Below the pieces are notes generated by a model. It made no database searches, was not told the DNA's origin, and saw only the letters and a program-made list of their open reading frames with translations. This document shows, piece by piece, positions 1-64,000 of a stretch of DNA of 64,000 bases (the first letter of the stretch is position 1; every line of letters starts with the position of its first letter). The DNA is taken from the NCBI RefSeq assembly GCF_003337555.1, contig NZ_QPJK01000001.1:682001-746000 (forward strand). Reading direction: 5' to 3'. The stretch is from Pseudorhodoferax soli (lineage in GTDB: Bacteria; Pseudomonadota; Gammaproteobacteria; Burkholderiales; Burkholderiaceae_C). The translations under genes were made by a program, and so were the position numbers.

Positions 1-296
1 GGCAGCAGGAATGCTGCGGTCTTGCCGCTGCCCGTCTGGCTGGAGACCATCAGGTCGTTGAAGCCGGCGATGTCGCCCATGGCCATCGGAACGGTCTGCA
101 GTTGCACGGTCGTAGGCTGGGTGTAGCCCATGTCGGCGACGGCACGCAACAGCGGCTCGGCCAAGCCCAGGGCGGCAAAGGCGGAAACATTCACCGGCGC
201 AGCGGCGACGGGAGAAGAGGAGGAGTCGCCTTCGACGAAAGCGTTGTCGTGGGCGGGCATGGGCAAAGCTGCCCGGTCTTCAAAAGAGTCGGTCAT
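1..296 (-). CDS. DEAD-box RNA helicase, N-terminal part (gene runs off the window)
   Basis: About 98 codons are visible, beginning MTDSFEDRAALP from the ATG at 296-294; the rest lies beyond base 1. A Ser/Ala-rich leader to about residue 38 is followed by a Q-motif region (FAALGLAEPLLRAVADMGY, with the glutamine in TTVQLQ) and Walker A SQTGSGKT at residues 86-93. This order is the start of an ATP-dependent RNA helicase core, which unwinds RNA duplexes in ribosome assembly or mRNA turnover. The DEAD motif and helicase C domain are not visible, so the subfamily cannot be set. It lies downstream of orn on the same strand, 220 bases away. Confidence 0.85.
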   Translation of the reverse strand, partial: MTDSFEDRAALPMPAHDNAFVEGDSSSSPVAAAPVNVSAFAALGLAEPLLRAVADMGYTQPTTVQLQTVPMAMGDIAGFNDLMVSSQTGSGKTAAFLL

Positions 297-516
297 GAAT
301 TTCTCACACGTGCAATGCGCCGCGCTGCTTGGCGGTGCAAGGCTCGTTGTCGGTGGAACAAACATCCACCTTCAAACGAAACAACACCGAGCTGAACGCT
401 GGGCGTTGGCGGCTTATGCAGGATGCAACGATCCAGAGCCGAGAGTGTGAGGGGAGATGCACAGGATCGGCGCAGTCAAGCGACTTTGCCGAAGCCATCG
501 ATTATGGCATGTCCTG
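297..516. other. Intergenic region between orn and the DEAD-box gene
   Basis: This 220-base stretch holds the 5' leader of the helicase gene. I saw no convincing open reading frame, hairpin with a T-run or promoter hexamer pair in it. Short frames crossing it have no recognisable protein character. Confidence 0.4.
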
Positions 517-1101
517 TCAATCCATGCGCAAGAAGTGCGTGCGGTAATGCACCAATTCGTCGATCGACTCGTGCACGTCGGCCAGTGCGGTGTGCTTCTG
601 CGCCTTCTTGAAGCCGCTGTAGACCGCGGGCTTCCATCGCTTGGCCAGCTCCTTGAGGGTGCTGACGTCCAGGTTGCGGTAATGGAAAAAGGCCTCCAGT
701 TTCGGCATGTACTTGACCAGGAAGCGCCGGTCCTGGCCGATGCTGTTGCCGCACATGGGCACCACGTTCTTGGGCACGTAGCGCGCGAGGAAGGCCAGCA
801 GTTCGGCCTCGGCCTGCGCTTCGGTCACGGTGGATGCCCGTACCTTGTCGATCAGGCCGCTGCGGCCATGCGTACCCTTGTTCCAGGCGTCCATCTTGTC
901 CAGCTGCTCGTCCGACTGGTGAATCACCAGCACCGGCCCTTCCACGCGCGGCTGCAGATCCGGGCCCGTCACCACCACGGCGATTTCGATCAGGCGCTCG
1001 ACTTCGGGGTCCAGGCCGGTCATCTCGCAGTCCAGCCAGACCAGGTTCTTGTCGGATTTTCCCAGCAGGACGGGGGTGGAAATGGTGTTCGTCGGGTCCA
1101 T
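517..1101 (-). CDS. orn: Oligoribonuclease
   Basis: A 194-residue DEDDh-family 3'-5' exoribonuclease that degrades 2-5 nt RNA fragments and linear pGpG to mononucleotides in the cytoplasm. The sequence shows exonuclease motif I ([10 protein letters not shown], near residue 23), a central SIGQDRRFL segment, and motif III with the catalytic histidine in [14 protein letters not shown] near the C terminus. The length is normal for bacterial Orn (about 180-200). It is divergent from the M48 protease gene with only 36 bases between start codons, so the two promoters must overlap or be very short. This gene pair is common in Comamonadaceae. Confidence 0.97.
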
Positions 1102-1137
1102 GCAACCATTCTCGCCGATGGCCTACACTGCCCGGCT

Positions 1138-2433
1138 ATGCCCCCTGACCTGTCCGCTGCGGACCTTTTCACCGCGGCATTCGCGGTCGCCCTCGTGCTC
1201 GGCCTCCTGGTCAAGTTTTGGCTGGCCAGCCGCCAGATCCGCCATGTGGCGCTCCACCGCGACGCTGTGCCCTCCGCGTTCGCCGGCACCATCACGCCCG
1301 AGGCGCACCGCAAGGCCGCCGACTACACCATCGCCAAGACGCGATTCGGCCTGCTCGACATGGCTTTCGGCGCAGCCGTTCTGCTGGCATGGACGCTGCT
1401 GGGCGGCCTGAACCTGCTGAACGAGTTGCTGTTGCGTGCCCTGGGAGCCGGCATGCTGCAGCAGTTGGCGCTGCTGGCCGCGTTCGCGGTGATCGGCGGC
1501 CTGCTGGAACTGCCGTTCTCGCTGTACCAGACCTTCGGCATCGAGCAACGCTTCGGCTTCAACAAGATGACTGGCCGGCTCTGGCTGGCCGACCTGCTCA
1601 AGTCGGCGCTGGTCGGCGCGCTGATCGGCCTGCCGATTGCAGCGCTGATCCTGTGGCTCATGGGCGCGGCTGGCCAGCGCTGGTGGCTGTGGGCCTGGGC
1701 GGCGTGGATGGGCTTCAACCTCGTGCTGCTGATGGTCTACCCGAGCTTCATCGCGCCGCTCTTCAACAAGTTCAAACCGCTCGAGGACGAAAGCCTGAAG
1801 GCCAGTGTTACCGCGCTCATGCAGCGCTGCGGCTTTGCCGCCAAGGGCTTGTACGTGATGGACGGCAGCCGCCGGAGCGCGCACGGCAACGCTTACTTCA
1901 CGGGTTTCGGCGCTGCCAAGCGCGTGGTCTTCTACGACACGCTGCTGGCCCGGCTGTCGCAGCGCCAGGTCGACGCCGTGCTCGCGCACGAACTCGGCCA
2001 CTTCAAGCACAAGCACATCGTGCAGCGCATCGTCATGATGTTCGCGCTGAGCCTGGCCGGCTTCGCGCTGCTGGGCTGGCTCTCGGGCCAGACCTGGTTC
2101 TACACAGGCCTGGGCGTGCACCCCTTCATGGCCCTGCTGCCCGACGGCCGCCCCGCCCCCAACGACGCGCTGGCGCTGCTGCTGTTCATGCTGGCGATGC
2201 CGGTGTTCAGCTTCTTCGTGGCGCCGCTGTCGGCACAGTTGTCGCGCCGCCATGAGTTCCAGGCCGATGCCTTCGCCGTGGCGCAAACCAGCGGCGCCGA
2301 CCTGTCGGCCGCACTGCTCAAGCTCTATGAGGACAACGCCAGCACGCTGACGCCCGACCCCGTGTTCGTGAAGTTCTACTACTCCCACCCACCAGCCTCG
2401 GAACGGCTGGCCCGACTGCAGCCCGCCTCCTGA
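1138..2433 (+). CDS. Ste24-type M48 family metallopeptidase
   Basis: A 431-residue integral membrane zinc protease. The zinc-binding HELGH motif is at residues 284-288 and the third ligand is probably E373 in RRHEFQADAF; several hydrophobic segments lie before and after the active site. The length and layout match bacterial CAAX prenyl protease 1 (Ste24) homologues rather than the shorter HtpX. Its role in bacteria is presumed to be membrane protein quality control; a prenylated substrate is not expected. The frame stays open well upstream, but the ATG at 1138 is chosen because the upstream part is antisense to orn and gives no sensible protein. phhB follows after 10 bases, suggesting co-transcription. 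Confidence 0.93.
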   Translation: MPPDLSAADLFTAAFAVALVLGLLVKFWLASRQIRHVALHRDAVPSAFAGTITPEAHRKAADYTIAKTRFGLLDMAFGAAVLLAWTLLGGLNLLNELLLRALGAGMLQQLALLAAFAVIGGLLELPFSLYQTFGIEQRFGFNKMTGRLWLADLLKSALVGALIGLPIAALILWLMGAAGQRWWLWAWAAWMGFNLVLLMVYPSFIAPLFNKFKPLEDESLKASVTALMQRCGFAAKGLYVMDGSRRSAHGNAYFTGFGAAKRVVFYDTLLARLSQRQVDAVLAHELGHFKHKHIVQRIVMMFALSLAGFALLGWLSGQTWFYTGLGVHPFMALLPDGRPAPNDALALLLFMLAMPVFSFFVAPLSAQLSRRHEFQADAFAVAQTSGADLSAALLKLYEDNASTLTPDPVFVKFYYSHPPASERLARLQPAS

Positions 2434-2443
2434 GGAGCACCGC

Positions 2444-2785
2444 ATGAGCACATTGCCAAAGAAGGACTGGGCGACCACGCCGCGCCGCGCGCTCAAGCCC
2501 ACCGACATCGTGACCCGGCTGGCCCAGCTGCAGGGCTGGACGCTGCGCGGCGACGGCGAGAACGTAGCGATCGAGAAGACCTACCGCTTCGCCAATTACC
2601 ACGAGACCATGGCCTTCGTGAACGCCGTCGCCTTCGTCGCCCACGTACAAGACCACCATCCCGAACTGTTGGTGCGCTACGACCATTGCGTGGTGGCGCT
2701 GAACACGCACGACGTGCACGGCATCTCCGAAACCGACTTCGATTGCGCCGCGCGCTTCGACGCGCTGCTGCAGGCTGAAGTTTGA
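2444..2785 (+). CDS. phhB: Pterin-4a-carbinolamine dehydratase
   Basis: A 113-residue protein that dehydrates 4a-hydroxytetrahydrobiopterin to regenerate the pterin cofactor of aromatic amino acid hydroxylases. The family signature is visible as HVQDHHPEL followed by the aromatic and THDV residues (H-x3-HHP ... THDxxG). The ATG at 2444 has a good ribosome-binding site (GAGGAG) just after the protease stop. No phenylalanine hydroxylase gene is next to it here, so its partner must be elsewhere. Its 3' end overlaps the TTG start of rsgA. Confidence 0.95.
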   Translation: MSTLPKKDWATTPRRALKPTDIVTRLAQLQGWTLRGDGENVAIEKTYRFANYHETMAFVNAVAFVAHVQDHHPELLVRYDHCVVALNTHDVHGISETDFDCAARFDALLQAEV

Positions 2786-3690
2786 GCGCCCTGCCCACCG
2801 GTCTGGTCGTCGCCGCACACGGGCGGCACTGTCTTGTCGAAGCCGACGATGGCAGCCGGCGCATCTGCCACCCACGCGGCAAGAAAAGCCAGGCCGTGGT
2901 CGGCGACAGGGTGCGCTGGTCGTCGCCTCCGACCGGCCAGGGCGAGGAAGGCAGCATCGAAGCCGTCGAGCCGCGCCGCAACCTGCTGTACCGGCAGGAC
3001 GAGATCCGCACCAAGTCCTTCGCGGCCAACCTCGACCAGGTGCTGGTGCTGATCGCGGCCGAACCCGAGCCCTCCGAACACCAGCTCGCACGCGTGCTGA
3101 TCGCGGCCGAGGCAGCGCACATCGCGCCGCTGGTCGTGCTCAACAAGCGCGACCTGCCCGAACCCTTCGCGCGTGCCTCGCAGCGCCTGACGCCCTACCG
3201 CGCCATGGGCTACGGCGTGCACACGGCCAGCCTGCGCGCCGAGGGCTCTGCCGAGTTGGCGCCGCTGCTGCAGGGCAAGGCCACGCTGGTGCTGGGGCCC
3301 TCGGGCGCCGGCAAGAGCACGTTGATCAACCAGCTCGTGCCCGGTGCCGCGGTGCTCACGCAGGAAATCTCGTACGCACTCAAGTCGGGCAAGCACACCA
3401 CGACCAGCACCACCTGGTATTGGACCGATGCAACGCGCACGACGGCGGTGATCGACTCGCCTGGCTTCCAGGAATTCGGCCTGCACCAGATTGCGCCGCG
3501 CCAGCTCGCCACGCTGATGCCCGACATCGCAGCGCATGCGGACCAGTGCCGCTTCTACAACTGCACGCACCTGCACGAACCGGGCTGCGCAGTGCTGGCC
3601 GCTGTGGGAGAAGGCGGCGACATCGCGCCACGCCGCCATGCCATCTACGCCGACCTGTTCGCCGAATTGAGTCAGCCGCCGCGCTACTGA
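2782..3690 (+). CDS. rsgA: Ribosome small subunit-dependent GTPase A
   Basis: A 302-residue circularly permuted GTPase that acts in late maturation of the 30S subunit. In permuted order the G4 motif NKRD comes first, then the P-loop GPSGAGKST, then G3 (DSPG); the C-terminal zinc site is C-x4-NC-x-H-x5-GC (CRFYNCTHLHEPGC). An N-terminal OB-fold-like region precedes the GTPase. The start is a TTG at 2782 that overlaps the phhB stop (TTGA), implying translational coupling; no ATG gives a better N terminus. Length and motifs are normal for the family. Confidence 0.96.
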   Translation: MSALPTGLVVAAHGRHCLVEADDGSRRICHPRGKKSQAVVGDRVRWSSPPTGQGEEGSIEAVEPRRNLLYRQDEIRTKSFAANLDQVLVLIAAEPEPSEHQLARVLIAAEAAHIAPLVVLNKRDLPEPFARASQRLTPYRAMGYGVHTASLRAEGSAELAPLLQGKATLVLGPSGAGKSTLINQLVPGAAVLTQEISYALKSGKHTTTSTTWYWTDATRTTAVIDSPGFQEFGLHQIAPRQLATLMPDIAAHADQCRFYNCTHLHEPGCAVLAAVGEGGDIAPRRHAIYADLFAELSQPPRY

Positions 3691-3694
3691 TCCG

Positions 3695-3714
3695 ATACTC
3701 CCCTGGGGTATAGT
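3695..3714 (+). promoter_or_regulatory. FrmR-type operator overlapping the frmR -10 box
   Basis: The near-palindrome ATACTCCCCTGGGGTAT (3695-3711) has the C-tract/G-tract flanked by AT-rich ends typical of operators of the CsoR/RcnR/FrmR family. Its right end forms the hexamer TATAGT (3709-3714), a good -10 box, only 8 bases before the frmR ATG. Transcription would then start at about 3720-3723, so the frmR message may be leaderless. Binding of FrmR here would block polymerase directly. The operator assignment rests on pattern and position. Confidence 0.75.
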
Positions 3715-3722
3715 GCGGCGCC

Positions 3723-5129
<1,407 letters not shown>

Positions 5130-5130
<1 letters not shown>

Positions 5131-5963
5131 TGGAACGCGTCGAAAGCCACGCCAGCTTCGGCGGCCGGCAAGAGGTCTGGAAACACGCCTCCACAGCGCT
5201 GGGCTGCGAGATGAAGTTCGGTGTCTACCTGCCGCCCGCCGCACTGCGGGGCGAGCACTGCCCCGTGCTGTACTGGCTCTCGGGCCTGACCTGCACCGAG
5301 CAGAACTTCATCACCAAGGCTGGCGCGCAGGAGCATGCAGCGCGCCACGGACTCATCATCGTCGCGCCAGACACCAGCCCGCGCGGCGAGGCGGTGGCCA
5401 ATCACCCCGGCTACGACCTGGGCCAAGGTGCGGGCTTCTATGTCAACGCCACCCAGGAGCCCTGGGCTGCGCACTACCGCATGCAGGACTACGTGGCGGA
5501 CGAACTGCCGGCCTTGGTCGAGCAGCATTTCCTGGCGACCGCCGCGCGCGGCATCTTCGGCCACTCCATGGGCGGCCATGGCGCGCTGATCACGGCCCTA
5601 CGCCATCCCGGCCGCTACCGGAGCGTGTCGGCCTTCTCGCCCATCGTCGCGCCCTCGCAGGTGCCCTGGGGGCAGAAGGCGCTCACGGCCTACCTGGGTG
5701 CAGACCGCGCAGGCTGGGCGGCCTGGGATGCGGTCGCACTGGTCAAGAGTGCCAGCGAGCGACTGCCGCTGCTGATCGACCAGGGCGACGCCGACGAATT
5801 CCTGGCCGGCCAGCTGCAGCCCGAGCTGCTACAGGCCGCCTGCACCGCCGCCGGCCACCCGCTCACGCTGCGGCTGCAGCCGGGCTACGACCACAGCTAC
5901 TACTTCATCGCGAGCTTTCTGGGTGAGCACTTCGCCCACCACGCGCAGGCGCTGCGCGGCTGA
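5130..5963 (+). CDS. fghA: S-formylglutathione hydrolase
   Basis: A 277-residue esterase-D-type alpha/beta hydrolase that cleaves S-formylglutathione to formate and glutathione, completing the pathway begun by frmA. The nucleophile serine is in GHSMGGHGA (about residue 147), the acid in DQGDADEF and the histidine in YDHSYYF. The conserved LTCTEQNF segment is present. The ATG at 5130 overlaps the frmA stop by one base. It ends three bases from the convergent hisC-like gene. Confidence 0.96.
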
Positions 5964-5966
5964 AGC

Positions 5967-7040
5967 TCAGCCCTGCAGGCAGGCGGCCAGCGCCTGCAGC
6001 AGCTGTTCGCACTGCGCAGGCGTGCCCACGCTGATGCGCAGGTACTGGCCGATGCGCGGTTGCGCGAAGTGGCGCACCAGGACCTTTCGGCCCCGCAGCG
6101 CCGCGGCCAACTGCGCGGCGTCGTGCGCGGGATGCCGCGCGAACACGAAGTTGGCCTGCGAAGGCAGCACCGTGAAGCCCAGGTCTTCCAGCTGCAGCAA
6201 CAGGCCTTCGCGGCAGTGCACCACGGCGTCGCGCTGGCGCACGAAGTAAGCCTGATCCTCCAGGGCTGCGATGGCGCCGGCCTGCGCCAGCCGGTCCAGC
6301 GGATAGGCGTTGAAGCTGTTCTTCACGCGCGTGAGTGCATCGACCAGCGGTGCCTGGCCGATGGCCCAGCCCACGCGCAGCCCGGCGAGCGCGCGCGACT
6401 TCGACAATGTCTGCACCACCAGCACGTTCGGATGCCGCGCCACCAGCGCAGCGGCCGACTCGGCGCCGAAATCCACATAGGCCTCGTCGACCAACAGCAC
6501 GCGCTGCGGATGGATCCGCGCCAGGCGCTCCAGCGCATCCAGCGGCAGCGCGATGCCGGTCGGTGCATTCGGATTGGCGATGACCATGCCCGCCACCGAC
6601 TCGCCGCGGGTGGCCTCGAAGGCTGCAAGGTCTACGCGCAGCCCATCGTCCACGGGCAACTGGCGCACGACCACGCCCAGCCAGCGGCAAACGGATTGGT
6701 AGAAGCTGTAGCTCACATCGGGCAGCAGCAGCGGCTGGCCCGCATGGCGGAAAAAGGCGTCGAAGGCCAGTGCCAGCACCTCGTCCGAGCCATTGCCCAC
6801 GAAGACCTGATCGGGCGCCACGCCATGGTGGCGCGCGATGACGCTGCGCAGCACGCGGGATTCGGGATCCGGGTAGAGCTGCAGGCCCGCACGCGTGGCG
6901 CCCTCGATCGCTGCCAGCACGCGCGGCGACGGGGGGTACGGGTTCTCGTTGGTGTTGAGCTTGACGAGACCTTCGATGACCGGCTGCTCGCCTGGTGAAT
7001 AGGGCACCAGCGCGGCCAGGTGTGGGCTCGTGAAGCTCAT
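5967..7040 (-). CDS. hisC: Histidinol-phosphate aminotransferase (HisC-type PLP enzyme)
   Basis: A 357-residue fold-type I PLP aminotransferase. The substrate-entry motif [12 protein letters not shown] lies near the N terminus, followed by NPNAPTG, the aspartate in [10 protein letters not shown] and the PLP lysine in [15 protein letters not shown]. These fit HisC, which makes histidinol phosphate from imidazole-acetol phosphate. No other his gene is nearby; the upstream neighbour is a CbiB-like gene, overlapping by four bases (ATGA). Because CobD-type threonine-phosphate decarboxylases are close relatives and work beside CbiB, that alternative should be kept in mind, though the motifs read more like HisC. 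Confidence 0.85.
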
Positions 7041-8026
7041 CCCAAGAGGCGCGCCAAGGTCAACAGCGCCAGCAGGCCCAGCAGCAAAACAACCGTCCGC
7101 CACACCAGCCCCACCACGCTGCGCAGATGCGCGAGCTCGGGCTCGCGCCCCGGCGTGGCGGCGGAATCCTGCGGCGGCTGCAGCCCCGCTTCGAAAGGCT
7201 GCAAGGCGTTGGCCGCCGGCTTGGCCTTGAGCGCCTCGCCACCCAGGCGCACGTTCACCGCGCCCGAGGTGGCTGCCAGGATCACGCCGTCGTTGTCGTT
7301 GGGGAACTGCTGGGCATGGTGGCGCCAGCTGTCGATCGCGTCCTCGAAACTGCCGACGATGGCAAAGCCCAGGGCCGTGGCGCGCGCCGGCAGCCAGTCG
7401 ACGACGGTCCAGGCGGCGCCCGCCACCTGCTGCAAGGCGGCGCTGGCCGGCTGGTTCTGCGGGTTGACGCGGTACCGCCAGTAACGCGAGACGAACTCCG
7501 CCATCCGGTAGAAGACCGCACCGGCAGGCCCGAGGCCGAGCGCAGCCAGCACCGCAAACCAGACCAGCACGCCGAACACATGGCGGTGCGCAGCGATCAC
7601 CGAATACTCGATCACATGGCGCACGATCTCGCGGCGCGGCAGCTCGCTCGCGTCCACGCGCTGCCAGGCCGCGAGGTGCTCGCGCGCCTGCAGTTCGTCG
7701 CCAGCATCGAGCGCATTGCGGATCTCGGTGAAGTGGTGGCTGAACTGCCGAAAGCCCAGCGTGCCGTACAGCACCACCACGTTCCACAGCACGGCGGCGG
7801 GCCAGCCGATCCAGTGCGCGAGCATCCAGTACACGGCCAACGCCGCCAGGGTGGGCAGCAGCACGGCCAGGGCCCAACTGGTCCAGCCGTGCAGGGACTT
7901 GCCGGCGTCGAAGTTGTCGCTGCTCCAGCGCACCCAGGCGCGCAACCAGCCGTGGATGGCGTTGTCGCGGGCCAGCGGCCGCACCTGCTCGAGCAGCAGC
8001 GCACAGAAGATGGCGAAGAAGCTCAT
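7037..8026 (-). CDS. CobD/CbiB family membrane protein
   Basis: A 329-residue integral membrane protein with hydrophobic segments near residues 50-85, 155-180 and 305-325. The N-terminal [18 protein letters not shown] and the central [15 protein letters not shown]...[16 protein letters not shown] pattern are those of the CbiB/AmpE superfamily. CbiB attaches aminopropanol to adenosylcobyric acid; AmpE-like members have other membrane roles. It is between a Nudix gene and hisC on one strand. No other cobalamin gene is in the window, so a role in B12 synthesis is not supported by context; the safe call is superfamily member of unproven substrate. Confidence 0.8.
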
Positions 8027-8059
8027 GGGGCGGCCATCATAGGCGACGGGCGCACGGCC

Positions 8060-8767
8060 TCACGCCGACAGAAAGCGGTACAGATTGCGCAGCATGCCGG
8101 CGGTCGCGCCCCAGATGAAGCGCTCGGTCTCGCCGTCCCGAAACGGCATCGAGAACCACTCGCGCCGTGCGCCTTGCCACTCCAGCATGTGCCGGTGGTG
8201 ATTGGCCGGATCCATCAGAAAGGCCAGCGGCACCTCGAAGGCAGCCGCCACCTCGCCGGCATTCAGCGTCAGCGCAAAGCCCGGCCGCACCAACCCCACC
8301 ACGGGCGTCACCACGAAGGCCGTGCCCGTCACGTAGTTGGACAACACGCCGATGAGTTCGACATGGGACCGGTCCAGCCCGACCTCCTCCTGCGCCTCGC
8401 GCAGCGCGGCGGCATTGGCATCGGCGTCGGTCGCATCGACGCGGCCACCGGGGAACGCAACCTGGCCCGAATGGTTGGCCAACTGCAGCGACCGCTCGGT
8501 CAGCAGCAGCGTGGGGCCGCCCTCGCGCAACACGACAGGCACCAGCACGGCCGCGCGGGCCGGCGGGCGGTCGGTGAAACGCGGCTCGGCCCGCACCTCG
8601 GGCTCCCAGACCGGCGGCGAACGGAAGCGCTCGCGCAGTGCCTCTGCGCCCAGGCGTGCCAGCGGCACCGCGGGCAGATGGGCATCCGTGCCCAGCGAAG
8701 GAGCGTGGCGCGGATCGAAGTTGGGAATCTTGGACAGCGGCGTCAGCGGCAGATCGGACACAGGCAC
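8060..8767 (-). CDS. CoA pyrophosphatase-type Nudix hydrolase
   Basis: A 235-residue cytoplasmic protein of the NudL/YeaB type, which hydrolyses CoA or its derivatives to 4'-phosphopantetheine and 3',5'-ADP. The family-specific sequence before the Nudix box (LLLTERSLQLANHSGQVAF, then PGG) is followed by a Nudix box ending REAQEEVGL with the metal-binding glutamates. The start is GTG at 8767. It is the first gene of a minus-strand operon with the CbiB-like gene (33 bases apart) and hisC. Confidence 0.9.
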   Translation of the reverse strand: MPVSDLPLTPLSKIPNFDPRHAPSLGTDAHLPAVPLARLGAEALRERFRSPPVWEPEVRAEPRFTDRPPARAAVLVPVVLREGGPTLLLTERSLQLANHSGQVAFPGGRVDATDADANAAALREAQEEVGLDRSHVELIGVLSNYVTGTAFVVTPVVGLVRPGFALTLNAGEVAAAFEVPLAFLMDPANHHRHMLEWQGARREWFSMPFRDGETERFIWGATAGMLRNLYRFLSA

Positions 8768-8801
8768 TCACAACTGGGAAGAACGGCAGGAGCCGAAAAG
8801 C

Positions 8802-8835
8802 AAAAAGCCGCCACGCGCGAAGCAGGTGGCGGCTT
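8802..8835 (-). terminator. Rho-independent terminator of the rpsP-rplS operon
   Basis: On the minus strand, just past the rplS stop, a 10-bp stem (AAGCCGCCAC / GTGGCGGCTT, 8805-8814 with 8826-8835) closes an 11-base loop and is followed by a run of T with a second T-run beyond (plus-strand AAAAA at 8802-8806). It sits between rplS and the Nudix gene, so it ends the ribosomal operon and insulates the next one. Confidence 0.9.
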
Positions 8836-8858
8836 GACGGACCGAAAGGCCGTTCGGA

Positions 8859-9245
<387 letters not shown>

Positions 9246-9366
9246 GGTTCTTCCACAGGATCTTGCTCACGCTCGGGTGTCACGGGGCATTGAAGCACTG
9301 CAAAAGCTGCAGCTTGCCGGGACGGAGCCAGACGCGACATTGCGTAAGGCAGCGGACAGAGGATCC

Positions 9367-9386
9367 GAAAAGCCCGCGATTATAGC
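9367..9386 (-). promoter_or_regulatory. Probable rplS promoter, -10 with GC-rich discriminator (copy 1 of a 20-bp repeat)
   Basis: Read on the minus strand the sequence is GCTATAATCGCGGGCTTTTC: a perfect TATAAT (9379-9384) followed by CGCGGGC, a GC-rich discriminator of the type found at stringently controlled ribosomal promoters. It overlaps the 3' end of trmD and lies about 120 bases before rplS. The same 20 bases recur exactly at 11130-11149 before rpsP. I did not find a good -35 hexamer. Confidence 0.6.
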
Positions 9387-10138
9387 GTGCCGGACGCCGT
9401 TTGCGCCAGCACTGCCTCGTCCGCAGCGCTCAGGCGCCCTGCCGCACGCGCAGCGGCCAGCAGCTCGGGCCGACGCGCGGCCGTGAGGCGCAACTGCACG
9501 TCGCGCCGCCAACGCGCGATGCGGCCGTGGTGCCCGGACAGAAGCACCTCGGGCACCGGCGCGCCGCGCCACTCCTCAGGCCGGGTGTAGTGGGGGCAGT
9601 CCAGCAGGCCGTCCAGGGCCGGATGGAAGCTGTCGAACTGGTGACTTTCGGCATCGTTGAGCACGCCGGGCTGCAACCGCGCCACGGCGTCGAGCAGCGC
9701 CAATGCGGCGATCTCGCCGCCCGACAACACGAAGTCACCCAGGCTGATGCTGTGCGTCACGTAGCGGTCGACCAGGCGCTGGTCGATGCCCTCGTAGCGG
9801 CCGCACAGCAGCACGGCGCCCTCGCCTTCGGCCCAGCCGGCCACCGCCGTGTGGTTGAGCGGCGCGCCCACCGGCGTGAACAGCACGACGGGCGTGCCAA
9901 CGCCGCGCTCGGTCAGGATCGCATCGAGACAGCGCGCGAGCGGCTCGGCCAGCATGACCATGCCTGGGCCGCCGCCGAAGGCCTTGTCGTCCACACGCTT
10001 GTAGTTGCCCTCGGCCTGGTCTCGCGGGTTCCACAGCCGCACGTCGACCTGGCCCGAAGCGTACGCGCGCCGCGTCACGCCGCTGGTCAGGAAGGGTGCG
10101 AACAGTTCGGGAAACAGCGTGATGACGTCGAAGCGCAT
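9380..10138 (-). CDS. trmD: tRNA (guanine-37-N1)-methyltransferase
   Basis: A 252-residue SPOUT methyltransferase that makes m1G37 in tRNAs and so prevents frameshifting. The knot region is visible as LLCGRYEGIDQR followed by SLGDFVLSGGE, and the N terminus MRFDVITLFPELF is characteristic. The late HHGRIARWRR segment is also conserved. It is third in the operon, 18 bases after rimM. Confidence 0.98.
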   Translation of the reverse strand: MRFDVITLFPELFAPFLTSGVTRRAYASGQVDVRLWNPRDQAEGNYKRVDDKAFGGGPGMVMLAEPLARCLDAILTERGVGTPVVLFTPVGAPLNHTAVAGWAEGEGAVLLCGRYEGIDQRLVDRYVTHSISLGDFVLSGGEIAALALLDAVARLQPGVLNDAESHQFDSFHPALDGLLDCPHYTRPEEWRGAPVPEVLLSGHHGRIARWRRDVQLRLTAARRPELLAAARAAGRLSAADEAVLAQTASGTL

Positions 10139-10156
10139 GGCCTCAGGCAGCCCCGC

Positions 10157-10729
10157 TCAGTAGTCGGGCTGCCAGTCCACCGTGATGCAGCGGCCGGGCA
10201 GATCGACCTTGTCGACGAAGGCCGAGACGAAAGGAACCATGCGCTCGACGGGCTTCTCGCCCTCGGCGCCAGGCTGCTCTTCTATGACCAGCACGGTCTG
10301 CGGGCCGGTGGACAGCAGCTCGCGCACCTGGCCCAGCGCCACGCCTTCGCGGTTGACCACGTCCAGGCCGATCAGGTCGACCCAGTAGTACTCGTCCGTC
10401 GCGGCACTCGGGAAGCTAGAGCGCGAGACGAACACGCGCGCGCCTTTCAGCGCATCGGCAGCATCCTTGTCTGCGATGTCCTGTACCTGGGCCACGACGC
10501 CGCCGGAATGCTCACGTGCCTCGCGCACCTTGAGCAGCAAGGTGCCGTCGAAGGCCTTGGCCCCCCGTTCGGACGCCTGCAGATACCAGCGTTTGGAAGA
10601 AAAAAGCGCCTCGGGTTGGGCGCTGTGGGGCAGCAGCTTGAGCCAGCCCTTGACGCCCCAACCGCCAGCGACGCGGGCCACTTCGACCGCATCGTCCGGC
10701 AGGGGCGCCGGATCGAGTGCCTGCAGCAT
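10157..10729 (-). CDS. rimM: Ribosome maturation factor RimM
   Basis: About 190 residues. RimM binds S19 and helps fold the head of the 30S subunit. The N-terminal domain shows VEVARVAGGWGVKGWLK and LFSSKRWYL; the C-terminal PRC-barrel shows YYWVDLIGLDVVN and MVPFVSAFVDKVD. The ATG at 10729 is chosen because GCAGG lies seven bases upstream; a TTG at 10744, almost abutting the rpsP stop, would add five residues and cannot be excluded. Confidence 0.95.
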   Translation of the reverse strand: MLQALDPAPLPDDAVEVARVAGGWGVKGWLKLLPHSAQPEALFSSKRWYLQASERGAKAFDGTLLLKVREAREHSGGVVAQVQDIADKDAADALKGARVFVSRSSFPSAATDEYYWVDLIGLDVVNREGVALGQVRELLSTGPQTVLVIEEQPGAEGEKPVERMVPFVSAFVDKVDLPGRCITVDWQPDY

Positions 10730-10745
10730 GAGCAGGCCTGCCAAC

Positions 10746-11018
10746 TCAGGCAGCGGCTGCGGGAGCAGCAGCCGGGGCGGCAGCGGCCTGGGCCACCAGA
10801 CGCTCGACCGTGGGCGAGGCCTGGGCGCCGACGCTGCGCCAGTAGTTCAGGCGGTCGTGGACGACGCGGATGCTCTCTTCGTTGGCCTTGGCGGTCGGGT
10901 TGTAGAAACCGATGCGCTCGATGAAGCGGCCGTCACGACGGACGCGCTTGTCGGCAACGACGATGTTGAAGAAGGGGCGGGCCTTAGAGCCGCCGCGAGA
11001 AAGCCGGATGACAACCAT
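10746..11018 (-). CDS. rpsP: 30S ribosomal protein S16
   Basis: A 90-residue 30S protein beginning [17 protein letters not shown] with NIVVADKR and GFYNP, all typical of S16, and an Ala/Pro-rich tail. A GAGGA ribosome-binding site precedes the ATG. It is the first gene of the rpsP-rimM-trmD-rplS operon. Confidence 0.98.
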
Positions 11019-11129
11019 GATTTATCCTCAAGGGGTCGGCCCGCCGGTTAGATAGCACCGATGGGCCAGATTCATTTTTCAGATTCAGCGCTGAGACACG
11101 CGCTGTGGCCACCCGGCCAGCGACACGCT

Positions 11130-11149
11130 GAAAAGCCCGCGATTATAGC
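11130..11149 (-). promoter_or_regulatory. Probable rpsP operon promoter (copy 2 of a 20-bp repeat)
   Basis: This is an exact second copy of the 20-base element at 9367-9386: on the minus strand TATAAT (11142-11147) with a CGCGGGC discriminator. Its position, about 125 bases before rpsP, fits the main promoter of the ribosomal operon. The -35 region is not close to consensus. Confidence 0.65.
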
Positions 11150-11175
11150 CTGCACCTGTTGCTTCTCCTTTCCAC

Positions 11176-11697
11176 ATGCCAAGCATCCGCCCCAGCACCG
11201 ACGCCGACGTCGCCGCCATTGCCGCGATCTACACCCACCATGTGCTGCACGGCACCGGAACCTTCGAGATCGATCCGCCCTCGGCCCAGGACATGGTCGC
11301 CCGTCGCGCCGACGTGCTGGCCAAGGGCCTGCCCTACCTCGTGGCCGAGGAAGACGGCCGCGTGCTGGGCTTTGCCTACTGCAACTGGTTCAAGCCGCGC
11401 CCGGCCTACCGTTTCTCGGCCGAGGACTCGATCTACCTGGCGCCCGAGGCGGCCGGCCGCGGGCTGGGCCGCCAGCTGCTGACGGCGCTGGCCGAGGCGG
11501 CGCAGGCGTGTGGCGTGCGCAAGCTCATCGCCGTGATCGGCGACTCGGCCAACGCCGGCTCCGTCGGCGTGCACCGCGCGCTGGGCTTCGAGCACGTCGG
11601 CGTGATCCGCTCGTGCGGCTGGAAGTTCGAGCGCTGGCTCGACATCGTGTTGATGGAAAAGGCACTGGGCGCGGGCGACAGCCAGCCGCCGGTCTGA
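11176..11697 (+). CDS. GNAT family N-acetyltransferase (phosphinothricin acetyltransferase-like)
   Basis: A 173-residue acetyl-CoA-dependent acetyltransferase. The start IRPSTDADVAAIAAIYTHHV, the YLAPEAAGRGLGRQLL acetyl-CoA-binding loop (R/Q-x-x-G-x-G) and the VGVHRALGFEHVGV region are those of the Pat/Bar/YncA group, which acetylates amino groups such as that of phosphinothricin or methionine sulfone/sulfoximine. The true substrate cannot be read from sequence. No clear ribosome-binding site is seen before the ATG. It is divergent from the rpsP operon and five bases ahead of the TM2-like gene. Confidence 0.88.
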   Translation: MPSIRPSTDADVAAIAAIYTHHVLHGTGTFEIDPPSAQDMVARRADVLAKGLPYLVAEEDGRVLGFAYCNWFKPRPAYRFSAEDSIYLAPEAAGRGLGRQLLTALAEAAQACGVRKLIAVIGDSANAGSVGVHRALGFEHVGVIRSCGWKFERWLDIVLMEKALGAGDSQPPV

Positions 11698-11702
11698 AGC
11701 CA

Positions 11703-12158
11703 ATGCCGAGGAACAAGAACAAGACCCTGGCCACTTGGCTGGCCCTGCTGGGAGGCCCGCTGGGCCTGCACCGCTTCTACCTGCGCGGCCTGGGCGACCT
11801 GTGGGGCTGGCTCTACCCGCTGCCCACGGCGCTGGGCCTGTACGGCATCGAGCGCGTGCAGCAATTCGGCCAGGACGACCACTGGAGCTGGCTGCTGATC
11901 CCATTGCTGGGCGTGTCGATCGCGGCGAGCGCGTTGACCGCCATCGTCTACGGCCTGCGCTCGCCCGAGAAGTGGAACGCCGCCTTCAACACGGCGGGCT
12001 CGTCGGAAGCGCCAGCCGGCAGCACCAACTGGTTCACCGTGATCGGGGTCGCCGCCGCACTGCTGTTGGGCACCGGCGTGCTGATGGCCAGTCTGGCGTT
12101 CAGCTTCCAGCGCTACTTCGAGTACCAGATCGAAGAGGCGCGCAAGATCTCGCAGTAG
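11703..12158 (+). CDS. TM2-domain-like membrane protein
   Basis: 151 residues. The N-terminal segment (KTLATWLALLGGPLGLHRFY) is the TM2 pattern, in which two short helices flank a G-x-H-R-F-Y turn. Hydrophobic stretches follow near residues 55-80 and 110-135. Function unknown. It begins five bases after the acetyltransferase stop, so the two are probably co-transcribed, and it ends four bases from the convergent pit gene. Confidence 0.75.
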   Translation: MPRNKNKTLATWLALLGGPLGLHRFYLRGLGDLWGWLYPLPTALGLYGIERVQQFGQDDHWSWLLIPLLGVSIAASALTAIVYGLRSPEKWNAAFNTAGSSEAPAGSTNWFTVIGVAAALLLGTGVLMASLAFSFQRYFEYQIEEARKISQ

Positions 12159-12162
12159 CCGC

Positions 12163-13173
12163 TCAAAACACGCGGAAGCTGACCCAGTAGGCGATCGCCG
12201 CCACGAAGGCGCTGGCCGGAATCGTGAAGATCCAGGCCCACACGATGTTGCCCGCCACACCCCAGCGCACCGCGCTGGCGCGCCGCGTGGACCCTACACC
12301 GACGATGGCGCCCGTGATGGTGTGCGTGGTCGACACCGGAATGCCCAGCATCGTGGCCATGAACAGCGTCAGCGCACCGCCGGTCTCGGCGCAGAAGCCG
12401 CCCACCGGCTTGAGCTTGGTGATCTTCTGGCCCATGGTCTTGACGATGCGCCAGCCGCCGAACATGGTGCCCGCCGCGATGGCCATGTAGCAGCTGATGA
12501 TCGTCCAGGCCGGCGGCGAGGCATCGCCAGCCGAGGCATAGCCGGTGGCGATCAGCAGCAGCCAGATGATGCCGATCGTCTTTTGCGCGTCGTTGCCGCC
12601 ATGCCCCAGGCTGTAGGCCCCGGCCGAGACCAGCTGCAGCCGACGGAACCAGCGGTCCACGCGCGAGGGCGTGGCGCGCCGGAAGATCCAGGCCACGATC
12701 ACCAGCATCAGCGAGCCCAGCGCGAAACCCAGCACCGGCGAAACGAAGATGAAGGCCACCGTCTTGGCGATGCCGCTGCCCACCAAACCCGAGGCACCGG
12801 TCTTGGCCATCACAGCGCCCACGATGCCGCCGATCAACGCATGGGAGGAGCTGCTGGGGATGCCGTAGTACCAGGTGATCAGGTTCCACGAGATGGCGCC
12901 GATCAGCGCGCCGAACACCACGTGCACATCCACCACACCCGGCTCGGCGATGCCCTTGCCCACGGTGGCCGCCACGCTGAGGTGGAACACGAAGATCGCG
13001 ATGAAGTTGAAGAACGCCGCGAACACCACCGCCTGGCCGGGCTTGAGCACGCCCGTGGACACCACGGTCGCGATCGAATTGGCCGCGTCGTGAAAGCCGT
13101 TCATGAAGTCGAACACCAGGGCCAGGGTGACCAGCAGCACCACGACCCACAGGGCCACCTGCACAGAAGCCAT
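12163..13173 (-). CDS. pit: Inorganic phosphate transporter, PiT family
   Basis: A 336-residue, mostly hydrophobic inner-membrane low-affinity phosphate transporter driven by ion symport. The two inverted PiT signatures are present: GFHDAANSIATVVSTGVLKP near residue 26 and GHGGNDAQKTIGI near residue 195, with SSSSHALIGG and STTHTITGAIVG. It lies 15 bases downstream of a DUF47 gene, the usual partner of this transporter class. Confidence 0.95.
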   Translation of the reverse strand: MASVQVALWVVVLLVTLALVFDFMNGFHDAANSIATVVSTGVLKPGQAVVFAAFFNFIAIFVFHLSVAATVGKGIAEPGVVDVHVVFGALIGAISWNLITWYYGIPSSSSHALIGGIVGAVMAKTGASGLVGSGIAKTVAFIFVSPVLGFALGSLMLVIVAWIFRRATPSRVDRWFRRLQLVSAGAYSLGHGGNDAQKTIGIIWLLLIATGYASAGDASPPAWTIISCYMAIAAGTMFGGWRIVKTMGQKITKLKPVGGFCAETGGALTLFMATMLGIPVSTTHTITGAIVGVGSTRRASAVRWGVAGNIVWAWIFTIPASAFVAAIAYWVSFRVF

Positions 13174-13188
13174 CGCGCTCTGCCCGGA

Positions 13189-13836
13189 TCAGGAGTTCTC
13201 GAGGACGATGCCCTCGATCAGGTTGGCCACGTCCTCGCACTTGTCGGTGACTGTCTCCAGCAGCTCGTAGATGGCCTTGAGCTTGATCAGCTCACGCACG
13301 TCCGGCTCCTCTCTGAACAGCTTGCTCATGGCCGAACGCATGACGCGGTCGGCATCGGATTCCAAGCGGTCGATCTCCTCGCAGGTCTTGAGCGCGGCCT
13401 CGGCGGTCGCCGGGTCCCCGATATTGGAAAGCAGCTTGACCGCGTCCTTCACGCGCTCGCAGCATTTCATGCACAGCTCGGTCAGGCGGCGGATCTCGTC
13501 CGTCATGCTGCGCACGTCGTACAGTGCCATGGTCTCGGCCGCGTCCTGCAGCAGGTCGGCCACGTCGTCCATGGAGTTGATTAGCGAGTGGATTTGCTCG
13601 CGGTCGATCGGTGTAATGAAGGTCTTGTGCAGCGAGCGGTTGACCTCCTGCGTCACACGGTCGGCGGCACGCTCGGCGTTGTCCACATCGCGGTTGTACT
13701 GCTCACGCAGGTGCGCATCGTGGTAATTTGCCACCAGCTGCGAGAAGGCGCGAGCAGCCTCCACGATGCGATCGGCATGCTGGTTGAACATCTCGAAAAA
13801 GTTGCCATCGCGTGGCATCAGCTTGCCGAACAGCAT
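13189..13836 (-). CDS. DUF47 (PhoU-like) phosphate transport accessory protein
   Basis: 215 residues, helical, beginning MLFGKLMPRDGNFFEMFNQH and containing NYHDAHLREQYNRDVDNAE-type and DDVADLLQDAAE segments typical of DUF47 proteins, which resemble PhoU and modulate the adjoining PiT transporter. The frame is open further upstream, but the ATG at 13836 has AGGA eight bases before it and gives the normal family length. It is co-directional with pit, 15 bases away. Confidence 0.9.
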   Translation of the reverse strand: MLFGKLMPRDGNFFEMFNQHADRIVEAARAFSQLVANYHDAHLREQYNRDVDNAERAADRVTQEVNRSLHKTFITPIDREQIHSLINSMDDVADLLQDAAETMALYDVRSMTDEIRRLTELCMKCCERVKDAVKLLSNIGDPATAEAALKTCEEIDRLESDADRVMRSAMSKLFREEPDVRELIKLKAIYELLETVTDKCEDVANLIEGIVLENS

Positions 13837-14252
13837 GCGCAGATCCTGGGGTGTGTCAAAAATATGACGTTTCGGTGAAACGGGGCGCAGTGTAACTGCG
13901 CGTTCCGGCGCTCCGGCCCGTGTGCCGTGGTTCCGCCCGTTGCGCCGGCGGGCCCGCCGACCCACTCTCCTGCGGCCCCTGCAGCATGCCGTCGTGATCA
14001 CCGATATCACTCGCCCGGCTGGCCCCATCTGGCCGAGTTCCGCCGCACGAGGGCCATGAGGTACACAGCATCCAGCACGCGCCTCGCTCGTCAGGTGACG
14101 AAGCTTCGACGGGCGGTTGAACGCAGACTCACGACTTCAGCAGGCTCATTGCACTGTCGTGCAGCCCGGCACGGGCTTGCGGATACGCATCGCGCATTCG
14201 CGCTGGCACTTTCTGGCACGATCGGGCGCCCAGCAGTTACCCACGCGGTTCC
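13837..14252. other. Boundary region between the phosphate operon and the exopolysaccharide locus
   Basis: These 416 bases separate two divergent units. Besides the dyad at 13868-13882 I see no convincing gene. A tandem TGGCAC at 14204 and 14214 resembles part of a sigma-54 promoter but the spacing is one base short. The promoter for the phosphatase gene at 14253 should lie in the right half, but no clear hexamer pair stands out. Confidence 0.4.
13868..13882. promoter_or_regulatory. Inverted repeat upstream of the DUF47-pit operon
   Basis: CGTTTC-GGT-GAAACG is a perfect 6-bp dyad with a three-base centre, 32 bases before the DUF47 start. It could be an operator or a small leader hairpin. It does not resemble a Pho box. 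Low confidence that it is functional. Confidence 0.3.
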
Positions 14253-14711
14253 ATGTACGAACGAATTCTTGTCGTGTGCACCGGCAATGTCTGTCGAAGT
14301 CCACTCGCCGAGGCCTTGCTGCGCCTGCAGTTGCAGGCCGATGGCCGTGCAGAGGCGACGCAGGTGCAATCCGCCGGAACACGCGCGCTGGTCGGCAAAC
14401 CTGCGGACGAAACCGTGCTGTATGTCGCACGCCAGCAGCCCCGGCTTCTGCAAGAACTGGAACGGCATCGCGCGCAACAGATCAACCCCACCCTCCTCTG
14501 GTGGGCCGACTTGATTCTGGTGATGGAGACGGCCCACATCCGGCAACTTGCCCATGTGGACCCGCAAGCGCCAGGCAAGGCCCGCATGCTCGGGCACTGG
14601 CTCGGGACGGCCATTGCCGACCCCTACCTCAAGCATGAATCGGTCTACCAGGAGACGCACAGCCTGGTCGAGCAGGCCGTGGCGTCATGGCGGGAGAGCA
14701 TCCATGGGTAA
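14253..14711 (+). CDS. wzb: Low-molecular-weight protein-tyrosine phosphatase
   Basis: A 152-residue cytoplasmic phosphatase of the Wzb/Etp type. The P-loop CTGNVCRS (C9-x5-R-S) opens the protein and the general-acid aspartate is in IADPYLKH near residue 128. In capsule and exopolysaccharide systems this enzyme dephosphorylates the tyrosine autokinase that controls chain length. It is the first gene of the polysaccharide locus, about 395 bases before epsA. Its expected kinase partner here, epsG at the other end of the locus, lacks a tyrosine-rich tail, so the substrate may differ. Confidence 0.9.
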   Translation: MYERILVVCTGNVCRSPLAEALLRLQLQADGRAEATQVQSAGTRALVGKPADETVLYVARQQPRLLQELERHRAQQINPTLLWWADLILVMETAHIRQLAHVDPQAPGKARMLGHWLGTAIADPYLKHESVYQETHSLVEQAVASWRESIHG

Positions 14712-14839
14712 GCAAATAAGCAACCCGGCCTGAGGAGTAAAGCACACCCGACAGGGCCAGACACTGTTACATTTTCTGATGGCTTGAAAGTTGCTGTGCC
14801 GCAGAGTGCCGCTAACATCCCGGCTTACCGAGCACGGCT

Positions 14840-14854
14840 TCGACAATCTGTCGA
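14840..14854. promoter_or_regulatory. Candidate operator dyad upstream of epsA
   Basis: Perfect inverted repeat TCGACA/TGTCGA with a three-base centre, within the long untranslated region before epsA. A dyad of this size could bind a dimeric HTH regulator, for example EpsA itself. No second copy was noticed elsewhere in the locus. Confidence 0.35.
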
Positions 14855-14897
14855 CGCAGAATTTCCCGAATGTGGCGGCCTGCAAGCCAGGCATTGA

Positions 14898-14915
14898 CCG
14901 GGTGTGGCAACCCGG
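14898..14915. promoter_or_regulatory. Hairpin or operator dyad near a possible -35 box
   Basis: CCGGGT and ACCCGG form a perfect 6-bp stem with a six-base loop. It overlaps the end of TTGACC (14894-14899). There is no T-run after it, so it is not a simple terminator; a repressor site or leader hairpin is possible. Confidence 0.35.
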
Positions 14916-15105
14916 AACATTTACCGTCAACATGACAATTTGGCCTATGTATGAGATGCCATCGGGCAGACATGGACAGGCATCAAACTGGCTTGCGCAG
15001 AGAACAAGGCCGGGGGGACATTCAAGAAAATGCACCATTTCGAAGCGCGCACGTCGACGGCCGTGTGGTGTGTTTCCGATCGACTGGTCTTCCCCGAGGA
15101 TGTGA

Positions 15106-15930
15106 ATGTCATTTCTGAGCAATTTATCCATCGCAGACCGCGGACGCTGCTTCGATGTGCTGGCAGAAGTCGCGCACATCCGCACGCATGTGGATCTGGT
15201 CAATTGGTTACGTGGTGGCGTCCAGTACTTCATGCCGCACGACATCGTGGTTGCCGCCTGGGGTGACTTCCAGCGGGGCACCATCGGCCACGACATCGTC
15301 TTTCCACTGCGTGGCGTGCGCACGGCGCAGGCCAGCATGTCGGCCCTGGTCTCTCGGCTGCAGGAGTTGTTTGCCAACTGGTCCGCCCTGAACAAGCAGC
15401 CCTACGTGACCGCTGCCGACCGAATGAACGGCGTTCTCGGGCTTTCGCCGCAGCCCGAGCTGCTCCACTCGACCATCCCGGCCATGCGTTCTGCCATGGT
15501 GCATGGCCTGCGCGACCTGCGCGGTGAACAGGATTGCCTGTACGTCGTGCTGAGCCGCGAAGCAATCACCGAGAAAACAGGTACCGCGGCGATGACAGCG
15601 CTGCTCCCCCACATCGACATGGCGATGCGCCAGGCCGCGCTGCCCTCCAAGATCATCACGCAAGGCACCGCCTGCGGCGGACCTGCGCAGATCACCATCT
15701 CGCGCCACGGGCTGGACAACCCCGTGCCCGACAACGGCATGACCGGCCGCGAGTTGGAGATCATGCAATGGGTCGAAATGGGCAAGACCAACCAGGAAAT
15801 CGGCACCATCCTCGACATCAGCGCATTCACCGTCAAGAACCACCTGCAACGCATCTTCAAGAAGCTGGACGTCTACAACCGCGCCCAAGCGGTGTCCCGG
15901 CTGAAGAACAGTCATTACGCCCATGGATAG
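15106..15930 (+). CDS. epsA: LuxR-type transcriptional regulator EpsA (exopolysaccharide locus)
   Basis: 274 residues. The C terminus is a LuxR-type helix-turn-helix: LTxRE-like GMTGRELEIMQWVEMGKTN, then ISAFTVKNHLQRIFKKLDV. The N-terminal 200 residues are a family-specific sensor-like domain (VDLVNWLRGGVQYFMPHDIV) found in the regulator EpsA of exosortase-B/PEP-CTERM-associated polysaccharide clusters; I assign it by resemblance. It should activate the eps genes. Its end overlaps the phosphotransferase start by eight bases. Confidence 0.82.
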   Translation: MSFLSNLSIADRGRCFDVLAEVAHIRTHVDLVNWLRGGVQYFMPHDIVVAAWGDFQRGTIGHDIVFPLRGVRTAQASMSALVSRLQELFANWSALNKQPYVTAADRMNGVLGLSPQPELLHSTIPAMRSAMVHGLRDLRGEQDCLYVVLSREAITEKTGTAAMTALLPHIDMAMRQAALPSKIITQGTACGGPAQITISRHGLDNPVPDNGMTGRELEIMQWVEMGKTNQEIGTILDISAFTVKNHLQRIFKKLDVYNRAQAVSRLKNSHYAHG

Positions 15931-17347
15931 CTCTCCCATTCCCTTGACGCAAGTCAAGTCTGCGCCCGATGTCGCTGGCAGCGGTAGCCTGGGCAAGGAC
16001 CACCCCCTCAGCTTCATCGAATCGCTGATCGACCCCGGCATGCTGGTGCTGTCGCTGTGGGGCGTCGGGCTCTACCACACGGGCAGCCTGCGGCCCGAGT
16101 ACCTCATCCTGTCCGTCATCGTGTTTGCGATGACGTTTCCCGGCACGACGCAGATCCGCTCGTCGCTGCGCAAGCTGGTCACGCAGACCCTCATCAACTG
16201 GGCCGCCATCGCGGCGCTGCTGCTGGTGATGGGGGTGGCCACCGGATACAACCGCCACTTCCCTGTGGGCGCGCTTGTCATGTGGCTATGGCTGGCGCCC
16301 GTGTCGCAGATCGCTGCCCACCGCGCCCTGCGGCTCGCAGCTCCCGCCATCCTGGCCTTGCGCGGACCGCCGCGCAAAGCCGTGATCGTCGGCATGAACA
16401 CCCAAGGGGTGGCGCTGGCGCGCCGCATCCGTGAAACACCGTATTCCCAGATCGACGTCTCTGGCTTCTTCGACGACCGCGAACTGCATCGCCTGAACGC
16501 TCCGATGGGCTTCGGCCTGATCGACCGCCTCGCAGCCTTGCCGGCCTATGTCAAAGCCAACAATGTGCAGATGATCTATCTGTCGCTGCCCATGGCATCG
16601 CAGCCGCGCATCCTGCAGGTGCTCGACGGCCTGAAGGACACCACGGCCTCGATCTACTTCGTGCCCGACATGTTCGTGACCGACTTGATCCAGGGCCGCA
16701 GCGCATCGGTGTGCGGCACGCCCGTGATCTCGGTCTGCGAGACCCCTTTCCGCGGCACGACCGGCCTGGTCAAGCGTGGCTGGGACATCCTGCTGGCGTC
16801 CGTGATCCTGCTGCTGATCGCTCCGATCATGCTGGCGGTGGCCATCGGCATCAAGCTGACGTCCCCCGGCCCCATCATCTTCAAGCAACGCCGCTACGGT
16901 TTGGACGGCAAGGAGATCATGGTCTACAAGTTCCGCTCCATGACGGTGACCGAAGACGGCGAAAAGAGCTACACGCAGGTGAAGCGGGGCGATGCGCGCG
17001 TGACCAAGATCGGCGCCTTCATCCGCAAGACTTCGCTGGACGAGCTGCCGCAGTTCATCAACGTGTTGCAGGGACGCATGAGCGTGGTCGGCCCGCGGCC
17101 GCACGCGATCGCCGTGAACGAGCAGTACCGCAAGCTCATCTCCGGCTACATGATCCGCCACAAGGTGCGCCCCGGCATCACGGGTTGGGCGCAGGTGAAT
17201 GGCTTCCGGGGCGGCGACGACCTGGAGTCCATGCAACGGCGCATTGAGTTTGACCTCGATTACCTGCGCAACTGGTCGCTGCGGTTGGATCTGTACATCA
17301 TCGCGCGCACGGTGGGCGTGGTGTTCAAGGACACGAAGGCGTATTGA
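15923..17347 (+). CDS. Undecaprenyl-phosphate glucose-type phosphotransferase (initiating enzyme)
   Basis: A 474-residue membrane enzyme that transfers a hexose-1-phosphate to undecaprenyl phosphate, the first step of repeat-unit assembly. Four to five N-terminal hydrophobic segments and a Rossmann-like cytoplasmic region (AVIVGMNTQGVALARRI) precede one more membrane segment and the catalytic C domain: KRGWDILLAS, FKQRRYGLDGKEIMVYKFRS, the DELPQF motif with the catalytic Asp-Glu, VGPRPHA and PGITGWAQVNG. This is the WcaJ / PssY layout. The sugar (glucose is common) is not fixed by sequence. Confidence 0.94.
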   Translation: MDSSPIPLTQVKSAPDVAGSGSLGKDHPLSFIESLIDPGMLVLSLWGVGLYHTGSLRPEYLILSVIVFAMTFPGTTQIRSSLRKLVTQTLINWAAIAALLLVMGVATGYNRHFPVGALVMWLWLAPVSQIAAHRALRLAAPAILALRGPPRKAVIVGMNTQGVALARRIRETPYSQIDVSGFFDDRELHRLNAPMGFGLIDRLAALPAYVKANNVQMIYLSLPMASQPRILQVLDGLKDTTASIYFVPDMFVTDLIQGRSASVCGTPVISVCETPFRGTTGLVKRGWDILLASVILLLIAPIMLAVAIGIKLTSPGPIIFKQRRYGLDGKEIMVYKFRSMTVTEDGEKSYTQVKRGDARVTKIGAFIRKTSLDELPQFINVLQGRMSVVGPRPHAIAVNEQYRKLISGYMIRHKVRPGITGWAQVNGFRGGDDLESMQRRIEFDLDYLRNWSLRLDLYIIARTVGVVFKDTKAY

Positions 17348-18534
17348 CACCTGTTATGACACGACGGTTTCGTCCCGCGCCACGGTTGGCGATCCTGTTG
17401 GCGCTGTGGGCGGCGAGCGTAGCCGCCCAGGACGTGGATATTGACGCTTTAAAATTCAGTGCATCGCAAGGGCAGCGCTACGACAGCAACCTGTTTCGCC
17501 GCAGTACCAACGCTCGCTCGGAAACTTTGTCGACCACCACGGTGGGGCTGCAGTTGGACAAACGTTACTCGTTGCAGCGCGTGGAGCTCGATGTCAACTT
17601 GGCATCGAACCGCTACCGCAGCAACGACTACCTAAACTTCAACGCCGTGAATTACCGTGCCGTCTGGCATTGGAGTGTGACGCCGAGGCTGCGCGGTTCG
17701 ATCAGCAGAACACGCAGCGATGACATCAATACCTTCGACTACTTCCGCAGTTTTGACCGAAACGTTCGCACCGACATTAAGACTGGCGCCACTGCTGTAG
17801 CAGTGCTTGGGCGTGATTGGCTGCTCCTCGGCGGTATTGAGCGCGACGAGCGCAGCAACGAGCGGCCGACGGCTCAGTCCGGAGATTACACGTTGCGCAA
17901 CATTTCAGCTGGAGTTCGTCGGGTATTTCCATCAGGGAGCCGCATCAGCTACCGAGTTTTGGATGGCCAAGGCGACTACTTCAACAGAGTTCCCGGAGTG
18001 ACTGCAACGCCGACTGCTTACTCGCAGTTGGAACATGAAGTACAAGTTTCGTGGTCGGTCACTGCAAAAACAACAGTCAGCGCCACGCTCGGATATATAG
18101 ACAGAAAACATCGTGATTTGGCCGTGCGTGACTTTTCTGGCTTGCGCGGGAATTTAAATGTCAATTGGCGCGCAACAGGCAAGTCCGGCGTCCAATTGAC
18201 GCTGGCGCGCAGCATCAGTCCATACCAAACAAACACCGCAAGCTATACCGTTGGCAACCGCATCTCAATGTATCCTTACTGGAGCATTAGTTCTCGCGCG
18301 GCGGTCTACGCAAGCTTGGACCATCTCCGCTACTCATTCGACGGGGCACTGCCAGGCGTCGATAACAACGCTCGGGAAGACCGTACAAACATTGCAGGGC
18401 TCGGCGTGCGGTGGGAGCCGTTTGACGCACTATCGCTGAATGCAGGAGTTTATCGCGAACTGCGCACTTCCAATCTGGAGGGCTTTGGCTATTCCAATAC
18501 GTCGGCCCAGTTTTCGGCCAAGTTCGTGTTCTGA
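17344..18534 (+). CDS. epsL: EpsL-type outer membrane beta-barrel protein
   Basis: About 392-396 residues with a signal peptide (LAILLALWAASVAAQ, cut after Ala-Ala-type site), then alternating hydrophobic/polar strands and a C-terminal phenylalanine (SAKFVF), typical of an outer-membrane barrel. The N-terminal FSASQGQRYDSNLFRRS is shared by EpsL-like proteins of exosortase-B-type loci, proposed to pass polysaccharide through the outer membrane. The TTG start at 17344 overlaps the previous stop (TTGA) and has AAGG upstream; an ATG at 17356 is the alternative. Base composition is visibly more AT-rich than in the flanks. Confidence 0.8.
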   Translation: MTPVMTRRFRPAPRLAILLALWAASVAAQDVDIDALKFSASQGQRYDSNLFRRSTNARSETLSTTTVGLQLDKRYSLQRVELDVNLASNRYRSNDYLNFNAVNYRAVWHWSVTPRLRGSISRTRSDDINTFDYFRSFDRNVRTDIKTGATAVAVLGRDWLLLGGIERDERSNERPTAQSGDYTLRNISAGVRRVFPSGSRISYRVLDGQGDYFNRVPGVTATPTAYSQLEHEVQVSWSVTAKTTVSATLGYIDRKHRDLAVRDFSGLRGNLNVNWRATGKSGVQLTLARSISPYQTNTASYTVGNRISMYPYWSISSRAAVYASLDHLRYSFDGALPGVDNNAREDRTNIAGLGVRWEPFDALSLNAGVYRELRTSNLEGFGYSNTSAQFSAKFVF

Positions 18535-18544
18535 GTATGAGTTT

Positions 18545-19387
18545 ATGACCAACACAATTTTCTACTACATCTCGCCACTTGGCCGGCTACGCCACCTTAT
18601 CTTGGCCTTCGCGCTGCTGCTAACAGCGTTTCCGGCACTTTCTCAGAACGCAACAGCGCCCCAAGATTACCGCCTGGGGGCGGGCGACACCGTGCGCGTC
18701 CTGGTATTTCAAAGCCCTGACTTGACGGTGGAGGCGCGTGTCTCCGAGTCCGGGTCCATCACTGTCCCGCTGATCGGTAACACCGTGATTGGTGGGCTGA
18801 CCATCTCGGATGCCGAGCGGCACATCGCAAACGCATTGCGCGCTGGTGGCTTCCTGCAACAACCGCAAGTTAACATCGTCTTGGTCCAAGTGCGAGGGAA
18901 TCAAGTCTCGGTGCTGGGCCAAGTTCAACGACCAGGACGTTTCCCACTGGAGATTGCCAACACAAAGGTGTCAGACGTGCTGGCGATGGCAGGCGGCGCC
19001 ATGCCGACTGGCGACGACGTTGTTATCTTGATTGGAACGCGTGATGGCAAGGTCTTCCGCATGCTGATCGACATTCCAGCGCTGTTCCTGACGGAGGATT
19101 CCTCTGCCAATTTGCTTGTTATGGGTGGCGACACATTGTATGTGCATCGTGCACCCGTCTTTTATATATATGGCGAAGCGCAGCGCCCTGGTCCCTACCG
19201 CATCGAGCGCGGCATGACGGTCATGCAGGGGTTGGCGCAAGGCGGTGGCCCAACCAACCGCGGCAGCGAGACGCGCTTGCGCCTGCATCGGCGAGATGCG
19301 TCTGGTGTCGTACAACAAATCCAGCCCGAACTCACTGATATGCTCGAGCCCAACGACGTTATCTACGTGCGCGAGAGTCTGTTCTGA
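18545..19387 (+). CDS. epsE: Polysaccharide export protein EpsE (Wza-like)
   Basis: 280 residues: a signal peptide (HLILAFALLLTAFPALSQ) followed by the Poly_export domain (DYRLGAGDTVRVLVFQSPDL) and two SLBB domains (VSVLGQVQRPGRFPL near residue 123 and FYIYGEAQRPGPYRIE near residue 207). It should form the periplasm-spanning export channel with EpsF. No lipobox cysteine is seen at the cleavage site, unlike classic Wza lipoproteins. The frame is open upstream but the ATG at 18545 begins the signal peptide. epsL ends 10 bases before. Confidence 0.9.
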   Translation: MTNTIFYYISPLGRLRHLILAFALLLTAFPALSQNATAPQDYRLGAGDTVRVLVFQSPDLTVEARVSESGSITVPLIGNTVIGGLTISDAERHIANALRAGGFLQQPQVNIVLVQVRGNQVSVLGQVQRPGRFPLEIANTKVSDVLAMAGGAMPTGDDVVILIGTRDGKVFRMLIDIPALFLTEDSSANLLVMGGDTLYVHRAPVFYIYGEAQRPGPYRIERGMTVMQGLAQGGGPTNRGSETRLRLHRRDASGVVQQIQPELTDMLEPNDVIYVRESLF

Positions 19388-19478
19388 CACCGCAGCGCGC
19401 TGCATCGGCGCATCCACCGTGCCCCCACTCGTCGAAGTGCGCGCGGCTCATGATTATTAGAACCAGGGAAGACGCGAC

Positions 19479-20792
19479 ATGAAGATCGCTTTCGTCGGCT
19501 GCGGCTATGTGTTTGACATTTACATGCGCACGCATTGGGCGCACTCGGAACTGGACATCTGCGGCGTGTTCGACCTCGACACCACCCGCTCCGCCACCGT
19601 GTCTAAGCACTACGGGTTCAAGGTGTACCCCGACCTAGCAACTTTGCTGGCCGACCCGCAGGTGGAAGCTGTCGTGAACCTCACCAGCATCCACTCTCAC
19701 TACGCCACCACCAAGCGCGCGCTGGAAGCCGGCAAACACGTCTATTCCGAAAAGCCATTCACGACCGACATAGACAAGACACGCGAGCTGTTCGCAATGG
19801 CCGAAACGCGCGGCCTTGTGCTTAGCGGTGCGCCCAGCAACCTTTACTGCGATGCCGTCAGCACCTTGTGGAAGGCGGTGCGCGATGGCGCGATCGGCAA
19901 GCCGGTGCTTGTGTACGCCGAACTGGACGACAACCCCGCCCACATGATGCAACTGGAAAAAGTGCAGAGCCCCACCGGTGCGCCTTTCCCCTACGCTGAG
20001 GAATTCCAGGAGGGCTGCACCGTCGAACACGTGGCCTACCACTTGGTATGGCTGTGCGCCATGTTCGGCCCCGTGCTGTCGGTCACCGCATTCTCTGACT
20101 TCCTGGTGCACCACAAAACCGACACCCCCTTGATCCCAGCCGACACGCCCGATTTCTCAGTGGCCTGCCTGCACTTTGCCAACGGTGTAGCCGCGCGTGT
20201 CACCTGCACCTGGGTATCGCCCCGCAACCACCAGATGCACATCATCGGCGAGCAAGGCGAGATCACCGCTGACAACGTCTTCCACGACCAGTCTCCCGTG
20301 CATCTGGAGCGGTTCTCGCGCGTCACGCTGGCCGCACGCAAGGCTTACACGGTGCGCACTCAGCCGTTAATTGGGCGCCTGTTCGGCGTGGGCGGCCGCC
20401 GCCAGCCATTGGTACGTCGCTGGATGTCGCACGCAGTCGAGGCCGAAAAGGGCGTTGGCCGCTCTCCCAAGCACAAGCTTGTCAGTTGGCTGCGGCGGCG
20501 CGAAATCTACGCGCAAGACAAACTACTCGGCATCGCAGAGATGTCCCGTGCGCTCAGCGAGGGCCGCAAGCAGCCCATGCAGCCTGACTTTCATATGCAC
20601 ATCAATGAGTTGTCTTTGCTGATACAGCGCGCCGGCCGCACCGGTGTGGCCCTGACACCGACGACGACTTTCCAACCCTTTGAGCCGTTGGCCGACGTGG
20701 CGCAGAGCCAGCGCAACTACTTGGCGAGCTACAAGTCGGCGCCGCTCGAGCGTTTGGTGACTGGATTGGTGGAGTCATTGCACAAGCGCTAA
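19479..20792 (+). CDS. Gfo/Idh/MocA family oxidoreductase
   Basis: 437 residues with an N-terminal Rossmann fold (IAFVGCGYVFDIYMRTHW) and the family EKP motif (VYSEKPF, near residue 90) followed by the C-terminal alpha/beta domain. These enzymes oxidise or reduce nucleotide-sugar or inositol substrates using NAD(P). In this locus it probably makes a precursor sugar. An extended segment at about residues 285-345 (FSRVTLAARKAYTVRTQPL onward) is longer than in simple family members. It ends 20 bases from the convergent glycosyltransferase and closes the plus-strand arm. Confidence 0.85.
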   Translation: MKIAFVGCGYVFDIYMRTHWAHSELDICGVFDLDTTRSATVSKHYGFKVYPDLATLLADPQVEAVVNLTSIHSHYATTKRALEAGKHVYSEKPFTTDIDKTRELFAMAETRGLVLSGAPSNLYCDAVSTLWKAVRDGAIGKPVLVYAELDDNPAHMMQLEKVQSPTGAPFPYAEEFQEGCTVEHVAYHLVWLCAMFGPVLSVTAFSDFLVHHKTDTPLIPADTPDFSVACLHFANGVAARVTCTWVSPRNHQMHIIGEQGEITADNVFHDQSPVHLERFSRVTLAARKAYTVRTQPLIGRLFGVGGRRQPLVRRWMSHAVEAEKGVGRSPKHKLVSWLRRREIYAQDKLLGIAEMSRALSEGRKQPMQPDFHMHINELSLLIQRAGRTGVALTPTTTFQPFEPLADVAQSQRNYLASYKSAPLERLVTGLVESLHKR

Positions 20793-20812
20793 GCCTGCAA
20801 TGATCAAGCCTC

Positions 20813-21619
20813 TCAGCGCTCACCGAAGAACTCACGTCGCATAGAGGCCGTCAAGGGCCTCAGCGCCTTCAAGTGACTCCATACCTGAGCTGGATCGCGC
20901 AACGCCTCTCGATTGAATATGTACTTCTTGAATATCCCGGGGGTCATGCTATGTGACCCGGCTTGGCCGATGCGGTAGACAGCGCCGTCGAAAGGAAGGT
21001 CTTCCAGCGGCGCTCCGCGATCAGCGAGGAAACCGGGCACGCGGTAGTGGCCACCCAGCATGCTCTTAATGTAATCAGCGCTGGCATCCTCGAAGCGCTC
21101 GGGTAGGCCGTAAGCATCGGCGCGTACGACCAGCGAAGTGCCGCAGACACGATTGAAGTTGTCATGGCGCATGACAACGGAGCCGCCATCGCCCCAAACC
21201 CAGCCAGTTGCAATGCGCCATCCGTGGGCCTGTGGACGCTCTGCCGCGAAGCCTGCAAGCCGGGCACTGACGAAGTCGTCGTCATCTGAAATCATGAAGA
21301 AGCGGCTGCCGCGGGCGCTGAGCATGCCGCGCAGCACTCGGCGCCCCTTGTCGAGCCGAAACGCCTCCAGGAAGTCCTGCTTGGTCGCGCGACCTTGGTC
21401 GTGCAGAACGTTCGGAGCAAAGTCAACCCACTCTACGCCGAAGCGGTCGGGTAGAGGTGGTAGATCAGAGCCGGTATTTGCGACGATCAACCCGCGCCAA
21501 TCAGGGTGCGCCTGCGCCGAGATCGACTTGACGGTCTGCGCCAAGTTAGCCTTGAGTTGCGGCCAATCCCGTGCATTTTTTGGGTGCCGGACCGGCACAA
21601 CGAAGGTAAGAGCAGTCAC
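20813..21619 (-). CDS. Glycosyltransferase, GT2-like
   Basis: 268 residues. It opens with FVVPVRHPKNARDWPQLK and carries an acidic run in FFMISDDDDFVSARL near residue 107 that resembles the metal-binding DxD of GT-A enzymes. The group is less canonical than family GT2 but its position, last in the minus-strand operon, supports transfer of a sugar to the repeat unit. The GTG start at 21619 overlaps the pyruvyltransferase stop (GTGA). Confidence 0.7.
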   Translation of the reverse strand: MTALTFVVPVRHPKNARDWPQLKANLAQTVKSISAQAHPDWRGLIVANTGSDLPPLPDRFGVEWVDFAPNVLHDQGRATKQDFLEAFRLDKGRRVLRGMLSARGSRFFMISDDDDFVSARLAGFAAERPQAHGWRIATGWVWGDGGSVVMRHDNFNRVCGTSLVVRADAYGLPERFEDASADYIKSMLGGHYRVPGFLADRGAPLEDLPFDGAVYRIGQAGSHSMTPGIFKKYIFNREALRDPAQVWSHLKALRPLTASMRREFFGER

Positions 21620-22638
21620 CGCGCGGCCTCCTTAGCGACGCCCGCTACGCTTGCCGCCTGCTCCCGCGCCCACTGCATCCCGTCTTGCAGTGAACGTGCA
21701 CGATACGTAAGGTCCATCCCACCCGGAAAGGCATCCATGAATCTCGTGATCTTGCCGTAGGAGTTGTCCAATACCGCGTGCGGCTTGCCCATCAGCAGCG
21801 ACACGATATGCACGTGGAGCCGATCAGTAACGATCGCGCGCGCGCGCGCCAACTGGCGCGTGCCGCGGCCAAATCGTTGCGCCGCCGCTGCGTCGAACAT
21901 GCTTTTTCTCATGGCAATCCGATCAAGCGTGGATATTGCCGCCATCGTGCCGAGAGTCTTGGCCCAGCGCACCGGCAACTTGGGCTCCTTGATCCAGTCC
22001 TCTACCGGGCAGTCAAGCTCAGCGGTGCCGTCGCGTGAGGCAACCTTTTCCTTATCCTCGCGCAACATTGCCAACAACGGTATTGAGGGCGGAGGCATGG
22101 CATCCAGCGTACCAATGCAGAAAGCCATATCCGGACACAGCTTGACCTCGCAGTCGAAGCGCTTGCGCGCAAACTCCAACGACTCTTGATCGCGGACCAG
22201 AAGCACGAAGTTCTTGTGCTTGGCAATCACGCGAGCAGACTCCTCGACACGCGCGTCACTGTCATAGTGGATCGACTGCGGGAACTGCACGATCAGCCGG
22301 TCCGGCCATCGCTTCAATATGCGCTCGCGAAAGTTCTGGTGCGACACCCATATATCTCCAAAATTGCCGCCACCATGAATGAAGATCGGTCCCTGTGGCA
22401 CCTTCCGCTCCAGTTGTCGATCAGAGAAGTCCTCAATTTTTGAGACGTAGTCGGGCGACTTGTGATAATGCTGCTTTAGGTACGCTATTTCACCTAACCA
22501 AATGGCAGAGTCGCCCACGTTACGGATGTCGGGAAAGTCGACGATGGCCATCGGCGCCTTGCCGATCAACGGCCCAAGCACGTCGTGGATCTTGCCCTGC
22601 ATGGCCGCAATGTATTCGCGGGATGTTTGTGGTTGCAT
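21616..22638 (-). CDS. Polysaccharide pyruvyl transferase (third of three)
   Basis: 340 residues. The fold markers are the N-terminal DFPDIRNVGDSAIWLGE, the glycine-rich HGGGNFGDIWVSHQ, and the C-terminal TDRLHVHIVSLLMGKPHAV. Members of this family add pyruvate ketals from phosphoenolpyruvate to sugars of exopolysaccharides, giving negative charge; some add to lipid-linked precursors. Similar to EpsO/YvfF-type proteins. It overlaps the downstream transferase by four bases. Confidence 0.88.
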   Translation of the reverse strand: MQPQTSREYIAAMQGKIHDVLGPLIGKAPMAIVDFPDIRNVGDSAIWLGEIAYLKQHYHKSPDYVSKIEDFSDRQLERKVPQGPIFIHGGGNFGDIWVSHQNFRERILKRWPDRLIVQFPQSIHYDSDARVEESARVIAKHKNFVLLVRDQESLEFARKRFDCEVKLCPDMAFCIGTLDAMPPPSIPLLAMLREDKEKVASRDGTAELDCPVEDWIKEPKLPVRWAKTLGTMAAISTLDRIAMRKSMFDAAAAQRFGRGTRQLARARAIVTDRLHVHIVSLLMGKPHAVLDNSYGKITRFMDAFPGGMDLTYRARSLQDGMQWAREQAASVAGVAKEAAR

Positions 22639-22670
22639 TCATTGCTCCTAGGCCACAGTGGCCAACCGGC

Positions 22671-24167
22671 TCAGGCGTCTGCGCTGCCTGGCCGCAACTT
22701 CTTCCAAACTTTGGCCATCAAACGGCCAATTTCTTGCTCGGGGCCAGACGGCCTGCCAGCCCGTCGCCACAGCCACCGACAGCTGGTGCTGTAGAGCAAT
22801 ATGGACGTGGCGCCAAGCACCAATATCTCGAGCGCAAGCGACCACGTATCAGCACGCGCAGGCAGAAAATATACGACGGCAAGCGTGCCAATCACCATCA
22901 CCGCTGCGGCACAGAAGCTCCGCGCGTTCACGGCCAGTTGCTCGGCGACAGAGACGTTGATCAAACGCCGTACCAACACCATGTTGACGACTGTCGCGAT
23001 CAAGCCGGTGAAAACGCGCGCGCCGATCACACCTTCCAGGCCATAAAGATACATTGCGCCTACGATCAACGGAATGCGCACCACGAGCATCTGCACGCTG
23101 CGCACAAACAGCAGCCGGGTCTGCCCCAGCGCCATACCAAGCGCATCTGCCGAAGAACCAAGCGTCTGCACCGCATGTACAGAAGCGAGCGCCTGCACGA
23201 TGAAGATCGCAGGCACCCACTTTTCACCCATACCTAGACGGATCAGCGGATCGGCAACCAGTGCCGCACCGATGCCCGCCGGAAGGGCGATGGCGGTCAC
23301 GACCGCCTGCGCCCGCTGGTAGGCCGACGACAAGCGCTCCCGGTCATCGCGCATGCTGGAGAACGCAGGATAAAACGTCTGGCGCAGCGGTGTCGTCGCT
23401 TCGCGCGTTGGAATCGCCGCAAGGTTGCCGCCCACCGAGTAGTGGCCAAGCGCCTCGTTTCCGAGCAACTTACCAATAAACAAAGTGTCGAAACGCCAGT
23501 TCAGCGTGTTCACGATCTGCACGGCCGACACCCAAACCGAGAAAGACAACAGATCCTTCGCATGCGCCAAGCCCAGTCGCGGTCGGTATGGCATTACCGT
23601 GTACGACACAACCAGCGTCGTCAGCTGCGTCGCCACGATCCCTACCACCAGCGCCCAATAGCTACGGAAGATGTAGGCGACAACGACAGAAGCTACAACG
23701 CCAACCAGCTTTTGGCTGACATTGAGCACGAACTCCTGCCAGAAGATCAGTTCGCGTTGCAGCACGATACGACGCGGGTTGGCCAGTCCACCGAGGAACA
23801 CGCTAGCACCCATGCCCGCCATGATGCCCACCAAGCGTGGATCATCGTAGAAGCTGGCCAGCGGTGAACCGGCCAATGCGAGTGCGCCGCCGAGCACGCC
23901 GCCTCGCAGCGCGTTCATCGTGAAGGCGGAATGAAAATGCGCGTCAGTCAGTGCCCGATGCCGCACCAGCGCCTGTGCAAGCGATAGTTCGGTGACCTCC
24001 GTGACCAGCAGCATCAGAGTCGTCGCCACGGCAACCACCCCAAAATCGTCTGGCGAAAGCAAACGTGCCATGGCAACCATGCTGATGATCGACAGCAGAT
24101 TGACGATGGCGCGGGCGAAGGACAGCCAGGCGCTGCCCTTGATCAGCTTGTCGGTGATGCTGCTCAT
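22671..24167 (-). CDS. Polysaccharide flippase (MOP superfamily), second of two
   Basis: 498 residues with 12-14 hydrophobic segments. The opening SSITDKLIKGSAWLSFARAI and LLSPDDFGVVAVATTLMLLV are typical of the WzxC-type branch of the Wzx/PST flippases that move undecaprenyl-linked repeat units across the inner membrane. A second flippase of the same type is at 27486-29000, so one of them may be redundant, specialised for a different glycan, or a duplicate. Confidence 0.9.
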   Translation of the reverse strand: MSSITDKLIKGSAWLSFARAIVNLLSIISMVAMARLLSPDDFGVVAVATTLMLLVTEVTELSLAQALVRHRALTDAHFHSAFTMNALRGGVLGGALALAGSPLASFYDDPRLVGIMAGMGASVFLGGLANPRRIVLQRELIFWQEFVLNVSQKLVGVVASVVVAYIFRSYWALVVGIVATQLTTLVVSYTVMPYRPRLGLAHAKDLLSFSVWVSAVQIVNTLNWRFDTLFIGKLLGNEALGHYSVGGNLAAIPTREATTPLRQTFYPAFSSMRDDRERLSSAYQRAQAVVTAIALPAGIGAALVADPLIRLGMGEKWVPAIFIVQALASVHAVQTLGSSADALGMALGQTRLLFVRSVQMLVVRIPLIVGAMYLYGLEGVIGARVFTGLIATVVNMVLVRRLINVSVAEQLAVNARSFCAAAVMVIGTLAVVYFLPARADTWSLALEILVLGATSILLYSTSCRWLWRRAGRPSGPEQEIGRLMAKVWKKLRPGSADA

Positions 24168-24192
24168 GCTTGCGACTCGGGTCCCCGCCTAT

Positions 24193-25161
24193 TCAGCGCC
24201 CAAGGCGCGCGATTTTCCGCAGGGCTGCGCCCGAGCGTTCACGCACAAAGTCGAACGCTGCGGCTGCAAAGGCCTTGTCCCGCGCCCCACGAGTCAACAG
24301 CGTTCCGAACTGCAGCCCACGCACCGCAGACACCGCTTCGTATCGCGTCTGCAGTTGCCTCACAGCTGCCACACGCTGCTCCATCAACGCACGCAACCTC
24401 GGATTGCCAGCCACGAACGGATCGTTCAGCAACTGCGCGCTGTGGTCGACCATGGCACCGTAGTCAATGCGCGTGCGGCTAAAACCCGAGGACCGGTCCG
24501 TGTAGTGATAGCCGACTTCGCGCGTCAGCACATAGCGGCCACCAGCTCGCAGCAGGTCGAACATCAGCAGGTAGTCCTCGCCATGTCGCGACTTCGTCGG
24601 ATAATGCAGTTTCTGTTCGTCCATGAAGGCGCGGCGAAACATCGGCTTGAGTAGCCCCCAGTCCGACTCGTCGTTGAAGGGGCGGGCGCGATCAACGAAG
24701 CGCTCGGCGGAGATCAGCTCGGGGCTCTGCCCCTCGCCCAGCCCTGCTTGGCTAAACGAGCCAGACTTCACGTTGAACCAGGCAAAGTTGTCGGCGACCG
24801 CATCCGCCTGCTCTGTTTGCGCAACGTGCAGCAGATGCTTGATGCGTCCGGGCACCATCGCATCGTCGGCGTCGAGAACTGCGATCCAGTCGCCTATCGC
24901 GGCATTTAGTCCAGCGTTGCGCGCTTTCGAGGGTCCACCGTTCTGCGCCAGGCGAAGCAAGCGAATGCGCCCATCCTTGACGGCGAGTGCGCGCACAGCT
25001 TCGGCTGTGCCGTCCTGCGACGCGTCATCGACGACGAGAATCTCATGTACCGGCCAGGTTTGCGCCTGTGCAGATTCGATGGCGCGGTCAACAAAGCTGG
25101 CCGCGTTGTAAGCGGCAATCAACACGGTCACGCGCTCGGGCGAGGGTTGGCGTTCGTTCAT
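24193..25161 (-). CDS. Family 2 glycosyltransferase
   Basis: 322 residues from the ATG at 25161. The GT-A fold markers are VTVLIAAYNAASFVDRAIES, DDASQDGTAE, ARNAGLNAAIGDWIAVLDADD (DxD) and the late GEDYLLMFDLLRAGG. It transfers an activated sugar to the lipid-linked repeat unit in the cytoplasm. A TTG at 25179 would lengthen it by six residues and overlap the upstream gene; the ATG is preferred. Confidence 0.9.
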   Translation of the reverse strand: MNERQPSPERVTVLIAAYNAASFVDRAIESAQAQTWPVHEILVVDDASQDGTAEAVRALAVKDGRIRLLRLAQNGGPSKARNAGLNAAIGDWIAVLDADDAMVPGRIKHLLHVAQTEQADAVADNFAWFNVKSGSFSQAGLGEGQSPELISAERFVDRARPFNDESDWGLLKPMFRRAFMDEQKLHYPTKSRHGEDYLLMFDLLRAGGRYVLTREVGYHYTDRSSGFSRTRIDYGAMVDHSAQLLNDPFVAGNPRLRALMEQRVAAVRQLQTRYEAVSAVRGLQFGTLLTRGARDKAFAAAAFDFVRERSGAALRKIARLGR

Positions 25162-25168
25162 ATCCGGC

Positions 25169-26176
25169 TCAAGTTGCAAGGCGCTTCGCAGCCTCGACAG
25201 CTTCCTGCATCTGCACTAGCCTCCGCGCAAAATCAGCGTCGCGGCTGAGATAGCACGGTCCCTTGGCCGCACTCGCCAAAGCCAGTCGAGCGCCTCTGGT
25301 GTATAGCGGGTCGGCCAAGCGCATTGGCCAGCGTAGCAGCCGCACCAGCCTGCGCTGGCGCGCGAAGTTAAGTTCGCTGTTGGCGGACGAGAACCGTCGC
25401 TCAAGATAGGCGCGCAACGTGGCCGCCTCGGCGTTTTCGGGTATATCGGCTTCACCGCGCACGCCCGTGCGGAGCAACAGCTTGCGCATATGGCCAAAGC
25501 GGTCGCGATCACTGGCGGTTCCTGCCGGAATGCTCACCGGCGCATACGTAAGGCCCAGCGAGAGGCACCAGTCGCGCCACTTGAACTCCTCGATGGCTGG
25601 CGAGATTCTCAGCGGAACCCACGGAATACGCAGAGTGTCAGCAACGATGGCCCCGTGCATGGCCTCTGTCACAACCAATCGAGCCTGCGCAAACTGCGCC
25701 AGGATGTCCCGGACTGGCTGCTGCGGCGTCACGTAGGTCATGCCCAAGTCCTCCACCATTTGTCGCCAAGGCGTCGAGAAGATCGACCGGTGATGCGGCA
25801 TGAACAGCACCTTGCCCGCCTCTTCCGCGCGCTGCACTACCTGCGGAAGTGCGGCCAGCAAAATGGCGCTATCGGTTGCAGCGGCCTCGGGCCTTTCGAT
25901 CACCGCTGCCGTCAGCGGCCCTCGAACCCCCAGCACATGCCAGCCGCTCATGTCCTGCGGCGGCACACCATAAGATGTCCCCGAACCAAGCACGATGACC
26001 TTACGCCGTGTGCCTGCGAACGGGGCCAGTTGCTGCTGAGTCAGAACACTACCGATGCCGACAAGCACGATGTCCGGATCGTCCAGCATCTCGGCAGGGA
26101 ACAGTTGAGGCCATACAACCTCATTCAAGTCGTCACCGAAGTTGTGCTTCGGATCTTTGTAGTAGACGATTTCCAT
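25169..26176 (-). CDS. Polysaccharide pyruvyl transferase family protein (second of three)
   Basis: 335 residues beginning MEIVYYKDPKHNFGDDLNEV. This start and the region ALPQVV...VLFMPHHRS...VTEAMHGAIVADTLRIPWV are those of the exopolysaccharide pyruvyltransferase ExoV-like branch. The frame is open upstream to 26257, but the ATG at 26176 begins the conserved domain. It sits between a GT4 gene and a GT2 gene and should decorate the polymer with pyruvate. Confidence 0.87.
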   Translation of the reverse strand: MEIVYYKDPKHNFGDDLNEVVWPQLFPAEMLDDPDIVLVGIGSVLTQQQLAPFAGTRRKVIVLGSGTSYGVPPQDMSGWHVLGVRGPLTAAVIERPEAAATDSAILLAALPQVVQRAEEAGKVLFMPHHRSIFSTPWRQMVEDLGMTYVTPQQPVRDILAQFAQARLVVTEAMHGAIVADTLRIPWVPLRISPAIEEFKWRDWCLSLGLTYAPVSIPAGTASDRDRFGHMRKLLLRTGVRGEADIPENAEAATLRAYLERRFSSANSELNFARQRRLVRLLRWPMRLADPLYTRGARLALASAAKGPCYLSRDADFARRLVQMQEAVEAAKRLAT

Positions 26177-26196
26177 AGCAATCGTTGAAATGCTGC

Positions 26197-27375
26197 TCAA
26201 AGGACCGGCGCAATGCGCGCCCAGTCGTCGTATTCCTGCTCGAGCAGTCGCGTGCAAGCCCCGAGATCGAAGCGCTCACGCGCGAAGCCAGTGGCTGCGG
26301 CAGACATGCGCTCTGCGAGCGCGGGATCGCTGAGTATGCGGCTGAGCGCACTAGCCAAACCGGGCACGTTGCCTGGAACCGTCGCCAGCCCTGTAACCCC
26401 ATCGACGATGCCCTCTGTTGCGCCCCCTCTTGCAGAGGTAACAACGGGTACGCCACAAGCTTGAGCCTCGACGATGACCAAGCCCAACCCCTCGGCATCC
26501 CCATTCTCGGCAACAACGCTTGGCAAGCACAGCAGCCGAGCCTGGGAAATCTGCGCTCTAACCGCCTCCGCAGGCTGGCTGCCCAAGAACTCCACCGGAA
26601 CACCCAGTTGTTCTGCTTGGCGACGCAGGATCGGCGCCAACGGACCATCGCCGATCACGGCGAGCTCGAGATGGGGTATTTCCTGCCGCACACGCGCGAA
26701 TGCATCAATCAGATGCGCACAGCCCTTCTTCTCAACCAACCGCCCGACGAAAAGTATTCTTGGTCGACGCTTCGCTACCGGCAAGCCCTGCGGAGTGAAG
26801 CGAGCCATGTCGATGCCAATGTAGTGCACTGCGATCTTCTCCGGCGCAATGCCATAAGCAATGGCAGCCTCGCGCACCGCATGGCTCACTGCAACAATTC
26901 GTACGCGTGGATGTCGGGACATCGCGACTAGCCGGTGGGGGTAGCTTCGGCCTAGCCATCCCCCTTGGCCTTCCTCCCACCATGATCTGTAAGTATTGAT
27001 GTCGTAGCCGTGCAGGGTTACAAGGACCGGTAACCCAAGGTGACGAAGAGCAGGCCACATCGCTACGGCATCGGTACCAAAGTGCACATGGACAAGGTCT
27101 GCTTGCTCGCGCCGCAGTTGCGCAACTACACCTGGCGGCGGCAAGTTCAAGACTTGGCACAGCCGCCAGACCAGCCCCGCTGGGTCAGCGTTGCGCAGCA
27201 TGCGTAGCTCGAGGCCATCCAGCCCCAAACTTGGAGTAGTCCGCCTCACTCCCACCAATACTGGCTCCCAATTTCTGCAGGCTTGCACCTGCTCCTTGAT
27301 GAACGTTTCCGAGTAGGGAAGCACATCCGAGCGATGGACAATGACCTTGCGGGATGCGGAACGCGGTGATCTCAT
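26197..27375 (-). CDS. Family 4 glycosyltransferase
   Basis: 392 residues, GT-B fold. The N-terminal half has the SETFIKEQ signature of GT4 EPS enzymes and LHGYDIN; the C-terminal half has ILFVGRLVEKKGCAHLIDAF, then EGLGLVIVEAQACGVPVV with the E-x7-E catalytic/donor-binding pattern. ATG at 27375 is chosen; a TTG at 27402 would add nine residues. It lies about 110 bases after the flippase gene in a more AT-rich gap. Confidence 0.9.
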   Translation of the reverse strand: MRSPRSASRKVIVHRSDVLPYSETFIKEQVQACRNWEPVLVGVRRTTPSLGLDGLELRMLRNADPAGLVWRLCQVLNLPPPGVVAQLRREQADLVHVHFGTDAVAMWPALRHLGLPVLVTLHGYDINTYRSWWEEGQGGWLGRSYPHRLVAMSRHPRVRIVAVSHAVREAAIAYGIAPEKIAVHYIGIDMARFTPQGLPVAKRRPRILFVGRLVEKKGCAHLIDAFARVRQEIPHLELAVIGDGPLAPILRRQAEQLGVPVEFLGSQPAEAVRAQISQARLLCLPSVVAENGDAEGLGLVIVEAQACGVPVVTSARGGATEGIVDGVTGLATVPGNVPGLASALSRILSDPALAERMSAAATGFARERFDLGACTRLLEQEYDDWARIAPVL

Positions 27376-27485
27376 GGATATGGGTGAAGCAACACAAGCC
27401 AAGCAAATGCCACACGCAATTCGCGCGCCTGCGGTTGCTGTCTAATTCTTCTTTGGATAAGTGAGTGCATCGAGGAGCCAAACAA

Positions 27486-29000
27486 CTAGCGCAATTGCCT
27501 GAATAAGGCGCCGGTCTCACGCAAGGCTTTCCAGCCTCCTGGCAAGACTGCGATCGCCATCACCCAGGCGACGACGAAGGCGACAGCTTGGACGCTCAGC
27601 ATGACGATGTGACTAACGCTTTCGAGTGCGGCGAGGCCGCCAATCGCCGAAGCCAGACAGCTAGCGACCAGGGAGGTAGCGACCGGCAGCCGGATCGAGC
27701 GCCAGAAGTCCCCCATCTGAATGCCCGTCTGTCTGAACGCCAGCCGAAGCGTGGGGTACAGCAAGGCGTACACAGCAACGCCGTAGCCCACTGCAACCCC
27801 GAATGGCCCCCAGGGCAGCGCCGCAACGAAAGCAGCGCAGACCACCACGGCATTGATGACCCCTAGCAGCAGATAGTCGCGCGAGCGGCCAGACGCCAGT
27901 GACACCAGCCCGCGCAGGCTGGCAACGGGTTGGATGAAAGCCGTCACAGCGAGCGCCTGAAAAATCGGGACAGCAGCGAGCCATCTCTCCCCCAATAGCA
28001 AGCCGATCACCTGCTCGGCTGCAACCGCCAGAAACGCAACCAACGGCATGGACGTCAGGGCTAGCAGGAAGCTGACTTTGAGATAGTAGGCTCGAAACTT
28101 CTCAGGCTCATCGCGCAGTCGACTCATCGCTGAGAAGGCCACGGCGCTGATGGGCGTTCGCAAGTTCGTGATCGGAAACATCAGCAACTGATAGGCTCGG
28201 CTGTAGATGCCCAACGCTTCGGCACCCCACACGCGCCCAATCAGGATGTTGTCCAGATTGCGGTGAAAGTAGTTGACGAACTCGAAAGCGGTCACGTGTC
28301 CGCCGAACTGCAAGAGGCTGCGCACACCCTGTCCGCGTTGCGGCCGCTGGATGCGCAACGTAACCAACAGAATCAGCAACAGGCTGGTAGCCGCGGCGCC
28401 GGCGATGGTCCCCCATACCAACGACCAGTAAGAGTGCCCCTGAAAGGCAAGGACCACTGCCACCAGCAAACTGGCCAAGGCGCCCACGACGTCCGCCAGT
28501 GCCTTGCGCTTGAATTGCAGCCGGCTTTGCAGCATGGCGCCATGCTGGCTGCCCAGGCTGGTCAGCACGAAAGAGATGGAGATCAGCATCGTCGCAGGGA
28601 CCAAGGCCGGATTGCCGAAGATCCAGCCAGCCAATGGCGCTGCCGTGGCCACGAGGACGCTCAGCGCCACCCCCGCTGCAAGGTTCAACCAGAAGAGGTT
28701 GCTGGCTTGCAGGGCGGTCAGGAGGCTGCCCTTTTGCACTGCAGCGGCAGAAAGGCCAAAGTCTTTGAAGACAGCAACAAAGGCCGTCACCGAAAGCACC
28801 ATGGCCAACACGCCGAAATCCTCCGGCGACAACAGACGCGCAAGTACCGCCGTCGAGGCCAGACTGAAGACCACGCTGACCAATCTCGCGCCCACAGTCA
28901 GCAAGCCGCCACTCACCGACTTCCTGCGCAGTTCGCCCAGGTCGACTGGCGGGCCTGGCTTGATGGGCTCGGACATGGTGCCAGGCAATTCAGTCGCCAT
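27486..29000 (-). CDS. Polysaccharide flippase (MOP superfamily), first of two
   Basis: 504 residues with 12-14 membrane segments. GGLLTVGARLVSVVFSLAST, LLSPEDFGVLAMV and FFHRNLDN-like NYFHRNLDNILIGRVWG are typical of WzxC-type flippases. It should move the completed lipid-linked repeat unit to the periplasm for polymerisation. It is 44 bases after the GT2 gene at 29045. Similar in length and layout to the second flippase at 22671-24167. Confidence 0.9.
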   Translation of the reverse strand: MATELPGTMSEPIKPGPPVDLGELRRKSVSGGLLTVGARLVSVVFSLASTAVLARLLSPEDFGVLAMVLSVTAFVAVFKDFGLSAAAVQKGSLLTALQASNLFWLNLAAGVALSVLVATAAPLAGWIFGNPALVPATMLISISFVLTSLGSQHGAMLQSRLQFKRKALADVVGALASLLVAVVLAFQGHSYWSLVWGTIAGAAATSLLLILLVTLRIQRPQRGQGVRSLLQFGGHVTAFEFVNYFHRNLDNILIGRVWGAEALGIYSRAYQLLMFPITNLRTPISAVAFSAMSRLRDEPEKFRAYYLKVSFLLALTSMPLVAFLAVAAEQVIGLLLGERWLAAVPIFQALAVTAFIQPVASLRGLVSLASGRSRDYLLLGVINAVVVCAAFVAALPWGPFGVAVGYGVAVYALLYPTLRLAFRQTGIQMGDFWRSIRLPVATSLVASCLASAIGGLAALESVSHIVMLSVQAVAFVVAWVMAIAVLPGGWKALRETGALFRQLR

Positions 29001-29044
29001 GCTTCATCGACCGCAACAGCCTGGGCTCAACACGATACGCAGGC

Positions 29045-29923
29045 TCACGGTTCTGCCCCAAACAGCTTCTCGTACTCACGCAATAAGCGCACGGCAACTC
29101 GGCCAAGTTGCCAGCGCAACCCACTCACGCCTGGGTAGTTCCGCTCTGTCGCGTCCAGCTGAACCCGCGCGCTGGCTTGCGTCGCATGCTGCACCACCTC
29201 AGCGAAGCCTGGCCGCGCCGCAAGTTGCCGATGCCCGGCCCGTACGCGCCGTCGCTTCGTCAGCAGTTCCTGGACTGTCGCCCGCGCCTGGTGCCGAACC
29301 ACCATGGCAGAACTCCATCCGATCTGGTGTCCACTGGCCATTGCCCGCATGCCGAACTCGACATCGCCGCCACTGTGCAGAGTCGGATCGAAGCCTCCCA
29401 AGGCAAGAAGAGCATCACGCCGAATGGCCAGATTGGCCGTTGCCGCCCAACCCTGCGCCGCGTAGCCATCCTGGTTCAAGTGCATGCGCGCGTCGACCAG
29501 TTCCACAAGCGACGGGTGCGCGCCTGCGTAGGTCATCTCGATTGGGCCAGTCACGCGCGATTCGTCTCGCGTCGCGAAGTGATCTCGCACCGCGCTGAGC
29601 CAGGATGCGGCGGGAAGACAGCCCGCATCCGTGAAAGCGAGAATTTCGCCCTGCGCATGCTCTACCCCCAAGTTGCGCGCCGCGTAGCTGCCACGTTGTC
29701 CGCACACGAGGATGCGGATGGGCGTCCAGGCATGGCGGTTGGCAAACGCCTGGCAGACCTGCACGTGCTCAGCCTCTGAACCGTTGTCGATGATCAGCAA
29801 CTCGTCGCCCTCGCGCAGCAGGGTCCGAATCGCGTCGGCCGTCTGCACAGCGGCGTGCCCGTCTCGGTAGGTCGGCACGATCACCGAGATGCCGCCACAT
29901 CGGGCGACGACAGCTCTTTCCAT
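29045..29923 (-). CDS. Family 2 glycosyltransferase
   Basis: 292 residues with GT-A motifs: ISVIVPTYRDGHAAVQTADA, LLIIDNGS, YAARNLGVEHAQGEILAFTD(A) with the acidic metal site, and a GGDVEFGMRAMASG segment. It likely adds one sugar of the repeat unit. The start abuts the stop of the pyruvyltransferase gene (29923/29924), implying translational coupling. Confidence 0.88.
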   Translation of the reverse strand: MERAVVARCGGISVIVPTYRDGHAAVQTADAIRTLLREGDELLIIDNGSEAEHVQVCQAFANRHAWTPIRILVCGQRGSYAARNLGVEHAQGEILAFTDAGCLPAASWLSAVRDHFATRDESRVTGPIEMTYAGAHPSLVELVDARMHLNQDGYAAQGWAATANLAIRRDALLALGGFDPTLHSGGDVEFGMRAMASGHQIGWSSAMVVRHQARATVQELLTKRRRVRAGHRQLAARPGFAEVVQHATQASARVQLDATERNYPGVSGLRWQLGRVAVRLLREYEKLFGAEP

Positions 29924-31081
29924 TTAGGCTGCCTCAGGATGACGGCGGCGCAGCAGGGCGAAGACTTCCGCCCACATGGCTTCGCTCAGCGAACGCTGAT
30001 CTGCCGCGGCGGACGCAAGTTGCCTGCGCGCTTCAGCGTGCTGGGCCGCAGCCATGAGACGCTGCAACGTAGGCTGCCATGCGGCCTGGTTGGCCAGGTC
30101 GATGTTGAGATGAATGCACCCGTAGTCCGCCATCACCTCCTGGTACTTGTGCGTCCATCCGCAGGCCACCGACGGCACGGCCGCCGCCAGTGCGCTGATC
30201 AGCCCATGGAAGCGCGAAGAGACTGTTGCATGCGCAACGCCGATGATGGCCTTTGTCACCAGCGGAGATGGCTCGTCCAGCACCTCGATAGGCTGCGGCA
30301 GCATGGCATTGAGTTCAACGGCCAGGCGCCGGTCACCGTCACCCTCATGCACAAGAAGTGCAAGCCGCCGGCCCGTAGCGCCGAGCTGCGCTGCCGCACA
30401 ACGAAGGAAAGCAAGGTATGTGTTGCGCCTTGCCTGGTCCTGGCCGACCATCTTTTCGTTCGGGATCAACAACACAGCGCCCTGCACTTCCCGCAGCCGC
30501 TCGGGCAGTTCCGGGTGGAGCAGGTTCGTGAAGTCAGGCCTGAGGCGTACGTTGTGCTTGTCTGCAGCAAGGCCCTGGACATGCTGCATCGACGTCTTGT
30601 CACGCACGCAGATCAGATCGGCCTTGCCGAGCACCTTTTCAAAGGCGCTGGCCATGCCTGGCTCCTTGAAGGGCCCCAGGGCCTGCGGAAGCACGACGAA
30701 CGTGTTGCGGTCCGTCTTCCAGTTGGTTGCGACGGCAACCAAGCGGCGCTGCAGCTTCTGCAGGCCCCAATAGTCGCCGTACGCAAATCCTGACGCGTCG
30801 AGCACCACGTCGATGTCACTCGGCGCCATGAACCCCACGCCTTGGCGAAAGCCACGCGGCACGAGTTCGCACAGCCTGGATTTGTCGAACCCTCCACGAT
30901 CGCGGGGATACGTGCTGTACAAGCCATAGTGCATGCGCTTGTCGGTAGGCCAGGTGAACGGCACGGCAAAGCGCGCTCCCGGCAGGTGCTGGCTGAAGCG
31001 TTCACGGATCGCTTCGAGCATGAGCAACGCCCCCTTGTTGTGCGGGGACACGCCGACGATTTCAATGTTCAGCACGCTCAC
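29924..31081 (-). CDS. Polysaccharide pyruvyl transferase family protein (first of three)
   Basis: 385 residues, WcaK/AmsJ-like. It starts MSVLNIEIVGVSPHNKGALLML and contains DVVLDASGFAYGDYWG, LRPDFTNLL and the C-terminal SSRFHGLISALAAAVPSVACGW motif typical of this superfamily. It probably adds pyruvate to a sugar, although distant members have other roles. GTG start at 31081, six bases after the nitroreductase stop. Confidence 0.85.
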   Translation of the reverse strand: MSVLNIEIVGVSPHNKGALLMLEAIRERFSQHLPGARFAVPFTWPTDKRMHYGLYSTYPRDRGGFDKSRLCELVPRGFRQGVGFMAPSDIDVVLDASGFAYGDYWGLQKLQRRLVAVATNWKTDRNTFVVLPQALGPFKEPGMASAFEKVLGKADLICVRDKTSMQHVQGLAADKHNVRLRPDFTNLLHPELPERLREVQGAVLLIPNEKMVGQDQARRNTYLAFLRCAAAQLGATGRRLALLVHEGDGDRRLAVELNAMLPQPIEVLDEPSPLVTKAIIGVAHATVSSRFHGLISALAAAVPSVACGWTHKYQEVMADYGCIHLNIDLANQAAWQPTLQRLMAAAQHAEARRQLASAAADQRSLSEAMWAEVFALLRRRHPEAA

Positions 31082-31087
31082 CTTGTC

Positions 31088-32251
31088 TCAGATCCACCGC
31101 AGCATTTCATCGACATGCTTCTTCTCTGAATGCGGAACCAGGCCTGCAGCTTGCGGGTAGCCCACAGCGATCAGCATCACCACGCGCTCGTACGGCTCAA
31201 GGTTCAGCAAGCGCGCCATTTTGCGCTCACGCTGCTCCATGTCAGGCCAGTTGATCGAACAAGAGGCCAGTCCCAAAGTTTCCAACGCAAGCATCAGCTG
31301 CATGTTGGCCAAGCTGGCGTCGATGTAGATGATGTGGCGGTCGCGTTCGTACGGGTAAGCGCTCAGATCGCCAACGACGGCCAGCATGACCGGAATTCCA
31401 TCGGCGTATCCGGCGGTGCCCATGGGCAAATGCACAAGCGCCGTCTTGACAGGGCCGTCGGCCACCGCGACATAGCGCATTGGCTGGCGGTTGCAAGCAG
31501 AAGGTGCTTGCGCTGCCACGGCAACGGCGCGCTCGATCAATTCGCGCGGCACGGCGCGAGATTCGAAATTGCGCACGGAGGCCCGACGCTGAGCCAGGGT
31601 CAGCAACTGGTCGTACGTCACATCGCTGGTCGGAAGCTGCGCGTGAACGGCCGGCGCCGCAGGCGTGCAGTCCTGCGCATGCAGCAGAGCGCGGGCCTGA
31701 TCGCTCAATCGAGCAAACCGCCGTGGCTGCTGTGCGGACTCTTTCCACTCGGTCGCCGAGAAGTAGCTGCCTAGAACGTCGTGCGCGTACTTGAGCAACG
31801 ACACGTCATGGGCGCTGGACGCTTGCAGCAGGTTCTCGAACGCCCTTAGCGTCTCGTCGATGTAATCGAGCGCGAACACCTTGCGCGCCGGCACCATGCA
31901 GAGGCCCTTTTCAAGGCGGTGGACGTTGCGACGGATGATGACGGATGCCACCTCGCTCGAAGCTTCGTGGCGAATGTGGTGGAGTCGACCGGCAACCGTC
32001 GCATGCTGCTCCCGGTTGAACTCTGAACTGAAGAAGTAGTAATAGGTCTTGGCAAGCCAGGGACTGGATGCCGCCAATGGCAGCAAGGCCAGATCGATGC
32101 GGTGATGCAATCGTTCGATCTTGTGGCGCGCAAAACCGAAGGCACGTACGTACAGTGGCTTGCGTCTGGTCGGCTGCGCATCGCTGCCTCGCACCGCCGT
32201 GGCAGCAGCGGCAGGGCCATCCGCAGCGTCGATGCGTTGCCGTGCTGTCAT
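31088..32251 (-). CDS. Nitroreductase-family protein with an N-terminal extension
   Basis: 387 residues. About residues 210-387 form a flavin nitroreductase domain: RRASVRNFESRAVP, APSACNRQPMRYVAVAD (FMN-binding), DASLANMQLMLALETLGLAS and a typical MLIAVGYP near the end. The N-terminal 200 residues (PLYVRAFGFARHKIERLHHR..., RNVHRLEKGLCM) are not part of that domain and I do not recognise them. The ATG overlaps the upstream stop (ATGA), so the protein is made with the glycosyltransferases. A redox modification of a precursor is possible; the role is unknown. Confidence 0.8.
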   Translation of the reverse strand: MTARQRIDAADGPAAAATAVRGSDAQPTRRKPLYVRAFGFARHKIERLHHRIDLALLPLAASSPWLAKTYYYFFSSEFNREQHATVAGRLHHIRHEASSEVASVIIRRNVHRLEKGLCMVPARKVFALDYIDETLRAFENLLQASSAHDVSLLKYAHDVLGSYFSATEWKESAQQPRRFARLSDQARALLHAQDCTPAAPAVHAQLPTSDVTYDQLLTLAQRRASVRNFESRAVPRELIERAVAVAAQAPSACNRQPMRYVAVADGPVKTALVHLPMGTAGYADGIPVMLAVVGDLSAYPYERDRHIIYIDASLANMQLMLALETLGLASCSINWPDMEQRERKMARLLNLEPYERVVMLIAVGYPQAAGLVPHSEKKHVDEMLRWI

Positions 32252-34317
32252 GCTGCAGCCGCGCGCCCGTGTCGCTGGGCGCGCTTCACGACGTTCTTGA
32301 ACAGCGCGACAGCGGCCGACAGCGAAACCCCCTGCCCAAAGTACCGCCGCACATCCGCCCACTCCAGCGGAAATCCATAGAACGGCGCCAGCAGTTGCAG
32401 ATACAGACGCTGCTTGTCCGTTGCCGGCGCATCGGGCCACTTGGCGCAGATGCGTGCATAGGCGTCGATCAGCTTGGGCTTCTTCTTCTTGGAGATGCGG
32501 TCCGAGCGGTCATCGTCGGCCAGCCTGTAGGTGGCCTGTGGCACCAGGTGCGCCGGCCCGCACTTGTGGACCATGCGCAGGAACAGGTCGAGGTCCTGCC
32601 ACGCGGGCATGGATTCGTCGAACAGGCCTGCATCCAGATAAGCCTGGCGCCGGGCAAAGATCTGGTTGCCGATGGTGTTGTATCGAAACAAATCGCCGAA
32701 TTCAGTGACGGCCGGCTTGTCCAGCGTGTAGCTGCGCTTCTCGCTCTCGATCACCTCGGTCGCGTACAGCCCGCTGTAGCGCTGGCCGCTTGCGTCCAGC
32801 CGCGCAGCATGCTCGAGGAACAGGGCCAGCCGTTCGGGCATGAAGCTGTCGTCGTCGTCCAGCCCAGTCACCCACTCGCCGCGGGCGCTGCGAATCGCCT
32901 TGTTCCGCGCAGCCGGCGCCCCCAACGATTGGGCATGGTGGAAGAAGCGGATGCGGCCGTCCTGGGTGCTCAGCTGCTCTAGCCAGGCCAGCGTTCCATC
33001 GGTGGAGCCGTCGTCGGCAACGATCACTTCCAGATCCTGGTGCGTCTGCGCCAGCACGGAAGCCACTGCGCGCTGCAGCAGCGCCAGCCGGTTCTTGGTG
33101 GGGATGTAGACGGTGACCAGCATGCTCAGTTCTCGGGTAGCTTGGAATCCAGCGATGCCGGGGGCTTCTGACATGGCGGCGGCAGCGCCAGGGATGTTGA
33201 AGCGGGCTCGAACGCTGCGTGTCAGTTGCTGTACATGGGCGCTGAACGCGCGCCCGGAAGCCTGCGCCTCGAAGCCTGCACGGCCGGCATCGGCCAGTTG
33301 GCGACGCCGTTCCACCGGCCGCAGCGTCTGCAACGCCGCCAGCGCAGCGGCGATGTCGCCCACCGCGAAGCGGCACCCCGCCGGCACGTAGGGCTGCGTG
33401 CCCGGCAAATCACTGCACACCACTGGCACGCCCAGGGCCATCGCCTCCAGCATGACCAGCGGCACGCCTTCGTAGCGCGAGCACAGCAGCAGCACGTCGC
33501 AGTCGGCCAGCGCCGCATGCGCCGACATCCAGGGCTGCAGTTGCACGTGCTGGGCCAATGCTGGGTGCGTGCGCACCGTGGCTTCGATATCGCCGTGGTA
33601 CGGGCCATCGCCGACCAGGCTGAAATGCAGGCCGCCGTAGCGCGCCGGATCTGATTGGGCCAGGTGGTCCAAGAGCAGGTCCAACCCCTTCTGGTGGGCG
33701 TCCAGACGGCCGAGCACCAGCGCGCGCAGCGGCTCCTGCGGTCCGCGCGCACGCACGGGCATGCGGGCGGCCTGTTCCAGCTCCGGTGCGATGGTGTTGG
33801 GCAGCACGAACACCGGGCCGGAAGGCCGCGCCCAGGCCCGGAACTCGTCGGCCTGCGCTTCGGTGATCGCCACCCAGCCACTGGGCACCTTGGCATAGAA
33901 CCAGCGCACGAAGCGATCTTTCCATGCGCCGAGCCGGTAGCCCATCGACGCGAAGGCGCCAAGCAGCGGCACATACAGCAGCACGCGCAGGCCCATGGCG
34001 CGCAGCATCATCACATGCGGCACGTGCGCCCCCAGTGCGCCAGACGCCACGACAACGCACTCCGGCTCCAGCGCACGCACGCTGCGGCGCAGCCACTGCA
34101 GTTCGGCCCGCAAGCCCCCCTCTGCAGGGAACGGCTCGCAGCGCGTGGCCTGTGGGGCCTGGTCCAGCAAACGCGAGCTCGCCCGGGCTAGCACGCGGGG
34201 CCGCACCTGCGCCTGCGCTTGCAGTTCGTCGATCCAGCGCAGCAGCATGACTTCGTGGCCGCCGAAAAATGGCGATGCGTCCACGAACAGCCAACTGCCC
34301 AGAGGCGATGCGGTCAT
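32248..34317 (-). CDS. Bifunctional glycosyltransferase: GT4 domain fused to GT2 domain
   Basis: A single open frame of 689 residues. Residues 1 to about 385 are a GT-B, GT4-like enzyme (SWLFVDASPFFGGHEVMLLR, ALVLGRLDAHQKGLDLLLDH, SRYEGVPLVMLEAMALGVPV). Residues 399-689 are a complete GT2 (MLVTVYIPTKNRLALLQRAV, VIVADDGSTDGT, GAPAARNKAIRSARGEWV, GLDDDD). No stop codon lies between them; the linker is short and Ala-rich. The GT2 half has its own ATG at 33123 with a weak GAG site, so internal initiation is possible. Overlaps neighbours on both sides by ATGA. Confidence 0.85.
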   Translation of the reverse strand: MTASPLGSWLFVDASPFFGGHEVMLLRWIDELQAQAQVRPRVLARASSRLLDQAPQATRCEPFPAEGGLRAELQWLRRSVRALEPECVVVASGALGAHVPHVMMLRAMGLRVLLYVPLLGAFASMGYRLGAWKDRFVRWFYAKVPSGWVAITEAQADEFRAWARPSGPVFVLPNTIAPELEQAARMPVRARGPQEPLRALVLGRLDAHQKGLDLLLDHLAQSDPARYGGLHFSLVGDGPYHGDIEATVRTHPALAQHVQLQPWMSAHAALADCDVLLLCSRYEGVPLVMLEAMALGVPVVCSDLPGTQPYVPAGCRFAVGDIAAALAALQTLRPVERRRQLADAGRAGFEAQASGRAFSAHVQQLTRSVRARFNIPGAAAAMSEAPGIAGFQATRELSMLVTVYIPTKNRLALLQRAVASVLAQTHQDLEVIVADDGSTDGTLAWLEQLSTQDGRIRFFHHAQSLGAPAARNKAIRSARGEWVTGLDDDDSFMPERLALFLEHAARLDASGQRYSGLYATEVIESEKRSYTLDKPAVTEFGDLFRYNTIGNQIFARRQAYLDAGLFDESMPAWQDLDLFLRMVHKCGPAHLVPQATYRLADDDRSDRISKKKKPKLIDAYARICAKWPDAPATDKQRLYLQLLAPFYGFPLEWADVRRYFGQGVSLSAAVALFKNVVKRAQRHGRAAAA

Positions 34318-35537
34318 GGCCTGGCCTGGGCGGGAACCGCGTCGATGCTTGCGCGTGCGCTGCGCACGGCGGCCAGCAGGTCGTTGCCACGGTCGGGCCA
34401 ACGGTAGCGTGACTGGGCGGCCACGAAGGCGCGCTGCTGCATACCGTTCAAGCGTTCGTGGTCGCCAATGGCCTCCACGATGGCGCGCGCCAGGCCGGCC
34501 AGGTTGTCGCTCTGGAGCATGCTGGCGCGGATGTCCTGCGGCAGCCCTGCGGCGGCGTACGCCAGCGTGGCCACGGCCACTCGGTTGAAGATGTAGTCGA
34601 GAAACTTGAGCTTGAAGCCGCCACCGATGGCCTCGGGCACGATGGCCAGGCGCGCCTGCGCGAAATGCGAGGCGATCTCGTCGACAAATCCGTGGATGAC
34701 GGTGGCGCGGCTGCTGCGGCGCAGTTCGGCAGCCAGGTCGTCGGGGATGCCGCCGATCACGTGCAGCGTGATGCCGTTCTGGTGGAACAGCGCATCCGCT
34801 GCGGCGACGAACTGACGAAGGTTCTCCGATTTGGCAACCCAGTGGTAGTTGCCCACCATGATCACGTTGCGCGGCGTGTCGGCGGGCATGCGTTCGCGCG
34901 TAGACACCACACCGTCGTAGCCTGGCGTCAGCACCACGGTGGCGGTGTCGGGCGCGTCGGCATGGAACTTCTCCGCATCTTCCAGCGTGATGGCCGTCAC
35001 CAGATCGACGGTGCGCGCGATGTGGCGCTCGATGGCGCGTGTCTTGATCAAGTTCTGCCACAAGCCTGCATGCTTGAAGACCGAACCCTTGAACCCGCGC
35101 ACCAACGAGGTATAGACCGATGCCTCGTGGTCGTGCGCCACATGCACCAGCACTGGTGCGGCCCGGCCGGCGCGTGCCTTGAGGAACGGCGCCATGGCCC
35201 AGCCCAGTCCGTATTGGTCGAAGACCACGAAATCCCAAGTCTCCTGCGCCAACTCTTCGACCAGTTGGCGATAGGCCGGCGTGGCGTGCGAAGCGGCGAC
35301 CAGCGGCATCGTGCTGAGCAAGGAGCGGGCAGTGCCGCGCGGCGTGCCGGGCACCAGGCGCCAGCGGACCGGCCAGTCGGCCGGCACGACAGCGGGCGGC
35401 TCGCACGGGAAGCCGGCGAAGGTGATGTCGGCACCGGCCTGTGCGACAGCACGCAGCAGACGGGCGGTGTAAATGCGGTCACCGGTGTCCAGCGGGAATG
35501 GCTGGGCGCGTGCGATCCAGAGGGCTTTCATGTTCAC
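34314..35537 (-). CDS. Family 4 (GT-B) glycosyltransferase
   Basis: 405-407 residues. The start (MKALWIARAQPFPLDTGDRI) and TPGYDGVVS, GNYHWVAKSENL..., HVIGGIPDDLA and ARLAIVPEAIGGGFKLKFLDY show a GT-B enzyme of the GT4/Glyco_trans_1_4 kind. A GTG at 35537 overlaps the acyltransferase stop (GTGA), fitting the coupling pattern along this operon; the ATG at 35531 is the alternative. Confidence 0.88.
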   Translation of the reverse strand: MNMKALWIARAQPFPLDTGDRIYTARLLRAVAQAGADITFAGFPCEPPAVVPADWPVRWRLVPGTPRGTARSLLSTMPLVAASHATPAYRQLVEELAQETWDFVVFDQYGLGWAMAPFLKARAGRAAPVLVHVAHDHEASVYTSLVRGFKGSVFKHAGLWQNLIKTRAIERHIARTVDLVTAITLEDAEKFHADAPDTATVVLTPGYDGVVSTRERMPADTPRNVIMVGNYHWVAKSENLRQFVAAADALFHQNGITLHVIGGIPDDLAAELRRSSRATVIHGFVDEIASHFAQARLAIVPEAIGGGFKLKFLDYIFNRVAVATLAYAAAGLPQDIRASMLQSDNLAGLARAIVEAIGDHERLNGMQQRAFVAAQSRYRWPDRGNDLLAAVRSARASIDAVPAQARP

Positions 35538-36661
35538 GTCGCAATCTCACGACCAAGGCTCGAGCGGCGGTCGAGCAACAGCTGCAAGCGGCTCTTCAAG
35601 CCCAGCGCGCGGCGCTCGATCAAGACCCAGCTCAGGAACGCGCACACAAAAGTACCAATCAACACGAGAACACCTCCCTGCCAACCCACAACGCCAACGG
35701 CGATCAACGCATTGGCGAGAGGCATGTGATAAAGATAGACGCCATAAGACAGGTCGTTGCCGCGCAACCAGCGAAGGGCAAGACCAGGATACGAATATGC
35801 GAAAGCAAGACAGGCGAGCCCATTTGCGACGGCATTGAGCAGCCCAATCTCGTTGCCGGGCAGATGCAGCAGCGGAGGGAAGTCCACAAACAAGGACAGG
35901 ATGCCAACAGCAACGGCGATCAGGACGAACGGCAACGCGCGCCCTGCAATCAGCGGCTGAAGCCGGTCGAACTGCAACTGCGCCAGCACGCCAAGCAAGA
36001 ACATCCACACCCAGCTGACGAATGACAGCGGCGACACGGTCATGACTTTACGGAGAGTTTCCACTTGCGCGTCACGAGGATCCAGACCAGCCGTAGCCCA
36101 CCAGCACACCAAGAGAGAAATTAGCGCCGCACCGATAAGCACGCCATACAAGCGCCTGATCCGCTGGCCCAAAATGACCAGCAGCGGTAGCACCACATAG
36201 AACGCAAGTTCAACCGGGATGGTCCAAAGCACTGGATTCGCAACCCCCATTCCGTAGCCCCGCAAAAACTGCGGATTCCAGGACTGCAGAAAGCTCAGTT
36301 GCATCGCTATCCAAATCAACGTCGTGCCAACGTTCTCCCTCAAAGGCTCGGAGTACAGGAACAGCAGTAATGCGAGGCTGAACAGGCAAGCGGCCCACAA
36401 GCCCGGGAAGATGCGCAGCGCGCGACTGGCAATGTAAGCGGCAACGTTCGGGTTGCGCCGCCACGATCCGCCGATCAAAAATCCGCTGATGAAGAAGAAG
36501 ATCGGCACGCCGGGAAACAAGCTAAGCACCTCTAGCCAAGAAGCGCTGTGCATCCCAGGCATGAAGCTGACCAGGTGAACCACCACCACCTGCGCCGCAG
36601 CAAACACCCGCACAAGGTCAAAGTTGTTGAGGGCATGGTCGCCTGAAGTAGCCGTGCTCAT
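35534..36661 (-). CDS. Acyltransferase family 3 (OafA/ExoZ-like)
   Basis: 375 residues with about ten membrane segments. The essential histidine is in AAAQVVVVHLVSF near residue 28, and FFFISGFLIG and RIFPGLWAA follow, as in OafA, ExoZ and NodX. It transfers acetyl or another acyl group to a sugar of the repeat unit at the membrane. ATG start overlaps the aldo/keto reductase stop (ATGA). Confidence 0.92.
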   Translation of the reverse strand: MSTATSGDHALNNFDLVRVFAAAQVVVVHLVSFMPGMHSASWLEVLSLFPGVPIFFFISGFLIGGSWRRNPNVAAYIASRALRIFPGLWAACLFSLALLLFLYSEPLRENVGTTLIWIAMQLSFLQSWNPQFLRGYGMGVANPVLWTIPVELAFYVVLPLLVILGQRIRRLYGVLIGAALISLLVCWWATAGLDPRDAQVETLRKVMTVSPLSFVSWVWMFLLGVLAQLQFDRLQPLIAGRALPFVLIAVAVGILSLFVDFPPLLHLPGNEIGLLNAVANGLACLAFAYSYPGLALRWLRGNDLSYGVYLYHMPLANALIAVGVVGWQGGVLVLIGTFVCAFLSWVLIERRALGLKSRLQLLLDRRSSLGREIAT

Positions 36662-37533
36662 GCCCGCAGCTCCCGATCGGAAACGTCGGCCAAGGCGTGC
36701 TGATAGGCCTGCGCGTTGGCCCGCAGATGTGTCAATCGCGTCGTGCCCACAATCAGTGCCTCGACGGCGGGCAGGCTCAAAGCACTGCCCAGAGCCCCGC
36801 GCAGCGCTTGTTCCATGGAAACGCCATGCGGCGCCGCGGGCAGAAAACCTCGCAGCACAACGCGCTTGCCGTGCTGCGAAAGAGTGGCGAGCAAGTCAGG
36901 AGCGCGAACCGTCGCATCGAAAGCGAACTGGACAACGTCCACAGACTGATGCGTTCCGGCTTTCCACACCAATGCATCTTCATCGCAGGAGACGCCGAAT
37001 GCACGGAACAGGCCCTTGGCGCGCCACTGCTCGACGCGACGCAAAAGTTGCTCGTCGTCCAGCACGCCGGGGTCGGGGCTGTGCAGATAAAAGATATCGA
37101 GATGGTCGGTGCGCAGCCTTTTCAAGCTTTCAAGAAGAGAACGCTCCAGGTAGTCGGGCTCGAAGCAGCGAGGCACACCTTGCGCTCGATGGTCGGCGAC
37201 ACGCTTGTGGACTGCGCCGCGTTGCGCGGCGAGCCAGCGAATGGGCACTTTGAACTGCGAGATCAAAGCTTGTTTGGCGGTCAAGCGCTGGCCGGCCTTG
37301 CTGGCAAGAATCACCTCTTTCCGGCGAGCGTGCAAGGCCTCCCCAATATATCGTTCGCTGTCGCCCTGCCCATAAATGCTGGCAGTGTCGAAGTGGCGCA
37401 CGCCGAGTTCTAAAGCGGCATCCAACAGAGCGATGCATTCGCGCCGACTCAATGGGGTCAAGGCGGATCCGATGCGCGCGCACCCAAGCGCTAGCGTCGG
37501 CAATACGCGGTCGCCGCGATGACTCGAATTCAA
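36658..37533 (-). CDS. Aldo/keto reductase in the exopolysaccharide operon
   Basis: 291 residues. The catalytic tetrad is visible: Asp and Tyr in HFDTASIYGQGDSE, Lys in ILASKAG and His in FYLHSPD. The frame stays open upstream to 37665, but the TTG at 37533 has GGAG seven bases before it and overlaps the hydrolase stop (TTGA), so it is the likely start. It may reduce a sugar or a small precursor; the substrate is unknown. Confidence 0.85.
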   Translation of the reverse strand: MNSSHRGDRVLPTLALGCARIGSALTPLSRRECIALLDAALELGVRHFDTASIYGQGDSERYIGEALHARRKEVILASKAGQRLTAKQALISQFKVPIRWLAAQRGAVHKRVADHRAQGVPRCFEPDYLERSLLESLKRLRTDHLDIFYLHSPDPGVLDDEQLLRRVEQWRAKGLFRAFGVSCDEDALVWKAGTHQSVDVVQFAFDATVRAPDLLATLSQHGKRVVLRGFLPAAPHGVSMEQALRGALGSALSLPAVEALIVGTTRLTHLRANAQAYQHALADVSDRELRA

Positions 37534-38468
37534 CGTTGCACTCCAAAAGCGCGGAGGAATTCCGCCTCGGCGAGCGGACGCTTCCCGGACGACAGTTGGC
37601 CGTCGTAATCGGGGGCCTTGTAATCCCAGTAAATGTGGTACTTCACAGGGTTGGACTGAATCCACTGGATCATGTTGCGCATGAACACAGGATCGTCGCC
37701 GCCGCCATGGCCGTCCGGCCGACTACCGGTACCCCATTCCGGAAAGGACATCGGCTTGCCATGCTCTGCAGCGAAGCGGCGATGCCAATCCAGCCCGAAG
37801 CGCGCATTGCGAACCATGCCCCAGCGCTGCTCAGCGCTGAGCGAGGGGTTCCAGTTGCCGTTGTAGACGTCAGCACCGATGGTGTCGACAACATCGTCAC
37901 CGGGATAAGCCGCCTCTGGCGAAGGCGCGCCCGCATGGACGATCACACACCAATCGAACTGGAACTGTGCTCCTGGCACAGCGCGCATCGTCGTGACGAT
38001 CTGACGCCAGTAGGCCTTCCAGGATTCCGGGTCCTTCAGCGAATTCCAGTGGAACCATGCAGCGTTGAACTCCCAGCCAATGCGAATGGTCGCATTTGCA
38101 TGCCCGTGCTCAACAAGTGTCTGGGCGATCTGCCGAACGTGAGCGTTGTAGGCGCCCTGGCCTCCGGCTACCAGTGTCGAACTCCCGTCCTTGGGCAGCA
38201 TCGGCAAGCTGAACACCATTGCCTTGCCGGTGTTCTGCCAACATTGAGCGATCCATTTGGTGCTGGATCGCATCGCGCTCCAAGAGTCCTGCGCAGGGCC
38301 ATCGAGCACGACATCCACCTTCCGGCCCAACCACGTCTCGTGCGCCTTCAAGCGGTCACGGCCCGTGCAACCGGCACCTTGATAGGTCCCAAGAGCAGGC
38401 GGCTCTGCCGCTGGCGTCGCGCCAGCCATCGTGGCAGCCAGCGCGATCATCAAGAAATGCTTCTTCAT
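37530..38468 (-). CDS. Secreted glycoside hydrolase (GH26-like)
   Basis: 312 residues with a signal peptide (MKKHFLMIALAATMAGATPA). The domain resembles clan GH-A family 26 enzymes: acid/base glutamate in IRIGWEFNAAWFHW near residue 132 and nucleophile glutamate in SFPEWGTGS near residue 243. Within a polysaccharide operon it probably trims or cuts the product in the periplasm, or clears misrouted chains. A strong GAGGAG site precedes the ATG, which also overlaps the Wzy stop (ATGA). Confidence 0.8.
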   Translation of the reverse strand: MKKHFLMIALAATMAGATPAAEPPALGTYQGAGCTGRDRLKAHETWLGRKVDVVLDGPAQDSWSAMRSSTKWIAQCWQNTGKAMVFSLPMLPKDGSSTLVAGGQGAYNAHVRQIAQTLVEHGHANATIRIGWEFNAAWFHWNSLKDPESWKAYWRQIVTTMRAVPGAQFQFDWCVIVHAGAPSPEAAYPGDDVVDTIGADVYNGNWNPSLSAEQRWGMVRNARFGLDWHRRFAAEHGKPMSFPEWGTGSRPDGHGGGDDPVFMRNMIQWIQSNPVKYHIYWDYKAPDYDGQLSSGKRPLAEAEFLRAFGVQR

Positions 38469-39775
38469 GCCTTACTCCTCAAGAACTGCGCCACGGAGGG
38501 CGTACTCCACACCAGAAGGACAAACGCCAACCCATGTGCAAACGGCACGTAGTTCTGAATCAAGAGTGGGACAAAGATGGCAGCCCGCAGTTCGAGTGGC
38601 GCCCGCGAGCGGGAAAAGCAGTACAGCAGAAAACCGAAGTAGGCAGTGGCGCCAACAATGCCGAACTCGAACACCATCTTGAACAGAGCCATGCCGTGGG
38701 CCGGAAACTGTGCTTCGGCAATATATGCAACGAACGAACCGGAGCCAAAGCCGAACAAGGTGCGCAGCGGATCGGGCCACAGAAACTGTTCGAACAAGTA
38801 AAAGCCGCCGACAAACCGGGCAAAGCCACTCGATCCGGTTGAAGTGAACTCACGACTGCGGTCTAAAAACACCTTGACGAACACATTTTCGTTGGCAACG
38901 CCAGATAACAGCACGGCCCAGAACAAAGCGATTGCAATCAACAGAACTGCCGCAACATCCCAGCGTCGCTGCCTCACCATCCAGATCGGAAAGCACACAA
39001 TCAAGGACAAGATTCCAGTTCCCGAATAGGACACAACGATCCCGGCGCAATAGAGCGCAACGCGTTTCCAGCTGAGCGCGCGATTGAGGAGTTCGCCGAC
39101 CAAGGCAATGGCGAGGAGTTGGCTGAAGAAAGACGCCTCCAGCATGAAGACGCCATTGGAACGAAACGTTGTAGACCCATACTCGATCCACCCTTGCCCA
39201 TTGAATCCGAGCACGCGCAAGGGCTCAGGAAGCAAGTTGTCCATCGGGAAGGCGAACAACGGTCCGATGACGAATTGCAGCAGGTACTGCGCTATGCCGC
39301 AGATTGCCAAGAAAGAAGCGAGAAGCCGAAACGCATCCCAAGCACGCTCGGGGCCGCCGTTCACAGCCCTTCCCCCCAGCACATAAGGCAAGTGCAGAAC
39401 GCACAGCATCAGCAACGAGAGAACCGAGAAAGGTCCCCCGTGCACGAACTGCATCAGCCAAAGCACAGCGGCCATGGTGAGGAACCAGACGAAGCGCGCC
39501 GGGTCGATCACCAGCCGGCCGGTCAGAAGCCCTAGCAATCCGCCGAGGTAGATGAACGGAATCGAAAAAGAAATTCCCAGCGCTGCAAGCTTGGGTGCCC
39601 CGACCTTCGAAAGCAACGTCACACCGGCTAGCGGGAGCCTGTTGACCCACCTCTCGGCAAGGCGGAGGGAGGGGCGGACGGCCATACGGCTGTCAATGCG
39701 CGGATCCCGCCGGCGCGCCGCGTCCAACGGCACATCTGACATGCGCGCATTGAAAGGCGCGGCGGCATCCCTCAT
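38465..39775 (-). CDS. O-antigen ligase/polymerase-like (Wzy) membrane protein
   Basis: 436 residues, with about 10-12 hydrophobic segments and a large periplasmic-type loop (DRSREFTSTGSSGFARFVGG) of the O-antigen ligase/polymerase family. It should polymerise the flipped repeat units. There is only this one polymerase candidate in the locus. The N-terminal 45 residues are polar. Start overlaps the upstream GT2 stop (ATGA). Confidence 0.8.
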   Translation of the reverse strand: MRDAAAPFNARMSDVPLDAARRRDPRIDSRMAVRPSLRLAERWVNRLPLAGVTLLSKVGAPKLAALGISFSIPFIYLGGLLGLLTGRLVIDPARFVWFLTMAAVLWLMQFVHGGPFSVLSLLMLCVLHLPYVLGGRAVNGGPERAWDAFRLLASFLAICGIAQYLLQFVIGPLFAFPMDNLLPEPLRVLGFNGQGWIEYGSTTFRSNGVFMLEASFFSQLLAIALVGELLNRALSWKRVALYCAGIVVSYSGTGILSLIVCFPIWMVRQRRWDVAAVLLIAIALFWAVLLSGVANENVFVKVFLDRSREFTSTGSSGFARFVGGFYLFEQFLWPDPLRTLFGFGSGSFVAYIAEAQFPAHGMALFKMVFEFGIVGATAYFGFLLYCFSRSRAPLELRAAIFVPLLIQNYVPFAHGLAFVLLVWSTPSVAQFLRSKA

Positions 39776-40818
39776 CCTTTTCGACCTTCAGCCAATGTCG
39801 GCTCCATGCTCGGCGCCATAGCGGGTGTCCACCTCCGCTCCCGCACCGTGACCCATCCGCTGAAAAACCCCAACGCCCAGGACCAATGCATGGCCGCAGC
39901 CGCAGGCCCCGCCAGCAGCGCGCAAACGGACCGGCGCCGCAGCACCAGCTGCAGCGAGACGCCCACCAGAGACGCCAGGTAGATCCCAGGCCATAACAAT
40001 AACAGCGGCCACCACAGACTCAGCAGCACCGCCACGATGCAGGAACCCACATACCCAGGCACTGCCAACTGGCGCAAGCGCAAGGAGGAAGGGTGGCGAC
40101 GCACCGTGCGCGAGCGGCCGCGCCCGTAGTTGAAGTACTGCCGCCACAAGCCCCGCAAGGTGTCACGCGGGCTGTAGCCGATTCGAATGTCGGCATCCAG
40201 GTAGATGCGGCTGCCCAGTGCACGCTGGCGGCAGTCGAGTTCGGCGTCTTCGTTGTGCGTGAAGCTCTCGTCGTAGCCGCCAGCCCGGCGAAAGCTCTCC
40301 ATGCGGAACGCCGCATGGTGGCCATGGTCGATGAAGCCGCTGCGACGCCCACCACGGTGGGCGGATCCTCCCGATCCCAGCGGCGTGTCCGAAACCCAGG
40401 CAACGGCGCGCTGCAGGCAGTTGGAGCCGCCCGAATCCATGGGCACAACGACTGCATCGGCGTCTGTTCGCTCCAATGTGTCCACCAGGCGACGCACGAA
40501 GCCCGCCGGATACTCGGCGTGTGCGTCACAACGGACCAGAACATCGGCCGCCTTGCCCTCCACGCGCGCCGCCAAATTCACCGCGGCGCTCTGGACGCGC
40601 TGCGGGTTGGGCAGTAGCGACAGCCAGGGCCGGCTCTGCGCCAATTCGTGCACCCGCTCCACAGTGCCGTCGGTGCTGCCACCGTCAGCCACGACTATGC
40701 GCACGCGGTGCTGCTGTGGCCAGTCTAGCGCCAGTGTGTCCACCACGCTGTCGATGTGCGCACGCTCGTTGAGCGTGGGGATCACCACGAGGATCGACAG
40801 GCTGCGGTCAATGCTCAT
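39772..40818 (-). CDS. Family 2 glycosyltransferase, ExoA-like
   Basis: 348 residues from the ATG at 40818. Motifs are ILVVIPTLNERAHIDSVVDT, VADGGSTDGT, VRCDAHAEYP (DxD-type) and DESFTHNEDAELDCRQRA; two or three C-terminal hydrophobic segments (about 255-335) anchor it to the membrane, as in ExoA of succinoglycan synthesis. It overlaps the upstream epsG by eleven bases. Confidence 0.9.
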   Translation of the reverse strand: MSIDRSLSILVVIPTLNERAHIDSVVDTLALDWPQQHRVRIVVADGGSTDGTVERVHELAQSRPWLSLLPNPQRVQSAAVNLAARVEGKAADVLVRCDAHAEYPAGFVRRLVDTLERTDADAVVVPMDSGGSNCLQRAVAWVSDTPLGSGGSAHRGGRRSGFIDHGHHAAFRMESFRRAGGYDESFTHNEDAELDCRQRALGSRIYLDADIRIGYSPRDTLRGLWRQYFNYGRGRSRTVRRHPSSLRLRQLAVPGYVGSCIVAVLLSLWWPLLLLWPGIYLASLVGVSLQLVLRRRSVCALLAGPAAAAMHWSWALGFFSGWVTVRERRWTPAMAPSMEPTLAEGRKG

Positions 40819-41761
40819 TGAGCAGAACTCCCGCAATCTTGGCGTGCGAGCGTCCGATCTGCTGCACCAGGTCTTGCAACGCGTCCATGCGGGTGCGGTT
40901 GCGGCGCCCGATCACCAGTGCAGCACCGCAACGCGCAGCGAGCACGCGACTGTCAGCGCCGCGCACGCCGGCGGGCGTGTCGACCACCACATGATCAAAC
41001 CGGGTCAGCACGTCCTGCATGAGGAAGCTGAAACTGGGGCGTTGCATCAATTCCAGCGGATTGGGTGGCAGCGTGCCCACGGTTAGCAGGCTCAGGCCAG
41101 GCAGGCCCGGCACGTCCTGCTCGACATCGGCGGCGGCTCGGCCTGCCAGGATGTTGCTCAGCCCGGTGCCCGGCTGCATGCCGAACAACATGTGCTGGCG
41201 CGGAGTGCGCATGTCTGCATCGATCAGCAGCGTGCTCTCGCCCAACTGGGAGAAGGCCACGGCCAGATTGGCAGCAAAGTAAGTCTTTCCGTCGCCCACG
41301 TCGGGGCTAAGGATCGCGAGCGCCCGGCGCGGCTGGTCGGGCGCCAATACACCCATGAGCAACTGGCTGCGCACGTCGCGGAATACCTCCGCGGCATCGC
41401 TGAACGGATCGGTCGCGGTGACCAATTCATTGCTCAAGTCACCGCGACCGCCCTCGGCCGCGTAGGGGTAGTGGAATTGCTGTGACAACGCCCACAGCAC
41501 ATCGTCGCGCGATGCGAGCTTGAGGGCGATCGCCGCGTCACCAAAGCGCGTGCCATGCTGGCGCTGGTGCTGCAGGATGAGTTCGACCTGCCGCGCATCA
41601 AGTTTGCGCACTTCGCGGATGAGGTCGCCGATGGAGCGGTCGACAAGCTGACTTCCCGGCTCCGGTGTCGAAACAGCGGCCGGTGGGTCTGGGCGGGTGT
41701 CCAGTCCGTCATCGATCGCCGTCATGGAATGGAGCTTGGTGCGGCTTGGTTCTATGGTCAT
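40808..41761 (-). CDS. epsG: Chain length determinant P-loop kinase-like protein EpsG
   Basis: 317 residues. The N-terminal region (DRSIGDLIREVRKLDARQVE, FGDAAIALKLASRDDVLWAL) resembles a GspE/MshE N domain as in EpsG. The C-terminal half is a BY-kinase-type ATPase: Walker A SPDVGDGKTYFAANLA, Walker A' LLIDADMRTPR and Walker B HVVVDTPAG. Unlike Wzc/CapB it ends NEH with no tyrosine cluster, so autophosphorylation on a tail is not expected. It pairs with EpsF immediately upstream. Confidence 0.87.
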   Translation of the reverse strand: MTIEPSRTKLHSMTAIDDGLDTRPDPPAAVSTPEPGSQLVDRSIGDLIREVRKLDARQVELILQHQRQHGTRFGDAAIALKLASRDDVLWALSQQFHYPYAAEGGRGDLSNELVTATDPFSDAAEVFRDVRSQLLMGVLAPDQPRRALAILSPDVGDGKTYFAANLAVAFSQLGESTLLIDADMRTPRQHMLFGMQPGTGLSNILAGRAAADVEQDVPGLPGLSLLTVGTLPPNPLELMQRPSFSFLMQDVLTRFDHVVVDTPAGVRGADSRVLAARCGAALVIGRRNRTRMDALQDLVQQIGRSHAKIAGVLLNEH

Positions 41762-41778
41762 TTGCTACGCTTGTCGGC

Positions 41779-43197
41779 TCAGTTGGATTGGCGCTGGGTT
41801 GGTGTCCCACCAGCAATCTGCGCAGTCCAGCCCACACTGCGGACTGGACGCCTAGTCCGGTCGGGCATCGTTCCCAGCAATGGCAGATGCAATCCGCGCA
41901 GAACGTCCTGTTCTGTGCGGAGCCGGCGATCACGCATCTCGGTGCCCAGCGCTGCAGCCATTGCCAGAAGAGTGGCTGCAAGAACTGCAACAGCCATGTT
42001 CAATACCACTCGCGGCTCCGACGGGCTCGTCGGCTCGGTGGCCTCTTTCAGCACGCTGACGTTGGTCTGCGTGGACTGACTCTCTATGTTCGTCTGGCTC
42101 ACCCGCGCCATGATGGTGTCATAGGCTCGCCGTGCATTCTCGACATCGCGCTGTAGAACTCCCGCTTCGTCGCGAAGCGCTCGCAGTTGCAGCAACCTGG
42201 CACGTTGCTCTTCCACGGCAGCACGCAACTGTTCCAGACGCGCCTGGTTCACATTGTTGGTTACGGTGATGCTACCGGTCACCCGGCGCGTTTCAGCGTC
42301 TATGGTGGCCCGGAGGTCGGCGATCTTGGCTTTGAGCTCAAGCATTTCCGGATGCCGCTCGCCCAGCCGCTCGCCGAGTTCTTTATTTCGCGCTTCCTGC
42401 CGTCCAAGCTCCGCAGTCAGATTGACGATAACCGGGTTGGACAACACCTCGGGCATGCGGTCGGCATTCGCAACCGCTTGACTCTGACGTCCACCGGTTT
42501 CATTGGCCACACCCTGCAGCGCGACCAGCTGCGAGGACAACTCGACAAGACGCAGGTTCTCAACATCGACGCGTTCGTCAGTTGCCACGAGACCGTGCTC
42601 GCGCTGATAGGCCGAGAGCTTTGCCTGGGCGCGCTCGAGATCCTCGCGCAGTTGCTTGCCATAAGTGTCGAAGAATCCGCTGTATTGCCGCGCCGGGTCA
42701 ACGCGCAATTCCAGAGTCGTGTCGATATAGGCTTTCACCCAGGCATTTGCGATCTGTGCCGCCCGCAAAGAGTCCGACGAGGTGTAGGCCACAGTGATGA
42801 CGTTCGAGTCGCGCGTGGCCAAGGCCTCCATGTCACGCAAAAGCGAGCCGGCAAGTGCGGCGCTGAAATCACCGCGGCCTTCGTTGGCCTCGAGCCAACG
42901 CTTGCGGCGCTCTTCGTCCTTGTCCCATCCCAAGGCCTGCGCAACACGCAAGGCCACACGGTCACTGCGCACAACCCCAAGTTGGGTGCCCATATAACTA
43001 CTGTTGGCCATGCCTGGCAATATGACCCCTGCAATGGGATCGGGCGACTTGACATCAAGCACAACCGAAGCAGTCGCCGTGTACTTCGGCTCCTTCAGCA
43101 AGGTCACTGCAGCGACCAAAGCCACCACCGTCACCCATACCAATGCCGCCAACTTCCAGCGGGCACGCAACAGCACAAAAATTTCCGCAAGTCTCAT
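41779..43197 (-). CDS. epsF: Chain length determinant protein EpsF (Wzz/PCP family)
   Basis: 472 residues with the PCP layout: an N-terminal membrane segment (LAALVWVTVVALVAAVTLL), a Wzz domain, a long coiled-coil-rich periplasmic part at about residues 190-370 (many E/Q/L heptads, RQEARNKELGERLGERHPEM), and a second membrane segment (NMAVAVLAATLLAMAAALGT). It sets polymer length and links EpsG to the EpsE channel. AGGAGAG precedes the ATG. It is the first gene of the minus-strand operon, divergent from the small secreted protein gene. Confidence 0.92.
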   Translation of the reverse strand: MRLAEIFVLLRARWKLAALVWVTVVALVAAVTLLKEPKYTATASVVLDVKSPDPIAGVILPGMANSSYMGTQLGVVRSDRVALRVAQALGWDKDEERRKRWLEANEGRGDFSAALAGSLLRDMEALATRDSNVITVAYTSSDSLRAAQIANAWVKAYIDTTLELRVDPARQYSGFFDTYGKQLREDLERAQAKLSAYQREHGLVATDERVDVENLRLVELSSQLVALQGVANETGGRQSQAVANADRMPEVLSNPVIVNLTAELGRQEARNKELGERLGERHPEMLELKAKIADLRATIDAETRRVTGSITVTNNVNQARLEQLRAAVEEQRARLLQLRALRDEAGVLQRDVENARRAYDTIMARVSQTNIESQSTQTNVSVLKEATEPTSPSEPRVVLNMAVAVLAATLLAMAAALGTEMRDRRLRTEQDVLRGLHLPLLGTMPDRTRRPVRSVGWTAQIAGGTPTQRQSN

Positions 43198-43274
43198 CTG
43201 AGGGCTCTCCTGAAGACGGCGATTCTCGGCCCAGTCGGCCTTGGCACAGCCTTCGATAGTACTTTCAGGCCACT

Positions 43275-43311
43275 TAGTCCATTTGGACTATTGCTGCACT
43301 GCACAATAGTC
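43275..43311. promoter_or_regulatory. Overlapping palindromes in the epsF / small-protein divergent promoter region
   Basis: Two perfect dyads overlap in the middle of the 165-base gap. The first is TAGTCCA-TT-TGGACTA (43275-43290); the second has arms GACTATTG (43286-43293) and CAATAGTC (43304-43311) around ten bases. They lie about 75-85 bases from both start codons, well placed for one regulator to control both directions. The regulator could be EpsA, but nothing in the sequence proves it. Confidence 0.5.
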
Positions 43312-43362
43312 TACATACTAACCCTGAGAATGCGATCCATCTTGCACACAAAGGACTCCACC

Positions 43363-43692
43363 ATGCGGAATATTTTTTCCATCGCAGCATGCGCGCTTGC
43401 CCTCACATGTGCCGGAACGGCGCAGGCCGCAAACGAGTCGGGCACTGTGTCTTCCGTGACGAACCAGATCACTGGCCAGTTGCAGCAATTGGCCCAGTTC
43501 GCACAAGGAAATCCCACCACAGCACCGAAGACCCAGACGGCTTTCGACGCAGGGGGCACCGGCAGCCGCAGCCGTACTGCGGCCACCGCGCCGGCTCTGG
43601 AGGCTGAAGAGCAGACCGGCCAGGCGATGCTTCTGGCGGGCTTGCTGGTCATGGGTGTCATCATCAAACGCCGCTACGGCAAGCGCGACTGA
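43363..43692 (+). CDS. Small secreted protein with C-terminal membrane segment and basic tail
   Basis: 109 residues that I do not recognise. A signal peptide (MRNIFSIAACALALTCAGTA, cut after AQA) is followed by about 60 polar residues (Q/N/T/S/A-rich, no cysteine in the mature part), then GQAMLLAGLLVMGVII and KRRYGKRD. This architecture, signal peptide, low-complexity linker, short hydrophobic helix and Arg/Lys cluster at the very C terminus, is that of PEP-CTERM-like sorting signals, but the PEP motif itself is absent; EAEEQTG takes its place. AAGGA lies seven bases before the ATG. Divergent from epsF. Confidence 0.75.
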   Translation: MRNIFSIAACALALTCAGTAQAANESGTVSSVTNQITGQLQQLAQFAQGNPTTAPKTQTAFDAGGTGSRSRTAATAPALEAEEQTGQAMLLAGLLVMGVIIKRRYGKRD

Positions 43693-43708
43693 GCTCTGTC
43701 CCGCTCAT

Positions 43709-43731
43709 CGGCCGGCACGCACCGCCGGCCG
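43709..43731. terminator. Hairpin between convergent genes (no T-run)
   Basis: CGGCCGGC and GCCGGCCG form a perfect 8-bp stem with a seven-base loop, midway between the small-protein gene and folK, which converge. There is no T-run on either side, so it is at best a Rho-assisted or attenuating structure. Confidence 0.4.
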
Positions 43732-43736
43732 GCCCC

Positions 43737-44219
43737 TCATCCGGCTGAGCCCTGCTGCTCACAGCGCGTGATCTGCTGACCGGAGACGGACTCCAGCGCC
43801 GAGGCTGGCACCAAGCCGGGCTCGATCTCGGCCAGGGGCTGTAGCACGAATGCGCGCTGCCACATGCGCGGGTGCGGGATCTTCAACCGCGGCAGATCCA
43901 GCGCACGGTCGGCGTACAGCAGCACATCGAGATCCAGCGTACGCGGTGCGTTGACGTACGGACGCTCGCGGCCCGCCTGCAACTCGAGCGCCTGCAAGCC
44001 ATCCAGCAGATCCAGCGGCGACAAGTGCGTCGCCAGCTTTGCCACAGCATTCACGTAGTCCGGACCACCCGCTTCGACCGGTGCACTGCGGTACAGCGAC
44101 GATGAGCACACGAGGCGCGTGCCTGGCAGGCGGTCCAGTGCTGCCAGAGCCCACAAGACGGCCGCCCGCGCATCGCCCAAGTTGCCGCCCAGGCCGACGA
44201 ACGCACTGGCGGCCGCCAC
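43737..44219 (-). CDS. folK: 2-amino-4-hydroxy-6-hydroxymethyldihydropteridine diphosphokinase
   Basis: 160 residues. HPPK transfers pyrophosphate from ATP to the pterin in folate synthesis. VGLGGNLGDARAAV opens the protein; SLYRSAP, the RTLDLDVLLY motif (ATP/Mg-binding aspartates) and IPHPRMWQRAFVL are all present. Start is GTG at 44219, three bases after pcnB, with which it forms an operon. Confidence 0.96.
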   Translation of the reverse strand: MAAASAFVGLGGNLGDARAAVLWALAALDRLPGTRLVCSSSLYRSAPVEAGGPDYVNAVAKLATHLSPLDLLDGLQALELQAGRERPYVNAPRTLDLDVLLYADRALDLPRLKIPHPRMWQRAFVLQPLAEIEPGLVPASALESVSGQQITRCEQQGSAG

Positions 44220-44222
44220 GGC

Positions 44223-45761
44223 TCAGACGCCGTCGTCGGGCGCAGGCGCTGCGCGTTCGCCGGCCGGCTTGCGCCGGCGCCGACGCTTCTTGGGGGCCAC
44301 AGCGGTCCCATCTTCCTGGGGCGCTGCAACGACGTCCGATGCATCGGCCTCGCGGTTGGGGGCTTTCACCACACGCACGCGCGCACGCCCCGACTCCTCC
44401 CGCGCCTGGTCCAGCAGATCCTGCCGCCGCTCGTCGCTGGCCTGGCTGAACTCCTGCCACCACTCGGCCAGCGCCTCGTCGACCTCGCCGCAGTCGGCGC
44501 GAAGGCGCATGAAGTCGAACGCCGCGCGGAAACGCGGCTGCTCGATCAGGCTCCAGGGTGCGCTGCCCGTGCGCTTGTCGAAGCGCGGCTGCATGGTCCA
44601 GGTCTCGCGCATGTCACCGGCCAGCTTGCCGCGGCCGGAGACGTCGCCGATGCGCGCGCTGAACACATCCTCGATGGCGTCCTGCAGCGCCGGGAACGGC
44701 GGCTGGCGCTTGTGCTCGATACGGTTGTTCCAACCGTCGCGCACATCTGCCCACAGCACGCAGGCCAACAGGAAACTGGGTGCCACGGGCTTGCCTTCGC
44801 CGACCCGGCGGTCGGTATCTTGTAGCGCGGCGCGCACGAAGGGCTGGTCGGCACGCTCGACCACGAGGTCTAGCAGCGGGTAGATGCCGGTCGCCATGCC
44901 CAACTCCTTGAGCTTGTCGATCGTGGCGATGGAGTGCCCGGTCTGCAACAGCTTGAGCATCTCGTCGAACAAGCGGCTTTGCGGCACATCGGCCAGCAAC
45001 TGCTGCGACTTGACCAGCGGCGCCGCGGTCTTGGGCTCGATCGTGAAGCCCAGCGCATGGAGCTTGGCCGCGAAGCGCACGGCGCGGATGATGCGCACCG
45101 GGTCTTCGCGGTAGCGCGTGGCGGGGTCGCCGATCATGCGGATGCTGCGGCTCTGCACGTCCTTCAGGCCATCGTGGTAGTCCACCACGATCTGGCGCTT
45201 GGGGTCGTAGTACATCGCGTTGATGCTGAAGTCGCGGCGTGCGGCATCTTCTTCCTGCGGGCCCCAGACGTTGTCGCGCAGCACGCGGCCGGTGGAGTCC
45301 ACGGCATGCTGCATGCCGGCCAGTTCGCTCTTGCTGGTGCGCTCGTTGCCGGCCACCTGCTCGGCCGCGGCGTTGTCCAGGTAGGCGCGGAAGGTGGAGA
45401 CCTCGATCACCTCGTGCTCGCGGCCGCGTCCGTAGACCACGTGCACGATGCGAAAGCGTCGCCCGATGATGAAGGCGCGGCGGAACAGGCTCTTGACCTG
45501 CTCTGGCGTGGCGTTGGTGGCCACGTCGAAATCCTTGGGTTTCAGGCCCACCAGCAGATCGCGCACGGCGCCGCCCACGATGTAGGCCTCGTAGCCGGCC
45601 TGTTGCAGCGTGCTGACGACATTGGCGGCGCGCTCGTCCACCAGGTTGGGGTCGATCCGGTGGACCTCGGCCGGGATTTCCTGGCGCTTGCCGAACTTTG
45701 GGCGGCCGCGGGCGGCGGGTGTGCTCTTGCCCAGCAGCTTGTCGATGAGTTTCTTGATCAT
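44223..45761 (-). CDS. pcnB: Poly(A) polymerase I
   Basis: 512 residues. The nucleotidyltransferase motif GGAVRDLLVGLKPKDFDVAT with catalytic aspartates is near residue 65, then RRDFSINAMYYDP and the neck RMIGDPATRYREDPVRIIRA that separates it from CCA-adding enzymes. A long, basic C-terminal tail (KKRRRRRKP) is typical of betaproteobacterial forms. It adds 3' poly(A) tails that promote RNA decay. The open frame continues upstream but the ATG at 45761 starts the family sequence and overlaps the HAD gene stop (ATGA). Confidence 0.95.
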   Translation of the reverse strand: MIKKLIDKLLGKSTPAARGRPKFGKRQEIPAEVHRIDPNLVDERAANVVSTLQQAGYEAYIVGGAVRDLLVGLKPKDFDVATNATPEQVKSLFRRAFIIGRRFRIVHVVYGRGREHEVIEVSTFRAYLDNAAAEQVAGNERTSKSELAGMQHAVDSTGRVLRDNVWGPQEEDAARRDFSINAMYYDPKRQIVVDYHDGLKDVQSRSIRMIGDPATRYREDPVRIIRAVRFAAKLHALGFTIEPKTAAPLVKSQQLLADVPQSRLFDEMLKLLQTGHSIATIDKLKELGMATGIYPLLDLVVERADQPFVRAALQDTDRRVGEGKPVAPSFLLACVLWADVRDGWNNRIEHKRQPPFPALQDAIEDVFSARIGDVSGRGKLAGDMRETWTMQPRFDKRTGSAPWSLIEQPRFRAAFDFMRLRADCGEVDEALAEWWQEFSQASDERRQDLLDQAREESGRARVRVVKAPNREADASDVVAAPQEDGTAVAPKKRRRRRKPAGERAAPAPDDGV

Positions 45762-46447
45762 GTGAGTTTTTCGAACAGGTCCAGGATGCGCCAGCCGCGC
45801 GTCTGCGCAATCGCCCGCAGGCGGTCGTCGGGATTGGTGGCCACCGGAACCTGGACCTTCTCCAGGAGCGGCAGATCGTTGATGGAGTCGGAGTAGAAGG
45901 TGCAATGCACGCGGTCCCAATCCAGGCCGCGCTCTGCCAGCCAGGCCTGCATGCGCGTGACCTTGCCCTCGCGCGCCGAGGGCACGCCGCGGATCGCGCC
46001 CGTGATCCAGTCGCCACTGCCGTCAGGCAAGGGCGCGCGTTCCAGCTGCACGGCGATCAGGTGCTCGATGCCCAGAGCATCGGCGATCGGCGCGGTCACG
46101 AACTCGTTGGTGGCCGTGACCAGCAGCAGCGTGTCGCCACGCGCACGGTGCTGCTCCACGAGTTCGCGCGCCGCCGGGAGCAGGGCCGGCAGCACCATCT
46201 CGCGCATGAAGTCGGCATGGGCGGCGGCGGCAGCCTGGGGGCCGCGCTCGCGCACGGCGTCGGTGGCAAAGCGCACGTAGTCGTGGATGTCCAGCGTGCC
46301 GGCCTTGTAGTGCGCGTAGAACGCGTCGTTGCGCAGGGCGAAGGCCTCGGGGTCGGTCCAGCCGATGCGGGTGGTGTGGACGCCCCAGGCGTGGTCGGAA
46401 TCGATCTGCAACAGCGTGTGGTCCAGATCGAACAAAGCCAGGTTCAA
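45758..46447 (-). CDS. HAD-IB family hydrolase (SerB-like phosphatase)
   Basis: 229 residues. HAD motif I LFDLDHTLL (nucleophile Asp), motif II in LLLVTATN, lysine in REGKVTRMQ and motif III YSDSINDLPLL are clear, placing it in the HAD-IB subfamily with phosphoserine phosphatase and related small-molecule phosphatases. The substrate is not determined. It is between hda and pcnB, overlapping both by four bases; this order is common in Burkholderiales. Confidence 0.9.
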   Translation of the reverse strand: MNLALFDLDHTLLQIDSDHAWGVHTTRIGWTDPEAFALRNDAFYAHYKAGTLDIHDYVRFATDAVRERGPQAAAAAHADFMREMVLPALLPAARELVEQHRARGDTLLLVTATNEFVTAPIADALGIEHLIAVQLERAPLPDGSGDWITGAIRGVPSAREGKVTRMQAWLAERGLDWDRVHCTFYSDSINDLPLLEKVQVPVATNPDDRLRAIAQTRGWRILDLFEKLT

Positions 46448-47118
46448 GTGTGCTCCAGCATGGACTTGATCAGCGGAATGGTGATGGCGCGCTGCGTCTG
46501 CAGCGCGTAGCCGTCCAGGTGGTCCAGCAGCTGGACCAGGCTGGCCAGGTCGCGGCTGAAACGCCGCAGCATGAAATCCATCACCTCGTCGGACAGGAAG
46601 ATGCCGCGCGCGTCGGCCTGCTGGCGCAGCACGGCACGGCGCTCGGCTTCGGACAGCAGCTGCAGCTGGAACACATGGCCCCAGCCTAGGCGCGAACGCA
46701 GGTCATCGCGCAGCGGCAGGTCGGCCGGCGGCAAGGTGCCGGCGCCCAGCACCCAGCGCTGCAGGCCCTGGGCATTGACGAACCAGTTGAAGGCCGCGTG
46801 CTGCTGCACCGCGCTGTAGTGCTGCACGTCGTCGAGCAGAACGGCGGCCCAGTCCTCGTCGAATTCGGGCGGCTCGGCCACGCTCGGGTCGAGCCAGCCG
46901 ACCTTGCCACCCTGCTCGCGCAGCGCGGCGCGCACGGCTTCCAGCAGATGGGTCTTGCCACCGCCCTCGGGGCCCCACAGGTAGGTGGGCACCGGCGAGC
47001 GCGTGGGGCTGCCGGACCACAGCTGCAGATGCTGCAGCGCAGCCTCGTTCGGTCCGGCGAAGAAGTTCGCCAGCGTGGGGCCGGAAGCCAGACCGATGTC
47101 GAGGGCCAACTGTTGCAT
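46444..47118 (-). CDS. hda: DnaA regulatory inactivator Hda
   Basis: 224 residues. It begins MQQLALDIGLA, a beta-clamp-binding motif (QL-x-L-D/P), followed by a DnaA-like AAA+ domain: Walker A GPEGGGKTHLL and Walker B AVLLDDVQHY. With the DNA-loaded clamp, Hda stimulates ATP hydrolysis by DnaA and prevents re-initiation. ATG at 47118 chosen so that the clamp motif is at the extreme N terminus; a TTG directly before it adds one residue only. Confidence 0.93.
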   Translation of the reverse strand: MQQLALDIGLASGPTLANFFAGPNEAALQHLQLWSGSPTRSPVPTYLWGPEGGGKTHLLEAVRAALREQGGKVGWLDPSVAEPPEFDEDWAAVLLDDVQHYSAVQQHAAFNWFVNAQGLQRWVLGAGTLPPADLPLRDDLRSRLGWGHVFQLQLLSEAERRAVLRQQADARGIFLSDEVMDFMLRRFSRDLASLVQLLDHLDGYALQTQRAITIPLIKSMLEHT

Positions 47119-47138
47119 CAAGGGGATGGAGCGGGTAG

Positions 47139-47159
47139 CGGGGGGAGCCCCCGTAGAAT
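47139..47159 (+). promoter_or_regulatory. Possible purM promoter with upstream hairpin
   Basis: TAGAAT (47154-47159) is a near-consensus -10 followed by a GC-rich stretch (TCGCGCGG), and lies 66 bases before the purM ATG. Directly upstream is a 6-bp G/C hairpin (47139-47153). No clear -35 box. Assigned by position. Confidence 0.4.
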
Positions 47160-47225
47160 TCGCGCGGATTTTAGTCTTCTCCGCGTACCCATTGCCCCCT
47201 GTGCCGTCGCAGGCACCCTGCCCCC

Positions 47226-48278
47226 ATGAGCAACACCCCCGCCTCCCCCTCTCCGCTGTCCTACAAGGATGCCGGTGTCGACATCGACGCCGGTGACGCT
47301 CTGGTCGAGCGCATCAAGCCGCTGGCCAAGAAGACCATGCGCGAGGGCGCGTTGGCCGGCATCGGCGGCTTTGGTGCGCTGTTCGAGGTGCCCAAGCGCT
47401 ACAAGGAGCCGGTGCTGGTGTCTGGCACCGACGGCGTGGGCACCAAGCTGCGCCTGGCCTTCGAATGGAACATGCACGACACCGTCGGCATCGACCTGGT
47501 GGCCATGAGCGTCAACGACGTGCTGGTCCAGGGCGCCGAGCCGCTGTTCTTCCTCGACTACTTCGCCTGCGGCAAGCTGGACGTGGACACTGCCGCAGCC
47601 GTGGTCGGCGGCATCGCCAAGGGCTGCGAACTCTCCGGCTGTGCGCTGATCGGCGGCGAGACCGCCGAGATGCCGGGCATGTATCCGCCGGGCGAATACG
47701 ACCTGGCCGGCTTCGCCGTCGGTGCGGTGGAGAAGAGCAAGATCCTCACGGGCCGCGACGTGGTCGCCGGCGACGTCGTGCTGGGCCTGGCCTCGGCCGG
47801 CGTGCACTCCAACGGCTTCAGCCTGGTGCGCAAGTGCATCGAACGCGCCGAAGCCGCCGGCAGCGTTCCCGCCACCCTGGATGGCAAGCCCTTCAAGCAG
47901 GCCGTGATGGAGCCCACCCGCCTGTACGTCAAGAATGTGCTGGCCGCGCTGGCACAGCACCCGATCAAGGCGCTGGCCCACATCACCGGGGGCGGCCTGC
48001 TGGAGAACATCCCGCGCGTGCTGCCGGAGGGCCTGGCCGCCCACCTGCGGGCCGGCAGCTGGCCGCAGACCGAGCTGTTCGCCTGGCTGCAGGCCACGGC
48101 CGGCATCGACGACATCGAGATGAACCGCACCTTCAACAACGGCATCGGCATGGTGGTCGTGGTGGCCGCGGCCGAGGCAGAGGCCACGGCCGCGACACTG
48201 CGCGCGGCGGGCGAGACGGTCCACACCATCGGCGCCATCGCGGCACGCGGCGACGGCGCTGCGGTGGTTGTGGCCTGA
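47226..48278 (+). CDS. purM: Phosphoribosylformylglycinamidine cyclo-ligase (AIR synthetase)
   Basis: 350 residues. It closes the imidazole ring of AIR from FGAM and ATP in purine synthesis. The start [20 protein letters not shown], the [18 protein letters not shown] loop, [15 protein letters not shown] and the glycine-rich [16 protein letters not shown] are the standard PurM features. Divergent from hda by about 107 bases. Confidence 0.98.
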
Positions 48279-48279
48279 A

Positions 48280-49176
48280 CTAAGCCGCCTGCCGGGCCTG
48301 CACCCAGTCCATGAACGCCCGCAGCGCCGGGCTGACCTGGCGCCGGCCCGGGTAGTACAAGTGAAAGCCCGGCTCCGGCGGGCACCAGTCCGCCAGTGCC
48401 TCCACCAGCCGGCCGGCCGCCAATGCGGGCGCGGCCAGGGCCTCGTAGATGTAGGCCCAGCCCACGCCGCCCAGCGCGGCACCCAGCGCCAGGCGCTGGT
48501 CGTCCACGGTCAGCGGGCCGGACACATCCAGCGCCTTCGCCACCTCGCCTTTGCGAAACTGCCAGTGGTAGAGCGCTCCGCTCGGGAAGCGCTGGCGCAC
48601 GCAGGGGCGCGCCAGCAGGTCTTCGGGCAGCAGTGGCAGGGCTTGCGCGCCGGCCACATCAGGCCGTGCCACCACGCAAAAGCGCTGCATCGGCCCCACA
48701 GGCACGGCCACCATGCCCTGCGGCAAGGCTTCGGGAAAGCGCACGCCCGCGTCGAAACCACCCGGCACGATGTCGGCCATGGCGTCCTGGCTGCTGACCT
48801 CCAGCTGGATGCCAGGATGGGCGCGCAGGAAATCGCCCAGCAGGGGCTCCAGCCACAGGCTGGCGGCGCTGCGCGGCAGGTTCAGCCGCAACGTGCCGCG
48901 CACCAGGGCCTGGAATTGGCCCACGTTGGCCAGGGCGCTGTCCAGACCCGCCAGTAGGGGCTGCAGTTCGGCGAGCAGCGCGCGCCCGGCTTCGGTCGGC
49001 GCCACGCTGCGCGTGGTGCGCTGCAACAGCGGCACACCCAGGGATTGCTCCAGCGTGCGCACGGCCTGGCTGAGCGCCGACGGCGAGACGTTCATGGCCT
49101 GCGCCGCACGGCGGTAGCTGGACCATTCGGCCACGGCGGCCAGCGCACGCAGGTGCAGGAGTTCGGGTACGGCCAT
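48280..49176 (-). CDS. LysR family transcriptional regulator
   Basis: 298 residues: an N-terminal winged helix-turn-helix (LHLRALAAVAEWSSYRRAAQ, SPSALSQAVRTLEQSLG) and a C-terminal periplasmic-binding-protein-like effector domain. It is divergent from an aldo/keto reductase, a common arrangement in which the regulator controls the enzyme gene and itself. The shared 105-base gap carries a 12-bp direct repeat (see 49177-49229). It ends one base from purM. Confidence 0.92.
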   Translation of the reverse strand: MAVPELLHLRALAAVAEWSSYRRAAQAMNVSPSALSQAVRTLEQSLGVPLLQRTTRSVAPTEAGRALLAELQPLLAGLDSALANVGQFQALVRGTLRLNLPRSAASLWLEPLLGDFLRAHPGIQLEVSSQDAMADIVPGGFDAGVRFPEALPQGMVAVPVGPMQRFCVVARPDVAGAQALPLLPEDLLARPCVRQRFPSGALYHWQFRKGEVAKALDVSGPLTVDDQRLALGAALGGVGWAYIYEALAAPALAAGRLVEALADWCPPEPGFHLYYPGRRQVSPALRAFMDWVQARQAA

Positions 49177-49229
49177 GGCCGATTGTGCAGCCTGGCCGCA
49201 CAGTGCGTGAATGGTTCGGCCGATTGTGC
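49177..49229. promoter_or_regulatory. Direct repeats and dyad in the LysR / aldo-keto reductase intergenic region
   Basis: GGCCGATTGTGC occurs at 49177-49188 and again at 49218-49229, 41 bases apart, close to four helical turns. The first copy also forms the dyad TGTGC-N9-GCACA (49184-49202), which fits a T-N11-A-type LysR site. The first copy abuts the regulator start codon, suggesting autoregulation. Confidence 0.55.
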
Positions 49230-49281
49230 GCTACAGCTTGGCGATGGATGATCCAGCCTCCAACACACAGGAAGCCTTGCC

Positions 49282-50295
<1,014 letters not shown>

Positions 50296-51612
50296 TCAGC
50301 CGCCCGCGCTGCCCTCGTCTGCGCGCAGCGCCTCGGCCAGCACCTTGTCGATGCGCCGGCCATCCAGGTCCAGCACCTCGAACACCCAGCCGGCGCATTC
50401 GATGCGTTCGCCGGTGGCCGGCATGTGGCCCGAGACCGCCATGAGCAGGCCGGCCACGGTGTTGTAGCGGCCGCGGTCCTCCTCGGGCAATTCGTCGATG
50501 TCCAGGCGCGACTTGAGCTCGCCGATGGGCATCAGCCCGTCCAGCAGCCAGGAGCCGTCGCCGCGCGCCGTGGCCCAGGCCTCCGTTTGGGTTTCGGGCT
50601 GCAGCTCACCGGTGATGGCCTCGAGCAGGTCGCGCGGCGTCAGCACGCCCTGCACCACGCCGTATTCGTCGACCACGAAGACCATGCGCCCGGCGCGGGC
50701 GCGGAATTGCTCCAGGAGTTCCAGGCCCGACAGCGTCTCGGGCACGAAGGTGGCCGGCAGCACATGCGCGCCGATCAGCGCCTCGCGGTCCTGCCCGGCC
50801 AGCGCCAGCAGGCGCGCCACGCTGACGATGCCGACCACCTCCTCCAGCGATCCGCGGCACACCGGGTACCAGGAGTGTCCAGCGTACTCGGCCTCGCCCC
50901 CGGCCAGGCGCAGCGCATCCAGCACCGGCAGCGTGGCGTCGAGCCAGCCCACGTCGTCGCGCGGCACCATGATGGAGGTGAGGGGGCGCTCGTCCAGGCG
51001 GAACAGGTTGCGCACCATGCGGTGCTCGTGCGCCTCGATCACGCCAGCGTCAACGCCCTCCTCCAGGCTCGCGGCGATCTCCTCCTCGGTCACGGCCCGG
51101 GCGGCGGCGGTGTCCACGCGCAGCGCGGCCAACACGCCCTGGGTGCTCAGCGACAACAGGCGCACGAACGGCTTGGCCACGCGGGCCACCCAGGCCATGG
51201 GCCGCGCCACCGCGTTCGCCACCTTCTCCGGATACAGCTGGGCGATGCGCTTGGGCACGAGCTCGCCGAAAACGATGGTCACGAAGGTGATGGCGGTGAC
51301 GACCAGCGCCGTGGCCGCGATGTCGGCCGCCCTGTCGCCCAGGCCCAGCGCCACGAGCCAGTCCGCCACGGCGCTGCTGAAGGCGGCCTCGCCCAGGATG
51401 CCGTTGAGCATGCCGATCAGCGTGATGCCGACCTGCACCGTCGAGAGCAACTGCGTCGGATTCGTCAGCAGCGTCAGCGCCGCCGCCGCGCCCTTGTCGC
51501 CGCCCTCCGCCATGGCCACCAGGCGCGCCTTGCGGCTGGTGGCCAGCGCCATCTCCGACATCGCGAACACGCCGTTGAGCGCGGTCAACAGCGCGATCAG
51601 CAGGAAGTCCAT
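50296..51612 (-). CDS. CNNM/CorC-HlyC family membrane protein (hemolysin-like)
   Basis: 438 residues: an N-terminal DUF21/CNNM transmembrane domain (three to four segments within residues 1-150, ending FGELVPKRIAQLYPEKV), a paired CBS region (about 205-335, with RPLTSIMVPRDDV and VDEYGVVQGVLTPRDLLEAI) and a C-terminal CorC/HlyC domain (GRYNTVAGLLM). Such proteins are linked to magnesium/cobalt efflux; the hemolysin name is historical. The open frame goes further upstream but the ATG at 51612 starts the membrane domain and overlaps the previous stop by one base. Confidence 0.92.
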   Translation of the reverse strand: MDFLLIALLTALNGVFAMSEMALATSRKARLVAMAEGGDKGAAAALTLLTNPTQLLSTVQVGITLIGMLNGILGEAAFSSAVADWLVALGLGDRAADIAATALVVTAITFVTIVFGELVPKRIAQLYPEKVANAVARPMAWVARVAKPFVRLLSLSTQGVLAALRVDTAAARAVTEEEIAASLEEGVDAGVIEAHEHRMVRNLFRLDERPLTSIMVPRDDVGWLDATLPVLDALRLAGGEAEYAGHSWYPVCRGSLEEVVGIVSVARLLALAGQDREALIGAHVLPATFVPETLSGLELLEQFRARAGRMVFVVDEYGVVQGVLTPRDLLEAITGELQPETQTEAWATARGDGSWLLDGLMPIGELKSRLDIDELPEEDRGRYNTVAGLLMAVSGHMPATGERIECAGWVFEVLDLDGRRIDKVLAEALRADEGSAGG

Positions 51613-52097
51613 CAGGACAGGGGGGTCGGCCCGGGCATCGGCAGGCTGATGGCGTAGGCCTTGTCCAGCGCCATCCAGGTCACGAGCACGGCGCCCAGCA
51701 CCATCACGCCGTACAGCATGCGGTGGATGTCCTCGCGCGGCCGCGCAATCGACCAGATCTCCTGGAAGGGACGGCCGAAGTGCGCGCGCACGCGGTCCAA
51801 CCGGCGCCGCCCGACCACGATGGAGACCTGCATGCGCTTGATCGCCAGCAGCCCGTACAGGCAGATGGCCCAGGTGATCAGCACCAGTACCCAGTGGCGC
51901 ACGCCCCCTTCGGCGATCGGATCGACCAGCTGGTGCACGCCGGCCAGCAGCAGCGCGTAGATCACCAGCGCATAGGCACCGGCCCACCACTGCTGGCGTG
52001 TGAAGAGCTCGATGTCGGCCACGCAGGCGCCGTAGGCCATCTGCAGCTCGGAGCGGTCGATGTCACTGAGCTCTCCGAAACCCGAAGTCGAATCCAT
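51612..52097 (-). CDS. Small membrane protein of unknown function
   Basis: 161 residues with three hydrophobic segments (about residues 38-58, 68-86 and 130-148) and a basic loop (RRRLDRVRAHFGRPF). I do not recognise the family. GGAGG is seven bases before the ATG. Its stop overlaps the start of the CNNM-type gene, so the two are translated together and probably act together at the membrane. Confidence 0.7.
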   Translation of the reverse strand: MDSTSGFGELSDIDRSELQMAYGACVADIELFTRQQWWAGAYALVIYALLLAGVHQLVDPIAEGGVRHWVLVLITWAICLYGLLAIKRMQVSIVVGRRRLDRVRAHFGRPFQEIWSIARPREDIHRMLYGVMVLGAVLVTWMALDKAYAISLPMPGPTPLS

Positions 52098-52110
52098 GGC
52101 TGTCCTCCCT

Positions 52111-52132
52111 GATTGCTGTGCAATCTACAGCA
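52111..52132. promoter_or_regulatory. Nested dyads upstream of the apaH-type gene
   Basis: GATTGC-TGT-GCAATC (52111-52125) and TGCTGT-N7-ACAGCA (52114-52132) overlap in the 76-base divergent gap between the small membrane protein and the ApaH-type gene. They could be an operator for either direction. Function unproven. Confidence 0.35.
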
Positions 52133-52173
52133 TTCGGCGGCGTGTAGAGTCGCGCGTCGTTGTTGGAGAACAC

Positions 52174-53016
52174 ATGGCGTCTTATCTGATCGGGGATGTG
52201 CAGGGCTGCGACGAGCCTTTGGGCCGGCTGCTGCAGGCCATCGATTTCTCACCCAGCCGCGACACCGTCTACGTGCTCGGCGACCTGGTCAACCGCGGCC
52301 CGGCATCGGCCGAGGTGCTGCGCCGGCTGATGGCGCTGGACGGCAGCGCGCGCTGCCTGCTCGGCAACCACGACATGCACCTCCTGGCCTGTGCGTGGGG
52401 CGTGCGCCGCCCGCACAAGCGCGACACGCTGGACGCCGTGCTGGACGCCCCGGATCGCGCCGCGCTGCTGGATTGGCTGCGTTGCCAGCCGCTGGCGATG
52501 CACGAGACCGTGGCCGGCCGCGAGCTGCTCATGGTGCATGCCGGCGTGCTGCCGCAATGGACGGCCGAGCGCACGGCCGCACTGGCTGCCGAGCTGCAGG
52601 ACGTGCTGCGCGGCCCGCACATCGGCGACTTCCTGCACGAGATGTACGGCAACCAGCCCGACCGCTGGGACGACGCGCTGACTGGCAACGAGCGGCTGCG
52701 CGTGGTCATCAACGCGCTGACGCGGCTGCGCTTTTGCAGCGCCGACGGCCAGATGGAATTCGAGACCAAGGAGGGCGTGGGTGCGGCCCCTGCCGGCTTC
52801 GTGCCCTGGTTCGACGTGCCGGGCCGGCAAACGGCCGGTGTGGCGGTGGCCTTCGGCCACTGGTCCACGCTGGGCTGGCTGGACCGCGACGACCTCTACT
52901 GCCTGGACACGGGCTGCGTCTGGGGCGGGCCGCTCAGCGCCATGCGCGTGGGCACCATGGCAGCACAGCAGGCCCTGGTGCAGGTCGACTGCCCGCAGGC
53001 GCAGAAGCCGGGCTGA
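52174..53016 (+). CDS. apaH: Symmetrical bis(5'-nucleosyl)-tetraphosphatase
   Basis: 280 residues. A calcineurin-type phosphoesterase that splits Ap4A into two ADP. Metal and active-site motifs are GDVQGCDEPLG, GDLVNRGPAS and LLGNHDMHLLA; VHAGVLPQWT and FGHWSTLGW are also typical of ApaH. TTGGAG precedes the ATG at 52174; an in-frame extension upstream is not supported. Confidence 0.95.
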   Translation: MASYLIGDVQGCDEPLGRLLQAIDFSPSRDTVYVLGDLVNRGPASAEVLRRLMALDGSARCLLGNHDMHLLACAWGVRRPHKRDTLDAVLDAPDRAALLDWLRCQPLAMHETVAGRELLMVHAGVLPQWTAERTAALAAELQDVLRGPHIGDFLHEMYGNQPDRWDDALTGNERLRVVINALTRLRFCSADGQMEFETKEGVGAAPAGFVPWFDVPGRQTAGVAVAFGHWSTLGWLDRDDLYCLDTGCVWGGPLSAMRVGTMAAQQALVQVDCPQAQKPG

Positions 53017-53022
53017 GCCCGA

Positions 53023-54585
53023 TCAGCCGGCCGAGGTTTCTGGCTGCGGCGCAGGCGCACCTGCCGGCGCCGGAGCAGGCGCCTTGAACAGCGCCGCCAG
53101 CTTGCGCTTGGGCTTGATGTTGGCTGAGACGCCGCTGCGCACGGCATCCCGCTTGGTCTCCCACCCGGGGGCTCCTGCGGCCGGCGCACTGGCCTCGTAG
53201 GGCTGGTTGAAGAACGGATCCTGCGGCGCGGCGGAACGGCGCGGCGCGCGTTCACGCGGCTCGCGCGCTTCCCGGGGCTCGGGTCGGCCACGCGGGGCGT
53301 CCATCACGTCGCGCGGATCGTCGCCACCCCAGGCGCGGCGGCCTTCGTTGAAGCGGCCCTGCTCGCGGATGCGCGGCATGTCTTCTTCGTACTCGAACGC
53401 CTCGATCTCGATCTTGGTCTTGATCAGCTTCTCGATCTCGGCCACCAGGCGCGCATCGTTGCCGCCGCCAGCGAAGCTGACCGCCAGGCCCGATGCGCCG
53501 GCGCGGCCGGTGCGGCCGATGCGGTGCACATAGTCCTCGGCGTTGAACGGGACGTCGAAGTTGAACACCGCCGGCACATCCTTGATGTCCAGCCCGCGTG
53601 CGGCCACGTCCGTGCAGACCAGCAGGTCGACTTCGCCCTTCTTGAACGCGTCCAGCGCCTTCAGTCGCTCGTCCTGGCTTCGGTCGCCGTGCAGGGCGAC
53701 GGTGCGCAGGCCCTCGCGCTCCAGCGCGCGGGCCAGCCGGGCGCAACCCAGCTTGCTGTTGACGAACACGAAGGCCTGGCGCAGCTGGCGCTTGCGCAGG
53801 ATCTGGTGCAACGCACGGCGCTTGTTGTCGTCGTTGACGCTGTAGAAATGCTGCTCCACGGTCGAGGCCGTGGCATTCGAGCGCGCCACCTCGATGGTGG
53901 TCGGGTCCTGCAAGTAGCTGCCGGCCAGGCGCTTGATCTCGGGCGAGAACGTGGCCGAGAACAGCAGCGTGGTGCGCTGCTTGGGCAGGTAGGACAGGAT
54001 GCGCTGCAGGTCGGGCAGGAAGCCGATGTCCAGCATGCGGTCGGCCTCGTCGAGCACCACGTACTCGACCTGGTTCAGCACCGCGTTCTTGGCCTCGATG
54101 TGGTCCAGCAAACGGCCCGGTGTGGCCACCAGGACCTCCACGCCCTTCTTGAGCTCGGCCGTCTGCGGCTTCATGTCGATGCCGCCGAACACCACCGTGC
54201 TGCGCAGCTGCGTGTACTTGGCGTACAGCTTGATCTGCTGCGCCACCTGGTCGGCCAGCTCGCGCGTGGGCAGCAACACCAGTGCGCGCACAGGGTGGCG
54301 CGCCGGCGAGGTGGAGGCGTTCTCGTGGCGCAGCATGCGCTGCAGCAGCGGCAGCGAAAAGGCCGCGGTCTTGCCGGTGCCGGTCTGGGCGGCGCCCATC
54401 ACGTCGCGGCCCGTCAGCACCACCGGAATGGCCTGCGCCTGGATCGGCGTCATGCTGCTGTAGCCCATCTCGGCCACGGCGCGCGACAAGGGCTCAGCAA
54501 GGTTCAGCTGAGAGAAGGAAGCAGTGGTCGGTGCGGTTTCGGCGGGTGTGGAACCTGCCTCGGGAGCGGTTGCGGAGTCGGTCAT
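53023..54585 (-). CDS. rhlE: ATP-dependent RNA helicase, RhlE-type DEAD-box
   Basis: 520 residues. Q motif (GYSSMTPIQAQAIP), Walker A AQTGTGKTAAF, Ia PTRELADQ, motif II DEAD in VVLDEADRMLDIGF, SAT in LFSATF, and motif VI HRIGRTGRAG are all present. The C-terminal 120 residues are disordered, rich in Arg/Glu/Pro/Ala, as in RhlE-type enzymes acting in ribosome assembly and RNA decay. ATG at 54585; a TTG just before adds one residue. Confidence 0.93.
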   Translation of the reverse strand: MTDSATAPEAGSTPAETAPTTASFSQLNLAEPLSRAVAEMGYSSMTPIQAQAIPVVLTGRDVMGAAQTGTGKTAAFSLPLLQRMLRHENASTSPARHPVRALVLLPTRELADQVAQQIKLYAKYTQLRSTVVFGGIDMKPQTAELKKGVEVLVATPGRLLDHIEAKNAVLNQVEYVVLDEADRMLDIGFLPDLQRILSYLPKQRTTLLFSATFSPEIKRLAGSYLQDPTTIEVARSNATASTVEQHFYSVNDDNKRRALHQILRKRQLRQAFVFVNSKLGCARLARALEREGLRTVALHGDRSQDERLKALDAFKKGEVDLLVCTDVAARGLDIKDVPAVFNFDVPFNAEDYVHRIGRTGRAGASGLAVSFAGGGNDARLVAEIEKLIKTKIEIEAFEYEEDMPRIREQGRFNEGRRAWGGDDPRDVMDAPRGRPEPREAREPRERAPRRSAAPQDPFFNQPYEASAPAAGAPGWETKRDAVRSGVSANIKPKRKLAALFKAPAPAPAGAPAPQPETSAG

Positions 54586-54694
54586 CAATACCAGGGTTCA
54601 AGCGCTACCAAACAGATAGCAGGCCGACCCGCCAGGATGGGGCCGGACCTCGATTATCGCGCAAGGGGGTCAAACCCCTGTGACACGTGCAGTT

Positions 54695-55789
54695 TCACGC
54701 ACTTGCGGGGATGGGCGCAACCGCCTGGCGCACGTCGCCGCACTGGGCGCGCTGGCGCAGCGCATGCTCCATCACGACGAGGGCCAGCAGCGCCTCGACG
54801 ATGGGCGTGGCGCGGATGCCCACGCAGGGGTCGTGCCGGCCCTTGGTCACCACCTCCACACTCTGGCCGGTGGTGTCGATGGACTCGCGCGGCGTGATGA
54901 TGGAACTGGTGGGCTTGACCGCGATGGACACGTCCAGGTCCTGGCCGGTGCTGATGCCGCCCAGTACGCCACCGGCGTTGTTGGACAGGAAGCCCTGCGG
55001 CGACAGCGAGTCGCCGTGCGTGCTGCCGCGCTGCGCCACGCTGGCGAAGCCGGCGCCGATCTCCACACCCTTGACGGCGTTCAGGCCCATCATGGCGAAC
55101 GCGATGTCGGCGTCGAGCTTGTCGAACAGCGGTTCGCCCAGGCCCACGGGCATGCCGCTGGCCGTCACACGCACACGCGCGCCACAGGAGTCGCCGGCCT
55201 TGCGCAGCTGGTCCATGTAGGTTTCCAGGTGCGACACATCGGCGATGGGTGCGAAGAAGGGGTTGTTCGGCACGTGGTCCCAGCTCTCGAACGGGATCGC
55301 GACCTCGCCCACCTGCGTCATGCAGCCGCGGAACTGCACGCCGTAGCGCTCACGCAGCCACTTCCTGGCGACGGCGCCGGCCGCCACCGTCGGCGCCGTG
55401 AGCCGGGCCGAGGAACGGCCGCCGCCACGCGGGTCGCGGATGCCGAACTTGTGCCAGTAGCTGTAGTCGGCGTGGCCGGGGCGAAAGCTCTGCGCGATCG
55501 CGCTGTAGTCCTTGCTGCGCTGGTCGGTGTTGCGGATCAAGAGCGCGATCGGCGTGCCCGTGGTGCGGCCTTCGTAGACGCCGGACAGTATCTCGACCTG
55601 GTCGGGCTCGGCGCGCTGCGTCACGTGGCGGCTGGTGCCGGGGCGGCGGCGGTCGAGTTCAACCTGGATGTCGGCCTCGGACAGTTCCATGCCGGGGGGG
55701 CAGCCGTCGATCACGCAGCCGATGGCCGGACCGTGCGATTCCCCGAAGTTGGTGACTGCGAAAAGTGTGCCGAAGGTGTTGCCGCTCAT
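54695..55789 (-). CDS. aroC: Chorismate synthase
   Basis: 364 residues. It converts EPSP to chorismate with reduced FMN, the last shared step of aromatic synthesis. The start [20 protein letters not shown], the [14 protein letters not shown] region, [12 protein letters not shown] and the C-terminal [14 protein letters not shown] are the conserved blocks. The ATG at 55789 begins the family sequence. Confidence 0.98.
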
Positions 55790-55881
55790 GGGGCGGATTA
55801 TCGGCCAGCCCTGGGAACGCTTCGTGCTTCGCAGGCAGCACACCCATAGCCGGTGGAACCCCTCACAGCGAAAGGCAAGCC

Positions 55882-56304
55882 ATGTTGGACCGCACGAGCA
55901 CCAAGTTCTCCCACGTCAAGGAGGGCGACACGCAGTACGTCAGCGGCGGACTGCGCGATTTCTTCCTCTACCGCGACCTCGGCATCGCCGAAGCCACGCA
56001 CGGAAAGGTGATCGCGCACCTCGTGAAGGCCAACATGGCACCAGAAACGGGCACCGGCTGGCACCGCCATGAAGCGGACTTCCAGATCGTCATCATGGTC
56101 AAGGGCTGGGCGCGCTTCATGTACGAGGACAAGGAAACCCTGGTCGAGGCCGGCGACGTGGTTCACCAGCGCCCGGGCATCCGCCACTACCTGTTCGACT
56201 ATTCGCCCGACATGGAGTACCTGGAAATCGTCTCGCCGGCCGACTTCAAGTCGGTCGACGTGGAGCCGGTCTGCGACGTGCCGGCGGCCACGCCCTGGAA
56301 GTGA
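55882..56304 (+). CDS. Cupin domain protein
   Basis: 140 residues forming one cupin barrel. Cupin motif 1 is [17 protein letters not shown], with two His and one Glu as possible metal ligands, and motif 2 is [16 protein letters not shown]. Small single-cupin proteins bind metals or small molecules; a specific function cannot be assigned. AAAGG precedes the ATG. It is divergent from aroC. Confidence 0.85.
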
Positions 56305-56331
56305 GCAAGGCGGCGGCCGCGGCCGCCGCCG

Positions 56332-56991
56332 TCAGAACTCCGCGTCGAGTTCGTCGATCTCGTCGGGCTCCTTGCGGGCCTCGGCGATCCACTCCTTGAG
56401 CGCGGGCAAGGCCATCATCTGCTTGCAGTAGTCGACGCAGGCCGGCGGCAGCGGCACGTCGTAGGTCAGAAAGCGCGTGACCACCGGCGCGTACATCGCG
56501 TCGGCGATGCAGGGCTTGTCGCCGAACAGGTAGGGGCCGCCATAAGTTTCCAGGCACTCCGTCCAGATCTCCAGGATGCGGTCCACGTCGGCCTGCGCGC
56601 GCGACCAGATCTTGAAGCCCGGAAAGTGCGCCTTGATGTTCATGGGCAGCGAGGAACGCAGCGCCGAGAAGCCCGAATGCATCTCGCCGCAGATGGCACG
56701 GCAGTGCGCGCGCGCGGCCTGGTCGGCCGGCAGCAGGCCCGCCTTGGGCTTGAGCTCGTTCAGGTACTCGCCGATGGCCAGCGTGTCCCACACCTGCACC
56801 TTGCCGTTCTGCAATGCAGGCACACGCATGGAGGACGACAGCAGCAACATCTCCGCTTTCATGGCCGGATCGTCGGGCGAGACCACGTTCTCGTTGAACT
56901 CCAGCCCCGCCAGCCGGGCCATGAGCCAGCCGCGCAAGGCCCAGGCTCCGTAGTTCTTGCTGCTGATCGTCAATACCGCCTTGGTCGCCAT
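56332..56991 (-). CDS. Glutathione S-transferase family protein
   Basis: 219 residues. An N-terminal thioredoxin-like domain (VLTISSKNYGAWALRGWLMA, MRVPALQNGKVQVWDTLAIG with the cis-proline and the Ser/Thr-like glutathione contact) is followed by a helical C domain (FGDKPCIADAMYAPVVTRFL, the N-capping/hydrophobic staple region). Likely a detoxifying or maintenance GST. GGAGG seven bases before the ATG at 56991 fixes the start, though the frame is open upstream. Confidence 0.9.
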   Translation of the reverse strand: MATKAVLTISSKNYGAWALRGWLMARLAGLEFNENVVSPDDPAMKAEMLLLSSSMRVPALQNGKVQVWDTLAIGEYLNELKPKAGLLPADQAARAHCRAICGEMHSGFSALRSSLPMNIKAHFPGFKIWSRAQADVDRILEIWTECLETYGGPYLFGDKPCIADAMYAPVVTRFLTYDVPLPPACVDYCKQMMALPALKEWIAEARKEPDEIDELDAEF

Positions 56992-57128
56992 GGGATCGCC
57001 TCCAGTGTCGGCATGTTCAGCAAACGCTGTGCCAGACATGTGACAGCGCGGGCGATCGCGCCGCCGCCGCCGCATGGCCCGCAACTTGCCTGCCTGGCTA
57101 CAAACCCATCGACTCCAAGAGACGCCGC

Positions 57129-58346
57129 ATGCTGTACCAGGCCTACCAGCTCCAATCCGACCTTCTGTCGCCGATGCGCATGCTGGCCCAAGCGCTGGGA
57201 AATTCGCTGTGGTTCGAGGACACCGACCGCAGCCCGCTGCGCGCGTGGTCCGCTGCCGGCACCGTCTTCTCGCGCATGCGGCTCACGCACAGCCGGCCGG
57301 CCTACGGCATCGACCAGGCCATCGTCGAAGGCGTGGCCGTGCCCGTCACGGAAGAGATCACGCTCAAGAAACCGTTCGGCAGCCTGCTGCACTTCAAGCG
57401 CGCACTGCAGCCGCACACGCCGGCCCAGCCGCGCATGCTGCTGGTGGCACCGCTGTCCGGCCACTTCGCCACGCTGTTGCGCGACACCGCGCGCACGCTG
57501 CTGCGCGACCACGACGTCTACATCACCGACTGGCACAACGCGCGCGACGTGGGCCTGAAGCACGGCGCCTTCGGCCTGGACGACTACATCGCCTACATGA
57601 TCGAGTTCATCGCCACGCTGGGCCCGGGCACCCACGTGATGGCGGTCTGCCAGCCCTGCGTGGCCGCGCTGGCGGCCACGGCCATCATGGCCGAGGACGA
57701 CCACCCCGCCCAGCCCGCCAGCCTGACGCTGATGGCCGGCCCGGTGGACTGCCGCGTGAACCCCAGCGGCGTGAACACGTTGGCCACCAGCAAGCCCATC
57801 GAATGGTTCGAGCAGAACCTGATCAGCCACGTGCCGTTGCCGCATGCCGGTTTCATGCGCCGCGTGTACCCGGGCTTCGTGCAGCTCACCGCCTTCATGA
57901 GCATGAACCTGGAGCGCCACAAGCAGCAGTACAAGGACATGTACAAGTACCTGCTCGAAGGCGAGATCGAGAAGGCCGAGACCATCCGCCTGTTCTACGA
58001 CGAATACCTCGCCGTCAACGACCTGCCGGCGGAGTTCTACCTGGAGACAGTGGAGAAGGTCTTCCAGACCTACGACCTGCCCCTGGGCAAGCTGACCTAC
58101 CGCGGCCGCAAGGTTGATCCGAAGGCCATCCGCCGCACCGCGCTGATGACGGTGGAAGGCGAGCGCGACGACATCTGCTCGGTCGGCCAGACCCTGGCCG
58201 CGCAGGACATGTGTTCCAACGTGCGGCCCTACCGCAAGACCCACCACGTGCAGACCGGCGTGGGCCACTACGGCGTGTTCAGCGGCAGGCGCTGGAACCA
58301 GGAGATCTACCCGCGCGTGCGGGACATGGTCTACGCCCTCGCTTGA
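57129..58346 (+). CDS. phaZ: Intracellular polyhydroxyalkanoate depolymerase
   Basis: 405 residues. The start MLYQAYQLQSDLLSPMRMLA and the VMAVCQPCVAALAATAIM segment, with cysteine rather than serine as nucleophile, are those of PhaZ1 of Ralstonia-type bacteria; the late GERDDICSVGQT and GVGHYGVFSGRRW carry the Asp and His. It mobilises native PHB granules. No signal peptide, as expected for an intracellular enzyme. Divergent from the GST gene. Confidence 0.95.
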   Translation: MLYQAYQLQSDLLSPMRMLAQALGNSLWFEDTDRSPLRAWSAAGTVFSRMRLTHSRPAYGIDQAIVEGVAVPVTEEITLKKPFGSLLHFKRALQPHTPAQPRMLLVAPLSGHFATLLRDTARTLLRDHDVYITDWHNARDVGLKHGAFGLDDYIAYMIEFIATLGPGTHVMAVCQPCVAALAATAIMAEDDHPAQPASLTLMAGPVDCRVNPSGVNTLATSKPIEWFEQNLISHVPLPHAGFMRRVYPGFVQLTAFMSMNLERHKQQYKDMYKYLLEGEIEKAETIRLFYDEYLAVNDLPAEFYLETVEKVFQTYDLPLGKLTYRGRKVDPKAIRRTALMTVEGERDDICSVGQTLAAQDMCSNVRPYRKTHHVQTGVGHYGVFSGRRWNQEIYPRVRDMVYALA

Positions 58347-58376
58347 GCGTTGCGGCGCTTCACGCCGCCACCGCGC

Positions 58377-58835
58377 TCAGCCCCTGTTGTCTTCTTCCTC
58401 GCCGCCCGGCCAGTCGCGGATGTAGGCCTTGAGCATCTTGTTCTCGAAGTTCTGGCTGTCCACCACGGCCTTGGCCACGTCGTAGAAGCTGATCACGCCC
58501 ATCAGCATGCGCTTGTCCATCACGGGCATGTAGCGCGCGTGGCGCTCCAGCATCATGCGGCGCACTTCGTCCAGTTCGGTCTCTGCCGTGCAGGTCAGGG
58601 GGGCATCGTCCATGGCGCTGCGCACCAGCGTCTTGCCGAGCGCACCGCCGTTCTTCACGACGGTCTGGATCACCTCGCGGAAGGTCAGCATGCCGACGAG
58701 GTCGCCGTGGTGCATGACGACCAGCGAGCCGATGTCCTTCTCGGACATGATGCTCACGGCACCCGCCAGTTCCTCGTCCGGCGTGACGGTAAAGAGCGTG
58801 TTGCCTTTGACGCGCAGAATGTCGCTGACTTTCAT
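58377..58835 (-). CDS. CBS-domain protein
   Basis: 152 residues made of one pair of CBS domains (VSDILRVKGNTLFTVTPDEE with MSEKDIGSLVVMHHGDLVGM, and MTCTAETELDEVRRMMLERHAR-like repeat with MPVMDKRMLMGVISFYDV). CBS pairs bind adenine nucleotides and sense energy state; as a stand-alone protein its target is unknown. GGAGG precedes the ATG. Convergent with the depolymerase gene. Confidence 0.9.
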   Translation of the reverse strand: MKVSDILRVKGNTLFTVTPDEELAGAVSIMSEKDIGSLVVMHHGDLVGMLTFREVIQTVVKNGGALGKTLVRSAMDDAPLTCTAETELDEVRRMMLERHARYMPVMDKRMLMGVISFYDVAKAVVDSQNFENKMLKAYIRDWPGGEEEDNRG

Positions 58836-58934
58836 GGGGCCTCCTGTAGATCATCCGCGACGCGGAACTGTCAAGGGAATATAGCCCACAATCACCCCGA
58901 AACTGACCCCGTTCCCGCTGGAGGAGACCCTCGC

Positions 58935-60257
58935 ATGCCCGGCTATTCGGACCCCGGCTTCGACACCTTGGCGCTGCATGCCGGCGCATCGCCGGACCCG
59001 GCGACCGGTGCGCGCGCCGTGCCCATCCACCTGTCCACGTCCTTCGTGTTCGAGTCCAGCGACCATGCGGCCGCGCTGTTCAACCTCGAACGCGCCGGCC
59101 ATGTGTACTCGCGCATCAGCAACCCGACCAACGCGGTGCTCGAACAGCGCGTGGCGGCACTCGAAGGCGGCATCGGCGCCATCGCCACCGCGAGCGGCCA
59201 GGCCGCGCTGCACCTGGCAGTGGCCACCCTCATGGGCGCGGGCGGCCACATCGTCGCGAGCACGGCGCTGTATGGCGGCTCGCAGAACCTCTTGCACTAC
59301 ACGATGCGGCGCTTCGGCATCGACACCACGTTCGTGAAGCCGGGCGACATCGACGGCTGGCGCGCGGCGATCCGCCCCGAAACACGCCTGCTCTTCGGCG
59401 AGACCGTGGGCAACCCGGGCCTGGACGTGCTGGACATCCCCACCGTCTCGGCCATCGCGCACGAGGCCGGCGTGCCGCTGCTGGTGGATTCCACGCTGAC
59501 CTCGCCCTGGCTCATCAAGCCCTTCGAGCTCGGCGCCGATCTGGTCTACCACTCGGCCACCAAGTTCCTGTCGGGGCACGGCACGGTGATCGGCGGCGTG
59601 CTGGTCGATGGCGGCAGCTTCGACTGGGCGGCCTCCCATGCCGCCAGCGGCCGCTTCGCCGAACTGGCCCAGGCCTACGACGGCTTCCACAACATGGTGT
59701 TCACCGAGGAGAGCACGGTCGGCGCCTTCTTGCTGCGTGCGCGCCGCGAGGGGCTGCGCGACTTCGGCGCCTGCATGAGCCCGCACACCGCCTGGCTCAT
59801 CTTGCAGGGCATCGAGACGCTGCCGCTGCGCATGGAGCGGCACATGGCCAACACACGCAAGGTGGTCGAGTTCCTGGCCGGCCAGCCTTTCGTCTCGCGC
59901 GTGGGCCATCCGCTGCTGGAGAGCCACCCCAGCCACGCACTGGCCAACAAGCTGCTGCCGCGCGGCGCAGGCTCGGTGTTCAGCTTCGACCTCAAGGGCA
60001 ACCGCGAGCAGGGCAAGAAGTTCATCGAGACGCTCAAGATCTTCAGCCACCTGGCCAACGTGGGCGACTGCCGCTCGCTGGTCATCCACCCGGCCAGCAC
60101 CACGCACTTCCGCATGAGCGACGAGGCGTTGGCGGCCGGAGGCATCGGCCAGGGCACCATCCGGCTCTCGATCGGGCTCGAGGATGCGGACGACCTGATC
60201 GACGATCTCAAGCGCGCCTTGAAGGCGGCGGAAAAGGCGACGGGGGCGGCAGCATGA
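58935..60257 (+). CDS. metY: O-succinyl/acetylhomoserine sulfhydrylase (MetY/MetZ-type)
   Basis: 440 residues, a PLP enzyme of the Cys/Met metabolism family that makes homocysteine from an activated homoserine and sulfide. FDTLALHAGASPDPATGARA opens it; SRISNPTNAVLEQRVAALEG, the PLP-lysine region YHSATKFLSGHGTVIGG and VIHPASTTHFRMS near the C terminus are characteristic. The start ATG at 58935 has a strong GGAGGA site; the frame is open upstream but that part is antisense to the CBS gene. Whether succinyl or acetyl homoserine is used is not clear. Confidence 0.93.
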   Translation: MPGYSDPGFDTLALHAGASPDPATGARAVPIHLSTSFVFESSDHAAALFNLERAGHVYSRISNPTNAVLEQRVAALEGGIGAIATASGQAALHLAVATLMGAGGHIVASTALYGGSQNLLHYTMRRFGIDTTFVKPGDIDGWRAAIRPETRLLFGETVGNPGLDVLDIPTVSAIAHEAGVPLLVDSTLTSPWLIKPFELGADLVYHSATKFLSGHGTVIGGVLVDGGSFDWAASHAASGRFAELAQAYDGFHNMVFTEESTVGAFLLRARREGLRDFGACMSPHTAWLILQGIETLPLRMERHMANTRKVVEFLAGQPFVSRVGHPLLESHPSHALANKLLPRGAGSVFSFDLKGNREQGKKFIETLKIFSHLANVGDCRSLVIHPASTTHFRMSDEALAAGGIGQGTIRLSIGLEDADDLIDDLKRALKAAEKATGAAA

Positions 60258-61072
60258 TCGTCACCGTCAATGGCCACGACACCTACTGCTACACCGGCGG
60301 CAAGCCCTTCGATGCAGCCAAGCCTACCGTCGCCTTCGTCCACGGCGTGCTGAACGACCACAGCGTCTGGATCCTGCAGAGCCGCTACCTCGCCCACCAC
60401 GGCTTCAACGTGCTGGCCGTGGACCTGCCCGGCCATTGCCGCAGCGCGGGCGAGGCGCCTTCCACGGTCGAACAGGCCGCGGACTTCGTCGCCGCGCTGC
60501 TGGACGCAGCCGGCGTGCAGCGTGCCGCGCTGGTCGGCCACAGCTGGGGATCGCTGATCGCACTCGAGGCGGCGGCCCGCCTGGGCGAACGCATCACGCA
60601 GCTGGTGCTGGTCGGCACGGCCTTTCCGATGAAGGTGTCGCAGGCGCTGCTCGACGCATCGCAGAGCGACCCGGAAGCCGCGATGAAGATGGTCAACGTG
60701 TTCTCGCGCTCCACGCTCGCCGCACCGCCCTCTGCGTTGGGCCCGGGCACCTGGGTCTATGGCGCCAGCCTCGCGCTGGGCCGGCGCGTGCTGCGCAGCA
60801 ACCGCGACGCCAACGTCTTTCACCGCGGCTTCCTGGCCTGCGACCGCTACGCCAACGGCGAAGAGGCCATCGCGCAGATCGCCTGCCCGGTGCTGTTCGT
60901 GCTCGGCGCGCAGGACCAGATGACGCCGCCCAAGGCCGCGCAAGGCCTGATCGCCAGGGCCAAGGCCGCCGGCAAGAGCGTGCAGGTGGCGCAGCCGCCC
61001 GTGGGCCACCACCAGATGACTGAAACGCCGGACGACACGCTGTTCGCGATCCGCGACTTCCTGGTCCGTTGA
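60254..61072 (+). CDS. Alpha/beta hydrolase
   Basis: 272 residues with the fold's markers: oxyanion region VAFVHGVLNDHSVW, nucleophile serine in LVGHSWGSLIALE, the acid in FVLGAQDQMTPP and the histidine in VGHHQMTE. Substrate unknown. It overlaps metY by four bases (ATGA) and the next gene by one (TGATG), so it belongs to the metY operon. Confidence 0.88.
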   Translation: MIVTVNGHDTYCYTGGKPFDAAKPTVAFVHGVLNDHSVWILQSRYLAHHGFNVLAVDLPGHCRSAGEAPSTVEQAADFVAALLDAAGVQRAALVGHSWGSLIALEAAARLGERITQLVLVGTAFPMKVSQALLDASQSDPEAAMKMVNVFSRSTLAAPPSALGPGTWVYGASLALGRRVLRSNRDANVFHRGFLACDRYANGEEAIAQIACPVLFVLGAQDQMTPPKAAQGLIARAKAAGKSVQVAQPPVGHHQMTETPDDTLFAIRDFLVR

Positions 61073-63435
61073 TGCCGGGCCTGCAGCGCTTCTGGCAGGC
61101 GGTCGCGCTGCTGGCGGCGGCACTGACCGGCTTCGGCCTCATCCTCTGGCTGGCCGCCAACTGGGACGACTTCGGCCGCATGGGCCGCTTTGCGGTGCTG
61201 CAGGGCGCGCTGGCCATCGCCGTCCTCGCCGCCGCCGCGCGGCCAGCCCTGCGCCTGCCCGGTGCCTTGGCAGCGCTGCTCGCCACGGGCGCGCTGTTCG
61301 CCTACTTCGGCCAGACCTACCAGACCGGCGCCGATCCCTGGCAACTCTTCGCGTTGTGGGCGGTGCTGGCCCTGCCGCTGGCGCTGGCCGCGCGCAGCGA
61401 CGTGCTGTGGCTGCCCTGGTGCCTGGTGGCCATGGCAGCGGTCTCGCTGTGGGCGCAGGCGCACGCGGGCCACACCTGGGACGTGCGTCCGCAGGATCTG
61501 CCGGTGCATGCCGGCGCCGCTGCGCTGGCCGCGTTGGTGGTGGCACTGCTTGCGCCGTGGGCGCGCCGCTTCACGGGCGCCGGGCCACTGGCGTTCCGGC
61601 TGGCCACGGCGCTGTTCGCGCTGCTGCTGACACTGACCGCGCTGGGCGGCCTGCTCCGCGACGACCCGGCACCGCAGTTCACATGCGGCCTGCTGCTGGT
61701 CGCGCTGGCCGCAGTCGGCTTCGCGAGCCGCCGCGGTTTCGACCTGTTCGCGCTCAGCGCGGCCACGCTGGCGCTGGACACCTTGCTCGTCGCCGGCGCG
61801 GCGCGCTGGCTGCTCGATGGCGACATCGACGCCATCGGCCATCTCCTGCTGCTGGGCCTGGCCGCCGCGGCGCTGCTGGCGCTGTCGGTGCGCTGCGTGC
61901 AATGGCGGGCAAAGGCCTGCGGCGCCTGGGCCGCCGGCGGGGCCATGCCCACGCCCGGCGACCGGCCCGGGCCCGTGGTGCTGCTGACCGCGCTGGGCGC
62001 GTGGCTGGCCACTCTGCCGCTGCTGGGCGCAGTGGCGCTGGTGCTGGGCGACTGGGTGCACGCCGGCGCGGGCCCCTACGCCGTCGGCGCGCTGCTGCTG
62101 GCGCTGGCCGGCATGTTGCTGCGCCGGCCCCATCTGTCCGTGTTCGTCGAACAGCTGGCGTTGCCGCTGCTGCTGGCCGGCCTGGGCACGCTGGGCTACG
62201 GCCTGGCGCGCGACCTGCCACTGCAGCTGGCAGCCGGCCTGCTGGTCTTGCTGCTGCTCGCGCTGGCCTGGCTGGCCAACACACGGCAGCGCTGGCTGCA
62301 GGAGCTGCTGGGCGCCGCCGCAGCCGGTGCCGCGGTGCTGGCGCTGCACGGCGAGAACGACTGGCAGGACGGCAGCCTGCTGTGGCTGGCCTTGCACGGT
62401 GTCCTGCTGGCGGGGCTGGCCGGCCTGCGGCGACCGTCCCTGGCCGCCACGGCCACGGGATGGCTGGTGCTGGTGCTGGTCGGTCTCGCCAGCGCATCGG
62501 GCATGGCCCTCCTGGTCGGCGCCATGCCCGGCCCCACGGAAGCGTTCGCCGGCAGCGGCGGCATCGTGCTGCCCAGCTCCTGGACAGCGGCCGCCTCGGT
62601 GCTGCTGGCGCTGGCCGCCGGCGCCGCGGCCGCGCGCCGCTGGCCGGCCCTGCGCCGGCCCGGCTGCGCCGCCGTGGGGCTGGTCGCCGCGGTGCTGTGC
62701 GCCTTCCTGCCGATGCTGGGTGCCATCCTGCTGGTCGCCGTACTGGCGGCAGCGGGCGGGCGCCGCCCGCTGGCGCTGTGCGGCGCACTGGCTGCGGCCT
62801 GGGCGGTGGGCAGCTTCTACTACACGCTGGCCTGGCCGCTGGCCCACAAGGCGGTGCTGATGGTGGCCTGCGGCGCAGCCCTGGCCGCGCTGGCCTGGCG
62901 CGCCGCGGGCCTGGCGTCCGACGCCCCGACGCAAGCCCCGGCGCCACGCACGGCCGCCCTGCTGGCACTGAGTGGACTGGCCGCGCTGCTGGTCGCCAAC
63001 GGTGGCATCTGGCGCAACGAGCGGCTGATCGCGCAGGGCCAGCCGGTCTTCGTCGCGCTGGCTCCGGTCGATCCGCGCTCGCTGATGCAGGGCGACTACA
63101 TGCGGCTGCGGTTCCAGTTGCCGCCCGACCCCGACGAGCGGCTGGCGCTGCCGCAATCCGGCGCGCGGCCGCAGGCGGTCGCGCGGGTCGATGCGCGTGG
63201 CGTGGCCGAACTGCTGCGCGTTGCCGCGCCGGGCCAGCCGCTGGCTGCCGGCGAATTCGCGATCGCGCTGGTGCCCAAGGACGGCGACTGGACGCTCGTC
63301 ACCGACGCCTGGTTCTTCCGCGAGGGCGAGGCCGAGCGCTTCGCACAGGCCCGCTACGGCGAGTTCCGCGTTGCGCCGGACGGCAGCGCGCTGCTGGTGG
63401 GGCTGGCGAACGCCGACCTGCAAGCGTTACGATGA
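61072..63435 (+). CDS. Large membrane protein: DUF2157-like, DUF4401-like and GDYXXLXY domains fused
   Basis: 787 residues, very hydrophobic, with about 20 predicted membrane segments through residue 650. The N-terminal part (ILWLAANWDDFGRMGRFAVL, FGQTYQTGADPWQLF) is DUF2157-like; the middle resembles DUF4401; the C-terminal soluble part (about 650-787) has the signature LMQGDYMRLRF of GDYXXLXY proteins. In other bacteria these are two or three neighbouring genes. Function unknown. Starts by a one-base overlap with the hydrolase stop. Confidence 0.8.
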   Translation: MPGLQRFWQAVALLAAALTGFGLILWLAANWDDFGRMGRFAVLQGALAIAVLAAAARPALRLPGALAALLATGALFAYFGQTYQTGADPWQLFALWAVLALPLALAARSDVLWLPWCLVAMAAVSLWAQAHAGHTWDVRPQDLPVHAGAAALAALVVALLAPWARRFTGAGPLAFRLATALFALLLTLTALGGLLRDDPAPQFTCGLLLVALAAVGFASRRGFDLFALSAATLALDTLLVAGAARWLLDGDIDAIGHLLLLGLAAAALLALSVRCVQWRAKACGAWAAGGAMPTPGDRPGPVVLLTALGAWLATLPLLGAVALVLGDWVHAGAGPYAVGALLLALAGMLLRRPHLSVFVEQLALPLLLAGLGTLGYGLARDLPLQLAAGLLVLLLLALAWLANTRQRWLQELLGAAAAGAAVLALHGENDWQDGSLLWLALHGVLLAGLAGLRRPSLAATATGWLVLVLVGLASASGMALLVGAMPGPTEAFAGSGGIVLPSSWTAAASVLLALAAGAAAARRWPALRRPGCAAVGLVAAVLCAFLPMLGAILLVAVLAAAGGRRPLALCGALAAAWAVGSFYYTLAWPLAHKAVLMVACGAALAALAWRAAGLASDAPTQAPAPRTAALLALSGLAALLVANGGIWRNERLIAQGQPVFVALAPVDPRSLMQGDYMRLRFQLPPDPDERLALPQSGARPQAVARVDARGVAELLRVAAPGQPLAAGEFAIALVPKDGDWTLVTDAWFFREGEAERFAQARYGEFRVAPDGSALLVGLANADLQALR

Positions 63436-63472
63436 ATCCGAGCCCTGCGATGACAGGGCCAGGAGACAACGC

Positions 63473-63808
63473 ATGAGCATGCTTCCATCGGAGGCGCCCG
63501 TCGATCCGCGCGGCTTCAAGAGCTTCGCCGAGTTCTACCCGTTCTACCTGTCCGAACACCGCGACCGCACCTGCCGGCGGCTGCACTTCGCCGGCAGCAC
63601 GCTGGGGCTGGCCTGCCTGGCCGTGCTGCTGCTCACGGGCCAGTGGCGCTGGCTCTTCATCGGCCTGGCCTGCGGCTACCTGTTCGCCTGGATCGGCCAT
63701 TTCGGCTACGAGAAGAACAAGCCCGCCAGCTTCAAGCGCCCGCTCTACAGCTTCCTAGGCGACTGGGCCATGTACCGCGACATCTGGCTCGGCAGGATCA
63801 AGCTCTGA
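63473..63808 (+). CDS. DUF962 (Mpo1-like) membrane protein
   Basis: 111 residues. FAEFYPFYLSEHRDRTCRRL with LHFAGS, GLACGYLFAWIGHFGYEKN and KRPLYSFLGDWAMYRDIW are the DUF962/Mpo1 pattern; the yeast Mpo1 is an iron-dependent alpha-oxygenase of 2-hydroxy fatty acids, and bacterial roles are unproven. Two hydrophobic segments. AGGAG is seven bases before the ATG. Confidence 0.9.
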   Translation: MSMLPSEAPVDPRGFKSFAEFYPFYLSEHRDRTCRRLHFAGSTLGLACLAVLLLTGQWRWLFIGLACGYLFAWIGHFGYEKNKPASFKRPLYSFLGDWAMYRDIWLGRIKL

Positions 63809-63815
63809 GCACGCG

Positions 63816-64000
63816 CTACAGCGCGTCGCGCAGCCGCAGGGCATCCCAGCGCCCTTTGTCCCAGAGCCCGGCCAGCGGCGCGCTGCGGTCCACCAGCAGG
63901 CGCTCGAAGAGGGGCGCCAGCGGCGTGCTCTCCGGGTCGGCCAGCAGCACGTAGCGCGCCTCCGCATCGGCGCCGCTGCCGTGCTCGGCCTCGTCGAGCC
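63816..64000 (-). CDS. 3' end of a gene extending past the window (possibly YihY/BrkB family)
   Basis: The last 61 codons of a minus-strand gene, ending LWDKGRWDALRLRDAL with a TAG stop at 63818-63816. The stretch RYVLLADPESTPLAPLFERL resembles the C-terminal region of betaproteobacterial YihY-type inner membrane proteins, but too little is present to be sure. Convergent with the DUF962 gene, seven bases away. Confidence 0.5.
   Translation of the reverse strand, partial: LDEAEHGSGADAEARYVLLADPESTPLAPLFERLLVDRSAPLAGLWDKGRWDALRLRDAL

Follow-up and report, generated by a model that had tools for sequence, protein, structure and literature searches.

A small protein beside epsF with an exosortase-B-like C-terminal helix and basic tail but no PEP motif

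The systems closest to the protein described here are the PEP-CTERM proteins and their exosortases. EpsF is present in 121 of 299 family genomes (E up to 1e-60), and exosortase B (XrtB) exceeds its cut-off in 90 of the 299. In the EpsF loci fetched from XrtB-positive genomes, XrtB lies within about 9 kb of epsF in 37 of 37 cases, against none of the 29 other loci, so that an absent XrtB is a departure from the common arrangement, though not a rare one. On the functional side, PepA of Aquincola is a PEP-CTERM protein involved in floc formation (PMC9850573).

Substrates of different exosortases differ in their helices. XrtB-type tails read ETYAMLLAGLGxMGxxARRR, and XrtA-type tails read xSLALLGLGLxGLAAxRRR. 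The XrtB-type set (31 sequences) was drawn from 16 genomes whose matches were of XrtB level only, together with 5 tails from XrtB loci, 5 of the 31 coming from genomes that also have an XrtA-level match. The XrtA-type set (57 sequences) was drawn from the genome of the present strain (G000) and 15 genomes with XrtA-level matches only, and half of it is from G000, which also has XrtQ. The loci used were the best-scoring matches of each search, and XrtB-only or XrtA-only status was judged from a single XrtB (TIGR03113) search. Profiles of the two helices, both built without PEP, score 30 of 31 and 56 of 57 sequences higher with their own model, these being the training sequences themselves, without cross-validation. 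The PEP-CTERM helix sequence may carry enzyme specificity. By eye, the XrtB-type helix is also about one residue longer than the XrtA-type (loci L003-L032, L158-L187 and L192-L221, about positions 1500-1600).

The window, by which we mean the whole stretch of 64,000 nucleotides of Pseudorhodoferax soli that was analyzed, holds an eps cluster at about 14-44 kb. One end comprises a Wzb-like phosphatase, EpsA, a WcaJ-type transferase, EpsL and EpsE; towards the other lie two Wzx-like flippases, glycosyltransferases, pyruvyltransferase-like proteins, a GH26 protein, EpsG and EpsF (Table 1). A sequence-only reading had placed a small secreted protein, here P0001, at the edge of an EpsA/L/E/F/G locus of the kind tied to exosortase B. 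EpsA, EpsL, EpsE and EpsF are borne out by NCBIfam models and EpsG stays below its cut-off, while the edge proves to be the F/G end of the cluster, some 24 kb from EpsE. Such loci often carry XrtB, as the reading supposed, and the window locus does not. The GH26 (mannanase family) protein inside the cluster, at 37530-38468, has a signal-like start and is possibly a polymer-trimming hydrolase.

P0001 is divergent from epsF and has folK on its other side. The region between epsF and P0001 contains an element that is strongly conserved in five aligned genus genomes (G175 was left out of the alignment), with inverted repeats at 43275-43281/43284-43290 and 43281-43293/43304-43316. Its patterns have no second copy in the window at up to 1 or 3 mismatches, and the element is possibly an operator for both divergent genes.

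Table 1. Features of the window that bear on P0001
Feature	Coordinates	Strand	Remarks
P0001, small secreted protein	43363-43692	+	109 aa; in the ORF list; homologues in 6/6 genus genomes; dN/dS <1
Signal-peptide-like residues 1-22, ending AQA	43363-43428	+	candidate cleavage site, judged by eye
Residues 82-84 (EEQ), place of a would-be PEP	43606-43614	+	varies among homologues
C-terminal hydrophobic helix, residues 88-101, AMLLAGLLVMGVII	43624-43665	+	XrtB-type PEP-CTERM-like, without PEP
Basic tail KRRYGKRD, residues 102-109	43666-43689	+	R103 and R104 invariant in 15-row alignment
EpsF, chain length determinant	41779-43197	-	TIGR03017, over cut-off
EpsG-type tyrosine kinase	40808-41761	-	TIGR03029 is best match, 273 bits, below cut-off of 313.8
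EpsA regulator	15106-15930	+	TIGR03020, over cut-off; model named XrtB/PEP-CTERM-associated
EpsL outer-membrane protein	17344-18534	+	TIGR03014, over cut-off; XrtB/PEP-CTERM-associated in NCBIfam
EpsE export protein	18440-19387	+	TIGR03028, over cut-off; true start probably 18545
folK	43737-44219	-	named from sequence, without a model
Conserved epsF/P0001 intergenic element	43272-43309	.	inverted repeats within and adjacent to it; candidate promoter/operator of both genes

The outline of P0001 given by the sequence-only reading was confirmed: a signal-peptide-like start (MRNIFSIAACALALTCAGTAQA), a polar middle of about 60 residues, and then QAMLLAGLLVMGVII followed by KRRYGKRD as the extreme C-terminal end, with no PEP motif. 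Visual inspection and a simple hydropathy filter both mark the N terminus as signal-like. An AlphaFold model of P0001 has low confidence overall (mean pLDDT 53.7), with helices at residues 4-21 and 81-108, and only the C-terminal helix is fairly confident (pLDDT 78 over residues 91-100). No Pfam or NCBIfam family scores above its cut-off for P0001, an inner-membrane tail-anchored family included, and the protein is missing among the 40 PF07589 matches in its own genome (E up to 10).

P0001 is a real gene: it stands beside epsF, and divergent from it, in all six genus genomes, and its dN/dS is below 1 (0.32 over the whole protein between G000 and G300). In the sixth genome, G301, the copy has diverged (E 1e-4) and its position is unchanged. 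The helix and RR tail are the most constrained part of the protein. Between G000 and G300, residues 87-109 are 96% identical with a dN/dS of 0.10, against 69% and 0.39 for residues 23-80, and the constraint on the C terminus is stronger than on the middle in four of four pairs. Among the first five sequences 17 columns are invariant, 13 of them within the last 21 residues.

Relatives beyond the genus were found by a profile search of 399 family genomes, by reading of EpsF loci and by tblastn. They come from four other genera (G243, G039 and G162; G099, G200 and G274; G176; G272, G198 and G097), and the family ranges from 65 to about 134 aa. In tblastn, run with seg off and without composition correction, G099 matched G176, G200 and G274 at E 1e-13 to 1e-14 and G243 at 1e-5, and G198 matched G272 at 3.5e-8 and P0001 at 5e-6; P0001 matched G243 at 5e-4, against 1e-3 for the best chance match. 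G097 was linked to G198 at 9e-9. Chance matches are numerous with Ala-rich queries such as that of G272, so that links through g97 members are weaker. The weak sequence links of G243, G039 and G162 are backed by gene order: the G039 and G162 copies adjoin folK and pcnB, like that of the window, and the G243 copy lies between DUF47/pitA and wcaJ with pcnB nearby. In G099, whose genes alone were checked by model, the gene lies between galE and wzx, with wzy next. The galE-small gene-wzx order recurs in G200 and G274, and the G176 copy is directly 5' of a wzx-like gene. The G243 region (L234, 8632-13984) looks like a collapsed eps island, in which DUF47, the small PEP-less protein, wcaJ and pcnB lie near one another, and the EpsF/XrtB locus of that genome is on a different contig.

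The searches differed in reach. The profile search, which scored 11 candidates per genome, returned 16 matches and did not include the members of G097, G162, G176, G200, G272 and G274, which came from locus reading. The locus scan reported a row only if it had a PEP-like triplet or a helix of strong hydrophobicity, and its signal-peptide filter missed G200 and G274, which tblastn recovered. Searching 299 family genomes with the single sequence picked out 14 at E up to 0.01: 4 belong to the genus (1e-64 to 9e-5), and 10, at 9e-4 or worse, lie outside it. Four of these 10 were examined: G198 is a member, G296 and G201 are PEP-CTERM proteins, and the G217 match lies among PEP-CTERM genes. With few candidates scored per genome in the family searches, absence elsewhere in the family means little. 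In G217, an XrtB genome, two PEP-CTERM proteins are followed by a 56-aa protein that ends TPDANSGGLVLAGLGLMATIARRRFK and has no PEP (L056, 6546-7861). Neither this protein nor that of G246 was accepted as a certain member, since their surroundings differ and G246 is rated 6% contaminated.

Collected and aligned, the homologues keep the C-terminal helix. The consensus of a 15-row alignment (without G097) is MLLAxLxxMGVIxxRR, with I100, R103 and R104 invariant and L94 and M97 nearly so. PEP is absent from the pre-helix region in all 15 rows, and nothing is conserved across the alignment at the place that it would occupy. The proposal of the sequence-only reading that EAEEQTG substitutes for PEP was rejected, since relatives have DSNN, INRPT, GWRSY, HRGGA and so on at that place. 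The best E value over the 15 members is 0.0033, to an NCBIfam PEP-CTERM family, and PF07589 reaches 0.028 in one member.

Strong conservation in this alignment is confined to the helix and tail, and that also speaks for a reading in which an undescribed or non-exosortase intramembrane protease, rhombosortase-like, processes the family as a new sorting system. Rhombosortase (PMC3237569) and myxosortase (PMC11980579) serve the same outline. We regard such a protease as unlikely, given that no conserved motif stands ahead of the helix, that GlyGly-CTERM (TIGR03501) has no match in the 15 members at E up to 1 and MYXO-CTERM a single one at E 0.15, and that the neighbors vary by genus (epsF, folK, galE/wzx, wcaJ) with no recurring protease among those annotated.

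In the EpsF loci read, members of the family go with the absence of XrtB. Loci were read about 29 kb to each side, less far on one or both sides in G099 and G097, and the window's genus was counted once, from the window itself. Eight of the 11 XrtB-less loci hold a member (the window's genus, G099, G200, G274, G162, G176, G272 and G097), and those without one within reach are G098, G199 and G198, the last having its copy at a distance of about 33 kb. None of the XrtB-bearing EpsF loci holds one (0 of 12, from 12 genomes, 36 loci and 711,636 bases read); 17 places in XrtB loci matched a family C terminus, of which 9 are PEP-CTERM tails and 8 are without the helix-plus-RR end. Fisher's test for 8/11 against 0/12 gives p = 3e-4 (7e-4 with 7/10, before G097), a value that overstates the link to XrtB, since loci within a clade lack independence. 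In an EpsF tree with 55 rows (the 11 most remote of 66 being omitted), the 14 XrtB-less carriers need 4 changes, at least 3 of them forced by well supported branches; the figures become 5 and 4 with G097 as a non-carrier. G243 carries its copy in a different island despite XrtB on another contig. Loss of PEP together with XrtB and its gain with XrtB are indistinguishable.

The helix of P0001 scores 18.6 bits with the XrtB-type model and 2.7 with the XrtA-type model. The median of XrtA-type tails is 14.0 under the XrtB model (31.4 under their own), so that XrtB is indicated by the difference between the two models and not by the score as such. The C terminus that looked like a sorting signal in the sequence-only reading is specifically conserved and is nearer to XrtB-type than to XrtA-type helices. 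The 15 tails scored include those of G246 and the G217 56-aa protein, which are not counted as certain members; under the XrtB-type model 11 score above 9 bits and G175 scores 7.4, and G246 is about equal with both models. XrtB-type scores for G200 and G274 are 13.5 and 8.0. Overall, a relationship of the P0001 helix and tail to the exosortase-B-type PEP-CTERM domain is supported, although not proved.

Convergence would make P0001 an ordinary small bitopic protein, with a leucine-rich helix and a positive-inside tail. Any single-pass helix followed by RR gives such an outline, the tails of G162, G272 and G198 do not score as XrtB-type, genera resemble one another weakly beyond the C terminus, and the score of P0001 is far below that of true XrtB-type tails (median 47.5 with their own model). 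The match, however, depends on residue order: 0 of 300 shuffles of the P0001 helix reach 18.6 bits, and of 172 natural helices with basic pairs after them 3 do so, namely a PEP-CTERM variant and two members of the family. The family, moreover, is found in XrtB-less loci and not in the XrtB loci read, and we consider convergence improbable.

The exosortases of the strain itself lie elsewhere. Its genome (8.16 Mb) has two by PF09721, XrtA (TIGR03109, 355 bits) and XrtQ (356 bits), both outside the window, so that the sequence-only reading was correct to see none among the genes before it. For XrtB, the best TIGR03113 score in the genome is 55.8 bits (cut-off 275), from its XrtA, and the window locus has none. 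Canonical PEP-CTERM proteins over the cut-off number 31 in this genome. XrtQ (contig C4, L035, 7009-10445) is directly 3' of a TIGR03788-like protein (below cut-off; marine proteobacterial sortase target) that ends in TPEPETLGAVLLVLSVLAMLQRR and a basic tail, an apparent dedicated pair. The genus genomes tested have two PF09721 matches each, one of XrtA and one of XrtQ strength; XrtA was confirmed in G000 and G301 and XrtQ in G000, G253 and G301, and G299 looks the same as G300.

Other carriers vary. PF09721 matches nothing in four of them, G099, G176, G272 and G274, at E up to 0.001, a threshold that a very divergent enzyme could escape; three of these genomes are single-contig and rated 99-100% complete, and G274 is in about 40 contigs and rated 99%. 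XrtA occurs alone in G039 and G162, an XrtA-level match together with XrtB in G243, two unclassified exosortases in G097, XrtQ alone in G198 and one XrtO-like enzyme in G200, and no single type was found in all carriers. That XrtA or XrtQ cuts P0001 at a non-PEP site and hands it to the surface polymer, the variant-cargo proposal of the sequence-only reading, is therefore quite improbable despite the intact tripartite outline, the two exosortases of the genus genomes and the canonical PEP-CTERM proteins of this genome, because four carriers lack any exosortase match, the carriers share no type, P0001 is unlike the genome's XrtA substrates and the would-be PEP place is unconserved.

The reading that we favor, with moderate confidence, is that P0001 works without an exosortase, as a bitopic inner-membrane accessory of Wzx/Wzy-type polymer assembly whose C terminus is related to an XrtB-type sorting domain but has no PEP. 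The best fit is thus with the alternative that the sequence-only reading offered, a membrane-anchored accessory of the polymer, its topology and function being deduced from sequence features. P0001 would be exported by Sec and its signal peptide removed, and the C-terminal helix would halt it in the inner membrane with the KRR tail in the cytoplasm, as the positive-inside rule predicts. With no PEP P0001 should stay anchored, and in view of the missing motif at the membrane surface and of loci without XrtB it is most likely an uncut, type I bitopic protein. The conserved L-A-x-L-x-x-M-G-x-I face of the helix may pack against a partner in the membrane, for instance EpsF, Wzx or Wzy, and P0001 would then most likely act as an accessory of Wzx/Wzy polymer assembly. 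We count against this anchor reading that the two exosortases in each genus genome could act on P0001.

More tentatively, and with doubts that outweigh our confidence, the XrtB-type helix and tail could have a function of their own, by which a small exported protein docks to the machinery of exopolysaccharide assembly, a function that would persist as a permanent PEP-less anchor where XrtB is absent, on several branches of the EpsF tree. If so, docking through the helix would come first for PEP-CTERM proteins, and release by the exosortase would follow. What the data present is a related helix and tail under purifying selection without PEP, with relatives in four genomes that have no exosortase match. 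If P0001 is uncut, the anchoring part of the tag is here separated from its processing, and the family would be a natural set of variants expected to stay uncut. The comparison of models also suggests that the sequence of the helix, besides PEP, distinguishes XrtA from XrtB substrates. In titles and abstract openings of the literature on exosortases and PEP-CTERM proteins, a scope that mostly excludes subscription papers, no PEP-less relatives were found.

Set beside the known systems, P0001 most resembles the PEP-CTERM/XrtB pair, with which it shares the type of locus (EpsA, EpsL, EpsE, EpsF, EpsG-like), an AMLLAGLxxMG-type helix with a basic tail and a signal-peptide-like N terminus. It differs in that the relatives read are without PEP, that its genome has no XrtB and some carriers no exosortase match, and that PEP-CTERM proteins seen near XrtB are longer than those of this family. 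With the PEP-CTERM/XrtA system of its own genome it shares the tripartite outline, but not the helix, P0001 scoring 2.7 bits under a model that gives XrtA-type tails a median of 31.4. Compared with the PF07589/TIGR02595 domain, it has a helix of the family type and a C-terminal basic cluster, but not the near-invariant Pro-Glu-Pro. GlyGly-CTERM/rhombosortase and MYXO-CTERM/myxosortase are alike in the C-terminal outline of motif, helix and basic tail. PepA of Aquincola (PMC9850573) differs in being a PEP-CTERM protein, whereas P0001 has no PEP and does not match the PepA model at E up to 1; exported and tied to an exopolysaccharide system, PepA is nevertheless the nearest functional parallel seen.
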